Assembly (NCBI RefSeq): GCF_000170915.1
Contig: NZ_ABCT01000004.1
Location: 124,001 to 188,000, forward strand
Direction: 5' to 3'
Source: Limnobacter sp. MED105
Lineage (GTDB): Bacteria > Pseudomonadota > Gammaproteobacteria > Burkholderiales > Burkholderiaceae_B
DNA: 64,000 nucleotides
Shown: positions 1-64,000 of the stretch, piece by piece
How the letters are laid out: each line of letters begins with the position of its first letter
Position numbering within the stretch: position 1 is the first letter of the stretch
Position numbers and translations under genes: made by a program
Notes under the pieces: model-generated
Databases searched by the model: none
Told to the model about the DNA's origin: nothing
Seen by the model: only the letters and a program-made list of their open reading frames with translations

Positions 1-454
1 AATATTCACGTATAGAAGAGCGAAGCACCGCGCGGCCGTCCGCATGGCGGGAATAGGGGGTAGGGCCGGCGCCCTTGAGTTGTAGCTGGCGGTACTGTTT
101 GCCCTTGCGAATTTCTGCAATCAGCAGGGCTCGGCCATCGCCCAGCTGGGGCACAAACTGCCCGAACTGGTGGCCGCAATATACGCTGGCTCGGCTTTGA
201 TAACCGGGAAACGGGGTGTTGCCAGAAAGAACATCAATACCCTGTGCCTTGCTCAATTCTTCAGCATTTAAACCCACCTCATTGGCCAAGGCCGTATTCA
301 GGTGAACCAGGCTGACTTCTGTGCGAAGGGGCGTGGCGGGCACTTCGGCAAGATATGGCGCACCTAAACTTGCGTATTCTTGAACCAAAATAGAATCGTG
401 ATTATGAAACAAAGGGCGGTCCTGAAGTATAGTTTCGTTAAACAACCCCACCAT
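1..454 (-). CDS. selO: SelO/YdiU family protein adenylyltransferase, N-terminal part (cut by window edge)
   Basis: The gene runs off the left edge, so only about 151 N-terminal residues are visible. Translation from the ATG at 454 contains GHQFGQFVPQLGDGRA and then LKGAGPTPYSRHADGRAVLR, the signature blocks of the SelO (YdiU, UPF0061) pseudokinase family. Members transfer AMP from ATP to Ser, Thr or Tyr of target proteins and have been linked to redox homeostasis. The catalytic core lies outside the window. No strong ribosome binding site precedes this ATG, but the reading frame is open and the N-terminus aligns with the family. It is divergent from the acyl-CoA ligase gene at 508. Confidence 0.9.
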   Translation of the reverse strand, partial: MVGLFNETILQDRPLFHNHDSILVQEYASLGAPYLAEVPATPLRTEVSLVHLNTALANEVGLNAEELSKAQGIDVLSGNTPFPGYQSRASVYCGHQFGQFVPQLGDGRALLIAEIRKGKQYRQLQLKGAGPTPYSRHADGRAVLRSSIREY

Positions 455-507
455 TGTAGTCGGGGAAGGCCGCAGAACAAACGTAATACCTGGAGGAGAG
501 AGCGCAA

Positions 508-2145
508 ATGCAAGGTTTGATGATGAACATGCCCCTGTTGATTTCATCGGTGATGGAACACGCAGAGCGGCACCACCCGCATGTTGAAGTTGTGTCACGC
601 CGCACGGAAGGCGATATTCATCGGACCACCTACGGCGAAGTGGCCAAACGCACCAAGAAACTGGCCAATACCCTGACCAGCCTGGGTGTTCAACAAGGTG
701 AAAACATTGCCACGTTGGCCTGGAACGGCTATCGCCATGTGGAAATTTATTATGCGGTGTCAGGTATGGGTGCAGTGGTGCACACCTTGAATCCACGCTT
801 GTTTCCCGAGCAACTGGTTTACATCATCAACCATGCGAAAGACACAATGGTGTTTTTCGACAGCACCTTTGCGCCATTGATCAAAGCAATTGCGCCAGCA
901 TGCCCAACCGTGAAGCGCTGGGTACAAATGTGCGATGAAGCTGCCATGCCTGCTGAGCAGGCAGTGGCGGGCTGCCTGAACTACGAAGCCTTGATCAAAG
1001 ACGCTTCGGATCACTATGTGTGGCCGCAACTGGATGAAAACGCAGCTTCAGGTCTGTGCTACACATCCGGTACAACTGGCAACCCAAAGGGGGCCTTGTA
1101 TTCACACAGGTCTACCGTACTTCATGCAATGGCGGCCTGCACACCCGATGCATTGGGCTTGAGCAGCCGCGACACCATTTTGCCTGTAGTGCCCATGTTC
1201 CACGTCAACGCTTGGGGTATCCCCTACATTGCCTTGATGACGGGTGCAAAAATGGTGATGCCTGGCGGGGCTTTGGATGGTGCTTCCATTTACGAACTGC
1301 TGGAAAGCGAGAAGGTGAATTTCTCGGCCGGCGTACCCACCGTGTGGTTGGGTTTGTTGAACCATGTACAGCAAAACGGGTTGAAGTTTACCTACTTTAA
1401 CCGCACCGTGATTGGTGGCTCTGCCGCGCCAGCAGCGATGATTAAAACGCTGAACAGTTTGGGTGTTGAGGTTATTCATGCCTGGGGCATGACTGAACTT
1501 TCGCCCCTGGGCACCGTATGCCGCTTGAAGGCTCAGCACATGGAGTTGTCGCTGGAAGAAAAGCAAAACATCATGCAAAAGCAGGGCACCGCAATTTTCG
1601 GTGTGGACATGAAAATTGTCAGCGACGATGGTGAGGAATTGCCTTGGGATGGCGAGGCCTTTGGTGATTTGCTGGTTCGCGGGCATTGGGTAATTGACAG
1701 CTACTACGGCGGAGAAGGTGCAAAGGCATTCACAACCGACAAGGATGGCAAGAAGTGGTTTGCCACCGGTGATGTTTCGAAGATCAATCGCGAAGGTTTC
1801 ATGCAGATTACGGATCGCAGCAAAGACGTGATCAAGTCAGGCGGTGAATGGATTAGCTCAATCGACCTTGAAAACGTGGCCATGGCGCACCCTGCGGTGC
1901 ATGAGGCGGCCGTGATTTCTGTTTACCATCCGAAATGGGATGAACGCCCACTGCTGGTGGTAGTGCGCAAGCCAGGTGTGGAGGTTAGCAGGGAAGAACT
2001 GCTGAACTTCTATGAAGGCAAGGTAGCGAAGTACTGTTTGCCCAACGATGTGGCATTTGTAGATGAATTGCCGCACACCGCGACTGGTAAAATACAGAAA
2101 TTGAAGTTGCGTGAGCAGTTCAAAGACTACAAGCTACCCAACTAA
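508..2145 (+). CDS. AMP-binding long/medium-chain acyl-CoA synthetase
   Basis: A 545-residue member of the ANL adenylate-forming superfamily, expected to activate fatty acids to acyl-CoA in the cytoplasm through an acyl-AMP intermediate. Seen in the sequence: the P-loop-like A3 motif [11 protein letters not shown] near residue 186, the TGD motif before [16 protein letters not shown] near residue 440, and the C-terminal catalytic lysine motif [12 protein letters not shown] near residue 527. A GGAGGAG ribosome binding site at 492-498 supports the ATG at 508. Length and the [12 protein letters not shown] segment are typical of the AlkK/FadK-like medium- to long-chain ligases of Burkholderiales. 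The chain-length preference cannot be read from sequence. Confidence 0.9.
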
Positions 2146-2172
2146 GTACCCAACTAAATTTAGAGAAGTTCA

Positions 2173-2475
2173 ATGATCAAGCACATCGTACTCTGGCAGT
2201 TGAAAGACGAAGCCCTTGGCAACAACAAGGCCCGCAACATGGAACTGGTGAAGGAAAAGCTGATGGCTTGCGCCAACATCGTGCCCGGCATTGTGGACTT
2301 TGAAGTGGGCTTGGGTGGTACCAGCCTTGAATGCACTTATGACGTGGTGTTGTACTCGACTTTCGAGAACAAAGCCGCGCTGGATGCCTACGCGGTGCAC
2401 CCCACTCACGAAGCCATCAAAAGCTTTATTGGTGAAGTGCGCACAGCTCGACAGTGCATGGATTACGAAGTCTAA
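2173..2475 (+). CDS. Dabb (stress-response A/B barrel) domain protein
   Basis: A 100-residue cytoplasmic protein that fits the Dabb dimeric alpha/beta-barrel family (the N-terminal pattern IKHIVLWQLKDEA, then a central VPGIVDFEVGL and a final HPTHEAIKSF). It starts 27 bases after the ligase stop codon with AGAGAAG upstream, so the two are probably cotranscribed. The exact function of bacterial single-domain Dabb proteins is not established; some family members act as cyclases or stress proteins. No catalytic assignment is made. Confidence 0.85.
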   Translation: MIKHIVLWQLKDEALGNNKARNMELVKEKLMACANIVPGIVDFEVGLGGTSLECTYDVVLYSTFENKAALDAYAVHPTHEAIKSFIGEVRTARQCMDYEV

Positions 2476-2487
2476 AAACAGCTTCGA

Positions 2488-3297
2488 CTAAAGCTTGGGC
2501 GACAGGGGTATTTCAAACCTTTGTCGCCCAATTTCATTTCCAGCCGGGTTGAATGTAATTTCGGTGAAGTGAACGGTGTTGCTGCGGTCTAGTAGAATTA
2601 CCGCGCTTGAGCGGGTGCCGTACAAGGGCGACACAATTTTCACGGCAGACAGCATTTTCTCCCATTCATAAGGCACACCGGTGCTGGGCAACTCTGCATC
2701 TTCCGCAAGCCTCGTATTGGTGAGTAAGCCCAGCAGGGTTTGCTCAAAGGCAGCCAGTGAAGTGTGGTTTGAGCAATTCGCCTCAATTTCTTGTTGCAGT
2801 CCTGTTTTCAACAGACGTGATTTTGGCCAGGGCGCATTCAGGTAGCCATTGGACAGGCTGTGTAGGCCATTTTGCAAGGCGACTGAGTAATCGAGCCCAT
2901 TGCCAAGTTTCAGGCTTTGGTTGCTGGTGCAGAGTAGGTTCAGCGATTGCAGGTTGCCATGAATCAAATTAAAACCCGCGTACTGAAGGGAGGCCTTCTC
3001 TTCGGGTGTTGCTCTGGTTTGAATTGCATCGAGTACCAACTGGCCGCGCGATGGGGCCGTGCCAGGCATGTTCAATGTGCTGTTTCTGACATTGGTCAAA
3101 AGGGCAAACTCGGCATTGCTGCCAATACCAAGCCAGGTGCCGCCGGATTGCAGGTCTTTACCAGCCCAAAGCGAGCCATAAACTGTTGACCAAACCTGTA
3201 ATGGAGCGGTGGGGCGATCGTGAAATTCATCCCGGTTGGCCAGGCAAATAAAGGGATAGCCGGGGTGCGCGTTAATGGCAAGCACGGCCAGGCACAT
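2488..3297 (-). CDS. NRDE (TANGO2-like) family protein
   Basis: A 269-residue protein opening with Met-Cys and carrying the family-defining NRDE motif at about residues 21-24 (CLANRDEFHDRPTAP). The TANGO2/NRDE family is an Ntn-hydrolase-like fold with an exposed second-residue cysteine; its biochemical role in bacteria is unsettled, with heme handling proposed for eukaryotic relatives. It is the last gene of a minus-strand unit: its ATG overlaps the stop of the DUF4936 gene by one base (TAATG). Confidence 0.88.
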   Translation of the reverse strand: MCLAVLAINAHPGYPFICLANRDEFHDRPTAPLQVWSTVYGSLWAGKDLQSGGTWLGIGSNAEFALLTNVRNSTLNMPGTAPSRGQLVLDAIQTRATPEEKASLQYAGFNLIHGNLQSLNLLCTSNQSLKLGNGLDYSVALQNGLHSLSNGYLNAPWPKSRLLKTGLQQEIEANCSNHTSLAAFEQTLLGLLTNTRLAEDAELPSTGVPYEWEKMLSAVKIVSPLYGTRSSAVILLDRSNTVHFTEITFNPAGNEIGRQRFEIPLSPKL

Positions 3298-3626
3298 TAC
3301 TGTTTCACCTCATTACCCACCTCATTATCCACCTGGGTGAACACCTCTACGTGCCGACTGGGCACGACTGGAAAGTCAGCAAAACAAACGTTGGCCAGTT
3401 GCGCCAGTGTCTCGATGAATGCAGCCTCGCAAGCGGAGTGTTCATGTGCGGGGTGAATTACTTCCATCAAGGTGAAGTAAGGTTTGTCCACTTCTTCACG
3501 TTGAAAAAGCTGGCTGTGGCCCAAGCCTTGTTGTTTCAAACGTGCGGCCATGCGTTCGGCGCACTGCAAACCCAAAGCAATGTCGGCTTTGGGTATGCGG
3601 TAGTAAATGAAAAGCTGGCGCGTCAT
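3297..3626 (-). CDS. DUF4936 family protein
   Basis: A 109-residue soluble protein resembling the DUF4936 family, which is found next to ygfZ in many Burkholderiales. Visible features are the start RQLFIYYRIPKAD, a segment with alternating strand and helix character, and an acidic FTQVDNEVGNEV tail. Its ATG overlaps the stop of ygfZ (ATGA) and its stop overlaps the next start, so the three genes should be translated as a coupled unit. A ferredoxin-like (Dabb-type) fold is plausible. No function is known. Confidence 0.8.
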   Translation of the reverse strand: MTRQLFIYYRIPKADIALGLQCAERMAARLKQQGLGHSQLFQREEVDKPYFTLMEVIHPAHEHSACEAAFIETLAQLANVCFADFPVVPSRHVEVFTQVDNEVGNEVKQ

Positions 3627-4525
3627 TCAAACACGCTGCCTTTTTGATGTACATCGTAGGGAGGTGGCTGAACGTTCAACGCAATGGCGCCAGCGTCATT
3701 TTTGACAGTGAAAATAGCACCGCTTTGTTCGGCATCGTCTACTGGCAATTCAACCAGCAAATACTGCTGACCATTGAAGTTCACCGCAGTGGCTACAGCA
3801 CCTGCTGGTTCGTTTTCTTTTCCGGCAAGCCAAACATCCTGCCCTGCGGTAACGGTTAAAGAGCCTGTTGCCGTGGCTTGAAACACGCGCCGCTTCACCT
3901 TGCCCAGGTAGTGGCTTCTGGCCACAATTTCCTGGCCGGGGTAACAGCCTTTGCTAAAACTGACACCACCCACCAAGTCGAAATTAATGGCCTGCGGAAT
4001 GAACATTTCTACAGTGGGTTGTGACACATAAGCGATGCCAAGTTGCTGCAGGGCAAACTCGAATTGATCATCGGCGGCGCTGGATTGTTCGGTTTTTCCG
4101 TTGCCCACTACAAGCTGAAAACCAGGCGTTGAGCCGTTCAATGCGCGCAGGCTGGCGGTGGCGGTGCCCTGTTCATCCCACTGAACCCGCATGGGTGAGG
4201 TTGGCCCCGAATCAGGCACAAAAGCAAGTTGATAATCAGCCGTGCAGTCGCGCACTTTGCATTTGCTGCGCAACACAAACATGCTCAGGCGTTTAACCAA
4301 GGCTGTAACTGTTTCTTGGCGGCAAACCAAAAACACCTGCTTGCCGTGGCGCAATACGAAAAAGCTACCCAGCAAGCGGCCTTTTGCAGTACACAGGCCC
4401 GCCATGCGCAGTTGACTTTCAGCCATGCCGGCCACGTCGTTGCTGAGTTGTGATTGAAGAAAGGTCACTGCGTCGTCTCCGTCCACGCCAATGACACCCC
4501 AACGCGATAAAAACTGTGCAGACAT
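3623..4525 (-). CDS. ygfZ: YgfZ/GcvT-domain tRNA-modifying / Fe-S cluster repair protein
   Basis: A folate-binding protein of about 300 residues related to the glycine-cleavage T protein. The signature KGCYPGQEIVARSHYLGKVK (K-G-C-Y-x-G-Q-E) is present in the C-terminal half. YgfZ helps maintain Fe-S enzymes such as MiaB in a folate-dependent manner. The frame stays open upstream to 4768, but that extension would be antisense to the mltG start. The ATG at 4525 (MSAQFLSRWGVIGV) matches the family N-terminus and was chosen. It heads the ygfZ-DUF4936-NRDE unit. Confidence 0.88.
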   Translation of the reverse strand: MSAQFLSRWGVIGVDGDDAVTFLQSQLSNDVAGMAESQLRMAGLCTAKGRLLGSFFVLRHGKQVFLVCRQETVTALVKRLSMFVLRSKCKVRDCTADYQLAFVPDSGPTSPMRVQWDEQGTATASLRALNGSTPGFQLVVGNGKTEQSSAADDQFEFALQQLGIAYVSQPTVEMFIPQAINFDLVGGVSFSKGCYPGQEIVARSHYLGKVKRRVFQATATGSLTVTAGQDVWLAGKENEPAGAVATAVNFNGQQYLLVELPVDDAEQSGAIFTVKNDAGAIALNVQPPPYDVHQKGSVFE

Positions 4526-4667
4526 GCTCAAATCCTTAGTAACAAACAAAACAAACAATGCCGATAAGCCATGGAAAAACTTTCCCGCTATCATGAATGG
4601 CAATCTCCACATTGTAGTGGCTTCTGGTAAGGTCTCGCCTTCCAACAACCCAAGGTGAAGCAAAGTC

Positions 4668-5711
4668 GTGCGCAAAGCTAAAAAAACAAAGAAAGCAATG
4701 AAAAAAACTGCGTCTGGCTGGCAATGGTTCAAACGAATTTTGATTGCCAGTGTTGTCGCACTGTCCACAATTATTGTGGCTGTTTACCTTGTTTTGAATG
4801 TGCCGATAAACCGCAGTCAGCCCCGCGTAGATGCGCATGTTAGCTCGGGACTGGGTGCACGGGCTATTGCCAATGAGTTGAATCAGCAGGGGTTGGGTGT
4901 GAGCCCAAATCTGTTTGTATTGGCAGCACGGTTAACTGGTAGCGCCGGCCAGTTGAAAGCCGGTCGATATGATCTTCCCGAGGGAATCAGTACTTTGGGT
5001 CTGGTGGATTACTTGAGCAAAGGGCAGGGGGTGTTGAGCAGTGTAGCCTTGGTGGAAGGGCAAACCGCTCGGGCTTTGTTGGCAAAATTGCGTGCACAGC
5101 CTGATTTGATCGATGATTTGCCTGGCATGGATCATCGGGCGATTGCTACAAAGTTAGGCTTGCAGGGTAACAGCCTTGAGGGCTGGATTTATCCGGATAC
5201 CTACAAATATTCGCCAGGCTCGAAGTTGTCTGAGCTATTGGGCAGGGCAGTGCGCCTGCAGCAGGTAGAACTTGAGAAGGCCTGGGCGCAAAGGGATCCC
5301 CAAACACCGTTAAAAACTCCTTATGACGCCCTGAAAATGGCCTCGATTGTCGAGAAAGAAACTGGTTTGGCCAGCGATCGTGGCAAAGTGGCAAGCGTAT
5401 TTGTGAATCGCTTGCGTGTGGGTATGTTGCTGCAAACCGACCCGACGGTAATCTACGGTGTGGGCGAGACTTTCGATGGCAATTTAACCCGCAAACACCT
5501 TCAAACTGATACGCCCTACAACAGTTATACCCGGGCCGGTTTGCCTCCAACACCTATTTCAAACCCTGGCAAGGCTGCTTTGTACGCAGCGGTGAATCCG
5601 GACAAAACTCCTTACTTTTATTTTGTAGCCAAGGGTGACGGGGGCAGTTATTTCAGCAAGAATCTGAATGAGCACAACAATGCTGTGCGCAAATATCAAC
5701 TCGGGCGGTGA
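4668..5711 (+). CDS. mltG: Endolytic murein transglycosylase MltG (YceG)
   Basis: An inner-membrane lytic transglycosylase that cleaves nascent glycan strands and so limits peptidoglycan chain length. Lys-rich N-terminus, one transmembrane helix (roughly LIASVVALSTIIVAVYLVL), then a periplasmic YceG domain with LEGWIYPDTYKY, ASIVEKETG (catalytic Glu), LLQTDPTVIYG and TPYNSYTRAGLPPTPISNPG. The start is a GTG at 4668 with AGGTGA upstream; an ATG at 4698 (MKKTASGW) is an equally possible start and would shorten the protein by ten residues. Followed after 7 bases by tmk, the usual order in proteobacteria. Confidence 0.92.
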   Translation: MRKAKKTKKAMKKTASGWQWFKRILIASVVALSTIIVAVYLVLNVPINRSQPRVDAHVSSGLGARAIANELNQQGLGVSPNLFVLAARLTGSAGQLKAGRYDLPEGISTLGLVDYLSKGQGVLSSVALVEGQTARALLAKLRAQPDLIDDLPGMDHRAIATKLGLQGNSLEGWIYPDTYKYSPGSKLSELLGRAVRLQQVELEKAWAQRDPQTPLKTPYDALKMASIVEKETGLASDRGKVASVFVNRLRVGMLLQTDPTVIYGVGETFDGNLTRKHLQTDTPYNSYTRAGLPPTPISNPGKAALYAAVNPDKTPYFYFVAKGDGGSYFSKNLNEHNNAVRKYQLGR

Positions 5712-5718
5712 CTGCCTC

Positions 5719-6369
5719 ATGAAAAAGCAAAAACAGGGTTATCTGATCAGTTTTGAAGGCGTAGACGGTGCAGGAAAATCATCGCACATTGCGCGAGTCA
5801 AAGCGCGCCTTGAAGAATTGGGTTTTGAATGCCTGCAAACCCGTGAACCCGGGGGTACACCCGTGGGTGAAGCCATTCGGGAGTTGGTGTTACACCACGA
5901 CATGGATGTGAATACTGAGTTACTGCTCATGTATGCGGCACGCAGACAACACATGGTTGAAACCATTCAGCCCGCACTGGATCGCGGCGTGTGGGTAATT
6001 ACGGACCGTTTTGAGGACAGCAGCTTTGCCTATCAGGCTGGCGCAGGTGGTGCCAGCTGGGAGGACTGCCAGCAATTGAGCAAGTGGGCCTTGAAGGGAT
6101 TCGAGCCCACATTGACATTTCTGTTCGATTTGCCGATTGCTATTTCGCAAAGTCGCATACAGGGCAGGGCGGGTGCTAGCGACAAATTTGAGGAAAAGCC
6201 GACAGGTTATTTTGAGGCAGTGCGCGCCGGTTTTATCAAACGCTCGCAGTTGAACCCTCGCCGCATCCGCTTGATCGACGCTCAGCCTTCTGAATCAGAA
6301 GTGGGAGAAACCGTGCTGGCTGAACTCGACAAGTTCATGCGAACACATTTGAACCTGGGTCTGGCATGA
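5719..6369 (+). CDS. tmk: Thymidylate kinase
   Basis: Phosphorylates dTMP to dTDP. The roughly 216-residue protein has the P-loop EGVDGAGKSS near residue 12, the dTMP-binding TREPGGTPVGE segment, the DRFEDSSFAYQ motif and the late lysine/arginine-bearing lid. The frame is open from 5668 within mltG, but the ATG at 5719 (MKKQKQGYLISFEG) gives the normal family N-terminus and was chosen. Its stop overlaps the holB start (ATGA), so translation is coupled. Confidence 0.94.
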   Translation: MKKQKQGYLISFEGVDGAGKSSHIARVKARLEELGFECLQTREPGGTPVGEAIRELVLHHDMDVNTELLLMYAARRQHMVETIQPALDRGVWVITDRFEDSSFAYQAGAGGASWEDCQQLSKWALKGFEPTLTFLFDLPIAISQSRIQGRAGASDKFEEKPTGYFEAVRAGFIKRSQLNPRRIRLIDAQPSESEVGETVLAELDKFMRTHLNLGLA

Positions 6370-7322
6370 CCACCGCAAGCTGGTTGTTGCGCGCCAAGAC
6401 GCAGTTGGGCAATTTGATGCAAGCCACTACGGCACCAATACTGGTGCATGGCCATCAACCCAAAGGGCTTTATGAGTTGGTGGGGCAGCACCTTGCCGAA
6501 TTGCTTTGCGAGACACCTGCGGGCAAAAAACCTTGCCTGCAATGTCCTGGTTGCCACATGCGTTTGGCCGGCAATCATCCTGACTTACGCTACTTGATGC
6601 CACAGGCTGTCGGGCTTGAACTCGGTTTTAATGTTGAAGTAAAAACCGGTGTCAAACCGAGTCAGGATATTCGAATCGATGACGTGCGGGATCTTCAAAA
6701 CTATTTCAATACAGCGTCCAGCCGCGGAGCCTCCCGTTATGTGGTGGTTTATCCCTTTGACAACATGAATGCAAACACTGCGAATGCGCTTCTGAAAACG
6801 CTTGAGGAGCCAGCCAATGGTTTGCGGTTTGTGTTGGTGGGCAGCCGTGTCGACAAGCTGTTGCCGACCATTCGTTCACGATGTCAAGAATTGACCATGC
6901 CTATGCCGGCAATTGCCGAATGTTTGGCTTGGCTGGAGGCGCAAGGTGTACAACAGCCAGATGTGGCCTTGGGTGTTGCCATGAATGATCCTTTTGAGGC
7001 GCTCGGCCTGGCACAAACATCAGCAGACCAGCTTGATTTGCGCAAAAAGTTTCTGGAGTGGCTTGCCAATCCCGACCAGCATGCCAACCCGCCAGCAGGG
7101 CTCGAAAAAGTAGGTTTGCCGGTAGTGCTTGAACTGGCCATGCGCTTGTGTAGCGATTGTGTTGCGCAGGCCCATGGCTTGAAAGGCAATAACTTTCCCT
7201 GGCTTGCACCCAAGCTAATGTGGGTGAAATCGATTGGTGTGGAGCGCTCAGCCAGTTGTATCAAAATTTGCAGAAGGAATTTCGTCTGGCGAATCATCCT
7301 ATTAACCCCCGTTTGGCGCTAG
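6366..7322 (+). CDS. holB: DNA polymerase III delta' subunit, apparently frameshifted near the 3' end
   Basis: A clamp-loader subunit of the AAA+ type. Seen: the N-terminal domain with a Cys cluster (PCLQCPGCHMRLAGNHPD), the IRIDDVRDLQNYF segment, NANTANALLKTLEEP and PTIRSRCQ, typical of HolB. In frame the protein ends with 35 to 40 residues unlike the family. The minus-one frame, entered at about 7210-7220, instead reads VGEIDWCGALSQLYQNLQK and then HPINPRLALEYVGQQW up to a TAA at 7358-7360, which is the expected HolB C-terminus. A one-base deletion or a sequencing error is likely. The intact gene would span 6366-7360. Confidence 0.88.
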   Translation: MTTASWLLRAKTQLGNLMQATTAPILVHGHQPKGLYELVGQHLAELLCETPAGKKPCLQCPGCHMRLAGNHPDLRYLMPQAVGLELGFNVEVKTGVKPSQDIRIDDVRDLQNYFNTASSRGASRYVVVYPFDNMNANTANALLKTLEEPANGLRFVLVGSRVDKLLPTIRSRCQELTMPMPAIAECLAWLEAQGVQQPDVALGVAMNDPFEALGLAQTSADQLDLRKKFLEWLANPDQHANPPAGLEKVGLPVVLELAMRLCSDCVAQAHGLKGNNFPWLAPKLMWVKSIGVERSASCIKICRRNFVWRIILLTPVWR

Positions 7323-7396
7323 AGTATGTAGGGCAACAGTGGCAAAATTTAACGAAGTAATTCATTGAAAAATTCCCTTTCCGGACAACACACGCC

Positions 7397-7780
7397 ATGA
7401 CCAGTAACTTGATGAATAACCCACGCAGTAACAAAGAGGCCAATCGTCCGTGGATGCTCTCCTTAACCCTGGGTGACAAGAACACGGCGGCCAACCTGTA
7501 TATGCCTTTTATCAAGGGCGGTGGTGTATTCGTGGAAAGTGACAAAACATACAATTTGGGCGATCCAGTGTTCGTATTGCTGACCGTGGGCGAGGAAGCG
7601 AAAAAATTTCCCATCAACGGCAAGGTAGTGTGGATTTGTGGTGCGAATGCGCGTGGAGACAAGGCACAGGGCATTGGCGTGCAGTTCCCGAAAGACGACA
7701 GTGGGGAGGGTGTGCGGGTGGCAATTGAGCAAATGATTGGTAAAATGCAAAATTCCATGAAAAAAACAGCAACCTTGTAG
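7397..7780 (+). CDS. pilZ: PilZ-domain protein, type IV pilus biogenesis type
   Basis: A 127-residue single-domain PilZ protein lying between holB and tatD, the classical position of pilZ in beta- and gammaproteobacteria. The core KGGGVFVESDKTYNLGDPVF and GKVVWICGAN strands are visible. The RxxxR c-di-GMP motif is not evident in the N-terminus, as in the PilZ proteins that act in pilus assembly by contacting PilB and FimX rather than binding the nucleotide. Its stop overlaps the tatD GTG start (TAGTG). Confidence 0.85.
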   Translation: MTSNLMNNPRSNKEANRPWMLSLTLGDKNTAANLYMPFIKGGGVFVESDKTYNLGDPVFVLLTVGEEAKKFPINGKVVWICGANARGDKAQGIGVQFPKDDSGEGVRVAIEQMIGKMQNSMKKTATL

Positions 7781-8565
7781 TGTTTACTGATTCACATTGC
7801 CATCTTGATTTCCCCGGTCTGGTCGAGCAGCTCCCAGATATTCTGAGTCGAATGCAGGCAGCGCAGGTTAACCGCGCCTTGTGCATTTCTGTTCAGCTTG
7901 AAGATTTTCCCAACGTACTGGCGCTGGCTGAAAACCACCAGCAATTGTGGGCTACTGCCGGCGTGCATCCTGATTACGAAGACATTACCGAACCCACAGT
8001 TGAAAAACTGCTTGAGCTCGCCGATCACCCCAAGGTGATTGGTATCGGCGAAACGGGTTTGGATTACTTTCGCTTGAAAGGCGACCTGCAATGGCAACGT
8101 GAACGTTTCAGGGTGCACTTGCGCGCAGCCAATGTGTGTAAAAAACCAGTGATCGTTCACACCCGCGCAGCCGGTGACGACACCTTGAAAATTCTTGCCG
8201 AAGAAAATGTGCAAGGCTGTGGTGGCATTATTCACTGCTTCACAGAGTCCCTTGATTTTGCTCGAAAGGCTCTGGATTTGGGCATGTATTTGTCATTCTC
8301 GGGCATCGTCAGTTTCAAGAACGCGGCCGACCTTCGCGAGGTGGCCAGGTTTGCGCCCATGGATCGAATTCTCATTGAAACCGATTCTCCCTATCTTGCG
8401 CCTGTTCCGCACCGTGGCAAAACCAACGAGCCTAGTTTTGTTCCGCATGTGGCCAAGGTAATTGCGCAAGAGAAGGGCGTTTCAGCAGAGGAAATTGGTG
8501 TTCAAACATCTGCCAATTTTGATCGTTTGTTTGGGTTTTCAAACGCTGGAGTGGCTGCAGTTTGA
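7780..8565 (+). CDS. TatD family metal-dependent hydrolase (DNase)
   Basis: A 261-residue TIM-barrel hydrolase. Metal ligands are seen in TDSHCHLDFPG (HxH), IGIGETGLDYF (Glu), PVIVHTRAAGDD (His), IIHCFTES (His) and LIETDSPYLAP (Asp). The family acts as a 3'-5' exonuclease and D-aminoacyl-tRNA editing-related hydrolase. The start is a GTG at 7780 sharing a base with the pilZ stop. This is the TatD/YcfH-type protein that usually follows pilZ. Confidence 0.92.
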   Translation: MFTDSHCHLDFPGLVEQLPDILSRMQAAQVNRALCISVQLEDFPNVLALAENHQQLWATAGVHPDYEDITEPTVEKLLELADHPKVIGIGETGLDYFRLKGDLQWQRERFRVHLRAANVCKKPVIVHTRAAGDDTLKILAEENVQGCGGIIHCFTESLDFARKALDLGMYLSFSGIVSFKNAADLREVARFAPMDRILIETDSPYLAPVPHRGKTNEPSFVPHVAKVIAQEKGVSAEEIGVQTSANFDRLFGFSNAGVAAV

Positions 8566-9236
8566 GGCGCCGTGCCTTTGTAAGCAGTGTGTTTCTATTG
8601 GCCATGCCGGGTGTGGCCATTGCAGGTGCCTTCGAAGACTTTTTCGTCGCAATCAAGTTTGATGACGAGTACCGTCTGAAATCTCTTTTGCTGAGAGGGA
8701 TGGACCCTAACACTGTGAATGAGCAGGGCTTTCCCGCCATCACTTTTGGCATGATGCAAGAATCACCCAGTGCCGTGCGGGTTTTATTGTCCTCCGGCAA
8801 GCTGAACCCCAACCAAGCCGATCGGCGTGGTGAAACCCCACTGATGGTGGCTTGCACACTGAACAAGCCCGAGTGGGTTGCCGCTTTGTTGGCCAAAGGC
8901 GCCCAAGTTGGCGAAGACGGGCAATGGACAGCCTTGCACAATGCTGCAGCCTCTGGATCAAGTGAATCCATCGAACTGTTGGTGAAGTCGGGTGCGAGAA
9001 TCGATGTACTGTCCCCCAACGACACCACTCCTCTGATGATGGCTGCACGCGAGGGCAGGGAAGCGGCCACGCGTATGCTTTTAAAGTTAGGCGCCAACCC
9101 GGGCTTGAAAAATCAGGCGGGATACAACGCTGCAGGGTATGCGATAAAAGCGAACCGGAAAGAATTGGCGTTTGAGATCATGAAGAAAGAAAGGGCGCTG
9201 AGAACAGCGCCCTTGAAGCCTAACAAGACGAACTAA
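8562..9236 (+). CDS. Secreted ankyrin-repeat protein
   Basis: A 224-residue protein with an Arg-rich start and hydrophobic signal segment (RRRAFVSSVFLLAMPGVAIAGA), so probably periplasmic. About five ankyrin repeats follow, for example RRGETPLMVACTLNKPEWVA, TALHNAAASGSSESIELLV and TTPLMMAAREGREAATRMLL. The TTG start at 8562 overlaps the tatD stop, indicating translational coupling. Ankyrin proteins in this position are common in Burkholderiales; the partner is unknown. Its last codons contain the inverted repeat that seems to terminate the opposing chemoreceptor gene. Confidence 0.82.
   Translation: MRRRAFVSSVFLLAMPGVAIAGAFEDFFVAIKFDDEYRLKSLLLRGMDPNTVNEQGFPAITFGMMQESPSAVRVLLSSGKLNPNQADRRGETPLMVACTLNKPEWVAALLAKGAQVGEDGQWTALHNAAASGSSESIELLVKSGARIDVLSPNDTTPLMMAAREGREAATRMLLKLGANPGLKNQAGYNAAGYAIKANRKELAFEIMKKERALRTAPLKPNKTN
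9191..9214 (-). terminator. Rho-independent terminator of the chemoreceptor gene, inside the ankyrin CDS
   Basis: A perfect 10-bp stem (AAGGGCGCTG / CAGCGCCCTT) with a 4-base loop. Read on the minus strand it is followed by TCTTTCTTC, so it would terminate transcription from the chemoreceptor at 9282-10907. It lies within the last codons of the convergent ankyrin gene. Confidence 0.65.
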
Positions 9237-9281
9237 TGCATTCGCCTGATTGACGGGTGAAAGTGAACGGTTGGGTAGTGC

Positions 9282-10907
9282 CTAAAGGCTTGCCTCAAAA
9301 TGTTTAACGAGGGTGCGCAAATCGCCCGAAGTTGAGGCCAGTTGTTTTGCTGCGCTGTCCAGGTCATTGATTGCAGCAACGTTGCTTTCGGTCAGGGCAC
9401 TCATTCGCTCCATGCTGTTGGCTACCTCTAGTGAAGCCTGGGACTGTTGTTCCAGCATCGCTGAAATATCCTTCGCAGATTGCGCAACACCGCGACTGGC
9501 CACCTTGATTGCTTGCAGACTTTCGCCCGCCTCCAGAATCAGGGTGGTGCCAATATTGACTTCGTCAACTGCACGGCCCATGGTTTCAAGGCCTTTGTTG
9601 GTACCACTTTGAACTTCCTGCACCGTGGCCGAAATTTCCGTGGTGGACTGTCGTGTCATTTCCGCAAGTTTGCGTACTTCGTCGGCCACAACCGCAAAAC
9701 CCCGACCTGATTCACCGGCTCTGGCTGCCTCAATGGCAGCATTCAAGGCCAGCAAGTTGGTTTTCTCGGCAATCTCTGTAATGGTTCGGGTTACGTTGCT
9801 GATTTTCACCACGGCACGGTTCAATTCTTCAATATTCTGTTTTGCATCCTGAACAACCTGCGCCACCTTCTGAGTCGCCTGGGTGGACTTGTCCATGCTT
9901 TGCGCACCCGTATCCACGACATCCATGGCGTTCTTGGCATGTGCCGAACTTTTGCCGGTTGCTTCTGAAATTTCAGAGACGGACACTGACAGTTCCTCCA
10001 GCGCCGCTGCGACGCCGTTGATGCCATCGGATTGTTGCTGTGATCGAGTCATTAAGTTGATTGCCAATTGGCTGAGGTGTTCAGCGTTGTTTTTCACTTC
10101 CGATGAGCTGGAAATAACGTCAGCAATAATGGCCCTCAAGTTGACTTGCATGCTTTTGAAAGCAGTGTGTACCTTATTGAATTCACGCGTACTGGACTCT
10201 GGAATTTCATGTTTGAAATTACCTTCTGCCAAGGCACGCATCGCCTGCAGCATCGAGTTGTTGGTGTGTTCAACACGACCTTTCAACCACATCAACCCCA
10301 GGGCCGCAGCTACAAATGACGCTGCAGCGCTTCCATAGCTGAGGGCAGGGATGTTAAACATGGAAAGCAGGGCGATGATGACCGGCAAAAAACCGACGAT
10401 TGCCAAATCAACAACAAATGGGCGCCCTTTTGCAGGCTTTGTGAACGGAAAGCTGGCGCTGCCCGCATTGATTGCCTTGTACAAGGCCTCGGCTTCCGCT
10501 TTTTGCGTGTCGCTGGGCTTTGATCGTACCGACATATAACCAATTTTTTCGCCGTTTTGTGTCAGCGGTGTAACGTAAGCATCGACCCAATAGTAGCCGC
10601 CGTCCTTGCAACGGTTTTTGACCAGGCCTTTCCAGGGTTCGTCCCGGCGTGCTGTGTCCCACAAGTCTTTAAATGCGTCGCGAGGCATGTCCGGGTGGCG
10701 AACTACGTTGTGGGGCTGGCCCAGCAGTTCTTCAAGTGTAAAACCGGAAATTTCGACAAAGGCCGGATTGGCGTAGGTAATTCGACCTTTCAGATCGGTT
10801 TTGGTGACAATTGGAATTCGGGGGTCCAGCAGGCGCTCTACAGCGGTTGTAGAAGCGGCCATTCTGGCATTGCGGCCTTTGAGCTCATTTTGGGCAGTTG
10901 TAGACAT
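9282..10907 (-). CDS. Aer-like PAS-domain methyl-accepting chemotaxis protein
   Basis: A 541-residue energy/redox-type chemoreceptor. Domain order: N-terminal PAS (about residues 30-125, with [16 protein letters not shown] and [12 protein letters not shown]), two closely spaced membrane segments (about 165-215), a HAMP-like linker, then the methyl-accepting signalling domain with the conserved tip [20 protein letters not shown]. There is no periplasmic ligand domain, so sensing should be cytoplasmic through the PAS cofactor. The frame is open to 10979 but the ATG at 10907 ([11 protein letters not shown]) gives the usual N-terminus just before the PAS domain. Monocistronic. Confidence 0.9.
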
Positions 10908-11010
10908 GAAGGTTCCATACCATAGGGATCGATTTACCTTCACATCATACGAATATGCGGGCTTGATGAAGGCCCGCAACAGAGGCCCAAATCGGCCTCA
11001 ATTTTGGGGT

Positions 11011-11145
11011 TTACATGTTTTGGCCAACTACAATCACTTTGGATTGAAAACCTTGAATAATGTCTTGGCCAGCGGCAACGGCTTCAATGGGCCAGTCTGG
11101 ATACACGGCGCAAACCACGAAAGCAAAAAACATGAATTTGTACAT
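11011..11145 (-). CDS. Possible 44-residue hydrophobic small protein
   Basis: A 45-codon ORF on the minus strand with a GAGG ribosome binding site about 8 bases before its ATG. The start MYKFMFFAFVVCAVYPDWP looks like a signal or membrane segment. About 12 bases beyond the stop lies a 6-bp inverted repeat (GAGGCC / GGCCTC, 10982-10999) without a clear T-run. It could be a small membrane or secreted peptide. Support is limited to the binding site and hydrophobicity, and chance cannot be excluded. Confidence 0.35.
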   Translation of the reverse strand: MYKFMFFAFVVCAVYPDWPIEAVAAGQDIIQGFQSKVIVVGQNM

Positions 11146-11471
11146 AAGAACAGCCTCAGATCAAAGTGGAAGAACCTATGTACTTTTTCGGCGATTCCTG
11201 ACCGGAGAGCATCGCCAGTATTGGTGGGGGTCACTCTGGGTAACCCTTTTTAATCTCTGATATAATTGGCGTATAATTTGTATTATGTTAACTACTGGAC
11301 ATTGGTAAATTTTCGTACAGAAGCATATCCGACTATTTGCACACAGTTGTAATGATTTTTTGCATAAATTTGTAAAGTGAAGTTGCTTTTTGCTTAATAT
11401 TGTAAAGAAGCATTACTTTTGAGCAACATTCCAGACTACTCCAACCGCTAAATCTATGCAAACTTCAGAAA
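11146..11471. other. AT-rich intergenic region at the island's left edge
   Basis: About 326 bases with no convincing gene. It contains a weak hairpin near 11228-11250 followed by a short T-run, two TATAAT-like blocks near 11259 and 11271, an ATAAT-TTGT-ATTAT inverted repeat, and the 30-bp-spaced direct repeats listed separately. Base composition changes sharply here from the GC-balanced housekeeping region to an AT-rich stretch, which suggests an island boundary. Confidence 0.5.
11357..11407. repeat. Two direct repeats spaced 30 bp
   Basis: The units at 11357-11377 and 11387-11407 match at 18 of 21 positions, consensus TTTTTGC-W-TAA-WW-TTGTAAAG. They sit just beyond the 3' end of the KfrA-like gene. 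Such phased direct repeats could be protein-binding iterons or recombinase arm sites of the island. A similar core TTTTTACATAAATTT occurs at 16189-16203. Confidence 0.45.
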
Positions 11472-12476
11472 TCAATCATGACTCTGCTTCAGGGTCTTCC
11501 TACGGCTATTTTTTGGTTGTGTGATGTTCTGTTTTGCACTTAGTTGTTCTATTTGAGCCTTAAGCTGGCCGTTTAGCCTGGTTTGTTCTTCATAACTGCT
11601 CCGGATCGCTTGAAGATCTGCTGTAGTCATTTCAAGTTTTGTTTGTGCTGCGCTTAATTCACGACCGGATACCTCAAGCTCCGATGCGATTCCACGGAGT
11701 TTGTTATCACGTTGCCTTATTTCATCCTCGCGGAGTTTTAGGGCGTTCCTTATTTCCTTAATTTCTCTGTTGGCGGCTTGTCGTTCCCTCTCAATCTCCA
11801 TTAACGCCCGGTTTTCATGGTCTTTCAGTCTGGCTAAGCCTTGTTCATGCTCTTGTGACATTCTGTGGCTCTCTGCGATAAAGTCGCGTCTTGCTTTATC
11901 AAGTTGGCTTTTTAACTCTTCGCACTGGTCTGTGGCAATTTCTAGCCTGTTCGATTCAAGCGAAAGTTTTGTTTCAAGGTCACTAATTTCCTTTTGAAGC
12001 TTTGATACATGAAGATCTTTTTCAGCCAAGATTTGCTTGATTTCTCCGATTTGTAATTCTAGGGCTTGATTATTAACTTCCAGTTGCTCTATTAGTTGCG
12101 TGAAGTGTTCCATCTCCTTTTGATGGGTTTCATTTTCTTCACGAGCCTCTGCCAAACTAATTTGAGAGGCGATTCGCCAAGTCTCCTTTAGCGCTTCTGT
12201 GAACGTCGTTTTCAGCGATTCTGGCATTTCTGGAATCTCCAGTTCTATTCTGCCCTTCTCTTTTTGCTGTGCTAAAAATTCCTGTATTGCTTTACCTGGC
12301 GTTGACATGCTCCCTTTCCTAACCAACGCATAGAGTCTGGTTGGTGTCGGCATTATTCCATGTTGATAAAAAAGGATTGCACACGTTTTCTTGTAAATTT
12401 CCAGTGTGGACAAGCCTTGGTTCATCAATTCAAGGATTTGCTGACGGATTTCATCATCAGAGTTTACATCGTTCAT
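11472..12476 (-). CDS. KfrA-like DNA-binding protein with long coiled coil
   Basis: A 334-residue protein with an N-terminal helix-turn-helix-like domain (about residues 1-100; IRQQILELMNQGLSTLEI, PTPTRLYALVRKG) of the KfrA / plasmid replication-region DNA-binding N-terminal type, followed by a nearly continuous coiled coil from about 110 to 320, rich in Glu, Gln and Leu heptads. KfrA proteins repress their own promoters and help plasmid partition by forming filaments. Here it is divergent from a tyrosine recombinase across a 125-bp region full of ATTAC/GTAAT inverted repeats, which are likely its operators. Confidence 0.8.
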   Translation of the reverse strand: MNDVNSDDEIRQQILELMNQGLSTLEIYKKTCAILFYQHGIMPTPTRLYALVRKGSMSTPGKAIQEFLAQQKEKGRIELEIPEMPESLKTTFTEALKETWRIASQISLAEAREENETHQKEMEHFTQLIEQLEVNNQALELQIGEIKQILAEKDLHVSKLQKEISDLETKLSLESNRLEIATDQCEELKSQLDKARRDFIAESHRMSQEHEQGLARLKDHENRALMEIERERQAANREIKEIRNALKLREDEIRQRDNKLRGIASELEVSGRELSAAQTKLEMTTADLQAIRSSYEEQTRLNGQLKAQIEQLSAKQNITQPKNSRRKTLKQSHD

Positions 12477-12511
12477 TTGCTTGTACAGAGATTGGCTAAA
12501 GGTCGTATATT

Positions 12512-12577
12512 ATTACATAATACGTAATTGCATTACTAATTTATTGATTATTTTTGACATTACACTTATAATGTCAA
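12512..12577. promoter_or_regulatory. Cluster of ATTAC/GTAAT inverted repeats between kfrA-like gene and recombinase
   Basis: ATTAC at 12512-12516, GTAAT at 12524-12528 and ATTAC at 12532-12536 form two nested inverted repeats. A further perfect 9-bp inverted repeat, TTGACATTA / TAATGTCAA with a 6-base spacer, lies at 12554-12577. The arrangement in a divergent intergenic region indicates an operator array, most likely for the KfrA-like protein, controlling both its own gene and the recombinase. Confidence 0.6.
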
Positions 12578-12601
12578 TGTATTTGTTCATCCGAGGTTGT
12601 T

Positions 12602-13783
12602 TTGAGTTTTGAGCTCATTCCCAGTGCGTTTTCAAAGAATCCAGCATTCCAATTTAGTGCGTTTGATGGTTCTACTGGAGTAAATCGCGCCTCCGGTCCG
12701 CGTCAAATCGCGGCAAACCGGGATGTAGATGCTATTGCTGCATGGCTAATGCAATTTCAAGCCTCAAAAAGTACATTTGATAGCTACCGCAAAGAGGCCG
12801 AGCGACTACTGTTGTGGTCCGTTTTGCAGCTTTCCAAACCACTTTCCTCGCTGGTTTATGAAGATCTACAGCTCTACAGGCAGTTCTTGTTAGATCCGCA
12901 ACCCGCTGACTTTTGGGTGTCTTCACCAGGACGTCGATTCGGACGCAACGATTCCCGTTGGCGTCCCTTTGCTGGGCCTTTGTCGGCAAGTAGTCAAAGG
13001 CAGACCTTGGTAATCCTTAATTCGATGTTTAGTTGGATGGTTGAGTCCGGGTATTTGGTGGGTAACCCGCTTGCTTTGGGCAAGCGCAGATCGTCGAGTT
13101 CGCCCAAAACTGTTACACGCTATCTTGATCCTATCCTATGGCTTGAGGTGAAGGCTTTTATTCTTGAATTGAGATCAACTGATCTGCTCAGGTACCATCG
13201 CTTGAGGTGGTTGTTTTCACTGTTTTACCTAGGTGGTTTGCGGATTTCAGAGGTTTCACAGGGTTGTATGGGGGACTTTTATTTCCGAAGAGCCCCAGAC
13301 GGTAACGATTTGTGGTGGCTAAGGGTTGTTGGTAAGGGCAATAAAGAGAGACAAATTCCTATTTCAGGAGAGTTTCTTGATGAGTTGTTGCTGTATCGAT
13401 CTTATGTTCAGGTGTCTGGTCTTCCGAGTGTAGGGGAGCAAGTTCCGCTGTTTGGTTCAGCCCGTAATTTTCGGATTAGGGTTGGTAGATCTTCCATACA
13501 TGGGACTGTGACTGATTTGTTTGCAGATGTTGCGGCCAAATTGCGCATGCAAGGAGATATGCACGCTGTACGTCGTGCATCTCAGCTTGAATCGGCTTCA
13601 GCCCATTGGCTTCGCCATACCGCTGGCTCTCACATGGCAAATTCAGGCGTTGATTTGAGAGTGATTCGGGACAATCTGGGGCATGCGTCAATCAGCACAA
13701 CCTCTATTTATTTGCACACCGACGATGATCAGCGTCACGCCGATACTTCAACGGCTCACCGCGTTGCTTGGTCAAATTCATGA
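12602..13783 (+). CDS. Tyrosine recombinase / phage-type integrase
   Basis: A 393-residue site-specific recombinase. The N-terminal SAM-like core-binding domain spans roughly 45-160 (TFDSYRKEAERLLLW); the catalytic domain follows, with the first catalytic Arg in GGLRISEVS, the HWLRHTAGSHM box (HxxR), the LGHASISTTSIYLH box (His, and Tyr as nucleophile). The start is TTG at 12602 with GAGG at 12593-12596. It presumably mobilised the island. It lacks the arm-binding N-terminus of lambda-type integrases and is closer to chromosomal XerC/D-like recombinases found next to KfrA-like genes. Confidence 0.9.
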   Translation: MSFELIPSAFSKNPAFQFSAFDGSTGVNRASGPRQIAANRDVDAIAAWLMQFQASKSTFDSYRKEAERLLLWSVLQLSKPLSSLVYEDLQLYRQFLLDPQPADFWVSSPGRRFGRNDSRWRPFAGPLSASSQRQTLVILNSMFSWMVESGYLVGNPLALGKRRSSSSPKTVTRYLDPILWLEVKAFILELRSTDLLRYHRLRWLFSLFYLGGLRISEVSQGCMGDFYFRRAPDGNDLWWLRVVGKGNKERQIPISGEFLDELLLYRSYVQVSGLPSVGEQVPLFGSARNFRIRVGRSSIHGTVTDLFADVAAKLRMQGDMHAVRRASQLESASAHWLRHTAGSHMANSGVDLRVIRDNLGHASISTTSIYLHTDDDQRHADTSTAHRVAWSNS

Positions 13784-13990
13784 CTACGGCAACAACTCTT
13801 TGATGTCGCATCCGAGGGTGGCTGCAAGTTTGTAGGCTTTTTCAAGGGTGATACGCACCTCTCCCCTTTCAATCCTTCCCATATAGCTGCGATCAATTTC
13901 TGCTCTCAGTGCCAATTCATCTTGAGAAAGTCCCCTTAGTTTTCTGGCTGCGCGTACTTTGCTGCCGAATATTTTTGCCACGTCTTGCAT
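13784..13990 (-). CDS. Small XRE-family (Cro/C1-type) transcriptional regulator
   Basis: A 68-residue single-domain helix-turn-helix protein (GSKVRAARKLRGLSQDELA, then IDRSYMGRIERGEVRIT). Its size matches controller proteins of restriction-modification systems and small antitoxin-like repressors. The gene abuts the recombinase stop tail to tail, with no spacer. Its ribosome binding site (GAGG) lies within an 8-bp inverted repeat at 13993-14010, and a second palindrome sits over the promoter of the divergent helicase operon, so it probably represses itself and that operon. Confidence 0.88.
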   Translation of the reverse strand: MQDVAKIFGSKVRAARKLRGLSQDELALRAEIDRSYMGRIERGEVRITLEKAYKLAATLGCDIKELLP

Positions 13991-13992
13991 AG

Positions 13993-14010
13993 TTGCCTCT
14001 CTAGAGGCAA
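13993..14010. promoter_or_regulatory. Inverted repeat overlapping the XRE gene's leader
   Basis: TTGCCTCT-CT-AGAGGCAA, an 8-bp perfect inverted repeat with a 2-base spacer, directly upstream of the XRE start codon at 13990 and including its Shine-Dalgarno sequence. Likely an autoregulatory operator, or an RNA hairpin that hides the binding site. Confidence 0.55.
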
Positions 14011-14023
14011 GAACTATCCAAAT

Positions 14024-14056
14024 TTGCGGCTTTAATAGCCACGGATTATAATCCGT
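14024..14056 (+). promoter_or_regulatory. Promoter of the helicase operon with palindromic operator
   Basis: TTGCGG at 14024-14029 and TATAAT at 14047-14052 are separated by exactly 17 bp, a good sigma-70 promoter. The -10 box is embedded in a perfect 16-bp palindrome, ACGGATTATAATCCGT (14041-14056). A repressor bound there would block transcription; the neighbouring XRE protein is the obvious candidate. Confidence 0.6.
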
Positions 14057-14122
14057 TCTTTCTCAAAACCCCCTTTTTTCAGTTGCCAGTAGCCAGGGGG
14101 GAAATGACACCGATGGAGCATC

Positions 14123-14707
14123 ATGACAAGAAGTCTTTCACCCGAGTTTTATTCAGTTCTGATTGAGGGGAATTTGAACAATTTCACAGTCATGGAATTG
14201 AGAGACGCGATCATTCGTGAATGTAAAGATGAAACAGATATGACCTTGCGTGACTATCACAAACGTGCGTACCGCGTGGTTCTAAGGCTTCTAACCGCAG
14301 GTTTGCTTGAAAAAAGCAAAGACATTTCTGAATTTGCTCGCTACAAGAAAACCCCTCTTTTCGTAGCCTCAGTGTTTAAGCAAAGAGTGACAGTTGATCG
14401 AGGGCCCAAACAGCCCAGGCAACCCAAGCAGCCCACGCAAGTCGAGCATGGGGCCCCCAGTTTGCCGGTCAAAGATCCCTGCATTCGAGACGAATTGGAT
14501 CAATTGGTAAAAACTTATCAGGTCGATTTGCTGTCTTCGATCGGTGAATCCGAGGAGTATCTGCGCTTGCACCAAACCTATCCGCAGCTTAAAGCCAAGC
14601 TCGAGCCTCATTACCTTAAGTCCAGGGATGTCAGTTCAAAAATACTCGGAAAGATTCGCGCCATTGAAAGCGTGCTTGCTGGCATGCCGAAAGATCCCGT
14701 TTCATGA
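14123..14707 (+). CDS. Unrecognised protein, winged-helix-like N-terminus, paired with helicase
   Basis: A 194-residue protein. The N-terminal half (about 1-90; FTVMELRDAIIRE, AYRVVLRLLTAGLLEKSK) reads like a winged-helix or HTH segment. A basic Pro/Lys/Gln linker (KQPRQPKQPTQ, about 92-105) leads to a helical C-terminal half that may form a coiled coil. GGAG precedes the ATG at 14123. Its stop overlaps the helicase start (ATGA), so the two are made together. I do not recognise a family. A DNA-binding partner that recruits the helicase is one reading. Confidence 0.7.
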   Translation: MTRSLSPEFYSVLIEGNLNNFTVMELRDAIIRECKDETDMTLRDYHKRAYRVVLRLLTAGLLEKSKDISEFARYKKTPLFVASVFKQRVTVDRGPKQPRQPKQPTQVEHGAPSLPVKDPCIRDELDQLVKTYQVDLLSSIGESEEYLRLHQTYPQLKAKLEPHYLKSRDVSSKILGKIRAIESVLAGMPKDPVS

Positions 14708-16098
14708 AGCTGCGTCGATGGCAATCCAACTGTCTTACGGGTGCTTTGAACTGGTTCAAAACTCAGTCACATTTCATGTGCTTGGCAACGCCTGGGTCGG
14801 GTAAAACCCGGCTATCCGCAGAACTGGCTAAAAGTCTGCTCCAAGCAAATAAAATCGATTTTGTATTGACCTTTGCACCATCAATTGAAGTTGCACAAAA
14901 CACCTCAAATACTTTCACCAATGTGCTTGGACGTCGATTTGACGGGCAAATTGGTGCAATAGGCGGCGCTTACACTTACCAAAGTTTGTTATTCATTCAA
15001 GCGGATTTTTGGCAGATATTCGATTCCCATCGTGTTTTAGTGGTCTTGGATGAGGTTCATCATTGTGCTGGCAGCGATCTTTCAAACTCAAATTCCTGGG
15101 GGGAACAGGTTTTGCTGAGAATTCAAAGTAAAGCCACTTTCAGTATTGCACTTAGTGGTACGCCTTGGCGAAGTGATGACTTGCCAATCGTACTTGCCAA
15201 ATACACTGATCCTGAAGGCAAGGTTCGCTGTGATTATGAGTATGGTTTGGCCGAGGCAATCAAAGATGGAGTTTGCCGCAATCCAAAGCTGGTCCTCATT
15301 GATCACGATCGTATTCTCTTGACGAATCTACGAAGCGGAATCCAGTCGTTCGAATCCTTTGCCGAGTTACTGAGCTCGAATGGCATTACATATGACCAAC
15401 TCATTCAAAATCCTCAGGCTGTTCATTTCATGCTGAATCGTGGGTGTCAAAAACTTAAGGAAATTCGCCTAAAAAACCCCAATGCGGCTGGTCTTGTTGT
15501 GGCTCGATCGGTTGAGCATGCACACGTTATAGCCGCTGAGCTTTCAAATACATTCGCGCAGTCCGTGAAAGTTGTCACCTACAGAGATCACGATGCTTCG
15601 AAAACGATTGATGCATTTAGGTACTCTAATGAACAATGGATTGTTAGCGTTGGGATGATTAGCGAGGGTACTGATATTCCAAGGTTGCAAGTGTGTTGTC
15701 ACCTCAGTATTGTCAAAACAGAAATGCATTTTCGACAGGTTTTGGGTCGAATATTGCGTATGACCAATGATGTCGATAAAGATGGTTGGATGTTTGTTTT
15801 TGCTGAGCCAACTCTAGTCGAATTTGCAAATGAGCTTCACCATGAAATCCCGGAGTCTCGTGTTGTTCAATTTGATGGTTCTCGCCCACGTTTAGCCGCC
15901 GAACAGAGGATTGGCAGGACTTTTGATGCTTCAAAAAAGCTCAACGACTATTCGGAAATTCGCTGCAATGATGACCTGCACCTAACGCTTCAACCAGAGA
16001 TCTTCGATTCAGAAACAGTGAGGTATTACCGTACTCGGTTGGAATGGGCTGGTCAGTTTAGAGAGCAGATCATTGCAACATTCAATTCACCATTTTAG
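14704..16098 (+). CDS. SF2 DEAD/DEAH-type helicase
   Basis: A 464-residue superfamily-2 helicase. Seen in order: a Q-like motif LRRWQ (3-7), Walker A ATPGSGKTRLS (28-38), motif II LDEVHH (115-120), motif III SGTPWR (151-156), motif V SEGTDIP and motif VI RQVLGRILR in the C-terminal RecA-like domain. It is related to the helicase halves of type III restriction enzymes and SSL2/XPB-like proteins but has no nuclease or methylase domain fused, and it ends shortly after the second RecA domain. It is cotranscribed with the upstream unknown protein under a palindrome-controlled promoter. A defence or element-maintenance role is inferred from context only. Confidence 0.85.
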   Translation: MKLRRWQSNCLTGALNWFKTQSHFMCLATPGSGKTRLSAELAKSLLQANKIDFVLTFAPSIEVAQNTSNTFTNVLGRRFDGQIGAIGGAYTYQSLLFIQADFWQIFDSHRVLVVLDEVHHCAGSDLSNSNSWGEQVLLRIQSKATFSIALSGTPWRSDDLPIVLAKYTDPEGKVRCDYEYGLAEAIKDGVCRNPKLVLIDHDRILLTNLRSGIQSFESFAELLSSNGITYDQLIQNPQAVHFMLNRGCQKLKEIRLKNPNAAGLVVARSVEHAHVIAAELSNTFAQSVKVVTYRDHDASKTIDAFRYSNEQWIVSVGMISEGTDIPRLQVCCHLSIVKTEMHFRQVLGRILRMTNDVDKDGWMFVFAEPTLVEFANELHHEIPESRVVQFDGSRPRLAAEQRIGRTFDASKKLNDYSEIRCNDDLHLTLQPEIFDSETVRYYRTRLEWAGQFREQIIATFNSPF

Positions 16099-16225
16099 GG
16101 GTGGTCATGTTTTTTGTGCTGGTGAAATCGATACCTCTTTGTGCACCCTCGCCTTCTGTTGATGCGTCATAGAACTGACGGCATGTTATTTTTACATAAA
16201 TTTTCCGTTTTGAAAGGGGTGTGGA

Positions 16226-16951
16226 TTGGGCACTGTTACACGTATAAATGAAGGTGACTGGAGTGACGGTACCTCATTGTGGCGGTATATGGACATCTAT
16301 GGATTTTTGAGTCTCCTTACCGGACAGAAGCTGAAGTTTACGAATCTTTCTGAATTTGAAGACGGTTTTGAAGGCCGCATGCCCTTTAGCAATTCAGCAA
16401 CTCTGAATATTGACTTTTCCGACGACAGCAAATGTTTCTCGAGATCTGTCGACGAAGTTGTTGCCCTTACGGAAAATCTGGAAAGTATCCGCAAAAGAAC
16501 ATGGGTGACGAGCTGGCAGTAATCTGACGATGAGTGCTCCTTGATGTGGCGAGTTTACGGTAGCAGACAAAACGGAGTTGCTTTAAAAACTACTGCTGGT
16601 GATTTAATTGCTGCACTTGATCCGACCAATGACTACATTGTTGGTCCGGTTAAATATATCAATTACATCCTCGATAGAGTCCCCGATGAGCAAAACTTTT
16701 TCTTCACGTTTCACAAGCAGCAAGGTTACTTCGCTGAGCAGGAATTTCGCATCGCACTAACCGAATCCCATGAAAGTTTTGATGACAAACCTCAGTTCGT
16801 TCAGTTTGATTTGAACAAGGCCCTGGAAAAGATAGTGCTCTCTCCATGGGCAGAGAAGTGGCAGTTAGATGCGTTAAAAGAAGTACTGAGATCTTTCATG
16901 TTGGATCCCAACCTGATCGGATATTCATCAATATTGAGAGTTGGGAAATGA
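16226..16951 (+). pseudogene. DUF2971 family gene interrupted by an in-frame TAA
   Basis: One reading frame from the TTG at 16226 (AAAGGGG ribosome binding site at 16213-16219) to the TGA at 16949-16951, broken by a single TAA at 16520-16522. Read through, the product is about 241 residues and matches the DUF2971 layout: LWRYMDIYGFLSLL near the start, then FEDGFEGRMP, then VTSWQ-stop-SDDECSLMWRVYGSRQNGV, the family's normally continuous W...MW...GVA block, and QGYFAEQEFRIAL. The stop lies exactly inside the conserved core, so the intact ancestor is clear. DUF2971 proteins are frequent in mobile and defence islands but have no established function. Confidence 0.75.
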
Positions 16952-17044
16952 TCTTTCCCTTGATTAATTCGATCTTGCTTGCGACATTATTTCAACGCGA
17001 TCATATTTGGTTCCGGTTGTGGTTACCGGTTAGTGTTCTGGTGT

Positions 17045-17060
17045 ATTACAAATTTGTAAT
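17045..17060. promoter_or_regulatory. CopR/CusR-type operator, copy 1
   Basis: ATTACA-AATT-TGTAAT, a perfect inverted repeat with a 4-base spacer, about 109 bp upstream of the small secreted protein gene at 17169. The same 6-4-6 element occurs at 24108-24123 in the promoter region of the copRS-like genes, which makes this gene a likely member of the copper regulon. Confidence 0.65.
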
Positions 17061-17168
17061 TCAATTGAGAGGATCTGGTCATTCGCCCCTGCGTAAAGTG
17101 TGAGTCATGCCAACGCTTGATTGAAAGCAAAGGCAAAACCCAAACTGATACACTTAAGGAGAATTACC

Positions 17169-17477
17169 ATGAAAACACGTCAATTGATCGCATCCACAGT
17201 GTTTGCCATTTCCGCAACGCTTCCAGCTTTTGCCTTGGCCAGTGGCCCTACAGATCACGGTGATGGCACTGACCACGTGGCACTGATCAGCCAAGGCAAA
17301 CTGGCCACCCAAGCAACGGTGCTAAAAGAGTATCAACAAGCGGTAAAAGCAGATCAGTTCAACCCTCTGGCCGGAGATTCGACAGTGTTGGTACACGAAT
17401 TCGAATCGTCGAAGTCACGGGCTGAGGTACTGAGTGAGATCAAAAGCGTTGATCTCACAGAAGGCGATGCAAGCTAA
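17169..17477 (+). CDS. Small secreted DUF4148-like protein
   Basis: A 102-residue protein with a signal peptide (LIASTVFAISATLPAFALA) and a mature part containing GPTDHGDGTDH and a C-terminal SRAEVLSEIKS segment that recalls the SRxxVxxEL repeat of DUF4148 proteins. AAGGAGAA precedes the ATG at 17169; the upstream in-frame start at 17121 has no such site. A CopR-type box lies upstream. The product at 23684-24013 has the same layout and the same operator. Role unknown; periplasmic metal response is inferred. Confidence 0.72.
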   Translation: MKTRQLIASTVFAISATLPAFALASGPTDHGDGTDHVALISQGKLATQATVLKEYQQAVKADQFNPLAGDSTVLVHEFESSKSRAEVLSEIKSVDLTEGDAS

Positions 17478-17489
17478 TGAAGGGGTTAA

Positions 17490-17516
17490 GGGTTGGTGTT
17501 AATTCGCCGCCAACCC
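17490..17516. terminator. Hairpin between convergent genes
   Basis: GGGTTGG / CCAACCC, a 7-bp stem with a 13-base loop, in the 55-bp gap between the secreted protein gene and the patatin gene. The flanks are AT-rich but without a long T-run on either strand. Probably a bidirectional terminator. Confidence 0.5.
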
Positions 17517-17532
17517 GTGCATAATTAACAAA

Positions 17533-18525
17533 TCACTTCAGCAGTTTTTCAGCTTTCCGAAGTTTTTCTTTGGCTTCCAAATAACCTGTTTTAAATACCC
17601 AATGACGATCATTCAAACCCAGTTGACCAACATTGGTTAACTGAGGGGCGATGATCATTGTCGCCTGTAACATCTCCAGTTCTTTGATTCTAAAACTCGA
17701 TATCAAAAAGGTTTGAAACATCAAATCGGTAAGCGTAGAGACCTCAGCAAGCTCGGGGGGATACACCACGTCTACGGCAAGAATTGGAAGATCACTCAAG
17801 CGTTTTGCCGGAACTATCGGCAGTGGAGAACTGGCCTGACCATCGATGTAAAGACGGCCATTAATGGAAGGTGGCGTGAAGATACCTGGAATTGTTGAAG
17901 ATGCCCGCACTGCCTGGGCGACATCACCTGCATTAAAGACCACGGGACGACCTGTTTGGAGGTCTGTGGCCACTATGGCAATTGGTTTCGGGAGATCTTC
18001 AAATGTTTGAATGTCGAAATCCCTGCGCAATTGCCGTTCAAGAAACTGACCCGAAAAAACTCCAGCCTCGCCCTTTAAAACTGGCTGTCCCAGATTCGGT
18101 AACACGGGTACAAACAGATCACTGTTATTTAGTGATTCTGCACGTTGCATCATTTGATCGGCTGTATAGCCCAAGCCCCAGTACGCAGCCACGACAGCAC
18201 CCGCACTGGTGCCAATCACCATTCGGGGCTCAAGCCCCAATTCCTCCAGGGCTTTAAGAACTCCGATGTGGGCAAAGCCACGAACCCCTCCACCGGAGAG
18301 AACCAAAATAAAGCCCTCCTCCATTTTCTGTGTGCGGGTAGCACGCTCGGCGCTAAACCAAGGTTCCTTCTTTACTGTAACCGTTGGTTTGTGACTTTCC
18401 GGATGAACAAAATTTCCGACTGTTTGACAGGCGCAAAGCACCATTGCGGAACCCAGCAAACTCAACATCAATCCCAATTTACCCACAATGACCGATCCAT
18501 TGGGAAATCCAGGTTTACTTTGCAA
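17533..18525 (-). CDS. Patatin-like phospholipase, predicted lipoprotein
   Basis: A 330-residue patatin-domain protein. The N-terminus has a hydrophobic stretch ending in MVLCACQ, resembling a lipoprotein signal with Cys as the first mature residue. The serine hydrolase features are the oxyanion loop GGGVRG, the nucleophile elbow GTSAG and the catalytic Asp in YIDGQAS. The family cleaves acyl chains from lipids. The start is TTG at 18525 with AGGAGA upstream. It follows the CusF gene by 15 bp on the same strand, so it is probably the last gene of the copper operon. Confidence 0.85.
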   Translation of the reverse strand: MQSKPGFPNGSVIVGKLGLMLSLLGSAMVLCACQTVGNFVHPESHKPTVTVKKEPWFSAERATRTQKMEEGFILVLSGGGVRGFAHIGVLKALEELGLEPRMVIGTSAGAVVAAYWGLGYTADQMMQRAESLNNSDLFVPVLPNLGQPVLKGEAGVFSGQFLERQLRRDFDIQTFEDLPKPIAIVATDLQTGRPVVFNAGDVAQAVRASSTIPGIFTPPSINGRLYIDGQASSPLPIVPAKRLSDLPILAVDVVYPPELAEVSTLTDLMFQTFLISSFRIKELEMLQATMIIAPQLTNVGQLGLNDRHWVFKTGYLEAKEKLRKAEKLLK

Positions 18526-18540
18526 TGGTGCTTCTCCTGA

Positions 18541-18903
18541 TTACTGTTTCTTCTCGATGTGGGTGATGTTCATGTTTTGATCCACAGCAAAGAGAACATT
18601 GTCGCCCTTATTCAGGCCTTCCAGTTGCGCCGCCTCTTTGGCCGAGAAAACCATAGTCATAGGTGGCATTTGAAGGTTCTTGATTTCGCCATGCTTCAAG
18701 GTGACCTTACCAGTCTTCGGATCAATTTTTTTCACCTCGCCCTGCGTCATTTCCATGGTCTCGGACTGCTTCATCTGCATACCTTCCATGGACTTTTGCT
18801 CACCGGCTTTACTTGAATGGGAACCGTGATCTCCTCCGGCAAAGACCGAAGTCGAAATTGACAGCGCAACGATTGAAGCAAGTTTGATTAAATGGGTTTT
18901 CAT
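18541..18903 (-). CDS. CusF-like periplasmic copper-binding protein
   Basis: A 120-residue protein with a signal peptide (ASIVALSISTSVFAGG), a Met/His-rich linker (SMEGMQMKQSETMEM) and a CusF OB-fold domain: GEVKKIDPKTGKVTLKHGEI followed by MPPMTMVF, which holds the Cu(I)/Ag(I)-binding His and Met residues, and a final strand DNVLFAVDQNMNITHIEK. CusF proteins carry Cu(I) to efflux pumps. It resembles the product at 28510-28902. Confidence 0.9.
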   Translation of the reverse strand: MKTHLIKLASIVALSISTSVFAGGDHGSHSSKAGEQKSMEGMQMKQSETMEMTQGEVKKIDPKTGKVTLKHGEIKNLQMPPMTMVFSAKEAAQLEGLNKGDNVLFAVDQNMNITHIEKKQ

Positions 18904-18943
18904 GATTTTTTTCCTTTCAGTTTTTGTTAAGTCGGGTGTTTTT

Positions 18944-19474
18944 TCAAAATTGATCTTGATAGGTTTTCACTTCCGCATAAACAGAAGCGCTCCCATCCTT
19001 CTTCAGGAGTAATACCTGATACGGCATGAATTTGTTGCCATATTCCATGCCAGGAGAGCCAACTGGCATCGCTGGAACGGACAGGCCAAGTGAATCCTCG
19101 GGTGTTTCGTTCAGAAATTCCCTTATGTACTTGGCTGGAACATGGCCTTCAAACACAAAGCCATTCGCCGATACTCCTGTGTGACAGGATTGGTAATTGT
19201 TTTCGATACCGAACTGCGCCTTAATGCTGTCTAGGTCTTCGTGATTCGAATACTTCACGGAAAACCCCGATTTTTCCAAGTGTTTAATCCATTCGCCGCA
19301 GCAACCGCAGGTCGCTGTTTTGTGTACATGAATGGGTAAAACTTGATTGGCATCAGATTCTGTTGCAGCCACTGAGACTTTCTCAACAGTTGAGAAAGTC
19401 TCAGGTTTGATGGCAGCAAAAACACCCAATGCCAAAATTGCAGTTGCAATACCAACAAAAGCAATTCGCTTCAC
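18944..19474 (-). CDS. DUF411 metal-binding protein
   Basis: A 176-residue exported protein of the DUF411 family, which recurs in copper and silver resistance clusters. Motifs: HKTATCGCCGEWIKHL (thioredoxin-like CGCC) and NYQSCHTGVSANGFVFEGHV. A single N-terminal hydrophobic segment (FVGIATAILALGVFAAI) anchors or exports it. The start is GTG at 19474, overlapping the cupredoxin gene stop (GTGA). A periplasmic Cu-binding or thiol role is likely. Confidence 0.88.
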   Translation of the reverse strand: MKRIAFVGIATAILALGVFAAIKPETFSTVEKVSVAATESDANQVLPIHVHKTATCGCCGEWIKHLEKSGFSVKYSNHEDLDSIKAQFGIENNYQSCHTGVSANGFVFEGHVPAKYIREFLNETPEDSLGLSVPAMPVGSPGMEYGNKFMPYQVLLLKKDGSASVYAEVKTYQDQF

Positions 19475-19998
19475 TTTTCAGCTCCAGAGGATTTGGCTAC
19501 GCGCAGTGGTCCGCGCATACCTGCATCAAAGTGGCCTGCAATCAAGCAGGCAAACTCAAACTCGCCACTTCGGTTGAAAGTCCACACCATCTCAGTGGTT
19601 TTGCCCGGAGCCACATGTGCCATATAGGGCTCTTCATGCTCCATGTTTGGAAACTTCTTCATTAAGTCTGCATGCTCCAGGTTCTTGTCTTTTGTCCCCA
19701 GAACAAACTCATGCATCAGCTTTCCTTCGTTCTTGACAATAAACTTCACTGTTTCACCTTCCTTAAACTGCAAGGAGGATGGCTCAAAGCGCATGTTGTC
19801 GGACATCACGACTTTGACCGTGCGGTCTATCTTGGTCGGAGTGCCGGCAATGCCCCAAGCGGTTTGCTCAAGAACTGGCTGTGCATTGGAATCTGCCTTT
19901 TTATGCTCTTGAGTGCCGTGCGCCAATACGGCCACGGGCAATAAAAGCCCAGCACCAAGCAGCAGCGATAGAGAATGATTTGCGAACGATTTTTTCAT
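19471..19998 (-). CDS. Periplasmic cupredoxin
   Basis: A 175-residue protein with a signal peptide (LLLGAGLLLPVAVLAHG) and one cupredoxin domain. Type-1 copper ligands are visible as MHEF (His), then CLIAGHFDAGM (Cys, His, Met) near the C-terminus. The MRFEPSSLQFKEGETVKFIV strand region is typical of the plastocyanin-like CopI/PcoE-neighbour proteins in copper clusters. Coupled to the DUF411 gene and ten bases downstream of the multicopper oxidase gene. Confidence 0.9.
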   Translation of the reverse strand: MKKSFANHSLSLLLGAGLLLPVAVLAHGTQEHKKADSNAQPVLEQTAWGIAGTPTKIDRTVKVVMSDNMRFEPSSLQFKEGETVKFIVKNEGKLMHEFVLGTKDKNLEHADLMKKFPNMEHEEPYMAHVAPGKTTEMVWTFNRSGEFEFACLIAGHFDAGMRGPLRVAKSSGAEK

Positions 19999-20008
19999 GG
20001 TTGACTCC

Positions 20009-21424
20009 TTAGTGGCCGGAATGGCCTTGAGGTTTTCTGACCTTCAACTCGATTGTTTCCTGAGGTCGATTACTGGATTTCATGGCGGGCTTTCCCGCCT
20101 TGTCGGATGTTACGGGCTTGGGCATGTCTGGGCCTTCGTATTCAAAAGCCACGGTTTTGCTAGGATGTTTGTACCAACCGGGGTCTGAATAATCCCCAGG
20201 CTTTTGGTCTTTGCGCACTTTCAACATACTGAACATGCCGCCCATTTCCACTGAGCCAAACGGGCCATCGCCTGTCATCATGGGGATGGTGTTGTCGGGA
20301 ATCGGCATTGTCATCTCGGTCATGTCGGCCATACCCCGTTCACCCATCACCATGTATTCGGGAACGAGCCCTCGGGCTTTTTTCGTGATTCCCCGGTGAT
20401 CCACGCCGATCATGGTGGGAAGATCGTGTCCCATGGCGTTCATTGTGTGGTGGCTTTTGTGGCAATGAAAGGCCCAATCGCCTTCCTCATTGGCCAGAAA
20501 ATCAATCTGCCGCATTTGCCCAACGGCGATGTCGGTAGTCACTTCGGGCCAACGACTTCCTTTGGGTGTTGGGCCGCCGTCGGTGCCGCTCACCTCGAAT
20601 TCATGGCCGTGCAGATGAATGGGGTGATTGGTCATGGTCAAGTTACCAATTCGTATCCGAACCTTGTCGTTCTTTCGAACACACAAGGGCGAAATCCCGG
20701 GAAACACGCGGCTGTTCCAGGTCCACAAATTAAAGTCGAGCATCGTCATGATCTTTGGTGTGTACGCACCAGGATCAATGTCGTAGGCATTCAGCAGAAA
20801 ACAGAAATCTCGGTCCACGTTATCAATCAAGGGATGTTTGTTTTTGGGGTGAGTCACCCAAAAACCCATCATGCCCATGGCCATTTGCACCATCTCATCG
20901 GCATGCGGGTGGTACATGAAGGTACCGGGACGCTTGGCCTCGAACTCATACACAAAGGTTTTGCCGGAAGGAATGGCCGGCTGGTTCAGGCCTGCAACAC
21001 CGTCCATGCCATTGGGCAGGCGCTGGCCATGCCAGTGCACGCTGGTGTGCTCGGGTAGTTTGTTCGTCACAAAAATACGCACGCGATCACCTTCCACCAC
21101 TTCAATGGTGGGGCCTGGGCTTTGTCCGTTGTAGCCCCAAAGGTGAGCGACCATACCTGGTGCCATCTCACGCACCACGGGTTCCGCCACAAGGTGGAAC
21201 TCCTTCACGCCATTGTTCATGCGCCAAGGCAAGGTCCAGCCATTCAGGGTAACAACCGGGTTGTAAGGCCGCCCTGTGTTTGGGGTCAAAGGGTCCATGG
21301 TGTCCGGCGAGGTTTGAATGACGGGCTCGGGCAGCGCGGCCATGGCCACTTTGCTGACACTGGCTGCCGCCACTGCGCCACCGGCCATGCCGGCAAACTT
21401 AAAAAAATCTCTTCTGGAATTCAT
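20009..21424 (-). CDS. Multicopper oxidase (Tat-exported)
   Basis: A 471-residue periplasmic oxidase with a Tat signal (NSRRDFFKFAGMAGGAVAA). The four copper-binding boxes are present: SVHWHGQRLPNGMDG, MYHPHADEM, NHPIHLHGHEF and FHCHKSHHTMNAMGH. The final segment contains extra His and Met. It is shorter than the CopA at 29793 and lacks its Met-rich insert, so it is a separate subfamily. Expected activity: oxidation of Cu(I) or phenols coupled to O2 reduction. Between the TolC-type and cupredoxin genes in one operon. Confidence 0.92.
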   Translation of the reverse strand: MNSRRDFFKFAGMAGGAVAAASVSKVAMAALPEPVIQTSPDTMDPLTPNTGRPYNPVVTLNGWTLPWRMNNGVKEFHLVAEPVVREMAPGMVAHLWGYNGQSPGPTIEVVEGDRVRIFVTNKLPEHTSVHWHGQRLPNGMDGVAGLNQPAIPSGKTFVYEFEAKRPGTFMYHPHADEMVQMAMGMMGFWVTHPKNKHPLIDNVDRDFCFLLNAYDIDPGAYTPKIMTMLDFNLWTWNSRVFPGISPLCVRKNDKVRIRIGNLTMTNHPIHLHGHEFEVSGTDGGPTPKGSRWPEVTTDIAVGQMRQIDFLANEEGDWAFHCHKSHHTMNAMGHDLPTMIGVDHRGITKKARGLVPEYMVMGERGMADMTEMTMPIPDNTIPMMTGDGPFGSVEMGGMFSMLKVRKDQKPGDYSDPGWYKHPSKTVAFEYEGPDMPKPVTSDKAGKPAMKSSNRPQETIELKVRKPQGHSGH

Positions 21425-21443
21425 TGCTCTTACTCCAAATCTT

Positions 21444-22859
21444 TTAATGACCAGCAGCGGCTTCAGCCGCTGGACTCTGGGCGCCCATGGAAAGCTTTAC
21501 ATTGCTTGGACTGCCCATCAATGCAGCATCCAAGGCCAGTTGAGCTCGCAGAAAGTTCGCTGATGCGTCAATGGATGACTCGATGGAACGCACCTGGTTA
21601 CGACTGTCAGCAAGTAGCTCGAAAGTACCAATCAACATGCCGTTGTAACGCAGTGTGTTTTGCTCGGCCAAGGTATCAAGCATGGGAACCACCTCAGTTT
21701 GATAGTGCTTGGCAATGTCATAAGCTGTGCGGTAATTGGTGTAACTTTCCCGCAGGTTTGAATCGACATTCCTCATGACCGCCTCAAGCGTATTGGCCTT
21801 GGCCAGTAACTCCGCAGACAATGCATCTCGCCGCAAACCACCCCAATCGAACAGCGGCAATCGAATGTCCAGTTCAAATCCCTTTGGGTTGGTTTTGGAG
21901 CCAGAGTCTCTGTCGAATACAGAATCGCGGCGAATCCCAGCCTCAATGTCCACAAAGGAGCTCACGGTTTCAGCACCAGACACTTTCAGCGCCGCGTCGT
22001 AAGCTTGCTTGGCCATTTGAACATCCAGCCGCGAGGTGGCCTGTTTGGACACTTCTTCAGGCTTTTTCACAGTAGCGGGCAAGTCTGGCAAGCGATCTGG
22101 AAGTTTTAGCTCCTCAAATTGCTGTGCGTCCAGCCCAAGCACGCGAACCAGCTTTTCACGGGTAGATGTAGCCTCCTGACGTGCCATGGCCAAGCCAAGC
22201 GCAGCATCTGAATAAAACATTTGCTGACGAATACGTTGAATAATCGTAAAGTTGCCCACTTCTTCCATGCGTTTGGCCAATTCAGCACTCGCTTGTGCAT
22301 TCTCGAATACTTGCTCCGCATATTGCTGTTTTTGCAAGGCGACCACTGCATCAACCCAAGCTGAGCGCGCTTGAGCCACTTGCCCAATCACATCACCAGC
22401 TAACTGCAGTTGAGCTCGCTCAATTCGAAAAGTTGCAGCCTGTTGACGCCAAGGAAGCGTGATTAAATCCAACAGGCCAAAACTGAACAATCGCCCAATT
22501 TCAAGTTCATCTCCAACGGTAATTCGTTCAAAATTGAAAATTGGATTGGGGATTCGACCCGATTGGGCGGCCAATGCAGACTCGCTGTAACCCCGAGCCA
22601 ACAGCGCCTGAAATTCAGGGCTATTTACCAACATCAGCTCCACTGTGGAATTTAATCCGAGCGGGGTTTTCAACAACTCATCTGCTTGCGCGCGCAACTG
22701 ATTGCGCTGCTCATCGTTCAGAGCAAGAACCACTTTCTTGTCGGTCATGGACGCAGTGGTTTCATTCAGGTTGGCCATGGACTGATCCATGTTCACTGTG
22801 GCGCAGCCGGTCAAGCCTGCAATCGCTAAAGCAATTGCTGTGTATTTCAAAGTTCTCAT
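21444..22859 (-). CDS. TolC/OEP-family outer membrane channel lipoprotein
   Basis: A 471-residue outer membrane factor with a lipobox (AIAGLTGCAT). Two OEP repeats with long helices are visible, for example QARSAWVDAVVALQKQQYAE and SNLRESYTNYRTAYDIAKHY. Unlike CzcC or CusC it is not accompanied by an RND pump or membrane-fusion gene in this operon; its neighbours are a multicopper oxidase and small periplasmic copper proteins. The start overlaps the stop of the 109-residue Met/His-rich protein (ATGA). Confidence 0.88.
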   Translation of the reverse strand: MRTLKYTAIALAIAGLTGCATVNMDQSMANLNETTASMTDKKVVLALNDEQRNQLRAQADELLKTPLGLNSTVELMLVNSPEFQALLARGYSESALAAQSGRIPNPIFNFERITVGDELEIGRLFSFGLLDLITLPWRQQAATFRIERAQLQLAGDVIGQVAQARSAWVDAVVALQKQQYAEQVFENAQASAELAKRMEEVGNFTIIQRIRQQMFYSDAALGLAMARQEATSTREKLVRVLGLDAQQFEELKLPDRLPDLPATVKKPEEVSKQATSRLDVQMAKQAYDAALKVSGAETVSSFVDIEAGIRRDSVFDRDSGSKTNPKGFELDIRLPLFDWGGLRRDALSAELLAKANTLEAVMRNVDSNLRESYTNYRTAYDIAKHYQTEVVPMLDTLAEQNTLRYNGMLIGTFELLADSRNQVRSIESSIDASANFLRAQLALDAALMGSPSNVKLSMGAQSPAAEAAAGH

Positions 22860-23185
22860 CGGTGCCCCCCTTGGTGAGCTTCGCCGGGGCTCATGGGCTT
22901 TTTCATTTTGCTCATGTCATGCCCCATGCCGCCGTCCTGCATGGGTTGCTGGTCTTCACCACTTTTCAGGTATGGCTCACGGGCGTAATATTGCCAGCCA
23001 CCAATTTTCTCTACATTCTGATTGGCCCCCACCCAATCACGGTCGCCTTCTTTTGGCTTCCATGTTGAGTAATTCTCAAAAGCTGATTGATATTCAATCT
23101 GCAAACCTTCCGACTGGGCGTTTGCAAACCCTGTGCTTGCTGCGAGAATTGAACCCGCTAGCAACAACTGCATAGCCGTACGCAT
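22856..23185 (-). CDS. Small periplasmic protein with Met/His-rich tail
   Basis: A 109-residue exported protein (signal LLLAGSILAASTGFANA). The mature part has WKPKEGDRDWVGANQNV and WQYYAREPYLK and ends in a Met-, His- and Gly-rich tail (GGMGHDMSKMKKPM, then HQGGH) that could bind Cu(I) or Ag(I). No named family recognised, but such proteins recur upstream of the TolC gene in copper clusters. Coupled translationally to the TolC gene. Confidence 0.72.
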   Translation of the reverse strand: MRTAMQLLLAGSILAASTGFANAQSEGLQIEYQSAFENYSTWKPKEGDRDWVGANQNVEKIGGWQYYAREPYLKSGEDQQPMQDGGMGHDMSKMKKPMSPGEAHQGGHR

Positions 23186-23238
23186 ACACGTACCTCCACC
23201 AAATGAATTGAAATCAGTAAACGAAATTCAGAATTGGC

Positions 23239-23619
23239 TTAGGCCAGGATGGGCGGTCGGTAAGGCAGTGCCAGGTCGGCACTAGGCAGAATTGAAGAGA
23301 AAGGAACGGAGATGAGAAAGTTGGATTGAATCAAACCAACTTGAACAACTGGAAGGTCGAGCTTGGCTTTGTAAATGGCATCACAACTGCAGCAGGGCCT
23401 TTCATTGGACTCTTGATCGTCCGAACCAGCATGGTGAGCAGTTTGGTCTGACATGTGCTCGATGCAATGCTCGGACGAAAGCGATGAAGGACCCGACTCA
23501 TCCAGGGTTTGTTCGAAAGAACCGGTATGACATCCAACCATGACCGCAAGCGCCGTGCCCTGAAAAATGACAGAGGCGGCGATTGCAAACATCAACAGTG
23601 ATTTGATCACTTTGGTCAT
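23239..23619 (-). CDS. Small secreted Cys/His-rich protein (CopL/DUF2946-like)
   Basis: A 126-residue protein with a signal peptide, a mid-section with HCIEHMSDQTAHHAGSD and RPCCSCDA, and a proline-containing C-terminus (LPYRPPILA). The layout (leader, His/Cys cluster, short conserved end) recalls the small proteins at the head of metal operons such as CopL, CzcI and DUF2946 members. A firm family match cannot be made by eye. Second gene of the minus-strand copper operon. Confidence 0.65.
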   Translation of the reverse strand: MTKVIKSLLMFAIAASVIFQGTALAVMVGCHTGSFEQTLDESGPSSLSSEHCIEHMSDQTAHHAGSDDQESNERPCCSCDAIYKAKLDLPVVQVGLIQSNFLISVPFSSILPSADLALPYRPPILA

Positions 23620-23683
23620 GATTGTGCGGTTCAGTAATTAATCAAAAGAATAACATCGCTTTCATAGATGTCAAACCTTGGCA

Positions 23684-24013
23684 TTAGTTCGAGTTAGCCA
23701 GACGACGCTCTTCTGGGGTTTGGCTTTGTAATTCACGCAACACCTCCTGACGGGATTTTCCAGAGCGTGAGTTGCCCCAATCGCCATGTGTGGTCCCATC
23801 TCCGCTAGTTTCAGAACCGATGATGTTTGCGCTGTAACTGCGAAATCCCTTGTTGCCGTGTGACGCAGATTTCGCCGGATCTTTGAATCCCTGATGAGGT
23901 TCATAGACCGCGTCGCCTTTGCCCGGGTGGAAGGCAGCGTCTGCAAGGACCAATGAAGGTGCAGTAATGGCGAAGGTGGTAATCAGAACAGCGGCAATTT
24001 TAATATTTTTCAT
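23684..24013 (-). CDS. Small secreted DUF4148-like protein, head of copper operon
   Basis: A 109-residue exported protein (signal IAAVLITTFAITAPSLVLA). The mature part includes FHPGKGDAVYEPHQGF and a C-terminal SRQEVLRELQSQTPEER segment like DUF4148. It has the same architecture as the product at 17169-17477, and the same ATTACA-N4-TGTAAT box lies about 95 bp upstream. Probably the first gene of the operon that runs to the CusF and patatin genes. Function unknown. Confidence 0.72.
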   Translation of the reverse strand: MKNIKIAAVLITTFAITAPSLVLADAAFHPGKGDAVYEPHQGFKDPAKSASHGNKGFRSYSANIIGSETSGDGTTHGDWGNSRSGKSRQEVLRELQSQTPEERRLANSN

Positions 24014-24107
24014 GATGATCTCCCGATCGGTTCAAATTGGTGAGTTGTTCTTCCAAACTCATGACCACAGTTTAGTTAGGGACAACTGTCAGCCACCTTC
24101 CCGGTAC

Positions 24108-24123
24108 ATTACAAATATGTAAT
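24108..24123. promoter_or_regulatory. CopR/CusR-type operator, copy 2
   Basis: ATTACA-AATA-TGTAAT, a perfect 6-bp inverted repeat with a 4-base spacer, between the divergent minus-strand copper operon and the two-component genes. Its position and its recurrence at 17045 suggest it is the binding site of the response regulator encoded at 24181, giving autoregulation and activation of both directions. Confidence 0.7.
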
Positions 24124-24180
24124 CTTCACCAAATTCGGTGTGGTTATACTGGGCACCTGCATAACAACCACGAAAAGTCG

Positions 24181-24876
24181 ATGAAACTGCTTTTGATCGA
24201 AGATGACCTGCGACTGGCCGATTACCTAAAAAAAGGTCTGACCGAAGAAGGTTTTGTGGTCGATTTGGCGCGCAACGGAATAGATGGCTTGCATTTGGCC
24301 ACGCAGGGGCTATATGAAGTGATTATTCTTGATGGCATGTTGCCTGACATTGATGGTTTGGCCGTGTTAAGTGCACTGCGCCAATCAAAAAGTATTCCGG
24401 TACTGATGCTTACCGCCCGCGCCATGGTTGAGGACAGGGTAAGCGGTCTGAAGGCCGGTGCAGATGACTACCTGGTGAAACCCTTTGCGTTTGCCGAGCT
24501 GGTGGCCAGGCTTCACGCCTTGGGGCGCCGAACTTCAACAGTTGCAGCAGAAAGCCAAACAACTGTATTGACCTTGCTGGACCTGGAGTTGGATGCGGTG
24601 CGCCGCACGGCCAAACGCGGCGGCAAGGATTTGCGTCTAACGGCCAAAGAATTTTCATTGCTGTGGCTGCTGCTTCGCCGCAAAGGAGAAGTGATTAGCC
24701 GCACCGAAATTGCAGAACTGATTTGGGACATGCATTTTGACAGCGAAACAAATGTGATCGATGTGGCCATTCGCAGATTGAGGATCAAGCTGGACGACCC
24801 TTACGAAATTCCGCTGCTTCATACCATTCGGGGCATGGGGTATGTTCTCGAGATTCGGGCGCAGGGCAAGGAGTGA
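24181..24876 (+). CDS. copR: OmpR-family heavy-metal response regulator (CopR/CusR type)
   Basis: A 231-residue response regulator. Receiver domain: LLIEDDLRLADYLKKGL (acidic pocket), LDGMLPDIDG (phosphorylated Asp), LTARAMVEDRV and LVKPFAFAEL (Lys). The OmpR winged-helix output domain contains LTAKEFSLLWLLLRRKGEV and DVAIRRLRIKLDD with GMGYVLE. It overlaps the kinase gene and lies with a copper ATPase gene, so copper is the likely signal. Confidence 0.88.
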   Translation: MKLLLIEDDLRLADYLKKGLTEEGFVVDLARNGIDGLHLATQGLYEVIILDGMLPDIDGLAVLSALRQSKSIPVLMLTARAMVEDRVSGLKAGADDYLVKPFAFAELVARLHALGRRTSTVAAESQTTVLTLLDLELDAVRRTAKRGGKDLRLTAKEFSLLWLLLRRKGEVISRTEIAELIWDMHFDSETNVIDVAIRRLRIKLDDPYEIPLLHTIRGMGYVLEIRAQGKE

Positions 24877-24878
24877 CC

Positions 24879-26222
24879 GTGAAATCAATTTCCAGAGCCA
24901 CCATCGGTTTGACCAGCTCCGTCAGTGTACTGGGAGTGGTGTTACTCGCTGTACTCGTGCATTGCTGCATCCACTATTGGCAGGCCAGGCAACAGGAGGA
25001 AACTGCAAGCCGTGCGCTTCATGCAGTTGAACACCTTTTACTAAAACCTACTTCCGAATATTCACCCGAAGACGTGAAACATGGCCTGGAAGAAGTGTTG
25101 GGTGGGCAAGGTCGAACCCAAGCCCGAGTTGTTGACAGCCAGGGCAATCGCATGTTCGGGCCAGAGGTGTTCTTCAACGGAGAGGGATCTATTCGGGAAT
25201 TCTCTCAAGTGTTTGAAACAGAACTTCCCCAACTGCAAGCCAAACGGGTTGAACTGGCAGTAAGCACCGTAGATGACGAACGTTTTCTGAACTTCATTTC
25301 AGGAATATTTGCATCGTCCATCGTGTTGTGGATCCTGGTGTCGGTGTTGATCAGCATGCGACTGATTCGCCTGGTTTTGCGCCCCATCAATCGACTGACA
25401 GAACGCATTCACAATTTGGGGCCACGCTCGCTTGATGTTGTGCTGGACGACCAGAAGGCCCCGCTTGAATTGCGACCCTTCATCGACGGATTCAACCGCT
25501 TACTGGGACAACTGCGCGAGAACCGGGAGCAATTGAAACTGTTCAACAGCAATGTTGCACATGAATTGAATACACCACTGTCGAGCTTGACCATTAGCCA
25601 TGAGCTGCTTCAACGCCGCAAACTGATCGAAGGTGAGGACCTTCAAAAAATTGTCGGTGATCACCTCGACGAACTCGACCGCATGGCACGAATTATTCGC
25701 AGCATGCTGTTTCTGGCCAATGCAAACCAGGGCAGAGAACTGCAACTTCAACCTGTGCCAAGTCTTCGTCAGTTGGTGGTATCAGTCGCAGAATACCTTG
25801 AACAGTTGGCCGAAGACAGAGATCTTCGCATCACAGTTAAAAGCGATGCCACGGTGGAAGCTGAAACCGAATTGATTAAACGAGCAGTGAGCAATTTGCT
25901 GTCCAATGCAATTCGGTATGCGCAGGCCAACACAGAAATTACCGTGCACATTACCCGAGAAGCAGAGAGGGTGTGGATCAAGGTTTCGAATGAAGGCCCG
26001 ACAATTGACCCAGTCAAATTGAACCGTTTGTTCGAACCCTTTTTCCGTGCTGAAGAGGGGCGAAGTGACACTGGGAGCAATCACGGACTTGGCCTGGCCA
26101 TTGTGGCTGCAATTGCGAAACTGCATGGTGGTGATGTGTTTGCAAGCAGCGAAAATCAAGTTACGGTGATTGGCTTTTCATTTCACAGCATCACGGTAGC
26201 AGGAAAGCCTAGCCCCCCATAA
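24879..26222 (+). CDS. copS: Heavy-metal sensor histidine kinase (CopS/CusS type)
   Basis: An inner-membrane kinase of about 447 residues: N-terminal membrane helix (LTSSVSVLGVVLLAVLVHCC), periplasmic sensor region (about 45-145), second helix (IFASSIVLWILVSVLI), HAMP domain (LRPINRLTERIHNL), dimerisation and phosphoacceptor box VAHELNTPLSSL near 225, and ATPase domain with SNLLSNAIRYA, FEPFFRAEEG and GLGLAIVAAIA. AAGGAG at 24868-24873 favours the GTG at 24879; a GTG at 24873 is the alternative. The final codon abuts the leader of the ATPase gene. Confidence 0.88.
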   Translation: MKSISRATIGLTSSVSVLGVVLLAVLVHCCIHYWQARQQEETASRALHAVEHLLLKPTSEYSPEDVKHGLEEVLGGQGRTQARVVDSQGNRMFGPEVFFNGEGSIREFSQVFETELPQLQAKRVELAVSTVDDERFLNFISGIFASSIVLWILVSVLISMRLIRLVLRPINRLTERIHNLGPRSLDVVLDDQKAPLELRPFIDGFNRLLGQLRENREQLKLFNSNVAHELNTPLSSLTISHELLQRRKLIEGEDLQKIVGDHLDELDRMARIIRSMLFLANANQGRELQLQPVPSLRQLVVSVAEYLEQLAEDRDLRITVKSDATVEAETELIKRAVSNLLSNAIRYAQANTEITVHITREAERVWIKVSNEGPTIDPVKLNRLFEPFFRAEEGRSDTGSNHGLGLAIVAAIAKLHGGDVFASSENQVTVIGFSFHSITVAGKPSPP

Positions 26223-26243
26223 TTGACCGTTCAGGAGCCACGC

Positions 26244-28421
26244 ATGGATAAACCACACGTCAACTCACATTCTCATCCAGTTTCCGCTGACCCTCAGTCA
26301 ACTCTTGCTGCAACTGAGACAACGATCTACACCTGCCCCATGCATCCGGAAATTCGACAGACCAATCAGGGGAGTTGCCCTGTTTGTGGAATGGCCCTGG
26401 AACCTCTGATCCCCATGGCTGAGGACGAAGATAACCCTGAGTTGAGAGATTTTCGCCGACGGTTTTGGTGGACATTGCCACTGACCATAGTGGTGACATT
26501 CATCGCAATGTTTTGGCATCGAATTGTCCCCATCGAACTTCCAGAACAAAATTTCATAGAACTCGCACTTAGTACCCCCGTGGTTTTGTGGGCAGGTTGG
26601 TCATTTTTTCAACGTGCAGTTCAGTCGGTTGTCCGTGGGAGCCCGAATATGTGGACATTGATCGGATTAGGTGTCGCTGCGGCATACGGATACAGCGTGG
26701 TAGCCACATTGGCCCCTGGTGTGTTTCCCGCTGCCTTTGCTGTACGGGGAAGAATTGGTGTTTACTATGAGGCTGCGGCAGTGATTGTTAGTTTAACCTT
26801 GCTGGGGCAGATTTTGGAGTTGAGTGCACGCTCGAAAACTTCAGCCGCCATAAAATCCTTGATGGGACTTGCCCCCAAAACTGCCCGACGCATTCTGGAT
26901 GATGGTACCGAGGAGGATGTACCACTTACCCATGTGCATATTGGTGATGTTTTGCGTGTGCGACCTGGCGAGAAAGTGCCGGTCGACGGTGTGGTAAAGG
27001 ATGGAGAAAGTGCCGTCGATGAGTCCATGCTGACCGGAGAGCCTGTGCCTGTGATCAAAGGGCCAGGCGACAAGTTGATTGGCGCGACATTGAATACCAG
27101 TGGAAGCCTCATCATGCAATCCGAGAAAGTTGGTGCCCAAACAATGCTGTCACAGATTGTTCAACTGGTGGCGCAAGCGCAGCGATCGCGTGCGCCGTTG
27201 CAGCGTCTTGCTGACTCAGTGGCGGGTTACTTTGTCATTGTTGTTATTGTGATAGCGACGTTGACACTTGTTGGATGGGGTGTATTTGGACCAGAGCCAA
27301 GCTGGATTTATGGCTTTGTCAATGCAGTGGCTGTGTTGATCATTGCCTGCCCGTGTGCACTGGGGTTGGCTACCCCGATGTCTATTATGGCCGCTACGGG
27401 ACATGCAGCCACCCAAGGTATTTTATTTCGAGACGCAGCGGCAATCGAAGCCATGCGAACAATTGATACATTGATCGTCGACAAGACAGGCACCCTTACG
27501 GAGGGTAAGCCCGCATTCGATCGAGTCGTTGCTGCCCCCGGATTTTCTGAGGAAGAGGTACTTCGCCTTGCTGCAAGTATCGATCAAGGCAGCGAACACC
27601 CTTTGGCGCATGCCATAGTAAGTGAGGCACGAAGGCGCGGCTTAGAACTGGTAAAACCCGATGAATTCGAGTCGTCAAGCGGCATTGGCGTTCGTGGCAT
27701 CGTTTCCGGAAAAAACATCGTGCTTGGAAATACCGCACTCATGGATGCAGAAAATATAGACTGGCGTTTTATGGCAGAAAGCGCTGAAAACCTGCGACGT
27801 GAGGGCGCTAGTGTGATGTTCACAGCATCAGATAAAAAATTACTGGGGTTAATTGCAGTTTCCGACCCACTGAAGGAGACAACTATGGAAGCAATATACA
27901 CCTTGGGTGCTGCCGGCTTGTCCGTCGTAATGGCTACTGGCGATGGCACGACGACCGCAAAAACAGTCGCAAGCAAATTAGGTATTACCGATTTTTACGG
28001 TGAAGTTACACCACATGAAAAACAAAAACTGGTCGAAAAATTACAGGCTCAAGGCAAGGTTGTTGCCATGGCAGGAGATGGAATCAATGATGCGCCCGCG
28101 CTTGCCTTAGCCAATGTCGGTATTGCAATGGGAACGGGCACAGATGTGGCCATCAACAGTGCGCATATAACCCTGGTTAAAGGCGATCTGCGGTCAATCG
28201 CGCAAGCAAGAAGAATTTCTGAGGCTACCGTTCGCAACATGCGCCAAAACCTCGTATTTGCTTTTCTCTATAATTCGCTCGGCATTCCTGTGGCAGCAGG
28301 TTTGTTATACCCGTTTACAGGGCAGTTCCTGTCTCCCATGATTGCTGCTCTCGCAATGAGTCTGAGTTCAGTTTCAGTGATTGCCAATGCGCTTCGGCTA
28401 AGAAATACTGGCGGAAGGTAG
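26244..28421 (+). CDS. Copper-translocating P1B-type ATPase
   Basis: A 725-residue heavy-metal ATPase. Instead of an HMA domain it begins with a His-rich tail and a Cys/Met/His metal-binding domain ([20 protein letters not shown]). It then shows the actuator loop TGEP, the transmembrane [10 protein letters not shown] motif near 367, DKTGTLTEG near 412, the SEHPLAHA motif and [10 protein letters not shown] near 611. The CPC motif and context point to Cu(I)/Ag(I) export. The ATG at 26244 has AGGAG at a 6-base spacing and is preferred over an in-frame TTG at 26223. Third gene of the copRS unit. Confidence 0.93.
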
Positions 28422-28455
28422 TCAATAAAACATCCGTGAATTGATTCTGTTCACC

Positions 28456-28488
28456 ACCGCTCAGCCGCTGAAATGGCGGCAGAGCGGT
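28456..28488. terminator. Hairpin between convergent ATPase and CusF genes
   Basis: ACCGCTC and GCCGC pair with GCGGC and GAGCGGT, giving a 12-bp stem with one A/A mismatch and a 7-base loop. It lies in the gap between two convergent genes and probably ends transcription from both, although no long T-run follows on either strand. Confidence 0.55.
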
Positions 28489-28509
28489 GATGGTGTTTGT
28501 TCAAAAAAA

Positions 28510-28902
28510 CTATTTCTGAATTTTCGTGACCACGATTTTACCGTTTACTTTTTCGGCCTGAAATTTGACCTGATCACCCACCTTTACGGTAGAAAGCATT
28601 GCTGGGTCCGCAACCTTGAATACCATGGTCATCCCAGGCATTCCGAGATTATCAAGCGGCCCATGCTTCAGCGTGACCGTACCTTGAGCAGTATCAATCT
28701 TCTTGACTTCGCCATCGGTCATGACCATGTCTGCACCCTTGGTGTCATTCATGTTTTTCATTCCATCCATTCCCTGCATGCTTTGATTACCCATGCCTTT
28801 CATATCAGCCATGCCGGGGTCAGCTGCAAAGGCAGAAAAGGTCGATGCGGCGGTCAAGATCAAAGCAATTCCCAATTTATTCATTTGTTTCGCATATTTC
28901 AT
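28510..28902 (-). CDS. CusF-like periplasmic copper-binding protein
   Basis: A 130-residue exported protein (signal LILTAASTFSAFAADP) with a Met-rich linker (GMADMKGMGNQSMQGMDGM) and a CusF domain: GEVKKIDTAQGTVTLKHGPL then MPGMTMVFKV with the His and Met copper ligands. A paralog of the product at 18541-18903 with a longer Met-rich section. It lies downstream of copB on the same strand, separated by 159 bp containing an inverted repeat. Confidence 0.9.
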   Translation of the reverse strand: MKYAKQMNKLGIALILTAASTFSAFAADPGMADMKGMGNQSMQGMDGMKNMNDTKGADMVMTDGEVKKIDTAQGTVTLKHGPLDNLGMPGMTMVFKVADPAMLSTVKVGDQVKFQAEKVNGKIVVTKIQK

Positions 28903-29021
28903 TGCTAAACCTCTCAGGTGGTGTATTTAGGTGTTGTTTCATTGAAACTTACAGTGCAAGTTCACGGCCCCAGAATACTGCCTGAAGCCCTTCAATTGCC
29001 TGACTTTTTCATTACATGTTT

Positions 29022-29047
29022 GACCGATTCACTCACCTGAATCGGTC
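29022..29047. repeat. Inverted repeat between copB and cusF-like genes
   Basis: GACCGATTC / GAATCGGTC, a perfect 9-bp inverted repeat with an 8-base loop, 15 bases beyond the copB stop. No T-run follows on the minus strand, so it may be a Rho-type end, an RNA-stabilising hairpin, or an operator for the following CusF gene. Confidence 0.5.
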
Positions 29048-29061
29048 CAGAAGTTTTGGGT

Positions 29062-29793
29062 TCAAAAAATCAACCGCAAACCAACCCGGTATTCTGTAAT
29101 CGGAGAAAGATTCGAGCCACTTTGGGTTTCTGGATAAAGTGTTCGACTCACTTCAATGTAGGGAGCAAATTTTCGGCTGAACTCGTAGCGTGCCTGCACA
29201 CCAAAATCCGCCTGATACAAGCCACTTGCCACTTCGTCACTAAGATTTGAGGCAGACCATTCGCCATTGATGAATGGCCGCAGGATAAACCGGTTTGTCA
29301 TCAGAAAATCATTCTCGAAGCGGGTACGCGCAAGCACTTTACCGTCGCTTCTGACAAACATCTGCAAATCCACATCAAACGCATAGGGCGCAAGGCCTCG
29401 CAAGCCAATTACGGCATAGTCTTCACCCACAGGCTTTGAATCGTGGCGGATACCGCCCTGCAAATCCCAAAATGGTGCAATGTAGCGACTGTACAGCGCC
29501 TGGGTTTCCACTACTTCAGTTTTGCCTTGGCGTCGTTCACCATCAAAACGCCACGCGAATCGATTGTAGTCCCCACCAATCCAGCCTTCTGCACCGAGAA
29601 GTTGAATTGAACCCGGTTGATTTCTGACTTTTCCGCTATCCACTTCAATTAACGTGTAAGCGTAAATTGATTCATCTTCCATGGCCATCGCAGGCGTTGA
29701 AATTGCCCCAACAGCAATCACACCCAACACTCCCAGAGAACGAATCCACTGGAACGACCAGGTTGATTTGTATGAACGAACATTGCGGTTCAT
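29062..29793 (-). CDS. copB: CopB outer membrane copper resistance protein
   Basis: A 243-residue outer membrane beta-barrel protein. A signal sequence (LGVLGVIAVGAISTPAMA) is followed by alternating amphipathic strands and a C-terminal EYRVGLRLIF, ending in Phe as barrel proteins do. YTLIEVDSGKVR and WDLQGGIRHDSKP are typical CopB/PcoB elements. The ATG at 29793 is preceded by GGAGGTGG and overlaps the copA stop (TAATG). The Met/His-rich N-terminal region found in many CopB proteins is absent here. Confidence 0.88.
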   Translation of the reverse strand: MNRNVRSYKSTWSFQWIRSLGVLGVIAVGAISTPAMAMEDESIYAYTLIEVDSGKVRNQPGSIQLLGAEGWIGGDYNRFAWRFDGERRQGKTEVVETQALYSRYIAPFWDLQGGIRHDSKPVGEDYAVIGLRGLAPYAFDVDLQMFVRSDGKVLARTRFENDFLMTNRFILRPFINGEWSASNLSDEVASGLYQADFGVQARYEFSRKFAPYIEVSRTLYPETQSGSNLSPITEYRVGLRLIF

Positions 29794-31625
29794 TACGCCA
29801 CCTCCATCAGTTGAAACATGCCCGCGGCAGCGTGATAAAACAAATGGCAATGAAAAGCCCACACGCCCTCATCCTCGTAAGTTGCGTCTACTTCGACAGT
29901 CTGTGCGGGGGCCACAATCACCGTATGTTTTCGGGGCGCAAATTCACCATTTCCGTTAACCAGTTCCATGAATACTCCATGCAAATGCATGGGGTGTTCC
30001 ATCATGGTGGTGTTTACAAACTTGATCCTGAAGCGTTCGCCCAACTTCACTTTGAATGGTGTTGAGTCCGAAAACTTTTTATCGTTAATACTCCAGAAGT
30101 AGCGGTTCATGTCCCCTGTCAGGCGAACCAATATTTCCCGCTGTGGAGGACGGGGGTCTTTGTTGGGTTCCAGCGATCGCAAATGTTGATAAGCAAGTCG
30201 ACGCAGACCGTCTTTATCTGGGGCAACAACAATGCGCGTTGAGGGCACCTCCGCGACTTTGGCTGGAGCCATGTCCATTCCCGGCATCGTGTCTTGTTCT
30301 GGAACAGGGGCAGTAGGTTCAGACATGTTGTTCATGTCCATGCCCGCCATTGAGTCCATAGCGGGGCCTTCGTTGGGCGGTGGCATCGACATGCCTTTCA
30401 TGCTGTCGTTGGTTTGTGTTGATGGAGGTTCAGGCATTGTGCCATCTCCCATACTGGCCATTCCGTCCATGGCCCCCATGCCCATGTCAGCCATGGTTCT
30501 AACGGGATAAGGCCCCAGAGAGGGAACTTCCGCACTCATGCCTGCCCTCGGCGCAAGCGTGCCTCGAGCGTATCCGATGCGGGCAATGGTCGGTGCGAAA
30601 ATAGTGTAAGGCTTGTCCTCTTTGGGTTCGACAATCACATCATAGGTTTCACCGTTGCCAATGCGGAACTCATCCACCTGAACAGGTTGAACATTCTGAC
30701 CATCGGCCTGCACGATCATCATGGGCAGCCCGGGAATCTGGAAATCATATAGGTTCATCGGTGACGCATTGATCACGCGAAGCCGCACACGCTCACCGGG
30801 TTTGAACAATGCCGTCCAGTTTTGATCTGGGCGCAAACCGCCCATGAGAAATGACCATTCCTCACCGCCATCACTGTAATCGGTGGGGTCCATTCGCATT
30901 TTCCCCCACTCCATCCGATCTGCCCAAATTGCTTTGCGTGTCGCCTCATCAGGCGCGTCTGCAAGCTGCTTCAGGAATTGGGGCGTTGTAATGCGCCGAT
31001 AGTTGTAATAGCCGTCCACCTTCTTCAGATTCGCAAGCACTTGTGCAGGAGAGTCATCATTCCAGTCGGACAATACAACCACATAATCCCGGTCATACTG
31101 AAAGGGCTCGGGCTCACGGGGTTCTACAATCAGTGGCGCAAACATGCCTGCTGCTTCTTGCAGGCCTGCATGGCTGTGGTACCAGTAAGTACCGCTTTGG
31201 CGCAGTGTGTAGCGATACGTGAAGGTTTCTCCCGGAAGAATTCCAGGAAAGGTAACACCCGGCACACCATCCTCGGAATTCGGCACCAGCAGGCCATGCC
31301 AATGAATGGCTGTGGCCTCATCAAGCTTGTTGGTTACATTGACAGTAACCTCATCACCTTCCAGAAACCGTAACAAAGGCCCCGGCATGGTGCCGTTCAA
31401 GGTAATCGCACTGGTCTCGCGGCCGGTGATATTGATCTTCGTGTTTGCGATGGTCAAGTCAAACTGCTTGGCAGGGCGCCCCTTGGGAATCTCGACTGCG
31501 GTAATTGCCCCAAAAGCAGGATCCCAAGGCAGCAAGGCCGCCGCCCCCAAAGCACTGCTTTGTAGCAGGAACTTTCGCCTGAAAGCATTGAGCCGTTCAT
31601 GTTGAATTGTTTTTATTTGCTTCAT
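29793..31625 (-). CDS. copA: CopA-type multicopper oxidase with Met-rich insert
   Basis: A 610-residue periplasmic oxidase of the CopA/PcoA type. An Arg-containing Tat-like leader (RRKFLLQSSALGAAALLP) is followed by copper boxes AIHWHGLLVPN, YWYHSHAGLQ, EHPMHLHGVFME and FHCHLFYHAAAGM. Between about residues 365 and 450 is a Met-rich region (MGMGAMDGMASMGDGTM, MKGMSM, MAGMDMNNM, MPGMDM) that binds Cu(I). It oxidises Cu(I) to Cu(II). The start at 31625 has GGAGA upstream; the open frame to 31682 lacks one. Confidence 0.93.
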   Translation of the reverse strand: MKQIKTIQHERLNAFRRKFLLQSSALGAAALLPWDPAFGAITAVEIPKGRPAKQFDLTIANTKINITGRETSAITLNGTMPGPLLRFLEGDEVTVNVTNKLDEATAIHWHGLLVPNSEDGVPGVTFPGILPGETFTYRYTLRQSGTYWYHSHAGLQEAAGMFAPLIVEPREPEPFQYDRDYVVVLSDWNDDSPAQVLANLKKVDGYYNYRRITTPQFLKQLADAPDEATRKAIWADRMEWGKMRMDPTDYSDGGEEWSFLMGGLRPDQNWTALFKPGERVRLRVINASPMNLYDFQIPGLPMMIVQADGQNVQPVQVDEFRIGNGETYDVIVEPKEDKPYTIFAPTIARIGYARGTLAPRAGMSAEVPSLGPYPVRTMADMGMGAMDGMASMGDGTMPEPPSTQTNDSMKGMSMPPPNEGPAMDSMAGMDMNNMSEPTAPVPEQDTMPGMDMAPAKVAEVPSTRIVVAPDKDGLRRLAYQHLRSLEPNKDPRPPQREILVRLTGDMNRYFWSINDKKFSDSTPFKVKLGERFRIKFVNTTMMEHPMHLHGVFMELVNGNGEFAPRKHTVIVAPAQTVEVDATYEDEGVWAFHCHLFYHAAAGMFQLMEVA

Positions 31626-31697
31626 ACCCGAAATCTCCAGTTGTCTTTTCTTTAACATGCCATGTGATTGACAAAAAGTCACTTAACTCAAGTCTCG

Positions 31698-32255
31698 TTA
31701 AAACCACATCCGTCCAAATACCTCATCTTTATTCACCACCAAATGCTTGAGTGCGGCCAATACATGGATGGCCACGAACACCACCAAAACCCAAGCCGTC
31801 AATTCGTGAATGTAAAAAAGTTGATCGGATAGCGCAGGGTTCTGAGCCACCAAGCGCGGGATTTCGATGCCGAAAAAAGCGGCGCCCTCCTCGCTCAATG
31901 AAGCGGCAGCAAATCCCGTGAGCGGCATTAAAATCATGGCAGCGTACAACAGACCATGCGTAAACTGCGATACAACCAATTGCCACGTTGGCTGACGCGT
32001 TGCGAATGTTGGCGGCTTGTGGGTTAAACGCCACGCAGTGCGCAAAGCAATAAGCACAAATGCAATCAACCCCAGGGATTTGTGCAAATTGAAATACCAC
32101 TCACTGCCCGGCTGGCCTTCAATATCCATCATGTACCAGCCCAGTCCGACCAAAATCACAATCAGGAACGTCAATGTCCAGTGAAGAAAAACAGCAGGCT
32201 TGCTGTAACGATTCAGGGAAGATTGACTTGAATAACTCTCTGTATTTGTACCCAC
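31698..32255 (-). CDS. Cytochrome b561-family membrane protein
   Basis: A 185-residue di-heme-type membrane protein with four hydrophobic helices. Candidate heme ligands are the His in VFLHWTL, NLHKSLG, QFTHGLLY and YIHELTAW, and AIHVLAALKH near the end. GTG at 32255 has GGAG eight bases upstream and is preferred over TTG at 32279. It lies 72 bp upstream of copA in the same direction and may supply or withdraw electrons for the periplasmic copper enzymes; that link is inferred. Confidence 0.85.
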   Translation of the reverse strand: MGTNTESYSSQSSLNRYSKPAVFLHWTLTFLIVILVGLGWYMMDIEGQPGSEWYFNLHKSLGLIAFVLIALRTAWRLTHKPPTFATRQPTWQLVVSQFTHGLLYAAMILMPLTGFAAASLSEEGAAFFGIEIPRLVAQNPALSDQLFYIHELTAWVLVVFVAIHVLAALKHLVVNKDEVFGRMWF

Positions 32256-32442
32256 GCAATTTCTCCGCAAGATCGACAAGTGTATTTTTTACTTTGTATA
32301 AAGATTGTCGAAAATTGAAAACACAGGCAAGTTTTTTTGAAAGCCAAGAAAATTTCTGCATGCATTCATTTTGAGTCTCGAAGAGGTTACAGATACGCGG
32401 CACAACTTGACAGCGACTAAATTGCTGTGGTGTAGTCTGAGT

Positions 32443-32802
32443 ATGTATCGCTCACTTATCTTCATGTTCCTCATGGTTCTGCTGCCGCTCCAGGCCTCTT
32501 GGGGTGCAGTGGCGGATTACTGCGCGCATGGTGAGCTTGTTCAACAATCATCACATTTCGGTCACCATCAAGATGAACATCATGCCCACGATAGCCAAGC
32601 TGATGCCGGTGACGATCAAGATAGCCAATATCCGCAACACCACGACCATTCGCATTCATCCAGCTTTATCGGCTTTTCGGCTGACAACGCTGATAGCGTG
32701 ATCATTGATTTCAGTTCACCCCAACAGGTGCTGAGCACTTCAAAGTATTCCTTCTTCTGTCAAACCCGCCCTGAACGCCCCAAGTGGCCTGTGTCTGCCT
32801 GA
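32443..32802 (+). CDS. czcI: CzcI-like small periplasmic metal-operon protein
   Basis: A 119-residue secreted protein with leader FMFLMVLLPLQASWGAVADYC, a long His/Asp/Gln stretch (GHHQDEHHAHDSQADAG, HHDHSHSS) and a C-terminal RPERPKWPVSA. The leader, the His-rich middle and the final RPxWP match the CzcI family found at the head of czcCBA. The paralog at 58311 has the same layout. CzcI is thought to modulate czc expression. The gene starts 91 bp before czcC. Confidence 0.82.
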   Translation: MYRSLIFMFLMVLLPLQASWGAVADYCAHGELVQQSSHFGHHQDEHHAHDSQADAGDDQDSQYPQHHDHSHSSSFIGFSADNADSVIIDFSSPQQVLSTSKYSFFCQTRPERPKWPVSA

Positions 32803-32893
32803 TTACGGCGACACGACACCTGTCTTTACACCTTATTAAACGACTGCGTTAATTCGTCTCGCCGATTCTTTCCTTTGTACACCGGAGAAATCG

Positions 32894-34183
32894 ATGCGAA
32901 AAATATTGCTAACGCTGGCTGCGACCGCGTTGCTGCCCAGTGCCGCCATGGCTCAGGGCAACACCCCCGAATACACCAGCAATGGGCTTAATTCCCCATC
33001 CGGGCAAGCCAGCTTGCCGCGAACAACAAACCTTACTTTGAACACCGCACTTGAAAGGGCCTATGCGGCAAACCCTGAACTGGCAGCGGCCCGAAATGCG
33101 CTGCTGGCACAAGACGGCACCATACGCCAAGCTGAAACCCGCCCCAACCCCGAATTACAGGCCCTGGTTGAAGACACGCGAAGTGCAACCCGCACCAGCA
33201 CCCTGCAACTGAACCAGCGCATTGAACTGGGCGGAAAGCGTTCTGCACGAATTGATGCAGCCGAGCGCGGCAAGAACCTTGCTGAAGCTGACCTTGCCAT
33301 GGTGCGGGCCACCCTGCAAACCGAAGTCACCTCTGCGTTTTACGACACGCTGGTTGCACAGGAACGTGTGCGGCTTGCCCAATCTTCCATCGACCTGGCA
33401 CAAAACGCCCAGCGCGCTGCACAAAAAAGGGTTGAAGCAGGCAAGGTATCGCCTGTCGAGGCCACCAAAGCGGGCATTGCATTGGCTGGCGCACGCGTGG
33501 ATTATGTACGCGCTGAAAGTGCGCTGAAATCGTCTAAAAAGCGTTTGGCCACCGCCATGGGAGAATCCCAGGTCGGTTTTGAAACCGCTGAAGGCAATCT
33601 TGAAAACCTGCCCGAGCTGCCCGCCATCGAGACACTGGAAGACAGGTTGCAGCAATCGCCTGCATACCGGAAAGCCCAAATTGAAGTGGACCGCCGCAAG
33701 GCCATTAGCGAGGTTGAACGCAGCAAAGGCGTACCCGATGTGACGGTGAGCCTTGGTGGGCGAAAAAATCAGGAACTTGGCTTGAACCAGGCCATTTTTG
33801 GGGTATCTATTCCCATCCCTGTTTTTGACCGCAACCAGGGCAACCTGCTTGAATCACTGCGACGCGCTGACCAGGCCAAAGATGAACTGACGGCAACGCA
33901 ATACCGCTTGTCTCGCGATTTACAAGCCGCGTACGAAAACCTGAGCGCGTCCCGAGAGGAATTCCTGGCCTTGCGTGACAGCATTTTGCCCAGTGCAGAA
34001 AGCGCCTACAACGCTGCAAGCAAGGGTTTCGAGATGGGCAAGTTCAGTTTTCTGGAAGTGCTGGACGCACAACGCACCCTGTTTGATGCCATGGCACAAA
34101 GCCAGCAATCGCTCGCTCAATCCCACCGGTATGCCGCCGAACTGCAAGGGATTCTTGGGCAAACACCAGCCAATACTCAGTAG
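32894..34183 (+). CDS. czcC: CzcC-type outer membrane factor
   Basis: A 429-residue TolC/OEP-family channel subunit with a signal peptide (LAATALLPSAAMAQG). Two OEP repeats with coiled helices, for example LEDLVEDTRSATR-like early strands, RVRLAQSSIDLAQNAQRAAQ and GKFSFLEVLDAQRTLFDAM. In the CzcCBA complex it forms the outer-membrane duct. Followed after 12 bp by czcB. Confidence 0.9.
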   Translation: MRKILLTLAATALLPSAAMAQGNTPEYTSNGLNSPSGQASLPRTTNLTLNTALERAYAANPELAAARNALLAQDGTIRQAETRPNPELQALVEDTRSATRTSTLQLNQRIELGGKRSARIDAAERGKNLAEADLAMVRATLQTEVTSAFYDTLVAQERVRLAQSSIDLAQNAQRAAQKRVEAGKVSPVEATKAGIALAGARVDYVRAESALKSSKKRLATAMGESQVGFETAEGNLENLPELPAIETLEDRLQQSPAYRKAQIEVDRRKAISEVERSKGVPDVTVSLGGRKNQELGLNQAIFGVSIPIPVFDRNQGNLLESLRRADQAKDELTATQYRLSRDLQAAYENLSASREEFLALRDSILPSAESAYNAASKGFEMGKFSFLEVLDAQRTLFDAMAQSQQSLAQSHRYAAELQGILGQTPANTQ

Positions 34184-34195
34184 GACCAATCAATC

Positions 34196-38928
<4,733 letters not shown>

Positions 38929-38937
38929 GTTACCAAC

Positions 38938-39294
38938 ATGGGCTGGATTATTTTGAAGTACCTCACCACCGCAGGCCTGGTGGTTCTGATTTCCGAGGTG
39001 GCCAAGCGCAGCGACAAGCTGGGCGCGTTGATCGCAGCGTTGCCCATGGTCACTGTACTGACGCTGATTTGGCTTGCCATTGAAAAAGCACCACAGGAAA
39101 AAATTGCGAACCACGCCTACCTGACATTTTGGTATGTACTACCTACCCTGCCCATGTTTTTGGTCTTCCCCTGGCTGTTACCCAGAGTGGGGTTTCTGAT
39201 GTCACTGGCAGGCAGCGCCTTGCTAACGCTACTTTGCTTTGCAATGACAGTGAAAATTGCTGCGGGTTTTGGTGTTCAACTTTGGTTTAAATAG
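38938..39294 (+). CDS. DUF3147 membrane protein
   Basis: A 118-residue hydrophobic protein with about four transmembrane segments. ILKYLTTAGLVVLISEVAKR, DKLGALIAALPMVTVLTLI and the final GFGVQLWFK fit the DUF3147 family, which often follows czcA. It begins 9 bp after the czcA stop and ends 12 bp before czcD. No function is known. Confidence 0.85.
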   Translation: MGWIILKYLTTAGLVVLISEVAKRSDKLGALIAALPMVTVLTLIWLAIEKAPQEKIANHAYLTFWYVLPTLPMFLVFPWLLPRVGFLMSLAGSALLTLLCFAMTVKIAAGFGVQLWFK

Positions 39295-39306
39295 GGAGTA
39301 AGTTGT

Positions 39307-40230
39307 ATGGGTGCAGGACATTCACATGACGTGAAAGTTGAGGGATATGAAAAGCCATTGTGGATTGCTTTGATATTGACCGCCAGTTTCATGGTGGCCG
39401 AAGTTGTTGGGGGCATATTGACCAACAGCCTGGCCTTAATCTCTGATGCAGCGCACATGTTCACCGACTCGGCGGCATTGGCTATTTCCCTGCTGGCAAT
39501 CCAGATTGGTAAAAAAGCGGCGGATAAAAAACGTACATTTGGCTACCATCGCTTTGAAATCCTGGCGGCGGCTTTCAATGCCGTTCTGCTTTTTGGAGTG
39601 GCCATCTATATTCTTGTTGAAGCATTCCTGCGAATTTCGAATCCACCAGATATTCAATCCAACTTGATGCTGATGATCGCTTCCCTGGGCCTGCTTGTGA
39701 ATCTGATTGCCATGAAACTTCTAAGTCAGTCAAAAGATGACAGCTTGAACGTCAAAGGCGCCTACCTTGAAGTGTGGAGCGACATGCTGGGATCTGTGGG
39801 CGTGATCGTGGGCGCCTTGTTGATTCGATGGACAGGCTGGGGCTGGATTGATTCTGTGGTTGCGGTAGGCATTGGCCTATGGGTGCTGCCACGCGCCTGG
39901 GTCCTGTTGAAACAAAGCACACATATTTTGCTGGAGGGCACACCAGAGCATTTGAACATCGACGAGATCACGCAGGCACTATCAAGCCACTGGGGCGTAG
40001 ACAGCATTCATGATTTGCATGTGTGGTCCATTTCCAGTGGTAAATCTAGCTTGTCAGTTCATGTTGTATGCCAGCACCGGGAGGTGGATTGGACTGATTT
40101 GCTTCAACAAATTCGCGCCATGCTGGCGGTTCGGTTCGATTTGTATCACACCACGATTCAGCTTGAGGCTACACCGTGTAGCGATGCAAGTGGAGAACAC
40201 AGCTACACCGGAGAACCTGCGCGACCTTAA
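39307..40230 (+). CDS. czcD: CzcD-type cation diffusion facilitator
   Basis: A 307-residue CDF transporter with six membrane helices and a C-terminal cytoplasmic domain. The metal site residues lie in ALISDAAHMFTDSAAL (HxxxD) and YLEVWSDMLGSVGV (helix V); GYHRFEILAAAFNA follows helix II. It exports Zn, Co or Cd from the cytoplasm to the periplasm, feeding the CzcCBA pump. Unusually for the family the N-terminal His cluster is short (GAGHSHDV). Confidence 0.92.
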   Translation: MGAGHSHDVKVEGYEKPLWIALILTASFMVAEVVGGILTNSLALISDAAHMFTDSAALAISLLAIQIGKKAADKKRTFGYHRFEILAAAFNAVLLFGVAIYILVEAFLRISNPPDIQSNLMLMIASLGLLVNLIAMKLLSQSKDDSLNVKGAYLEVWSDMLGSVGVIVGALLIRWTGWGWIDSVVAVGIGLWVLPRAWVLLKQSTHILLEGTPEHLNIDEITQALSSHWGVDSIHDLHVWSISSGKSSLSVHVVCQHREVDWTDLLQQIRAMLAVRFDLYHTTIQLEATPCSDASGEHSYTGEPARP

Positions 40231-40300
40231 CCCTACTAATGTTCCCCTAAGTGTTGCTGAATATTATTCATGCACCGTGACACACCGAAGGGGAAACAAC

Positions 40301-41080
40301 ATGAACAACGGCAATAAACCCGGTATCGGGAAATTTTTACTGAACAAGGTGCCTGAAGTCACCTTGTTATTTTGGCTCGTCAAGATGATGTCGACGACCG
40401 TGGGTGAAACTGCGGCAGACTTTTTAAACTTCAATTTGAGCTTTGGATTAACGGCTACCTCAGTGGTGGTGGCCGTTCTCACTGCGATTGCTTTGGGCGT
40501 GCAACTTCGGACCAAACGTTACGCCCCCTCGGTATACTGGTTAAGCATTGTGCTGATCAGCGTACTGGGCACCTTGATCACCGATCACCTAACCGACAAC
40601 TTGGGTATGCCATTGATGGCTTCAACTGCCGCTTTCTCGCTGGCTCTTGCCCTCGTGTTTGCCTTGTGGCATCGCCGTGAAGGTACGCTGTCCATTCACC
40701 ACATTGATACACCTGCCAGAGAATGGTTTTACTGGCTCGCGATTCTGGTTACCTTTGCTTTGGGCACGGCTTCGGGCGACTGGTTCGCAGAGGGTTTGAA
40801 CTTGGGTTACGCCAATTCCACATTGGTGTTTGGTGCCTTGATTGCAATGATTGCAATTGCCCGTTTTCGATTCAAGATGAATGCGGTGTGGGCCTTCTGG
40901 CTTAGCTACATTCTTACGAGGCCATTGGGCGCATCCTTTGGCGATTGGTTATCGCAACCAGCCGACAATGGCGGGTTGGGCTTGGGCACCACACAAACAA
41001 GCCTTGTATTTTTAACCCTGATCGTGTGCAGTGTGACCTGTTTAGCGTATCAAAATAAAAAACTCATCCGTTCAAAGTAA
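40301..41080 (+). CDS. COG4705 membrane protein, copy 1
   Basis: A 259-residue protein with about eight hydrophobic segments and a repeated pattern: KVPEVTLLFWLVKMMSTTVG, EWFYWLAILVTFALGTASGD and FWLSYILTRPLGASFGDW each hold a conserved polar turn (TxGET/GTASGDW/ASFGDW). This is the COG4705 pattern. AAGGGGAAAC precedes the ATG at 40301, which is preferred over the long in-frame extension from 40010 overlapping czcD. A paralog lies at 47423-48196. Transport is possible, but no substrate is known. Confidence 0.8.
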   Translation: MNNGNKPGIGKFLLNKVPEVTLLFWLVKMMSTTVGETAADFLNFNLSFGLTATSVVVAVLTAIALGVQLRTKRYAPSVYWLSIVLISVLGTLITDHLTDNLGMPLMASTAAFSLALALVFALWHRREGTLSIHHIDTPAREWFYWLAILVTFALGTASGDWFAEGLNLGYANSTLVFGALIAMIAIARFRFKMNAVWAFWLSYILTRPLGASFGDWLSQPADNGGLGLGTTQTSLVFLTLIVCSVTCLAYQNKKLIRSK

Positions 41081-41183
41081 GCTGCGTAGCCTAATTCAGA
41101 GCTAAGTTTTCCTGCGCATGATGAAGCCATTCCGGTTGGTATTCAACTGGTTCATTGTTGTCACTCTTGAAAGGAACGAGACC

Positions 41184-42650
41184 ATGACTTCTTCATACTC
41201 AAACAGCAAACGCCCCTCACGCCTGATGTTGGCCTTGATTGCCGCAGGCATGTTGGGCGGGGCAAGTGCCAGCTACTTCAATGGCACCCCGGCAACGGCA
41301 GCTACACCCCTGCTAGATAAACAGGGACAAGCGCAAACTCAAAATACCACACTGCCCGACTTTGCCCAGATTGCACAGCGTTACGGCGACACGGTGGTGA
41401 ACATTAGTGTTCGGGGAATCAAGCAAAATGTAGCGCAAGCCGGTGTATCGCCAAACGATCCCATGTTCGACTTCTTCAAGCAGTTTCCCAATCCCAACGG
41501 TCCGGATAGCGGCCCAGTACCCACCTACGGGCAAGGCTCCGGATTCATTGTGTCCCCAGATGGTCTGATCCTGACCAACGCGCATGTGGTTCGGGATGCT
41601 TCCGAAGTGGTGGTCAAGCTGAACAACCGCAAGGAGTATGAAGCCAAGTTGTTGGGCAGCGACTCAAGAACCGACATTGCGGTATTGAAAATCGACGCCA
41701 AGAACCTGCCTAGTGCCCCATTGGGCAACCCGGATGCGCTTCAGGTCGGCGAATGGGTTCTGGCCATTGGATCCCCTTTCGGCTTCGAGAACAGCGTAAC
41801 AGCCGGCGTGGTCAGTGCCAAACGCCGTTCACTTCCCGAAGACAGCTTTGTACCATTCATCCAGACTGATGTAGCAGTGAATCCGGGGAACTCAGGCGGC
41901 CCGCTTTTCAATTCCAAAGGTGAAGTGGTTGGCATCAACGCGCAGATCTTCAGCCAAACCGGTGGCTACCAAGGTTTGTCTTTTGCCATACCAATCGATC
42001 TTGCCAACAAAATCAAGGCCGAGATTGTGGCCACGGGACAGGCAAGCCACGCCCGCTTGGGTGTTGCAGTTCAAGAGGTCAACCAGAGCCTTGCAGATTC
42101 TTTCAAACTGGACAAGCCCGAAGGTGCGCTGATTTCCAGCGTCGACCCAACAAGCCCGGCGGAACAAGCCGGCTTGCAGTCTGGCGACATTATTTTGCGG
42201 GCCGATGGTAAACCTATTGTGGCCTCCGGTGATTTGCCCGCCTTAATTGGTGCTGCCAAGCCCGGTCAGAAAATGACGCTTGAAATTTGGCGGCAAGGTG
42301 AAGTCCTGAAACGAACCGCTCAACTTGGTAATATCGAGAAAGATGTGGTGATAAGTGCCCAGAAAACAGATGCTGTTGGCGAAGGCCGCCTTGGCCTCGC
42401 ACTGCGGCCCTTGCAGCCCGATGAACAGCAGCAGGCTCAGGTGCAAAACGGCATGCTGATTGAGCAGGTGCGCGGTGCAGCAGCCATGGCAGGCGTACAG
42501 CGGGGCGACGTGCTGATCGGGATCAACGGGGTTCGTGTAAACAACATTGAGCAGGTTCAAGACACGATGAAACAGGCCAAAAAATCAGTGGCTCTGCTGG
42601 TTCAGCGCAATGGACGAAAAATTTTCCTGCCTGTGAGGATTATTGGTTGA
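41184..42650 (+). CDS. DegP/HtrA-family periplasmic serine protease
   Basis: A 488-residue Do-like protease. A signal segment (LMLALIAAGMLGGASAS) is followed by the catalytic triad: His in LTNAHVV near 131, Asp in SRTDIAVL near 162, Ser in NPGNSGGPLF near 235. Two PDZ domains follow (about 260-370 and 390-488). It degrades or refolds misfolded envelope proteins. AAAGGAACGAG precedes the ATG at 41184; an in-frame ATG further up lacks a good site. Its neighbourhood with metal and envelope genes suggests an envelope stress role. Confidence 0.92.
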   Translation: MTSSYSNSKRPSRLMLALIAAGMLGGASASYFNGTPATAATPLLDKQGQAQTQNTTLPDFAQIAQRYGDTVVNISVRGIKQNVAQAGVSPNDPMFDFFKQFPNPNGPDSGPVPTYGQGSGFIVSPDGLILTNAHVVRDASEVVVKLNNRKEYEAKLLGSDSRTDIAVLKIDAKNLPSAPLGNPDALQVGEWVLAIGSPFGFENSVTAGVVSAKRRSLPEDSFVPFIQTDVAVNPGNSGGPLFNSKGEVVGINAQIFSQTGGYQGLSFAIPIDLANKIKAEIVATGQASHARLGVAVQEVNQSLADSFKLDKPEGALISSVDPTSPAEQAGLQSGDIILRADGKPIVASGDLPALIGAAKPGQKMTLEIWRQGEVLKRTAQLGNIEKDVVISAQKTDAVGEGRLGLALRPLQPDEQQQAQVQNGMLIEQVRGAAAMAGVQRGDVLIGINGVRVNNIEQVQDTMKQAKKSVALLVQRNGRKIFLPVRIIG

Positions 42651-42661
42651 TTAAAACAGGA

Positions 42662-43987
42662 TCAGGACTTGGGGTGTTTGCTGAAATACACCTTCACCAC
42701 AAGTCCTGTTGAAAATCTGCTTGAGTCCAGCAATTCAATTTTTCCCCCCAACCCGTCCACTAAGCCTTTCACAATCGCAAGGCCCAAGCCCGAACCGGTT
42801 TGCTCAAGACCGGATACTCGGAAGAATGGGTCGAACACCCGCTGGCGATCCGCCTGCGCAATGCCGGACCCATTGTCTTCTACGGTGAAAACCACCCAGT
42901 CCGGTTCGTGATGAATTCCCAGATCAACCATGCCGCCTGTTCTGCCATACCGAATAGCGTTGTCCACAAGGTTACGAACAATCAGCAGCACTTCCGTTTC
43001 TTCCGCATGCACAAGGGCATCTTGTGTGTCCTCGTCCATGCCCAAATCGACACCCTTGGCCTGGGCCAAAGGCATAGCGTCCTCTAGCACATGGGTGCAC
43101 ACTCCGAGCAAGGAAATAGGGCCACGCTCCACAACCGGGTTGCTCTGTGCCCGGGCCATGCTGAGCAACTGGCCCAACAGGCGCCTGCTTCGCTCAATGC
43201 CCTTTTGCAAACGGACGGCTCGCTCACGCGCTTCGGGATTCAAATCGCAGGCACTCAAACGCTCGGCCTGCAATGACAGCGCCGCGATGGGCGAACGCAA
43301 TTCATGCGCTGCATCGGCCAGGAACCGCTGCTGGTTTTGTACTGACTGTGCAACCCGCACAAACAGCCGATTGATGGCATGAACAAAAGGCTGAATTTCC
43401 CGTGGCAAGTTTTCTTCCGGCACCGCGTGCAACTCCAGATCCCCACGAGAATCGATCTCTTGGGCCAACACACCAATTGGCAGGAATATTTTTCGCACCA
43501 GCCAGGTCACCACCAAAAGAAGAATGGGTACCAAAATCAGCAATGGCAACAGCGTGCGAATCGCGCTGTCATTTGCAATTTCATCGCGTAACTCCGTTTT
43601 CTGGAGAATGGCGATTCGCGCAGTGTCTGGCAAGGTTCTAATGAACGCGCGATATTTTTTTCCCGATTGATCAAGCGTGTGCAAACCATCCACTAAGCCA
43701 AACAAAACCGGATCTGAAAACGGATTCAGGTTGAGGATGAGCAGGTCAGAATCTGTATCACTTCCGCGGTTGCCATTCACCAGAATAATTTCATCTGCTG
43801 AGGGAACGTGATCAATCAGCGAAGCAGTCTGCCTAAGACTTTCGTCTTGCAGTTCATGGGCTTCATCAAATGCAAACAAGAATGATAACGCCCCGGTAAC
43901 CACTGCCACCAGCAGAATGGCCGCCGACAGGTACACCGACAACCAGAATTGAATTGACCTGTTTAATTGCTTTTTTGAACCATCCAA
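42662..43987 (-). CDS. QseC/PmrB-like sensor histidine kinase
   Basis: A 441-residue inner-membrane kinase: N-terminal helix (WLSVYLSAAILLVAVVTGAL), a periplasmic sensor region of about 110 residues, a second helix (LLPLLILVPILLLVVTWLV), HAMP-like linker, phosphoacceptor box DAAHELRSPIAALSLQ, and ATPase motifs RNLVDNAIRYG, VEDNGSGI, FDPFFRV and GSGLGLAIVKGLV. It overlaps the response regulator gene by 25 bp. Similar to the QseC, PmrB and TctE kinases; the signal is unknown. Confidence 0.87.
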   Translation of the reverse strand: MDGSKKQLNRSIQFWLSVYLSAAILLVAVVTGALSFLFAFDEAHELQDESLRQTASLIDHVPSADEIILVNGNRGSDTDSDLLILNLNPFSDPVLFGLVDGLHTLDQSGKKYRAFIRTLPDTARIAILQKTELRDEIANDSAIRTLLPLLILVPILLLVVTWLVRKIFLPIGVLAQEIDSRGDLELHAVPEENLPREIQPFVHAINRLFVRVAQSVQNQQRFLADAAHELRSPIAALSLQAERLSACDLNPEARERAVRLQKGIERSRRLLGQLLSMARAQSNPVVERGPISLLGVCTHVLEDAMPLAQAKGVDLGMDEDTQDALVHAEETEVLLIVRNLVDNAIRYGRTGGMVDLGIHHEPDWVVFTVEDNGSGIAQADRQRVFDPFFRVSGLEQTGSGLGLAIVKGLVDGLGGKIELLDSSRFSTGLVVKVYFSKHPKS

Positions 43988-44628
43988 CCCACACCCCTCA
44001 CATTCTTGATTGAATCGGCACCCAGTTTTTTGCGCAAGGCATGAATCAAAAACTCGATGGCATTGCTTTCCACTTCTTCACCCCAACCATACACGCGGTC
44101 TTCAAGATCAGCTCGGGACAGTATGGCACCCGGGCGAATCAGCAATGCGTGCAACAAGGCATATTCCCGATTACTCAGTTGCACCGGCTCGAGGTCAACC
44201 CGCCAGGCCTGTCGGGTTGAGGGATCCAGATTCAATATCCCATTGCCCAACACTGGCGCAGCGCCGCCCGACTTGCGGCGCACAACTGCACGGATTCTGG
44301 CAAACAGTTCGGCCATTTCAAAGGGCTTTAAAAGGTAATCGTCTGCGCCATGATCCAGGCCCTGAATGCGGTCAGACAACTGGTCGCGGGCAGATACAAT
44401 CAGCGCAGGAATTGGATTGTTGCTGGCTCGAATGGCTTTCAGCACATCCATACCATCGCGCTGCGGCAAACCAAGATCCAACAACAACAAGTCATAGTGC
44501 TGGGTTTTCAGGGCACTGAGTGCGGTTTCACCATTCTTGACCCAATCCACGGCGTAGGAAGCATCTTTTAATGCATCCTGCACTTCTTCTCCAATCATGG
44601 GATCGTCTTCAACCAGTAGCACGCGCAT
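43963..44628 (-). CDS. QseB/PmrA-like OmpR-family response regulator
   Basis: A 221-residue regulator. Receiver motifs VLLVEDDPMIGEEV, LLLDLGLPQRDG (phosphorylated Asp), IVSARDQLSDR and LLKPFEMAEL are followed by a winged-helix output domain (LSNREYALLHALLIRPG, NAIEFLIHALRKKLG). The start overlaps the MFS gene's 3' end by 20 bp. Genes for PAP2 and EptA-like lipid A enzymes lie nearby, so PmrA-type control of envelope modification is possible but not shown. Confidence 0.88.
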   Translation of the reverse strand: MRVLLVEDDPMIGEEVQDALKDASYAVDWVKNGETALSALKTQHYDLLLLDLGLPQRDGMDVLKAIRASNNPIPALIVSARDQLSDRIQGLDHGADDYLLKPFEMAELFARIRAVVRRKSGGAAPVLGNGILNLDPSTRQAWRVDLEPVQLSNREYALLHALLIRPGAILSRADLEDRVYGWGEEVESNAIEFLIHALRKKLGADSIKNVRGVGWMVQKSN

Positions 44629-45811
44629 TGGAGTTTTCCTTGTTCATAACAATCAACACCATGGCAGCAGCGGCAAAAAAAGCCCCTGCATAAAACGGGA
44701 ACGCTGCACCCCAGCTGTCCCAAAGCCAGCCCGCCAACACACTGGCGACCAATGTAGTTAGTCCGCCGACAAGACTAAAGACTCCAAATGCCGTGCCTCT
44801 TAAACCCGCTGGTGCGGTTGCTGCAACCATGGTGGAAAGCAGCCCCTGGGTAATACCCATGTGCAGGCCCCACAACAGAATACCGGGCAACAAGGCCTGC
44901 CAGGATTCACCCAAGGCCAAAAACAAGTCAGCTACAACCAATGCTGCCAAGCCTAGAAACAGCAACCTGGTATGTGAGATTCGATCTGAAAGTTTTCCAA
45001 ATGGATACGCTGACAAAGCAAAAACCAAATTCATGACAATCAACACAAGCGGAGCCCATGTCACAGACAAGCCAGCTTGTTGAACACGCAACACGAGAAA
45101 TGCCTCGCTGAACCTGGCCAGCGCAAAAGCGCCGCCAATGCCGACAACCCACCAATAGTCCCGCCCCAGACTTCGAAACGTGCGCCAATTGATGGGGGCT
45201 CTCGCACCTCTTTCACTTGCTTTCTCGGGCTCTGCCACACCAAAGTACAGCAAGGCCACAGCAAGCACAGCCGGAATAACCGCCACCCAGAACACGGCCC
45301 GGAAATCATTGGCCCACAACAGCATCAACCCAACGGCCAGCAAGGGGCCAGAAAATGCGCCCACAGTATCCAGTGATTGCCTTAAGCCATATGCGGCCCC
45401 GCGTGCTTCGGGGCGGACCAAGTCAGCGACCAGTGCATCTCGAGGCGCACCGCGAATGCCTTTGCCTACCCGGTCAACAAAGCGAGCCCCAAACACCATT
45501 CCGGTGCTGCCCGCCATTGCAAAAAAAGGTTTGCTGATGGCACCAAGGCCATATCCAAATACAGCCAAAGCCTTGCGTTTCCCCAAATAATCGCTCAATG
45601 CACCTGAAAACACTTTGACCACCATGGTGGTCGATTCGGCCACACCTTCAATCACGCCGACCAACAAGGCGCTGGCCCCCATCACGGTTACCAAATAGAC
45701 CGGTAACAGGCTATGAATCATTTCCGAAGAAATATCCATCAACAAGCTGACAAAACCCAATACCCAAACGCCGCGAGGAATGACTGAAGTGGTGGCCGAA
45801 TTGAATTGCAT
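44609..45811 (-). CDS. MFS transporter
   Basis: A 400-residue major facilitator protein with about 12 membrane helices. The loop 2-3 motif GALSDYLGKRKALAV and RVGKGIRGAPRDALVADL are typical of MFS drug/metabolite exporters of the YxaM-like type. It reads toward the response regulator gene and overlaps it by 20 bp. Substrate unknown. Confidence 0.85.
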   Translation of the reverse strand: MQFNSATTSVIPRGVWVLGFVSLLMDISSEMIHSLLPVYLVTVMGASALLVGVIEGVAESTTMVVKVFSGALSDYLGKRKALAVFGYGLGAISKPFFAMAGSTGMVFGARFVDRVGKGIRGAPRDALVADLVRPEARGAAYGLRQSLDTVGAFSGPLLAVGLMLLWANDFRAVFWVAVIPAVLAVALLYFGVAEPEKASERGARAPINWRTFRSLGRDYWWVVGIGGAFALARFSEAFLVLRVQQAGLSVTWAPLVLIVMNLVFALSAYPFGKLSDRISHTRLLFLGLAALVVADLFLALGESWQALLPGILLWGLHMGITQGLLSTMVAATAPAGLRGTAFGVFSLVGGLTTLVASVLAGWLWDSWGAAFPFYAGAFFAAAAMVLIVMNKENSNARATG

Positions 45812-45904
45812 AGATCACGTTTGTTTGTGTTCCGGAAGGTGCCAATATGCCATGGCTTGCAAAGCGCCGGGCATGGTTTTGTTGCCATACCCGACTATTG
45901 CACA

Positions 45905-46246
45905 TCAATCGTCGTCATCCTCGCCATCGGCCTGATCCAGTTTCGATGACAAAACCTTGGCGCTGGCAGCATCCACTTTAACGTCGTACACCTTGTGGTC
46001 TGCGGTAACCACTTCGACATCATAAACCGGACCGCCCGAGGTCTGTTGCTCAAGCTCCACCTGAACAGCTTTACCCCCTGCATGCTGTTCCGCTGCCGCA
46101 ATGGCCTGAATCAATGTAACCTTTGCTTTTGAAAACAAAGCCACTGCATCGTTCGGTGGTGGTTCCTTGCTGGCGTATGCAAGGCTTCCCCCGGCAATCG
46201 CGCTTGCGGTTACAATCAGGGCGGTAAATAATTTTCTCTGTTTCAT
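45905..46246 (-). CDS. PepSY domain periplasmic protein
   Basis: A 113-residue exported protein (signal LFTALIVTASAIAGGSLAYA) with one PepSY domain: VTLIQAIAAAEQHAGGKAV, VYDVEVVTADHKVYDVKVDA and a final acidic GEDDDD tail. PepSY proteins are often found with two-component systems and may bind peptides or modulate proteases. GGAG precedes the ATG at 46246. It lies upstream of the MFS-regulator-kinase genes and is probably cotranscribed or coregulated. Confidence 0.85.
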   Translation of the reverse strand: MKQRKLFTALIVTASAIAGGSLAYASKEPPPNDAVALFSKAKVTLIQAIAAAEQHAGGKAVQVELEQQTSGGPVYDVEVVTADHKVYDVKVDAASAKVLSSKLDQADGEDDDD

Positions 46247-46348
46247 GATTTCACTCCGTGGTTGAAAGTCAATCAAGCGGGTTTGCTTGCGACAGTTCCC
46301 ACTTTGCCCATGCAAACTTAGCGCAACATTAGTTCATTCATCCAAAAC

Positions 46349-47392
46349 ATGACACCCTCGAACTTTTCACAATCCGCCCACGAGTTTTCATTAAGCAGGG
46401 TACTGATCGTTGTTGTATGGATTTGTGCCGCATGGTTCTCAGTGCTTGCGTTGCACCTTACACCGGCCGTTTTCGCGATCTTGATCACTTATGGGGCCAC
46501 TACACGTTTGGCACATCGCCTGAAAGCTTGGCTGCCAGCGCTTCGTCACGTTGAGGCAATCGCTTTGTTGCTGGTTTTGTCAGCCATTGCTCTGGGTTTG
46601 GGTGCCTCACTGGAATATCTGCTGGAATCGGGTTCAGCCAACGTGGGCGTGCCTGCGGTGCTTGAACGTTTGTCTAAGGTACTTGATGAGTTGCGCCTTG
46701 CCCTGCCTGCCGCCTTGTCGGCTCATGTGCCCGCTTCAATTGACGGGGTTCGTGCCGCAGCGGCTGCCTGGCTTCAAAATCATGCGAGTCAGCTTCAAAC
46801 CTGGGGAGGGCACACTCTTCGCGGTGTGGGCTATGTACTCGCAGGCACCGTGATTGGGGCCTTGTTAAGCATTCAACTGAACCGATCAACCGGTAAGGTG
46901 AGCAGCAAACACCTGCCACGCTTGCTTCGCCTGCGCTTTGACGAACTGATTGAAAGTTTCACTCACATTGTGTTTGCACAATTCAAAATATCCGCAATCA
47001 ACACTTTGGCCACTGCCATTTTCCTGCTGGGTGTGCTGCCCGCTTTGGGTACACCCATCCCCTTGGCAGGTACTTTGGTCAGCATCACATTTGTGGCGGG
47101 CATGATTCCGATTGTGGGTAATCTGGTGTCAAACACAATCATTGTTGCAATCGCCTTGAGCCAATCATTGACCATGGCAATTTTGGCGTTCATATGGCTG
47201 GTGGCGATTCACAAGGTTGAGTATTTTTTGAATGCGCACATCATTGGTTCAAGTATCCGTTCCAAAGCTTGGGAACTGTTGCTGGCCATGCTAGTAATGG
47301 AAGCACTGTTCGGGTTGGCTGGCCTAGTTACTGCACCCGTGCTGTATGCACAAATCAAGCACGGTTTGTACAGCCAGGGCTGGCTGGATTAA
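46349..47392 (+). CDS. AI-2E family / PerM-like permease
   Basis: A 347-residue membrane protein with about eight helices. The family signature is in the C-terminal half: FAQFKISAINTLATAIFLLG, PIPLAGTLVSITFVAG, IPIVGNLVSNTIIVAIALS and KVEYFLNAHIIGSSI. The AI-2E (PF01594) family includes TqsA and Na+/H+-antiporter-like members; its substrate here is unknown. Confidence 0.86.
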   Translation: MTPSNFSQSAHEFSLSRVLIVVVWICAAWFSVLALHLTPAVFAILITYGATTRLAHRLKAWLPALRHVEAIALLLVLSAIALGLGASLEYLLESGSANVGVPAVLERLSKVLDELRLALPAALSAHVPASIDGVRAAAAAWLQNHASQLQTWGGHTLRGVGYVLAGTVIGALLSIQLNRSTGKVSSKHLPRLLRLRFDELIESFTHIVFAQFKISAINTLATAIFLLGVLPALGTPIPLAGTLVSITFVAGMIPIVGNLVSNTIIVAIALSQSLTMAILAFIWLVAIHKVEYFLNAHIIGSSIRSKAWELLLAMLVMEALFGLAGLVTAPVLYAQIKHGLYSQGWLD

Positions 47393-47422
47393 GCCTCAAT
47401 GCCAGCCCGGCACAGTTTAAGG

Positions 47423-48196
47423 TTAATGCGCTTTTGAGCTCGCTTTCTGCTTGAAAGCCAACAGGCACACCACAATAAAACCCAGCAACACGGCCGATGC
47501 GGTGTACCGGCTTAGCGCAAGACCACCCATGTCAACCGGCTTGTCAAGGTAATCGCCCACCACAGCGCCAAGGGGTCGGGTTAGCACGAAGGCAAGCCAG
47601 AACAGGGTTGTTCTGGAAACACTAGTGAAGAAATACGCACCGACGACAAGCAGCAAAAGTCCACTGAACACCATTGCACCCCCGGTATACCCCAGGCCGG
47701 CAGTATCGGCGGTCCAATCGCCCAGCGCTGTGCCCAGTGTTTGCGAGAACATTATGGTGATCCAGTAAAACATTTCTGCTTTTGGGGTGTTCACCGAACT
47801 AACAGACACCGTACCCATGGTTCGATACCAGGCAAACAGGGACACGATCAGTAAGGTGGACAAAATTGCGGTTCCACCCGCATAACCTACCCCCAAGGAC
47901 CTGTCCGCAAAATCCGCAAGTGTGGTGCCCACCGTGGTGGTGGCAATAATGGTGGTCCAATACAGAAATGGGTGAAATCGATCCGCCTTGATTTGTGCAG
48001 CGACCGCGATGAAGAAAACTACCGCGAAAATTACTGTGCCCATCAAGTAGCCCAAATTCATGGACATCGACACAGCATCGCCCCCTGTTTCACCCAGTGT
48101 GGTGGCTGCAATCTTGATTACCCAGAACAGCAAAGTCACTTCAGGTACTTTGCTCAAAGCCGCTCTGGCGGTTTCCTTCAAGTCGTGGTTTTGCAT
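47423..48196 (-). CDS. COG4705 membrane protein, copy 2
   Basis: A 257-residue paralog of the product at 40301. The same motifs recur: KVPEVTLLFWVIKIAATTLG, WITIMFSQTLGTALGDWTAD and LAFVLTRPLGAVVGDYLDKP. GGAG precedes the ATG at 48196. The gene is divergent from a manganese riboswitch and UPF0016 gene. Metal-related transport is possible given both neighbourhoods. Confidence 0.8.
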   Translation of the reverse strand: MQNHDLKETARAALSKVPEVTLLFWVIKIAATTLGETGGDAVSMSMNLGYLMGTVIFAVVFFIAVAAQIKADRFHPFLYWTTIIATTTVGTTLADFADRSLGVGYAGGTAILSTLLIVSLFAWYRTMGTVSVSSVNTPKAEMFYWITIMFSQTLGTALGDWTADTAGLGYTGGAMVFSGLLLLVVGAYFFTSVSRTTLFWLAFVLTRPLGAVVGDYLDKPVDMGGLALSRYTASAVLLGFIVVCLLAFKQKASSKAH

Positions 48197-48302
48197 GCCG
48201 GTGTTCTCCAATCGATTAAATGATGGTGGACTGTTCGCTTATTTCGATTCGCCTGAAATTCACAGAATTTGGAAGTTTTTACGATTCCGGTTAACATACC
48301 AT

Positions 48303-48440
48303 CACTCATTGGGGAGTAGCCTCCTTTTCTCGAAAAGGGCTTGCATCAACATACTTGGCCCAAAAGCCATGGTGCAAGCGGTTTCCACACTTGGCAAGAC
48401 CTTTGACTGCATTTCCACCGCTTCGGCCTGGGTGGAATGT
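48303..48440 (+). promoter_or_regulatory. yybP-ykoY (Mn2+) riboswitch
   Basis: The leader of the UPF0016 gene contains the conserved blocks of the yybP-ykoY aptamer in order: GGGGAGTAGCC at 48311-48321, a small hairpin with a TCGAAA loop, TCAACATACT around 48347, and GGCAAGACCTTTG around 48393. These are the strands that form the Mn2+-binding loops L1 and L3. A further hairpin (about 48410-48440) leads into the ribosome binding site region and could be the expression platform. Mn2+ binding should turn expression on. Confidence 0.88.
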
Positions 48441-48474
48441 GGTCATTTGGTTCTCAAGGCCGTGGAATTTTGTA

Positions 48475-49053
48475 ATGGAAGCTTTTCTCGTGTCCACCGG
48501 TGTTGTTGCACTGGCTGAAATCGGTGACAAAACCCAATTGCTGGCCTTGCTTCTGGCTGCGCGTTTCAAAAAACCCATTCCTATCATTCTTGGCATTTTG
48601 TTGGCCACCCTGCTGAACCACGGCTTGGCTGGAGTAGTGGGAGGCTGGGTCACGGCGAATGTTGGTGCGCAAACTTTGAAATGGATTTTGGGTGCGTCGT
48701 TCCTGGCGATGGCTGTGTGGGTGTTGATTCCTGACGAGATTGACGATTCTGGTTTGTCTTTCACCCGTCGGCTTGGCGTTTTTGGCACCACATTCATTGC
48801 GTTTTTTCTGGCTGAAATGGGCGACAAAACACAGGTTGCGACTGTGGCCATGGCGGCTCACTATGCCAGTGTGTTTTGGGTAGTGGTTGGCACCACGCTG
48901 GGCATGCTGATCGCCAATGTACCGGCTGTGTTGCTTGGCGACAAGCTAACCCAAAAAATTCCAGTGCGATGGGTACACATCAGCGCCGCTATCTTGTTCG
49001 CCTTGCTGGGTGTGGCAACCCTCACAGGGCTTGGAGATCAATTTGTTTTCTGA
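48475..49053 (+). CDS. UPF0016/GDT1 (TMEM165) family Mn2+ exporter
   Basis: A 192-residue membrane protein with six helices in two homologous halves. Each half has the E-x-G-D-K-T/S motif: LAEIGDKTQLLALLLAARF and LAEMGDKTQVATVAMAAHY. Members such as Vibrio MneA export Mn2+. ATG at 48475 follows the riboswitch; the long open frame from 48355 would run into the aptamer and is rejected. The riboswitch and protein family agree on manganese. Confidence 0.9.
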   Translation: MEAFLVSTGVVALAEIGDKTQLLALLLAARFKKPIPIILGILLATLLNHGLAGVVGGWVTANVGAQTLKWILGASFLAMAVWVLIPDEIDDSGLSFTRRLGVFGTTFIAFFLAEMGDKTQVATVAMAAHYASVFWVVVGTTLGMLIANVPAVLLGDKLTQKIPVRWVHISAAILFALLGVATLTGLGDQFVF

Positions 49054-49771
49054 AAACTCACGTCCCATGCACCACTGGGCAGCTTGGACGCTGCTCGGTG
49101 TGTTCATCGTTTTTTTGAACCGCTACACCGGCTGGGATCAAGCCATTTCCAATGTATTTTTTGACCCGCAGGCAGCCAGTTTTCCACTGAAGCAAAACCA
49201 GTGGCTTAGTTTGCTGTTGCACGACGGGTTGCGCTGGCTTGCCGCGGGCATCTGGCTGGTTTTTGTTTTGCTACTTTGCTTAAAGTCTGTCAGGCAGGTC
49301 TATTGGAAAGAAATTCTTTTTATCCTGTTGGTTAGCTTGCTGGCCGCGCTGGTGGTGAGTGTGCTCAAAGCCCTGTCTTCACACAGTTGTCCCTGGGATT
49401 TAAACCTGTATGGTGGAGCAGCCGATTATTTTCGGCTGTTTCAAAACACCCATGCTGTTGCAAACCCGGGGCCTGGAAAATGTTTTCCCAGCGGGCATGC
49501 ATCCACCGCATTCATGTGGATTGTGTTGCTGTACAGCCCAATGCCGTGGCTAAAGCGGCATCAAACGACAGTAGCCATCGTGGTGCTGTTCATGGGCGGG
49601 CTGGCCAGCGGCGTGCAAATTGCCAAAGGAGCCCACTTTACAAGTCATGTGCTTGCCACCGCGTGGCTTTGCTGGGGGGTTAGCTTGCTCGCCGTTGACG
49701 TTCGAAATACGCTTTCAAGGCATCGGTGCGCTGCGCGCACACGCCACTTTCCACCTCGAAAGTCAACATGA
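49043..49771 (+). CDS. PAP2-family membrane phosphatase
   Basis: A membrane phosphatase of about 242 residues. The catalytic motifs KCFPSGHAS and the later KGAHFTSHV (His) are present, along with several helices and an unusually N-terminal KALSSHSCPWDL-type first motif. The TTG at 49043 has GGAG upstream and overlaps the exporter stop; ATG at 49067 is the alternative. The family includes lipid A 1-phosphatases and undecaprenyl-pyrophosphate phosphatases. The last 92 bases overlap the opposing EptA-like gene. Confidence 0.87.
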   Translation: MFSENSRPMHHWAAWTLLGVFIVFLNRYTGWDQAISNVFFDPQAASFPLKQNQWLSLLLHDGLRWLAAGIWLVFVLLLCLKSVRQVYWKEILFILLVSLLAALVVSVLKALSSHSCPWDLNLYGGAADYFRLFQNTHAVANPGPGKCFPSGHASTAFMWIVLLYSPMPWLKRHQTTVAIVVLFMGGLASGVQIAKGAHFTSHVLATAWLCWGVSLLAVDVRNTLSRHRCAARTRHFPPRKST

Positions 49772-51305
49772 GCGAACAAAACAAATCGTCGTGCGTGAAA
49801 GGATAATCTTTGACCAGCCTCAAGTCTTCCGTGCGGTAGTCAAAGTTTTTTCCGAACCACAATAGTGACGCCACATGGGTTTGTTCCTTGGGTGAAAACA
49901 CATAAGGTGCACCGTGCAAATACATGCCCTTTTCACCCAAGGACTCACCGTGGTCGCTCACATACAGCATGGCGGTCTCATGGCTTGCATCAAACTTTTT
50001 CAGCAATGCAATGGTTTGCGCCAAAAAATAATCGGTGTACAAGATTGCGTTGTCATAGGCGTTGTTGATTTCCTCGTCGGTACATTTTGACAATTCATTG
50101 GTTTTGCACACCGGGGTGAACCGCTCGAATTCTGGCGGGTAGCGCTTGTAGTAGGCGGGGCCATGGTTGCCCATTTGATGCAACACAATCAACAGGTCTT
50201 TGCCGGGGTGTTTGCGTATGTGTTCCTCCAGCCCAACCAGCATACCGGTGTCCCGACATTCGGAATCGCACACCGGATTGATGGCCGGGTCGCGAAAATT
50301 CTCGTAGGGCAAACGAACAGCAACACCCTTGGAATCGGAATTGTTGTCGCGCCATAAAATTTCAACACCCTGGCGTTTCAGCACATCGAGTACATTTTCA
50401 AATTCATGCACGGTTTCGCCATCAAAGCCTTCGCGCCCAGCCAGAGAAAACATGCAGGGCACCGACACGGCGGTCGACGTGCCACATGAATTAACATTGC
50501 TCAGAGAAACCACGTCTTCTTTGCCCAGCGCTGGGTTGGTGGGCTTGGTGTAGCCATTCAGTGCAAACCGGTCAGCACGCGCCGTTTCGCCCACCACCAA
50601 AACAATCAGTTCTTTGGGGTGCTGCGGGGGTTCATCATTCAATGCAGCGTCTGGCGCAACTGCTTGCACCACCACGGGGCCAGCACTGCCTTTGATTTTG
50701 CTGCTTGCCAGGCGAATGGCCGAGTAAGTGAAGTAAGTTGGGTTGGCGTAAAAGCGCAGGCTTTTGTGTTCACGAAAAAACGAAGCGTATTGAGAAGTAA
50801 ATGGTACGATCAGCAGTACCATGCCAACCAGCAAACACAAACTGAATAGTGTTTTTGCACGTAGTTCTGTTACGAAGCCTGCAGTCTTGGGCATGCGGCG
50901 CAACACATACCAGGCAGGCAGCACACCCAGGCCCAACAGGTAAAGCAGCATGGAAGTTGAGAAAAGATCTCCTGCTTCGGAAGCATTGGTTTGCAGGGTA
51001 TTTTCCAGCATGGTCTGGTCAATCACCGTGCTATAGGCCGACATGAAATACGCTGCCATGCTTGAAGCGAGCAAATAAAAGGCCAACACCCATCTAGCCG
51101 CACGTCCATGGCAAAGCCAAAGCAGCATGAAAGTGGTGGCCAGGGTAAACAACAAAAGTACCGAACTGACGAACAACAAGTTACCGTCGCTAAGCGGGTA
51201 GGCCAACAGCAACTGGCTTGCAAAGCTGCCATTGGCTACCAGCATGAGAAAAACTGAAACACCGGTGATCCAGCGGTTTTGTGCATTAAGAATGTTGTGC
51301 CACAT
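49680..51305 (-). CDS. EptA-type phosphoethanolamine transferase
   Basis: A 541-residue inner-membrane enzyme with five N-terminal helices and a periplasmic sulfatase-like domain. Seen: VVGETARADRFALNGY (the metal-binding/nucleophile Thr), NSCGTSTAVSVPCMFS, LHQMGNHGPAYYKRY and YVSDHGESLGEKGMYLHG. It transfers phosphoethanolamine to lipid A and so reduces binding of cationic peptides. ATG at 51305 (MWHNIL) is chosen over the in-frame start at 51326. The 3' end overlaps PAP2 by 92 bp. Confidence 0.9.
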   Translation of the reverse strand: MWHNILNAQNRWITGVSVFLMLVANGSFASQLLLAYPLSDGNLLFVSSVLLLFTLATTFMLLWLCHGRAARWVLAFYLLASSMAAYFMSAYSTVIDQTMLENTLQTNASEAGDLFSTSMLLYLLGLGVLPAWYVLRRMPKTAGFVTELRAKTLFSLCLLVGMVLLIVPFTSQYASFFREHKSLRFYANPTYFTYSAIRLASSKIKGSAGPVVVQAVAPDAALNDEPPQHPKELIVLVVGETARADRFALNGYTKPTNPALGKEDVVSLSNVNSCGTSTAVSVPCMFSLAGREGFDGETVHEFENVLDVLKRQGVEILWRDNNSDSKGVAVRLPYENFRDPAINPVCDSECRDTGMLVGLEEHIRKHPGKDLLIVLHQMGNHGPAYYKRYPPEFERFTPVCKTNELSKCTDEEINNAYDNAILYTDYFLAQTIALLKKFDASHETAMLYVSDHGESLGEKGMYLHGAPYVFSPKEQTHVASLLWFGKNFDYRTEDLRLVKDYPFTHDDLFCSLMLTFEVESGVCAQRTDALKAYFERQRRAS

Positions 51306-51373
51306 GTTTATCCAAAAAATAATCAAAAATTGGGTCAGGGATGCACTCGAGTTGATTGCGATAGTTGTTCGCG

Positions 51374-51703
51374 CTACGGGCTTGGTTGCAACATGATAAC
51401 CGCCATGCCCGCCAAAGCCAGGCCTGCGCCAGCAATGTCCCAGCGGGTCAAACTGATGCCTTCAATCCAATAAAGCCAAAGCAGCGCTACTGTAATGTAC
51501 ATTCCGCCATAGGCGGCGTAGGTACGCCCCGCAGCCGAAGGGTGCAAAGTAAGCAACCAGGCAAACAAAACAAGAAACCCGATGGCCGGAAGCCATAACC
51601 ACGGGGACCTGTCTTGTTTCAGCACCAGCCAGGGTAGATAACAACCTAGGATTTCAGAGAGGGCTGTAAGTGCAAACAGAGTGGTGAATTTAATTAGCTC
51701 CAT
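51374..51703 (-). CDS. YnfA family membrane protein
   Basis: A 109-residue protein with four hydrophobic helices. [38 protein letters not shown] and the final GMAVIMLQP match the UPF0060 (YnfA) family, which is related to small multidrug transporters. It is a likely small-molecule or proton-coupled exporter. The gene is between eptA-like and the czc operon, all on the minus strand. Confidence 0.9.
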
Positions 51704-51737
51704 GGCAGTACAGCCCTTATCGGTGACAATATTCGGA

Positions 51738-52130
51738 TTATTTTGATTTGAATCGAACGGTTATCCGTTTCTTGTTGGAAAACTCCACCGTGGTCAAAGC
51801 AGTAAAGGCTGAGGTTTTCAGTTCAACACCCTCACCTTGAAGCATGGTTGAATTGCCAGTTAATGCAACTTCTTTCTTTTGCCCACCATTCAACAAAATC
51901 ACTTTGCCAGAGGCCTCGCTGAAGTCTACGGCCTTGCCGTGATCCATGGCGTAGAGCGAAGTGCCTTCGGGCTTTACCACCAACTCAAACTCTATGTGAT
52001 TGCTTTCAGATACGACACCGCCGTGCTTGGGCTCCATGCTGTGTATGTCTTTTCCTTGCGCAATTGCAGATACGGTATTTAAACCGAAACCCAATACCAA
52101 TGCACACCACAGCAATTTGATTGATTTCAT
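51738..52130 (-). CDS. Small secreted protein resembling the CzcB N-terminal metal domain
   Basis: A 130-residue exported protein (signal [19 protein letters not shown]). The mature part has [36 protein letters not shown] and [16 protein letters not shown]. This resembles the N-terminal segment that precedes the barrel-sandwich in some CzcB proteins, but here it stands alone. GGAG six bases before the ATG at 52130 supports this start. It is the last gene of the second czc operon and may be a periplasmic metal-binding helper. Confidence 0.75.
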
Positions 52131-52155
52131 CTTCATCTCCATTCTGTTTAAAAAA

Positions 52156-55100
52156 TTACAATGCTTGAGCATCGGATTGCTCCATTAACCTCTCGGCATC
52201 CTTGCGCCCAAAAACCCAAAACAATGCTGGCGTTAAAAAGGTATCCAGCAAGGTTGAACTGATCAGACCAGCAAAAATTACAACTGCAACCGGGTGCAAA
52301 ATTTCGGTGCCCGGGCGCTCTGCCTCAAACAGCAATGGTGCCAAAGCAAATGCAGTGACCAGTGCCGTCATCAACACGGGACTTAACCGTTCCATGGATC
52401 CGCGCACGATCATGGACTGGGTAAAACTCTCGTGTTCGAATCGCATCAGGTTGATGTAGTGGCTCACCTTCAAAATGCCGTTGCGAACTGAAATACCCGC
52501 AAGCGTGATAAAACCAATCAATGCAGCCACTGACAAAGGCTGTCCGGATAACCACAAGCCAAGAACTGCACCTACCATGGCCAATGGAATATTGCCCATG
52601 ATGATGGCCGACAAGCGCACCGACTGATAACGGCTGTAAAGCACCGCAAACATCAGCACGAGTGAAATGATTGACAGAAAACCGACTAAGCGTGTGGCTT
52701 CTTCCTGAGCCTCAAACTGGCCGCCCAGAGTAATGAAATAGCCTTCCGGTAAATTAGTATTTGCAACTGTGGTACGAATGTCTTCAACCACTTCGGAAAG
52801 CGCTCTGCCTTGGGCGTTGGCAGAAATCACGATTCTCCGTTTGCCATCATCACGACTTATCTGGTTGGGGCCATCACTGTCTTCAATGCTGGCCAACAAA
52901 GACAATGGAACTGCACCCAAGGGGGTCGGTATCAGCAAAGTCTTGAGTTGCTCCAAACTGCGGTCTTTTTCTGCCAGTTTCAAAACCAGGGCAAAACGCC
53001 GGTTGCCTTCAACCACCTGAGTGATTTTCTCGCCCTCAATCAAAGCCTGTAGAGAATGCAACACTTCCGATGAAGACACACCATACCGGGATGCGGCATC
53101 GTAGTTGATCCGCACTTTGATCTCTGGTGCGAGTACCTGCTTCTCGACTTCCAGATCAACCAGCCCATCAATTGTTGACAGCTCTGCACGCAGAGTTTCA
53201 GCGGTGCCACGCAAGGTATCCAAGTCTTCCCCGAATACCTTGATCGCGATTTGCGAACGTACACCGGAAAGCATGTGATCAATGCGATGTGAAATGGGCT
53301 GCCCTACCGCAATAGCCGCCGGCAAGTTCTGGAGTCGTTCGCGTATTTCCGCTTGTAACTCCGCCATGGGGCGAGTCATGTCACCGGCAGGAATCAACCC
53401 CAAATCCAGTTCGGACACATGCACACCTTCGGCATGTTCATCCAGCTCCGCACGACCACTTCGCCGCCCAATGTGTGTAATTTCTGGAATGTCTTTGAGC
53501 AACACTTCCGCTTGAGAGGCCAATTTCGAGGACTCTTCCAAGGTGACGCCAGGATTTAACCTCATACCGATCAGCAAGGTGCCTTCATTGAAAGGCGGAA
53601 GGAATGTTTTAGCAAAAAATGGTACTGATGCGCCTGCAACAATTACCGCAATCACACCCGCCCAAATCGCCGCTTTCGGGTTATTCAGCACTCCAGACAA
53701 GCCAACCTGATACTTGGACTTTAACCAAGCCAACACGCGAGTATCGCCATGATCAAGATCCTTGATGCCTGGCAACAGGTAATACGACAACACGGGTGTC
53801 ACCGTGACAGAAACCACCAGCGATGCGAGGGTAGACACGATAAACGCAATGCCCAAGGGCACAAACAACTTGCCTTCAATGCCAGGCAAAGCGAACAAGG
53901 GGATGAACACCAACACAATAATCACCGTGGCGTACACAATACCTGTTCTTACTTCAAGCGATGCCTTGCGCACAAGGCCCACCAGGTCGAAAGCAACACC
54001 AGGGTGTTTCGCCCGTTGTTCCTTCAAACGGCGAAGAATATTTTCTACGTCTACCACGGCATCATCGACCAAACCACCAATGGCAATGGCCAACCCACCC
54101 AGCGTCATGGTGTTGATGGAAAGTCCAAAATACTCAAACACCAAGGCGGTGATGAAAATAGACACAGGGATGGCAACCAGTGCGATCACGGTCGGGCGAA
54201 TCGTACCCAAGAAAAAAAACAGCACTGCAGCTACAAATATCGAAGCGCCAATCAGCTTTCCTTGCAAGGTGGAAATTGAGGCCTCAATGAAACTGGCCTG
54301 TCTGAAAGTCACACGCGGTGTTTCCATTCCTTCTGGCAAGCTGCTGCCCATGGAAACCAGGGCCTCTTCAATCCTTTTGGTTAAGGCAATGGTGTCAGCG
54401 CTTGGCTGCTTTTGTACGCCCAAAATTACAGCGGGTTTGCCTTCAAACCCGGCATCACCCCGTTTAACTGCGGCCGCAAAATCCACCTTGGCGACTTGCT
54501 TGAGCAGCACTGGCACACCGTCTTTTGAACCTACAGCCACCTTTCCAAGGTCCTCCAAAGAGGACGTTCTTCCAAGGTTTCGAATCAGGTACTCACGGCC
54601 ATTAAGCGCCAAAAATCCGCCCGATGTATTGGATGCAAAACCGCTCAAGGCCTGCTGCAGGTCCTCAATGGTAATACCCAAATTAACCATCCGCTGCAAA
54701 TCTGGTTGAACCTGAAACTGGCGTACTTCACCACCAATCGGGATCACCTGTGCCACGCCTTGAATCGATAACAATCGGGGGCGAAGCACCCAATCAGCAT
54801 ACTCGCGCACTTGCATGGGTGTGGTCTTGCTCGAATCAATCGGTATGGCGATTTGCATGATCTCGCCCATGATTGAACTGACTGGCCCCATCACCGGTGC
54901 CACGCCTGCAGGAATGGATTCCTCCAGGCTGGAAAGCCGCTCAGATACCATTTGACGTGCCCGATAAATCTCAGTATCCCAATTGAAAGTCACGTAAATG
55001 AACGAGAGTCCGGCACTGGATACCGAGCGAATGACCTCGACACCCGGAAGACCGTTCAAAGCTGTTTCCAAAGGAAACGTAATTAATTGTTCGACTTCCT

Positions 55101-55275
55101 CCGAAGCCATACCACCGGCTTCAGTAATCACGGTCACCGTTGGTTTGTTCAGATCGGGAAATACATCAACCGGTGTTTGGGTCAGCGTATAGGCCCCATA
55201 CACGGTCAAAATAAGCGCGCCGAGAAGTACCAGCAGCCGGTTCTTCAGGCTGCTGTCTAATAACATTTGAAACAT
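52156..55275 (-). CDS. czcA: Heavy-metal efflux RND pump (CzcA/CusA family)
   Basis: A 1039-residue RND antiporter. The TM4 signature reads AIGGLVDDAVVDVEN (near 397-411), which differs from the [15 protein letters not shown] of the other czcA. The N-terminus (NRLLVLLGALILTVYGAY) and TPVDVFPDLNKPTVTVITEA are typical of the heavy-metal subgroup. Substrate is uncertain: the changed TM4 suggests a metal range different from Zn/Co/Cd. Start at 55275, with another ATG at 55266 nearby. Confidence 0.9.
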   Translation of the reverse strand: MFQMLLDSSLKNRLLVLLGALILTVYGAYTLTQTPVDVFPDLNKPTVTVITEAGGMASEEVEQLITFPLETALNGLPGVEVIRSVSSAGLSFIYVTFNWDTEIYRARQMVSERLSSLEESIPAGVAPVMGPVSSIMGEIMQIAIPIDSSKTTPMQVREYADWVLRPRLLSIQGVAQVIPIGGEVRQFQVQPDLQRMVNLGITIEDLQQALSGFASNTSGGFLALNGREYLIRNLGRTSSLEDLGKVAVGSKDGVPVLLKQVAKVDFAAAVKRGDAGFEGKPAVILGVQKQPSADTIALTKRIEEALVSMGSSLPEGMETPRVTFRQASFIEASISTLQGKLIGASIFVAAVLFFFLGTIRPTVIALVAIPVSIFITALVFEYFGLSINTMTLGGLAIAIGGLVDDAVVDVENILRRLKEQRAKHPGVAFDLVGLVRKASLEVRTGIVYATVIIVLVFIPLFALPGIEGKLFVPLGIAFIVSTLASLVVSVTVTPVLSYYLLPGIKDLDHGDTRVLAWLKSKYQVGLSGVLNNPKAAIWAGVIAVIVAGASVPFFAKTFLPPFNEGTLLIGMRLNPGVTLEESSKLASQAEVLLKDIPEITHIGRRSGRAELDEHAEGVHVSELDLGLIPAGDMTRPMAELQAEIRERLQNLPAAIAVGQPISHRIDHMLSGVRSQIAIKVFGEDLDTLRGTAETLRAELSTIDGLVDLEVEKQVLAPEIKVRINYDAASRYGVSSSEVLHSLQALIEGEKITQVVEGNRRFALVLKLAEKDRSLEQLKTLLIPTPLGAVPLSLLASIEDSDGPNQISRDDGKRRIVISANAQGRALSEVVEDIRTTVANTNLPEGYFITLGGQFEAQEEATRLVGFLSIISLVLMFAVLYSRYQSVRLSAIIMGNIPLAMVGAVLGLWLSGQPLSVAALIGFITLAGISVRNGILKVSHYINLMRFEHESFTQSMIVRGSMERLSPVLMTALVTAFALAPLLFEAERPGTEILHPVAVVIFAGLISSTLLDTFLTPALFWVFGRKDAERLMEQSDAQAL

Positions 55276-55287
55276 GTCGGCGCCCCC

Positions 55288-56400
55288 TTATCGAACCTGG
55301 TTGATCAAGGTCGAACCTTGAATCACCACGCGTTCATCACCGGTCAGACCGCTTCGTACCAAAACCTCAACGCCGTTCAACGGCTCAGTCAACACCACCT
55401 TGGGCTCGAACAGTTCCGGTTCTTTCTTGACCCATACAATGGTTTGATTGGCAGCGTTTTTAACCACCGCAGCACTGGGTATGGCAATACCGTCTATCTG
55501 ATCTACTAGCTCCCCATATACTTTCAAAAGTTGCCCTGTCGGAAAGCGGATACTCTCAACATCGCGGGCTTCAAATACCAAAGACAGCGACTGATTTTTT
55601 ACGCTGCTGGCTGCACCCACGTAATTTAGTTTTAAAGTTTTTTCACCTGCAGGAATCTGAGCGGAGGAAAACTGGGGAACAGCGTTGGGCTCAAACCAAG
55701 TGGCTTCAATACGAACCACTTTGGGATTCACGATTTCAAACAGCACATCGCCTTCAGAAAAAACCTTGCCAGCAATAGCTGCTGTCGAAGCAACAACACC
55801 GTTTGACAAAGAACGAAGCTCCTCGCGCGAGCCAATACCGCCAGATACCGCAGACACTTGCTCACCAAGGCTATGTACCTGCGCTTGGGTGGCTTGAATT
55901 TCTTTCTTGGGTACGGTGTCAGCCAGTAGGGTTAACCGATCCAAGCGTTGTTTGGCCAACGCCAATTCAGATTTCAATTGTGACAATTGCGCCAGTTGGG
56001 CAGACTTTTCAAGGGGGGCTTGGGGGGTCTGGATAAATCCCAAAATTTGTCCTTTCGTTACCGGCTCCCCAAGTTTCGGAACACCATTGCTGGAAGGCAC
56101 AAAAAAACCTCCCAGGCTGGTTTGCACCACACCGCCCGATTGGGGATCCAGCGCCACTTGACCATTCATTTCAATTACCTTGGCCTGTGGTTTTACTTGC
56201 ACAATTTGTGTTCGCAAATCCAACTGCCGTTGTGCCGGTTTTGGCAGGAACACTTCACCCGTAGCAAGTCGCTTGGGACCATCCCCAGTGCTGGCAACGG
56301 CTGCTTCGTCGCCGTGATCGTGCCCAGGGCCCGCGTACACAGAAAGCGGCGCTGACAAGCTGAATGCCAATACAGAGAGAACAAACTGTTTTTTCAACAT
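55288..56400 (-). CDS. czcB: RND efflux membrane fusion protein
   Basis: A 370-residue adaptor. A signal peptide is followed by GPGHDHGDEAA, a His/Asp motif at the N-terminus of the mature protein, and by LGGFFVPSSNGVPKLGEPVT, SNGVVASTAAIAGKVFSEGD (barrel-sandwich halves). It is shorter than the CzcB at 34196 and lacks the N-terminal metal domain. That domain may be supplied by the separate proteins at 56403 and 51738. Twelve bases upstream of czcA. Confidence 0.88.
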   Translation of the reverse strand: MLKKQFVLSVLAFSLSAPLSVYAGPGHDHGDEAAVASTGDGPKRLATGEVFLPKPAQRQLDLRTQIVQVKPQAKVIEMNGQVALDPQSGGVVQTSLGGFFVPSSNGVPKLGEPVTKGQILGFIQTPQAPLEKSAQLAQLSQLKSELALAKQRLDRLTLLADTVPKKEIQATQAQVHSLGEQVSAVSGGIGSREELRSLSNGVVASTAAIAGKVFSEGDVLFEIVNPKVVRIEATWFEPNAVPQFSSAQIPAGEKTLKLNYVGAASSVKNQSLSLVFEARDVESIRFPTGQLLKVYGELVDQIDGIAIPSAAVVKNAANQTIVWVKKEPELFEPKVVLTEPLNGVEVLVRSGLTGDERVVIQGSTLINQVR

Positions 56401-56402
56401 GA

Positions 56403-56981
56403 TTATTTCTCTCCCTTTGATTTAAGACGAAGATATCCGACCACGAACAAGGCGAGAATCAACAATCCACCAATCCCGTACAAGACTATTATCGAGAGAC
56501 GTGACTGCACTTCTTCAACACTATCGAGATCGTCGTGGTGACCAACAATCAGATCCCCAGCCAAAAGATCGATATCCTCGCCTGCAGACACAGTCATGCT
56601 CACAGCCACAGTCCCTTCCTCGATTCCCTCGGGTAACTGCGCATCAAACTCGCCTTCACTGTGCAATTCAACGGGCACCTGTTGACCGTTCAGTTCCAGT
56701 TCCAACTTGGCGTTTTGCACCGGTGCATTGGTGGCTGCATGGTCGATGTAAATTTCAAGCATGCGACCTTTCAAAATGCCGACCGCCTCGAACAATTCTG
56801 ATTCCATGACCACGCGAGGCGACGCTTCACCAGCAGCAACAGGTGCTTCATCACCGTGGTCGTGACCCGGACCTGCGTACGCTATCGCAGAGAAGAGAAT
56901 CGAGCTGGCTAGCACTGCGGCTGACAACATATAGGTTAAAAATTTGATTTTTTGCATGACGTTGATCTCAATATTGTTCAT
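56403..56981 (-). CDS. Membrane-anchored accessory protein of czc operon
   Basis: A 192-residue protein with a signal peptide, GPGHDHGDEAPVAAGEASPR at the mature N-terminus (the same His/Asp motif as the adjacent CzcB), a soluble domain with ILKGRMLEIYIDHAATNAP and a C-terminal membrane helix (IIVLYGIGGLLILALFVVGYL). The middle resembles the N-terminal domain of larger CzcB proteins. The start overlaps the czcC stop (ATGA). It may present metal to the pump. Known only by context. Confidence 0.72.
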   Translation of the reverse strand: MNNIEINVMQKIKFLTYMLSAAVLASSILFSAIAYAGPGHDHGDEAPVAAGEASPRVVMESELFEAVGILKGRMLEIYIDHAATNAPVQNAKLELELNGQQVPVELHSEGEFDAQLPEGIEEGTVAVSMTVSAGEDIDLLAGDLIVGHHDDLDSVEEVQSRLSIIVLYGIGGLLILALFVVGYLRLKSKGEK

Positions 56982-58225
56982 GGTAGAAGCCCCAAGGCCT
57001 GTTTGTAGGCAGAAACTTTTGCGGCATATTCGATGGCAGATTTCCGGGCCAGCTTATCGGCCTCAAAGGCCTTCTGTTCGGCAAGAAGCAAGGTGGGCAA
57101 ATCGGTTTCACCTAGATCAAATGACTTTTTGTAGAGTTCAAAGGTTTTCGCCGCCAACTTGGCCTGCTCTTGAGCAGAGGCCCTGAGTTGAGCAAACATA
57201 TCCAAATTACTTTCAGCAACGCGACCAAGAACAACTATCTGTCGCTGGGTTTTTGTTAATGCGGCTTGAGCAGCAATGCTTTCACTTTCTGCCTGCAATA
57301 CCCGGCTTTGATATTCCGACGAGTTGCCCAAAGGAATTCGCGTTGAAATCACCAACGACTTTTCGCTCGCCGAGGTGAATGCACCACGATCGCTGATGAT
57401 GGCCAAACCCACCTCAGGATTCGCCCGCGCTTGGGTTTGCACCAAATCGCTTTGTTGTTGCTGGGCCATCACCTTAAGCTGTGCCAACTTGATAGCGGGG
57501 TGATCAAGCGGTTTCAAACCATTGGGAATGTCGGTGCTCTCGGTTTGAATCCGTGAAAGTATTGAAACAGGCAAACCGATGGTGGCTGAATAATCAGCAC
57601 TGACGTCACCCAGAATGCCTTGAGCGCGAAGAAGTTCAGCACGGGATTGCTCATACAATGCGGATGCTTGATAAAAATCGGTTTGGGCCAAGTCACCGGC
57701 CTTAACCCGCTTTTCAACATCGACCATCAATTCTTTGGCTGTTTTCAGTCGCGCTTGGGCAATCTCAACATCAAGATTCGCCCCCAAGGTATTCCAAACT
57801 GTTTGCCGAACGAGGCCTGCAAGCTCCAGTTTCTTTTGTTCAAGCTGCAGCTGGACCAACTCAATTTCTGTGTCTCGCAATGATTGGGTACGCGCCCTCT
57901 CGTTCCAATTCCAGATGGGTGCGGACACACCTAGCTCGATTTCTCGCAAGCCTTGGTTGTTGTAGTTCCGGTCAGATCGATACGATCCTTCCAGAGAAAG
58001 TGGTTGGGCAGTCAAGGCGCTGGCCGCACTCCTTCTCGCTTTGAATGCTTCAATGCGCTTCAGTGCCGACTGCACTTCTGGATCGATGCTCAATGCTGAT
58101 TCAAAGGCGTCTTGAACAGTTAATTCGGTTTCCACTGGCATGGATTGTTGTGCAAACGCAGGTATAGATGCGTTAAACAGCAATATGACCAAGCAAGTGG
58201 ACACCACGCGATGTGGTGAATACAT
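56978..58225 (-). CDS. czcC: CzcC-type outer membrane factor
   Basis: A 415-residue TolC-family channel subunit. A signal peptide (CLVILLFNASIPAFAQQ) and two OEP repeats (EVQSALKRIEAFKARRSAAS, TDFYQASALYEQSRAELLRA) are visible. GGAGAAA precedes the ATG at 58225, which is preferred over the in-frame start at 58276. It is the outer-membrane part of the second efflux complex. Confidence 0.88.
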   Translation of the reverse strand: MYSPHRVVSTCLVILLFNASIPAFAQQSMPVETELTVQDAFESALSIDPEVQSALKRIEAFKARRSAASALTAQPLSLEGSYRSDRNYNNQGLREIELGVSAPIWNWNERARTQSLRDTEIELVQLQLEQKKLELAGLVRQTVWNTLGANLDVEIAQARLKTAKELMVDVEKRVKAGDLAQTDFYQASALYEQSRAELLRAQGILGDVSADYSATIGLPVSILSRIQTESTDIPNGLKPLDHPAIKLAQLKVMAQQQQSDLVQTQARANPEVGLAIISDRGAFTSASEKSLVISTRIPLGNSSEYQSRVLQAESESIAAQAALTKTQRQIVVLGRVAESNLDMFAQLRASAQEQAKLAAKTFELYKKSFDLGETDLPTLLLAEQKAFEADKLARKSAIEYAAKVSAYKQALGLLP

Positions 58226-58310
58226 GGGTAATTTCTCCAAACAAAACAGATGAACTGCCCTTTTCGGTCTGCACAAGCAGGCATCAAAGGGTGGCTAATT
58301 CAGGTTTTGT

Positions 58311-58676
58311 TCAGACCCACTTCGGGCGTTCTATGCGGTTTGACGAGAAGGATTGAAAGCCGTTGAACTCTTCAGGTTCTTGGTCCAAGGCATTGGGAAG
58401 TGTGGCAAAAGTCAACAAACTGGGCAGTACGCTCACACTGTGGGCGTGGCAATGGTGGTGATCACCATCGCAGGTTTGGTCTTGCTGCTTGTTGTCCTGC
58501 TGTTGATACTGATGAGAGTCATGTGCAGCGTGGTGATCATGCCCATCGTGGGTATGAAGCACTGCCTCAATCGCAGATTCATGCTCTGCGCCGTGTCCGT
58601 TATAGGTTTCCACCGCTGCAAGCGCTGCTTGAAGCGGTAATACCAACATGAGAAGGACAAGGAAAAATTTTTTCAT
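58311..58676 (-). CDS. czcI: CzcI-like small periplasmic protein
   Basis: A 121-residue secreted protein with leader FLVLLMLVLPLQAALAAVE, a His-rich middle (HTHDGHDHHAAHDSHQ, GDHHHCHAHS) and the C-terminal RIERPKWV that marks the CzcI family. It is a paralog of the product at 32443. The start is the ATG at 58676; the in-frame extension to 58697 is not needed. It lies between the CDF gene and czcC. Confidence 0.82.
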   Translation of the reverse strand: MKKFFLVLLMLVLPLQAALAAVETYNGHGAEHESAIEAVLHTHDGHDHHAAHDSHQYQQQDNKQQDQTCDGDHHHCHAHSVSVLPSLLTFATLPNALDQEPEEFNGFQSFSSNRIERPKWV

Positions 58677-58689
58677 GAGCGTAAGAGTA

Positions 58690-59313
58690 TCACACACTGG
58701 TTTGGTTCAATTCGCGCCATGCTTGCGCGATGATGGTTCTAGCCGCGGTAATACCCAGAGTAGCCATTAACACAGCAACCACCAAATCAGGCCATGCACT
58801 GCCGGTCCAGGCAACCAAGCCAGCAGCGGCGACCACAGCCACATTTCCAATCGCGTCATTGCGGCTACAAAGCCACACCGATTGCATGTTTGAGTCACCT
58901 TCACGCCATTTGTAAAGCATCAAAGCTACAGCCACATTGGCAACAAGCGCCAACACCGCTATCACTCCCATCGTCAAAGGTTCAGGAACTTGCCCAGTCC
59001 AAAGGCGATAAGCAGTGAAAGCCAAAACGCCTACCCCGAAAATTCCGAGTGTGGCACCTTTAACAAGGGCCGCCTTGGCACGAATCGAAAGTGCCATGCC
59101 CAACACAAAAAGGGAAACGGCGTAATTCGCGGCATCACCAAAAAAATCAAGCGAATCGGCCAACAGGGAGACCGAACCCGCTTTCAATCCTGAAGCCACC
59201 TCAACGATGAACATGCCCAAATTGACAATCAGAGCAACCCACAACACTTTTTTGTAGGTTGGTGAAACTGTTTGGGCAGGCTGATGGTCGTGACATGTTG
59301 AACAACCAGGCAT
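58690..59313 (-). CDS. Small CDF-family cation transporter
   Basis: A 207-residue cation transporter with a Cys/His N-terminus (PGCSTCHDHQ) and about six helices, lacking the C-terminal cytoplasmic domain of CzcD. Metal residues lie in SLLADSLDFFGDAANYAV (DxxxD) and CSRNDAIGNVAVVAAAG. GAGGAGATCAAG precedes the ATG at 59313. It is the first gene behind the MerR-type promoter and probably exports Cd, Zn or Pb. Confidence 0.85.
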   Translation of the reverse strand: MPGCSTCHDHQPAQTVSPTYKKVLWVALIVNLGMFIVEVASGLKAGSVSLLADSLDFFGDAANYAVSLFVLGMALSIRAKAALVKGATLGIFGVGVLAFTAYRLWTGQVPEPLTMGVIAVLALVANVAVALMLYKWREGDSNMQSVWLCSRNDAIGNVAVVAAAGLVAWTGSAWPDLVVAVLMATLGITAARTIIAQAWRELNQTSV

Positions 59314-59344
59314 CTTGATCTCCTCGTGAAATTGCAATATGTTC

Positions 59345-59375
59345 ATTAAAAACCCTAAAGTAGCTTTAGAGTCAA
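59345..59375 (-). promoter_or_regulatory. MerR-type promoter for the CDF-czc operon
   Basis: Read on the minus strand: TTGACT, exactly 19 bp, then TTTAAT. The spacer holds the dyad CTAAAG-N3-CTTTAG. A 19-bp spacer with a central dyad is the hallmark of MerR-family activated promoters. The divergent MerR gene starts at 59392, so this is its target and probably its own operator too. Confidence 0.85.
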
Positions 59376-59391
59376 GCTCGAGGAGGAATTG

Positions 59392-59784
59392 ATGAAAATC
59401 GGTGAATTAAGCGAGAAGTTGGGAATAACGGTGGAGGCAATACGCTATTACGAGAAGGAAGGCCTGCTTTGTGCACCAGACCGAACCGCCTCCAACTACC
59501 GGGTTTACGGCGAGCATCATCTCGAAGATCTAGCATTTGTGGTGTTTTGTCGCGGTATCGACATTTCATTGGATGAAATACGCTCTTTACTGAAACTCAA
59601 ACATTCACCCCGTGAGTCATGCGAGCCAATTAACGAGGCTATTGACGACAAATTGATTGAGATCGACAAAAGGATCAGCAGACTTCAAGCACTTCGGAGC
59701 GAATTGCAACGTTTGCGTGCCAAATGCTTGGGTCACAACACAATAGCCCAATGCGAAATCATAAAAACATCGTTAATAATTTAG
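59392..59784 (+). CDS. MerR-family regulator, CadR/PbrR type
   Basis: A 130-residue regulator. Winged-helix domain: MKIGELSEKLGITVEAIRYY and NYRVYGEHHLEDLAFV. The effector half has CRGIDISLDEIRSLL and Cys residues in SPRESCEPIN and AKCLGHNTIAQCEI, suitable for Cd, Pb or Zn. AGGAGGAA precedes the ATG at 59392. Divergent from a CDF-czc operon with a matching 19-bp promoter. Confidence 0.9.
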   Translation: MKIGELSEKLGITVEAIRYYEKEGLLCAPDRTASNYRVYGEHHLEDLAFVVFCRGIDISLDEIRSLLKLKHSPRESCEPINEAIDDKLIEIDKRISRLQALRSELQRLRAKCLGHNTIAQCEIIKTSLII

Positions 59785-60077
59785 TTAGGTATCGAACGTT
59801 CAATTAAAGAAGTGCAGATAAACGCACTAGTCGCTTTTTACTAGGCTCAACGCCACGTGAGAACAAAAATCGACCACTGTCTGTCTCTGCGTACAAAGCT
59901 GGAAACAAATTTAATATCAACCTTGTCTTACCATTCAAGATGGTCATTAGCATCAATCTAGCTTGCGTTGGCTGATGGCTTCGTCATTGTCACCTAATCC
60001 AGTAGGTCTATAAATTCGCGGCAAACTTTACACAAATCGACGCAGTATAGGTAACCCTTTAGGCCTGAATGATGGAA
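59785..60077. other. Intergenic region with weak hairpin
   Basis: About 293 bases between two convergent MerR genes. No ORF with a credible start is seen. AGTGC/GCACT (59811-59828) is followed by a short T-run at 59835-59839 and may end the CadR-like transcript. The rest shows nothing recognisable. Confidence 0.4.
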
Positions 60078-60485
60078 TTAATCTTCACCCACCAATGCGT
60101 CAATAATGGGGCAACTGGTCGAGTCGTCTGCTGCATTGCACCGAGCCACAAGCTGCAACAATGTATCTTGCATTTTAGTCAGGTCGCGGATTCTCTCGCT
60201 AACAGATTTCAGCTTGCTTTCGGCCAGATCTTGGGTTTCGCGGCAGGAACTAGCGTTGCTCAAAACCAGCAGTTCAGACACCTCTGCCAAAGTAAAACCC
60301 AATAACTGGGCGCGTTTGATAAAGCGGATCCGCTTAACGTCGCCGACACCATATTTACGAATACCGTGCAGGGGCTTGGCAGGCTGTGCCAACATGCCCA
60401 CGCGTTGATAGTAGCGAACCGTTTCAACATTCACGCCTGCTGCCTGGGCCAACCCGCCAATGCTCAATATGTGTTTTTGAATCAT
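60078..60485 (-). CDS. merR: MerR mercury-responsive regulator
   Basis: A 135-residue MerR. HTH region LSIGGLAQAAGVNVETVRYY, then IRKYGVGDVKRIRFIKRAQ. The three Hg(II)-binding cysteines are in NASSCRETQ, VARCNAADD and STSCPIIDAL, as in classic MerR. It is divergent from merT across the mer operator. Confidence 0.93.
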   Translation of the reverse strand: MIQKHILSIGGLAQAAGVNVETVRYYQRVGMLAQPAKPLHGIRKYGVGDVKRIRFIKRAQLLGFTLAEVSELLVLSNASSCRETQDLAESKLKSVSERIRDLTKMQDTLLQLVARCNAADDSTSCPIIDALVGED

Positions 60486-60490
60486 GCCTA

Positions 60491-60522
60491 TTGACTCCGT
60501 ACTTGGGTACGGCTTTTACAAT
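60491..60522 (+). promoter_or_regulatory. mer operator/promoter
   Basis: TTGACT at 60491-60496, 19 bp, then TTACAA/TACAAT at 60516-60522, with the dyad CCGTAC-N4-GTACGG in the spacer. This matches the mer operator of Tn501/Tn21. It drives merT at 60555 and controls merR. Confidence 0.9.
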
Positions 60523-60554
60523 ACCATTTTCACACTGCATTCAGAGTAATCAAC

Positions 60555-60869
60555 ATGAAACCACTTCAAAATACCGGCACCCTGATCGCAAGCGCACTGG
60601 CGGCATTCGGGGCTTCCATTTGTTGCCTTGGCCCGCTTTTGCTGCTGGCTGCAGGAGTGGGGGGTAGTTCGTCGCTGGGCATGGTCACCGCCCTGGAACC
60701 CTATCGACCCGTTTTTATCGCCATCACGCTCGGTTTGCTGGCGCTGGTTTATTACAAAATGTTCTGGCGCAAAACTGGTTGCGAGAGCTGCAACCGTGGC
60801 CAGAAAATGCTTTTCTGGGTCATCGCAGTGCTTTCACTGCTCTTGCTGGCCGTGCCATGGTTCATGTAA
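60555..60869 (+). CDS. merT: MerT mercuric transport protein
   Basis: A 104-residue inner-membrane protein with three helices. The paired cysteines in the first helix (ASICCLGPLLLL) and the second pair in the cytoplasmic loop (TGCESCNRGQK) are the Hg(II)-relay residues of MerT. It moves Hg(II) into the cytoplasm, usually to MerA. Neither merP nor merA follows here. Confidence 0.9.
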   Translation: MKPLQNTGTLIASALAAFGASICCLGPLLLLAAGVGGSSSLGMVTALEPYRPVFIAITLGLLALVYYKMFWRKTGCESCNRGQKMLFWVIAVLSLLLLAVPWFM

Positions 60870-60887
60870 AAATAAGGGGAAAGTGCC

Positions 60888-61097
60888 ATGACTGACGTTG
60901 TACTTGAATCGATTTTGACCTGCCCAAGCTGTGGCGTAAGCACGCCGTGTATTATGCCCACAAACGCGTGCCAGTTTTTTTTCCAGTGTGGGCACTGCAG
61001 TACGCTACTCAAGCCCAAGCCGGGCGATTGCTGTGTATTTTGCTCATATGGGTCGACGAAATGCCCGCCTATTCAGAAAGGCAATTCGTGTTACTAG
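60888..61097 (+). CDS. GDCCVxC domain-containing protein
   Basis: A 69-residue Cys-rich cytoplasmic protein. It has ILTCPSCGVSTPCIMPTNAC, FQCGHCSTLLKPK and GDCCVFCSYGSTKCPP, which contains the GDCCVxC motif that names the family. Ten or so cysteines suit Hg(II) or zinc binding. It is the usual small gene in mer-like clusters. Starts 18 bp after merT. Confidence 0.9.
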   Translation: MTDVVLESILTCPSCGVSTPCIMPTNACQFFFQCGHCSTLLKPKPGDCCVFCSYGSTKCPPIQKGNSCY

Positions 61098-61188
61098 ACC
61101 ACGAATCCTGGTGACGGGAAAAAACCGAGAATGCTCGAAATGATGTCGATAAACCTGAGCCATTTTTATTCCTTAATTTGGAATGAAG

Positions 61189-62046
61189 TTATCCATGTTT
61201 TTTAACACTTGTTTTTCTCCGAAAAGGCCAAGCAATTTGTTTCAAGTATGTGGTTGGCATTTTTTCACGCATGCCAACCTCCCCTTTTTTTACGCCGTTG
61301 ACTGTGTGATGGAAAGTTCTGAAAAGTTGATCCCAAATCATCCAAAACTCGCCAAAGTTGACTTGAGAATCCTCGTACTCTTTCTTGTGATGCCAGCGGT
61401 GGATTTCGGCTACACCGAGAATATTTCTTAATGGGCCAACTGTGTAGTCTAAGTTTGAGTGTTGGAACGCCAAATGGACTGCAATTATCGTGTACCAACA
61501 TCCAACCACCTCCGCAGGAGCTCCTAAAAAAATTGCTAAGAGTGTTCCCGGGCCAGCCAAAAGCAAAGCGCTCAGAGGGTGGCGGCGCTCACCATTAAGC
61601 CAGTACAGGCGTTCGGCGCTGTGATGCAGTGCATGGAGTTTCCACAAATAATCATTTTTGTGGCTCAACCAATGCATCAACCACAGTCCAAAATCAATGA
61701 TGAGACCGGCTACGAATACCTGAGCCCATAGTGGCAAAGTGTTTGGCCAAACTTTTGAGAAAGGAACAAGTACACGAATAATCTCTGCTATTTCAACGCT
61801 TGCAAAAATAAACCCCAAGCTAAATGTTGCGTGAAGAATATCAGGAAGGGTATCTTCATGGTCTAGGTTCCAAGATGGTTCGTACGGCAAGACCCTTTCC
61901 AAGATGGCCACTGCGCTCATGCCTGCACCAGCAACCAAGATGGCATACGGCCAATGAGAAATACCTGCTTCAATTAATAAGAGCTGAGCAAAGGCGGTGA
62001 TACCGAAAATAATCGGATATGAGCCCAAGCGAACTAATTCATTCAT
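61189..62046 (-). CDS. Sterol desaturase / fatty acid hydroxylase family membrane enzyme
   Basis: A 285-residue membrane di-iron oxygenase. The His clusters HWLSHKNDYLWKLHALHHSA and HRWHHKKEYEDSQ, together with AVHLAFQHSNLDY, match the fatty acid hydroxylase superfamily. About four helices flank them. It may hydroxylate or desaturate a lipid. It is not linked by spacing to the mer genes. Substrate unknown. Confidence 0.88.
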   Translation of the reverse strand: MNELVRLGSYPIIFGITAFAQLLLIEAGISHWPYAILVAGAGMSAVAILERVLPYEPSWNLDHEDTLPDILHATFSLGFIFASVEIAEIIRVLVPFSKVWPNTLPLWAQVFVAGLIIDFGLWLMHWLSHKNDYLWKLHALHHSAERLYWLNGERRHPLSALLLAGPGTLLAIFLGAPAEVVGCWYTIIAVHLAFQHSNLDYTVGPLRNILGVAEIHRWHHKKEYEDSQVNFGEFWMIWDQLFRTFHHTVNGVKKGEVGMREKMPTTYLKQIAWPFRRKTSVKKHG

Positions 62047-62119
62047 GACGGATTCCCCAAGATTTGTTGATGAACGCCAATACTCAACGAATCTGTTCCC
62101 TTTGTATTGAATGAAAGAG

Positions 62120-62854
62120 CTACCGATTTTTATGGCTTGTTATTGCCGTTTGGGCGCTCATGTAGGTAATTCCAAACGCATGTGCAAACGCCCGGCTCAT
62201 GTGAGCCTGATCACTAAATCCTCCAGCGAGGGCTGCGTCGATTGGAGACTCTCCCGCTAGCATCGCGTTAATCGCCAAACGGAGTTTTAGCCATTTTTTG
62301 TAACTCCTAACCGGAATTCCGAGTTGTTCCACGAACCAATGTGAGAATCTGGAAGGCGACATACCCGCGATCTCTGCCAAAGAGAAGCGGTTTGTGTAAT
62401 CTTCCTCATTCAAAGCAGAATTTATGCGGGAAAGTACAGAATATATTCTTGAATCCATTGTTTGACTTGGACGCAAGACAGTCAGTATCGCTTCTAGAGG
62501 GTTTTTTGCATTGACCAACGTCTTAAGGCAACTTGTGAGCTCTAAAGCCCCCCAACTGTCATTTAGACCTGAGCTTGGGTCAACCAAATGGTCGAACAAT
62601 CGGGATGCTGGGTCAAAGTAAAACGAGCAAACTTTTCCGGTCACAAGGCGATGTTCGACGTTGGGTCTGAAATATGCAGCTTGAACAGATAAACAGTCTA
62701 AACCTGGTATCTCCACATAAAAAGTATCCTCTAACGCGATGGTGATTTGGGCTGCCCAGTGCCGATGCATTGTGTTGTCTCCGACATTGCCTCGGAATAC
62801 ACCGATGCCGTCTGCAATCAACAAGTCACCCATCCAGTTCGTTTTTTCACTCAC
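62120..62854 (-). CDS. AraC-family transcriptional regulator
   Basis: A 244-residue regulator. The N-terminal cupin-like sensor region contains MHRHWAAQITIALED and the C-terminal AraC domain contains FSLAEIAGMSPSRFSHWFVE and DAALAGGFSDQAHMSRAFAH. The start is GTG at 62854; an ATG at 62833 is an alternative. It may control the sterol-desaturase-like gene 73 bp downstream. Confidence 0.87.
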   Translation of the reverse strand: MSEKTNWMGDLLIADGIGVFRGNVGDNTMHRHWAAQITIALEDTFYVEIPGLDCLSVQAAYFRPNVEHRLVTGKVCSFYFDPASRLFDHLVDPSSGLNDSWGALELTSCLKTLVNAKNPLEAILTVLRPSQTMDSRIYSVLSRINSALNEEDYTNRFSLAEIAGMSPSRFSHWFVEQLGIPVRSYKKWLKLRLAINAMLAGESPIDAALAGGFSDQAHMSRAFAHAFGITYMSAQTAITSHKNR

Positions 62855-62865
62855 GTGAAACTCTA

Positions 62866-62897
62866 CCCAAAAGACAACCGGGCCGATGCGGCCCGGT
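62866..62897 (-). terminator. Rho-independent terminator after the 27-codon gene
   Basis: On the minus strand, ACCGGGCC / GGCCCGGT forms a perfect 8-bp GC-rich stem with a 5-base loop, followed by TTGTCTTTT. It starts 12 bases after the stop codon of the tiny ORF at 62910-62993 and separates it from the AraC gene. Confidence 0.85.
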
Positions 62898-62909
62898 CTA
62901 ACTAACGCT

Positions 62910-62993
62910 TTACGCGCAAAGTGGGCATGCTGCCAAGGCTACCCCTACAAGACCAAACACACCAACCGCGGCTGCGAACATTTTAACTTTCAT
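62910..62993 (-). CDS. 27-residue lipopeptide with CPLC motif
   Basis: A 28-codon ORF read on the minus strand. It opens with MKVKMF, has a hydrophobic stretch (AAAVGVFGLVGVALAA) and ends CPLCA before TAA. LAAC is a good lipobox, so signal peptidase II would leave a five-residue, Cys-acylated CPLCA. Support: AAAGGAGAT at 63000-63008 with a 6-base spacing, a strong terminator directly after the stop, and a CueR-type operator/promoter directly before it. The two cysteines of CPLC could bind Cu(I). No known family is recognised. It is too short to be certain. Confidence 0.65.
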   Translation of the reverse strand: MKVKMFAAAVGVFGLVGVALAACPLCA

Positions 62994-63036
62994 CGCAAAA
63001 TCTCCTTTAACAAGACAAGGGAACACTCCCATACAG

Positions 63037-63067
63037 ATCGTGGACCTTCCATCCACTGGAAGGTCAA
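63037..63067 (-). promoter_or_regulatory. CueR-type MerR-family promoter
   Basis: On the minus strand, TTGACC, then a 19-bp spacer, then CACGAT. The dyad ACCTTCC-N7-GGAAGGT is the CueR/ActP consensus for Cu(I)-responsive MerR regulators. The -10 is weak, as expected for an activated promoter. It starts 3 bp after the stop of the MerR gene at 63071 and drives the 27-codon gene. Confidence 0.82.
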
Positions 63068-63070
63068 GCG

Positions 63071-63538
63071 CTATTTTTTGGCATCGTTTCTGATGGGAAT
63101 AATGTAGTCAGCAATTAGAAACTCACCTTCTGGTTCATTCGGGTTTTGTGCAAGTTCATGCGCGATTGCAGCATTATTCGCCTGAATGTCCGTCAACTTT
63201 TGTTCTAGCGCCTCGAGGTGAATCTTCACTTGTTGGACTTCAACTAATTTTAACGCGATTAATTCGTCTACTTTCGCTCTGGAGGCACAACCGCAGGCTG
63301 GTCCCTGATCGTAATAATCCAGCACTGACTGAATTTCTTTGATCGAGAAGTCAAGTTCGCGTGCCTTTTTGACAAAATCAAGTCTGGACAAGTCCTCTTG
63401 CCCGAAAACGCGGTTTTTGCCGGAGGTAAACCAAGACTCGGAAGTAGCCCTTTTCGGTGCAATCAAGCCCTGGTCCTCGTAGAATCGAATAGTTTTAGGA
63501 CTCAAACCGAGTTTCTTAGCTACTTCGCTGATTTTCAT
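63071..63538 (-). CDS. MerR-family metal-responsive regulator
   Basis: A 155-residue regulator. HTH domain: MKISEVAKKLGLSPKTIRFY, then NRVFGQEDLSRLDFVKK. The effector region has a Cys cluster, DQGPACGCASRAKVDE, near residues 81-87, not the C-terminal CxxxxxxxC loop of CueR. It carries a long C-terminal tail (GEFLIADYIIPIRNDAKK). GAGG lies before the ATG. Its upstream sequence has TTGACT-N17-TAGTAT on the minus strand with an imperfect dyad. Metal specificity is uncertain; a CueR-like box lies immediately downstream. Confidence 0.85.
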   Translation of the reverse strand: MKISEVAKKLGLSPKTIRFYEDQGLIAPKRATSESWFTSGKNRVFGQEDLSRLDFVKKARELDFSIKEIQSVLDYYDQGPACGCASRAKVDELIALKLVEVQQVKIHLEALEQKLTDIQANNAAIAHELAQNPNEPEGEFLIADYIIPIRNDAKK

Positions 63539-63605
63539 ATACTAGAACCTCAAGATTCGACAGTCAATCAACTAAGTGAATGATGCACTAGATGAATGTC
63601 ACATT

Positions 63606-63926
63606 TCAATCAATTTGGATATTAAACAAACGGTATTGATTCTGAACTTTTTGAAGTGATAGCAACGCCCGACTTCTTGGTGGAAAGTGATCCGGTTTTT
63701 CTCCACATTCAATTCTATTAAGCCACACCCTAGCGTCATGAATGTAAGACTTTACAAGTTCATCGCACATAGAATCTAAGGCAAGCATCTGTTCTGAAGA
63801 AAAGTTGGGTATAGAAAATTCTTGAAATTTTACCCTGTTAAAACTAAAAAGAGTGTCAATTTTATTTTCAGAAATATTGCTTTTTACTGGAGTGAACATA
63901 GTAGATTTTATCAAATCTTCATTCAT
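63606..63926 (-). CDS. Unrecognised protein
   Basis: A 106-residue ORF with no signal peptide. NEDLIKSTMFTPVKSN, FSFNRVKFQEFSIPNF and a C-terminal RALLSLQKVQNQYRL are visible. Composition is AT-rich and the predicted content is helical. No family recognised; it may belong to a larger accessory region that continues beyond the window. Confidence 0.5.
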   Translation of the reverse strand: MNEDLIKSTMFTPVKSNISENKIDTLFSFNRVKFQEFSIPNFSSEQMLALDSMCDELVKSYIHDARVWLNRIECGEKPDHFPPRSRALLSLQKVQNQYRLFNIQID

Positions 63927-64000
63927 TAAATGAAAATTATTAAAATATTGAAAGCGCCTACTACGAGTGCTGGTATAAAGAGGGGGAAGCCATAACTCAG

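Follow-up and report, generated by a model that had tools for sequence, protein, structure and literature searches.

A conserved CxxC micropeptide gene beside a divergent MerR-family regulator in Limnobacter

The window analyzed here, a 64,000-nucleotide stretch of the genome of Limnobacter sp. MED105, carries close to its end a MerR-family regulator gene (merR2) that is followed on the same strand by a promoter, a ribosome binding site, a very short ORF, and an intrinsic terminator (Table 1). These elements lie where an earlier note on this DNA had placed them, and the 27 and 28 codons that it gave for the ORF describe one reading frame of 27 amino acids plus a stop codon. The encoded micropeptide consists of a signal-peptide-like N terminus, an Ala-x-Ala motif (AxA) at residues 19 to 21, and CPLC at residues 23 to 26. 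Genes linked to the cassette encode a GDCCVxC-domain protein, a MerT-like transporter, and a second, Hg-type MerR regulator.

Table 1. Coordinates of the merR2-micropeptide cassette and neighboring genes in the window
Feature	Position	Strand	Basis
Hg-type MerR regulator gene	60078..60485	minus	TIGR02051, 160 bits (cutoff 150.85); linked neighbor
MerT-like transporter gene	60555..60869	plus	PF02411, 2e-20; synteny; linked neighbor
GDCCVxC-domain protein gene	60888..61097	plus	NF041374, 95.6 bits; linked neighbor
AraC regulator and OlsE-like fatty-acid-hydroxylase genes	61189-62854		between GDCCVxC and micropeptide genes in the window type
Intrinsic terminator	62876..62898	minus	stem of 10 pairs (8 G-C), loop of 3, T-rich tail
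Micropeptide ORF MKVKMFAAAVGVFGLVGVALAACPLCA, 27 aa	62910..62993 (ATG 62993, stop ends 62910)	minus	conservation and codon-position tests
Ribosome binding site AAAGGAGA	63001..63008	minus	sequence; AGGAG invariant across 7 aligned rows
-10 hexamer CACGAT, weak	63037..63042	minus	read at 19-bp spacer; A2 and T6 kept in 10/10 copies
Operator dyad ACCTTCC-N7-GGAAGGT	63044..63064	minus	sequence; part common to all copies is TTCCAGTNNNTGGAA
-35 hexamer TTGACC	63062..63067	minus	sequence; TTGAC in 10/10 copies
MerR-family regulator gene merR2, 155 aa	63071..63538	minus	Pfam, NCBIfam, 9-row alignment, nearest solved relatives

The promoter is of the MerR-family kind, with a 19-bp spacer and a dyad core that, like TTGAC, is present in all 10 copies of the cassette. 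The register of the -10 hexamer (xAxxxT in every copy) was chosen by us at this spacing. All cassettes share TTGAC(C/A)TTCCAGT-N3-TGGAA. The perfect CueR dyad reported earlier is indeed present in the window, but among cassettes its right arm, GGAAGGT, is confined to the window's lineage. Taken alone, the signals are weak, as the 2-kb region contains two terminator-like sites against 2.1 expected, and a sigma-70 scan with spacers of 16 to 18 bp did not include the micropeptide promoter among its predictions. Support beyond chance comes from conservation in relatives, in which a GC-rich hairpin-like stretch persists after the ORF while its sequence drifts. A second inverted repeat surrounds the -10 region in core-type copies (window positions 63050-63016; relatives L013, L015, and L009) and is weak in the window type. 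Its arms (GGAACATTC..GAATGTTCC in genome G001 and GGAACGTCC..GGACGTTCC in G012) show matching changes on both sides, and this candidate, read by eye, could be a second operator.

merR2 occurs in 10 copies in eight Limnobacter assemblies, and the micropeptide ORF lies downstream of every one. Nine copies come from seven of the 16 genomes of the genus that were searched (the window's genome is G000; G001 and G007 have two copies each), and the tenth is from a further assembly, Limnobacter sp. P1 (locus L014). Six loci are of a core, or chromosomal, type (G001, G004, G007, G012, G013, and P1), and four copies are of the window type (G000, G011, G007, and G001). With G011 left out, its ORF being identical to that of the window, nine distinct ORF rows remain, in which the columns that vary number 7, 3, and 19 for codon positions 1, 2, and 3. 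When the same substitutions were placed at random in seven pairs, the mean number of nonsynonymous codons was 4.3 to 13.3, against 0 to 5 observed; draws as low as the observed value made up ≤0.22% in six pairs and 3.2% in the seventh (G001a/G012). NG86 dN/dS values are 0.044 to 0.090 between the window and six core types and 0 to 0.29 among core types, the highest in G012 pairs; dS is saturated in three G004 pairs. Counter to this pattern, the recent island variants G007a and G001b are each set apart from the window by a single nonsynonymous change and no synonymous one.

Compared with five core types, the window has an amino acid identity of 81 to 93% but a nucleotide identity of only 28 to 46% over the 70 positions after the ORF. 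Invariant positions in eight aligned rows are K2, V3, K4, F6, A8 to G11, F13 to V16, V18, A19, A21, and C23-P-L-C26. The earlier note had staked its reading on conservation of the ORF in relatives, and the ORF survived that comparison with mostly synonymous change. The alignments indicate that the 27-residue ORF is a real gene, conserved and under selection. A chance ORF was rejected on the random-placement test and dN/dS, and a known leader RNA was also discarded, as Rfam gave no hit around the ORF at its gathering thresholds.

Searches beyond the genus used even samples of the class and order, with a limited number of candidates per genome scored. A single-sequence search with merR2 (E ≤1e-15) found 8 of 100 genomes, namely the seven Limnobacter genomes and G044, whose match (37% identity, 3e-16) has no such micropeptide ORF in its flank. 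The merR2 profile found none in 252 other genomes of the family (E ≤1e-18) or in 339 others of the class (E ≤1e-15). With the peptide as a single query, two weak rows in the genus were dropped (G001:C10, E 0.98; G014, E 1.36). The peptide profile gave weak matches in 14 of 399 genomes of the order besides two Limnobacter genomes, and the frames of the 8 of 15 such loci that were inspected contain no signal-peptide ORF ending in CPLC. The sole weak match among 369 genomes of the class (G744) was rejected as ...ANPQC... within a 95-residue frame. Plasmids and phages gave no match, and viral contigs held no relative. A tblastn search of plasmids with the MerR returned 2,434 records, all below 60% identity, the best 30 of which are mercury MerR proteins at ~35%. 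Scanning contigs of close relatives for MerR2 added 34 loci at 28 to 39% identity (L019-L052), which are outside the 10-copy ORF count.

Of 369 sampled genomes of the class, 71, the window's included, match the linked GDCCVxC (seleno)protein family, 67 of them above the cutoff. A scan of the ~1.5 kb around these genes for short, hydrophobic ORFs carrying CxxC at the C terminus found none in 30 non-Limnobacter loci. It found the peptide at five of eight Limnobacter loci; it misses two window-type loci, where the peptide is too far away, and the locus of G005 has none. Outside Limnobacter, neither merR2 nor the peptide turned up in the sampled searches. In a literature coverage without most subscription papers, which makes absence a weak argument, no MerR-controlled CxxC micropeptide was described, and nothing appeared under the GDCCVxC name or on Limnobacter and mercury resistance.

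MerR2 is a member of the MerR family in the general sense, with an N-terminal winged helix-turn-helix (HTH) domain (PF13411 [MerR_1], 4.5e-19; PF09278, 1.3e-11) and a long dimerization helix, which spans residues 84 to 131 in a structural model with a mean pLDDT of 74 (below 50 at residues 34 to 40 and 137 to 155). It falls below the cutoff of each equivalog family compared: CadR-PbrR, the best NCBIfam match (67.3 bits; cutoff, 151.45), MerR (Hg) (66.7 bits; cutoff, 150.85), and CueR (60.3 bits; cutoff, 147.4). The nearest solved relatives in both sequence and fold are PbrR691 and CadR. The only cysteines of MerR2 are C82 and C84 (CGC); both are invariant in nine aligned rows, none of which has a cysteine after C84. 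C84 aligns with the cysteine that opens the dimer helix of CadR and PbrR, where it serves as a ligand.

In CadR, PbrR, CueR, and MerR, C-terminal cysteines complete the metal site: CueR has a two-Cys Cu(I) loop (C112 and C120), CadR and PbrR have two C-terminal cysteines in addition to that at the dimer helix start, and MerR (Hg) uses C82, C117, and C126. MerR2 has in their place a conserved EPxGEFLIADYI(I/L)P tail. It shares with CadR and PbrR the fold, the HTH, the 19-bp-spaced promoter, and the cysteine at the dimerization helix start, but differs in the additional Cys82, a wing about five residues longer, the C terminus, and a target that is a downstream micropeptide gene on the same strand. 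Judged from these features, MerR2 resembles a divergent relative of CadR/PbrR. The missing C-terminal cysteines weaken the case for a metal inducer and leave room for redox or electrophile sensing. A metal is still the likelier inducer in view of the linked genes, with copper not favored over Hg, Cd, or Pb.

The operator pattern TTGACMTTCCAGTNNNTGGAA, with at most one mismatch, has nine matches in the 16 Limnobacter genomes, all at cassettes, and none in the nine genomes without merR2; its backwards control has a single match in the 16 genomes. merR2, operator, and peptide therefore occur together, with no second operator seen in the genus, and the micropeptide looks like the sole target of MerR2, which presumably binds this site. 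The operator had been described earlier as CueR type, with Cu(I) as the possible ligand of the product. In the window's lineage the likeness to a CueR/copA-type operator is evident (a TTGACC -35 with ACCTTCC-N7-GGAAGGT), but the right arm is not retained in other cassette lineages, and the cassette site is absent where merR2 is absent. Exact CueR-like matches are limited to the four window-type cassettes and one perfect TTGACCTTCC-N7-GGAAGG outside cassettes (G004:C27:85462), 45 bases from an HMA-type match. Because of this last site, window-type copies could be read and regulated by CueR. A different CueR-like site, TTGACCTTACCATGATTGGAAG, is present in 9 of the 16 genomes and is taken here as the likelier CueR site, since it lies between two HMA-type matches where coordinates were compared (G000, G007, G011, and G012). 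The loose CueR-like pattern (≤2 mismatches) is close to the level of its backwards control, and only recurring or exact sites were used. The perfect copy in G004 keeps the CueR attribution alive, but it is weakened by the lineage-specific dyad, the low CueR score of MerR2, and the likelier site elsewhere.

The GDCCVxC gene adjoins the micropeptide gene convergently in all six core-type loci, and full MerT and Hg-type MerR genes follow in four of them (G001, G004, G013, and P1); MerT is truncated in the core locus of G007, and neither gene was found at the G012 locus. Among the 16 genomes, GDCCVxC is present in eight: all seven with the cassette and one of the nine others (G005). In G005 the corresponding locus (DsbA-like gene, GDCCVxC, MerT, and Hg-type MerR) lacks both merR2 and the peptide, one case of joint absence. 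In G004 the block merR(Hg)-merT-GDCCVxC-peptide-merR2 has a different location, between flagellin-type and response-regulator genes, so these five genes may travel together. CDF genes differ in place across core-type loci. AraC, which is truncated in G007, follows the peptide in window-type copies; three of these copies also have at least part of the hydroxylase gene after the peptide (truncated in that of G001). No GDCCVxC gene adjoins the window-type copies of G007 and G001.

MerP, the periplasmic Hg carrier of mer operons, also combines a signal sequence with a CxxC pair, and MerT lies near the micropeptide in several loci. The micropeptide differs from MerP in having only 27 residues, too few for an HMA fold, and its own MerR and promoter; it has no NCBIfam match, TIGR02052/HMA included. 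Persistence of the cassette where MerT is truncated or was not found indicates that the peptide is independent of MerT and rules out a mini-MerP strictly serving that transporter. MerA and MerP exceed their cutoffs only in G001, G004, G007, and G014, i.e., in three of the seven cassette genomes, and are missing from the window's genome, so the cassette appears independent of classical mercury reduction. None of the MerP-type matches listed for the genus is at a cassette.

The AraC gene, which in the window begins 55 nucleotides past the ORF and runs in its direction, would suit a leader peptide or other regulatory ORF that acts through its translation on the next gene. In Bordetella and Rhodobacter, copper genes are reported to be controlled by exported nascent proteins with a Cys pair that are encoded upstream of them (PMC9426467 and PMC9973294). 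CruR/CutF (DUF2946) proteins resemble the micropeptide as small exported Cys-pair products in a metal context, but CruR is a protein of 145 residues with a RAPP stall motif, and its gene stands first in an operon. The micropeptide has no proline-rich stall motif and is followed by a terminator; in core-type loci the neighbor is convergent, which leaves nothing downstream to regulate, unlike in CruR/CutF regulatory ORFs, which precede a regulated gene on their own strand. This explanation was rejected as scarcely tenable.

All four window-type copies have three large genes upstream of merR2, encoding 496, 327, and 697 residues (G000:C43:187606-192160; L076:7607-12161). The middle product is an AAA ATPase, the other two have no Pfam or NCBIfam match, and together the three resemble a divergent transposition set of the Tn7/Tn5053 kind, a putative assignment. 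Such a setting, together with the hydrophobic character of a 27-residue peptide, raises the question of a small membrane-active toxin or toxin-antitoxin-like module on a mobile element. We consider this very improbable: no antitoxin or antisense partner was noticed, an invariant CPLC tail is unexpected in a pore peptide, and the G001 island copy (L075/L017, G001:C6) retains an intact peptide gene beside a merR2 split by a frameshift. An intact core copy is present elsewhere in that genome.

The micropeptide has the features of Sec export and signal peptidase I (SPase I) cleavage: an MKVK start, residues 5 to 18 hydrophobic by eye, and A19-x-A21 in nine of nine distinct rows. The earlier note had proposed a lipopeptide, possibly a Cu(I) scavenger or sensor at the membrane. 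In such a product SPase II would cut LAA|C and Cys23 would be lipidated, leaving a CPLCA lipopentapeptide in the membrane. Seven of the nine rows, the window's among them, do fit a lipobox (LAAC or MAAC), and lipoproteins typically have a short c-region. The lipobox rule calls for Ala, Gly, or Ser before the cysteine, however, and the motif is broken by Glu at -1 (LAEC) in the G007 island copy and by Val (MAVC) in the sole copy of G012, while AxA and CPLC are invariant. Lipidation would also tie up one invariant cysteine in a thioether, so that the CxxC pair would no longer be free. The lipobox is therefore not conserved across the orthologues, a lipopeptide is quite unlikely, and an SPase I hexapeptide or the absence of cleavage is favored over it.

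Without cleavage, the product would be a single-span membrane micropeptide modulating a partner such as a CDF protein, MerT, or another transporter, in the manner of small stress-induced membrane proteins. The hydrophobic segment, in which Gly11 and Gly14 do not vary, is conserved nearly as well as the tail, which seems to exceed the need of a plain signal peptide. The loss or truncation of MerT in two of six core-type loci and the variable place of CDF genes speak against this, and the invariance of AxA suggests processing, so we judge this possibility to be unlikely. SPase I probably cuts the precursor after Ala21, leaving the hexapeptide xCPLC(A/S).

What stands of the earlier interpretation is a real, very small gene under a MerR-type promoter of its own, with a two-cysteine product that resembles a signal peptide and with a metal-resistance neighborhood; its lipopeptide and its CueR/Cu(I) assignment are weakened. 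The reading that we prefer, at somewhat less than an even chance, is a two-gene stress cassette in which a MerR2 responsive to soft metals or thiol stress would drive one exported dithiol micropeptide that would buffer metal or redox stress in the periplasm. MerR2 would keep the 19-bp-spaced promoter silent until a thiophilic stress is sensed through Cys82/Cys84; a soft metal ion is the most likely such stress, and a thiol-oxidizing or electrophilic compound is less likely. It would then distort the spacer, giving a short, terminator-ended mRNA that encodes the precursor alone. The signal-like N terminus would take the precursor to the inner membrane, where SPase I probably releases the periplasmic hexapeptide x-Cys-Pro-Leu-Cys-(Ala/Ser); if uncut, the precursor would stay anchored with CPLC on the periplasmic side. 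The dithiol may bind metal or accept oxidizing equivalents, alongside the products of the linked GDCCVxC, MerT, and CDF genes.

This periplasmic-buffer model is consistent with the retention of the ORF in every copy under mostly synonymous change between lineages, the confinement of the operator to cassettes, the joint absence of the pair in G005, and the invariant AxA and CPLC. It also agrees with the presence of GDCCVxC in every cassette genome and its convergent placement in all core-type loci, the five-gene block at another site in G004, and the proximity of MerR2 to Pb/Cd sensors in sequence and fold, with C84 aligned. Against it stand the lack in MerR2 of the C-terminal cysteines of a metal site, the frameshifted merR2 next to an intact peptide gene in the G001 island, the solely nonsynonymous change in each of the newest island variants, the weak -10, the presence of MerA and MerP in only a minority of cassette genomes, and the persistence of the cassette where MerT is truncated or was not found.

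The order of regulator and then short pre-peptide with a few-residue C-terminal product recalls the Phr, PapR, and inhibitor-peptide loci of Gram-positive bacteria, where pre-peptides are laid out in this way. A peptide signal, i.e., an exported hexapeptide sensed back by MerR2 directly or via oxidation or metal loading, would fit the invariant tail and the one regulator with one detectable target. Peptide pheromones usually diversify between lineages, though, and this tail is undiversified; the regulator family and the Gram-negative host are different, no importer was noticed among the linked genes, and MerR2 consists of MerR domains alone. A pheromone-like role is thus highly unlikely. A more ambitious form of the cassette reading, which we regard as possible but doubtful, is a self-contained system in which the regulon of a CGC-sensor MerR would be one 27-residue precursor releasing periplasmic xCPLC(A/S) as a minimal metal/redox dithiol or even a thiol-based signal.

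Activation by MerR and small exported peptides are known separately; one sensor with a putative six-residue dithiol product is, as far as we have seen, a new combination. If the preferred reading is correct, the whole output of a metal- or thiol-type sensor would be a six-residue peptide. This would rank with the smallest stress effectors that genes encode, and the ability of an isolated CxxC peptide to protect the periplasm could be tested directly. Genes this small, possibly missed by annotation, could by themselves make up the output of regulator families that are well known. In the more ambitious form, the hexapeptide would be a functional bacterial counterpart to phytochelatin or to a free thioredoxin-like active site.

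Two other features of the window concern metals. A 128-residue, His-rich, signal-peptide-like protein without a Pfam match is encoded at 58311-58697, beside CDF and outer membrane efflux genes, and presumably resembles CzcI/DUF2946-like regulators. A yybP-ykoY manganese riboswitch (116 bits) is located at 48299-48471.
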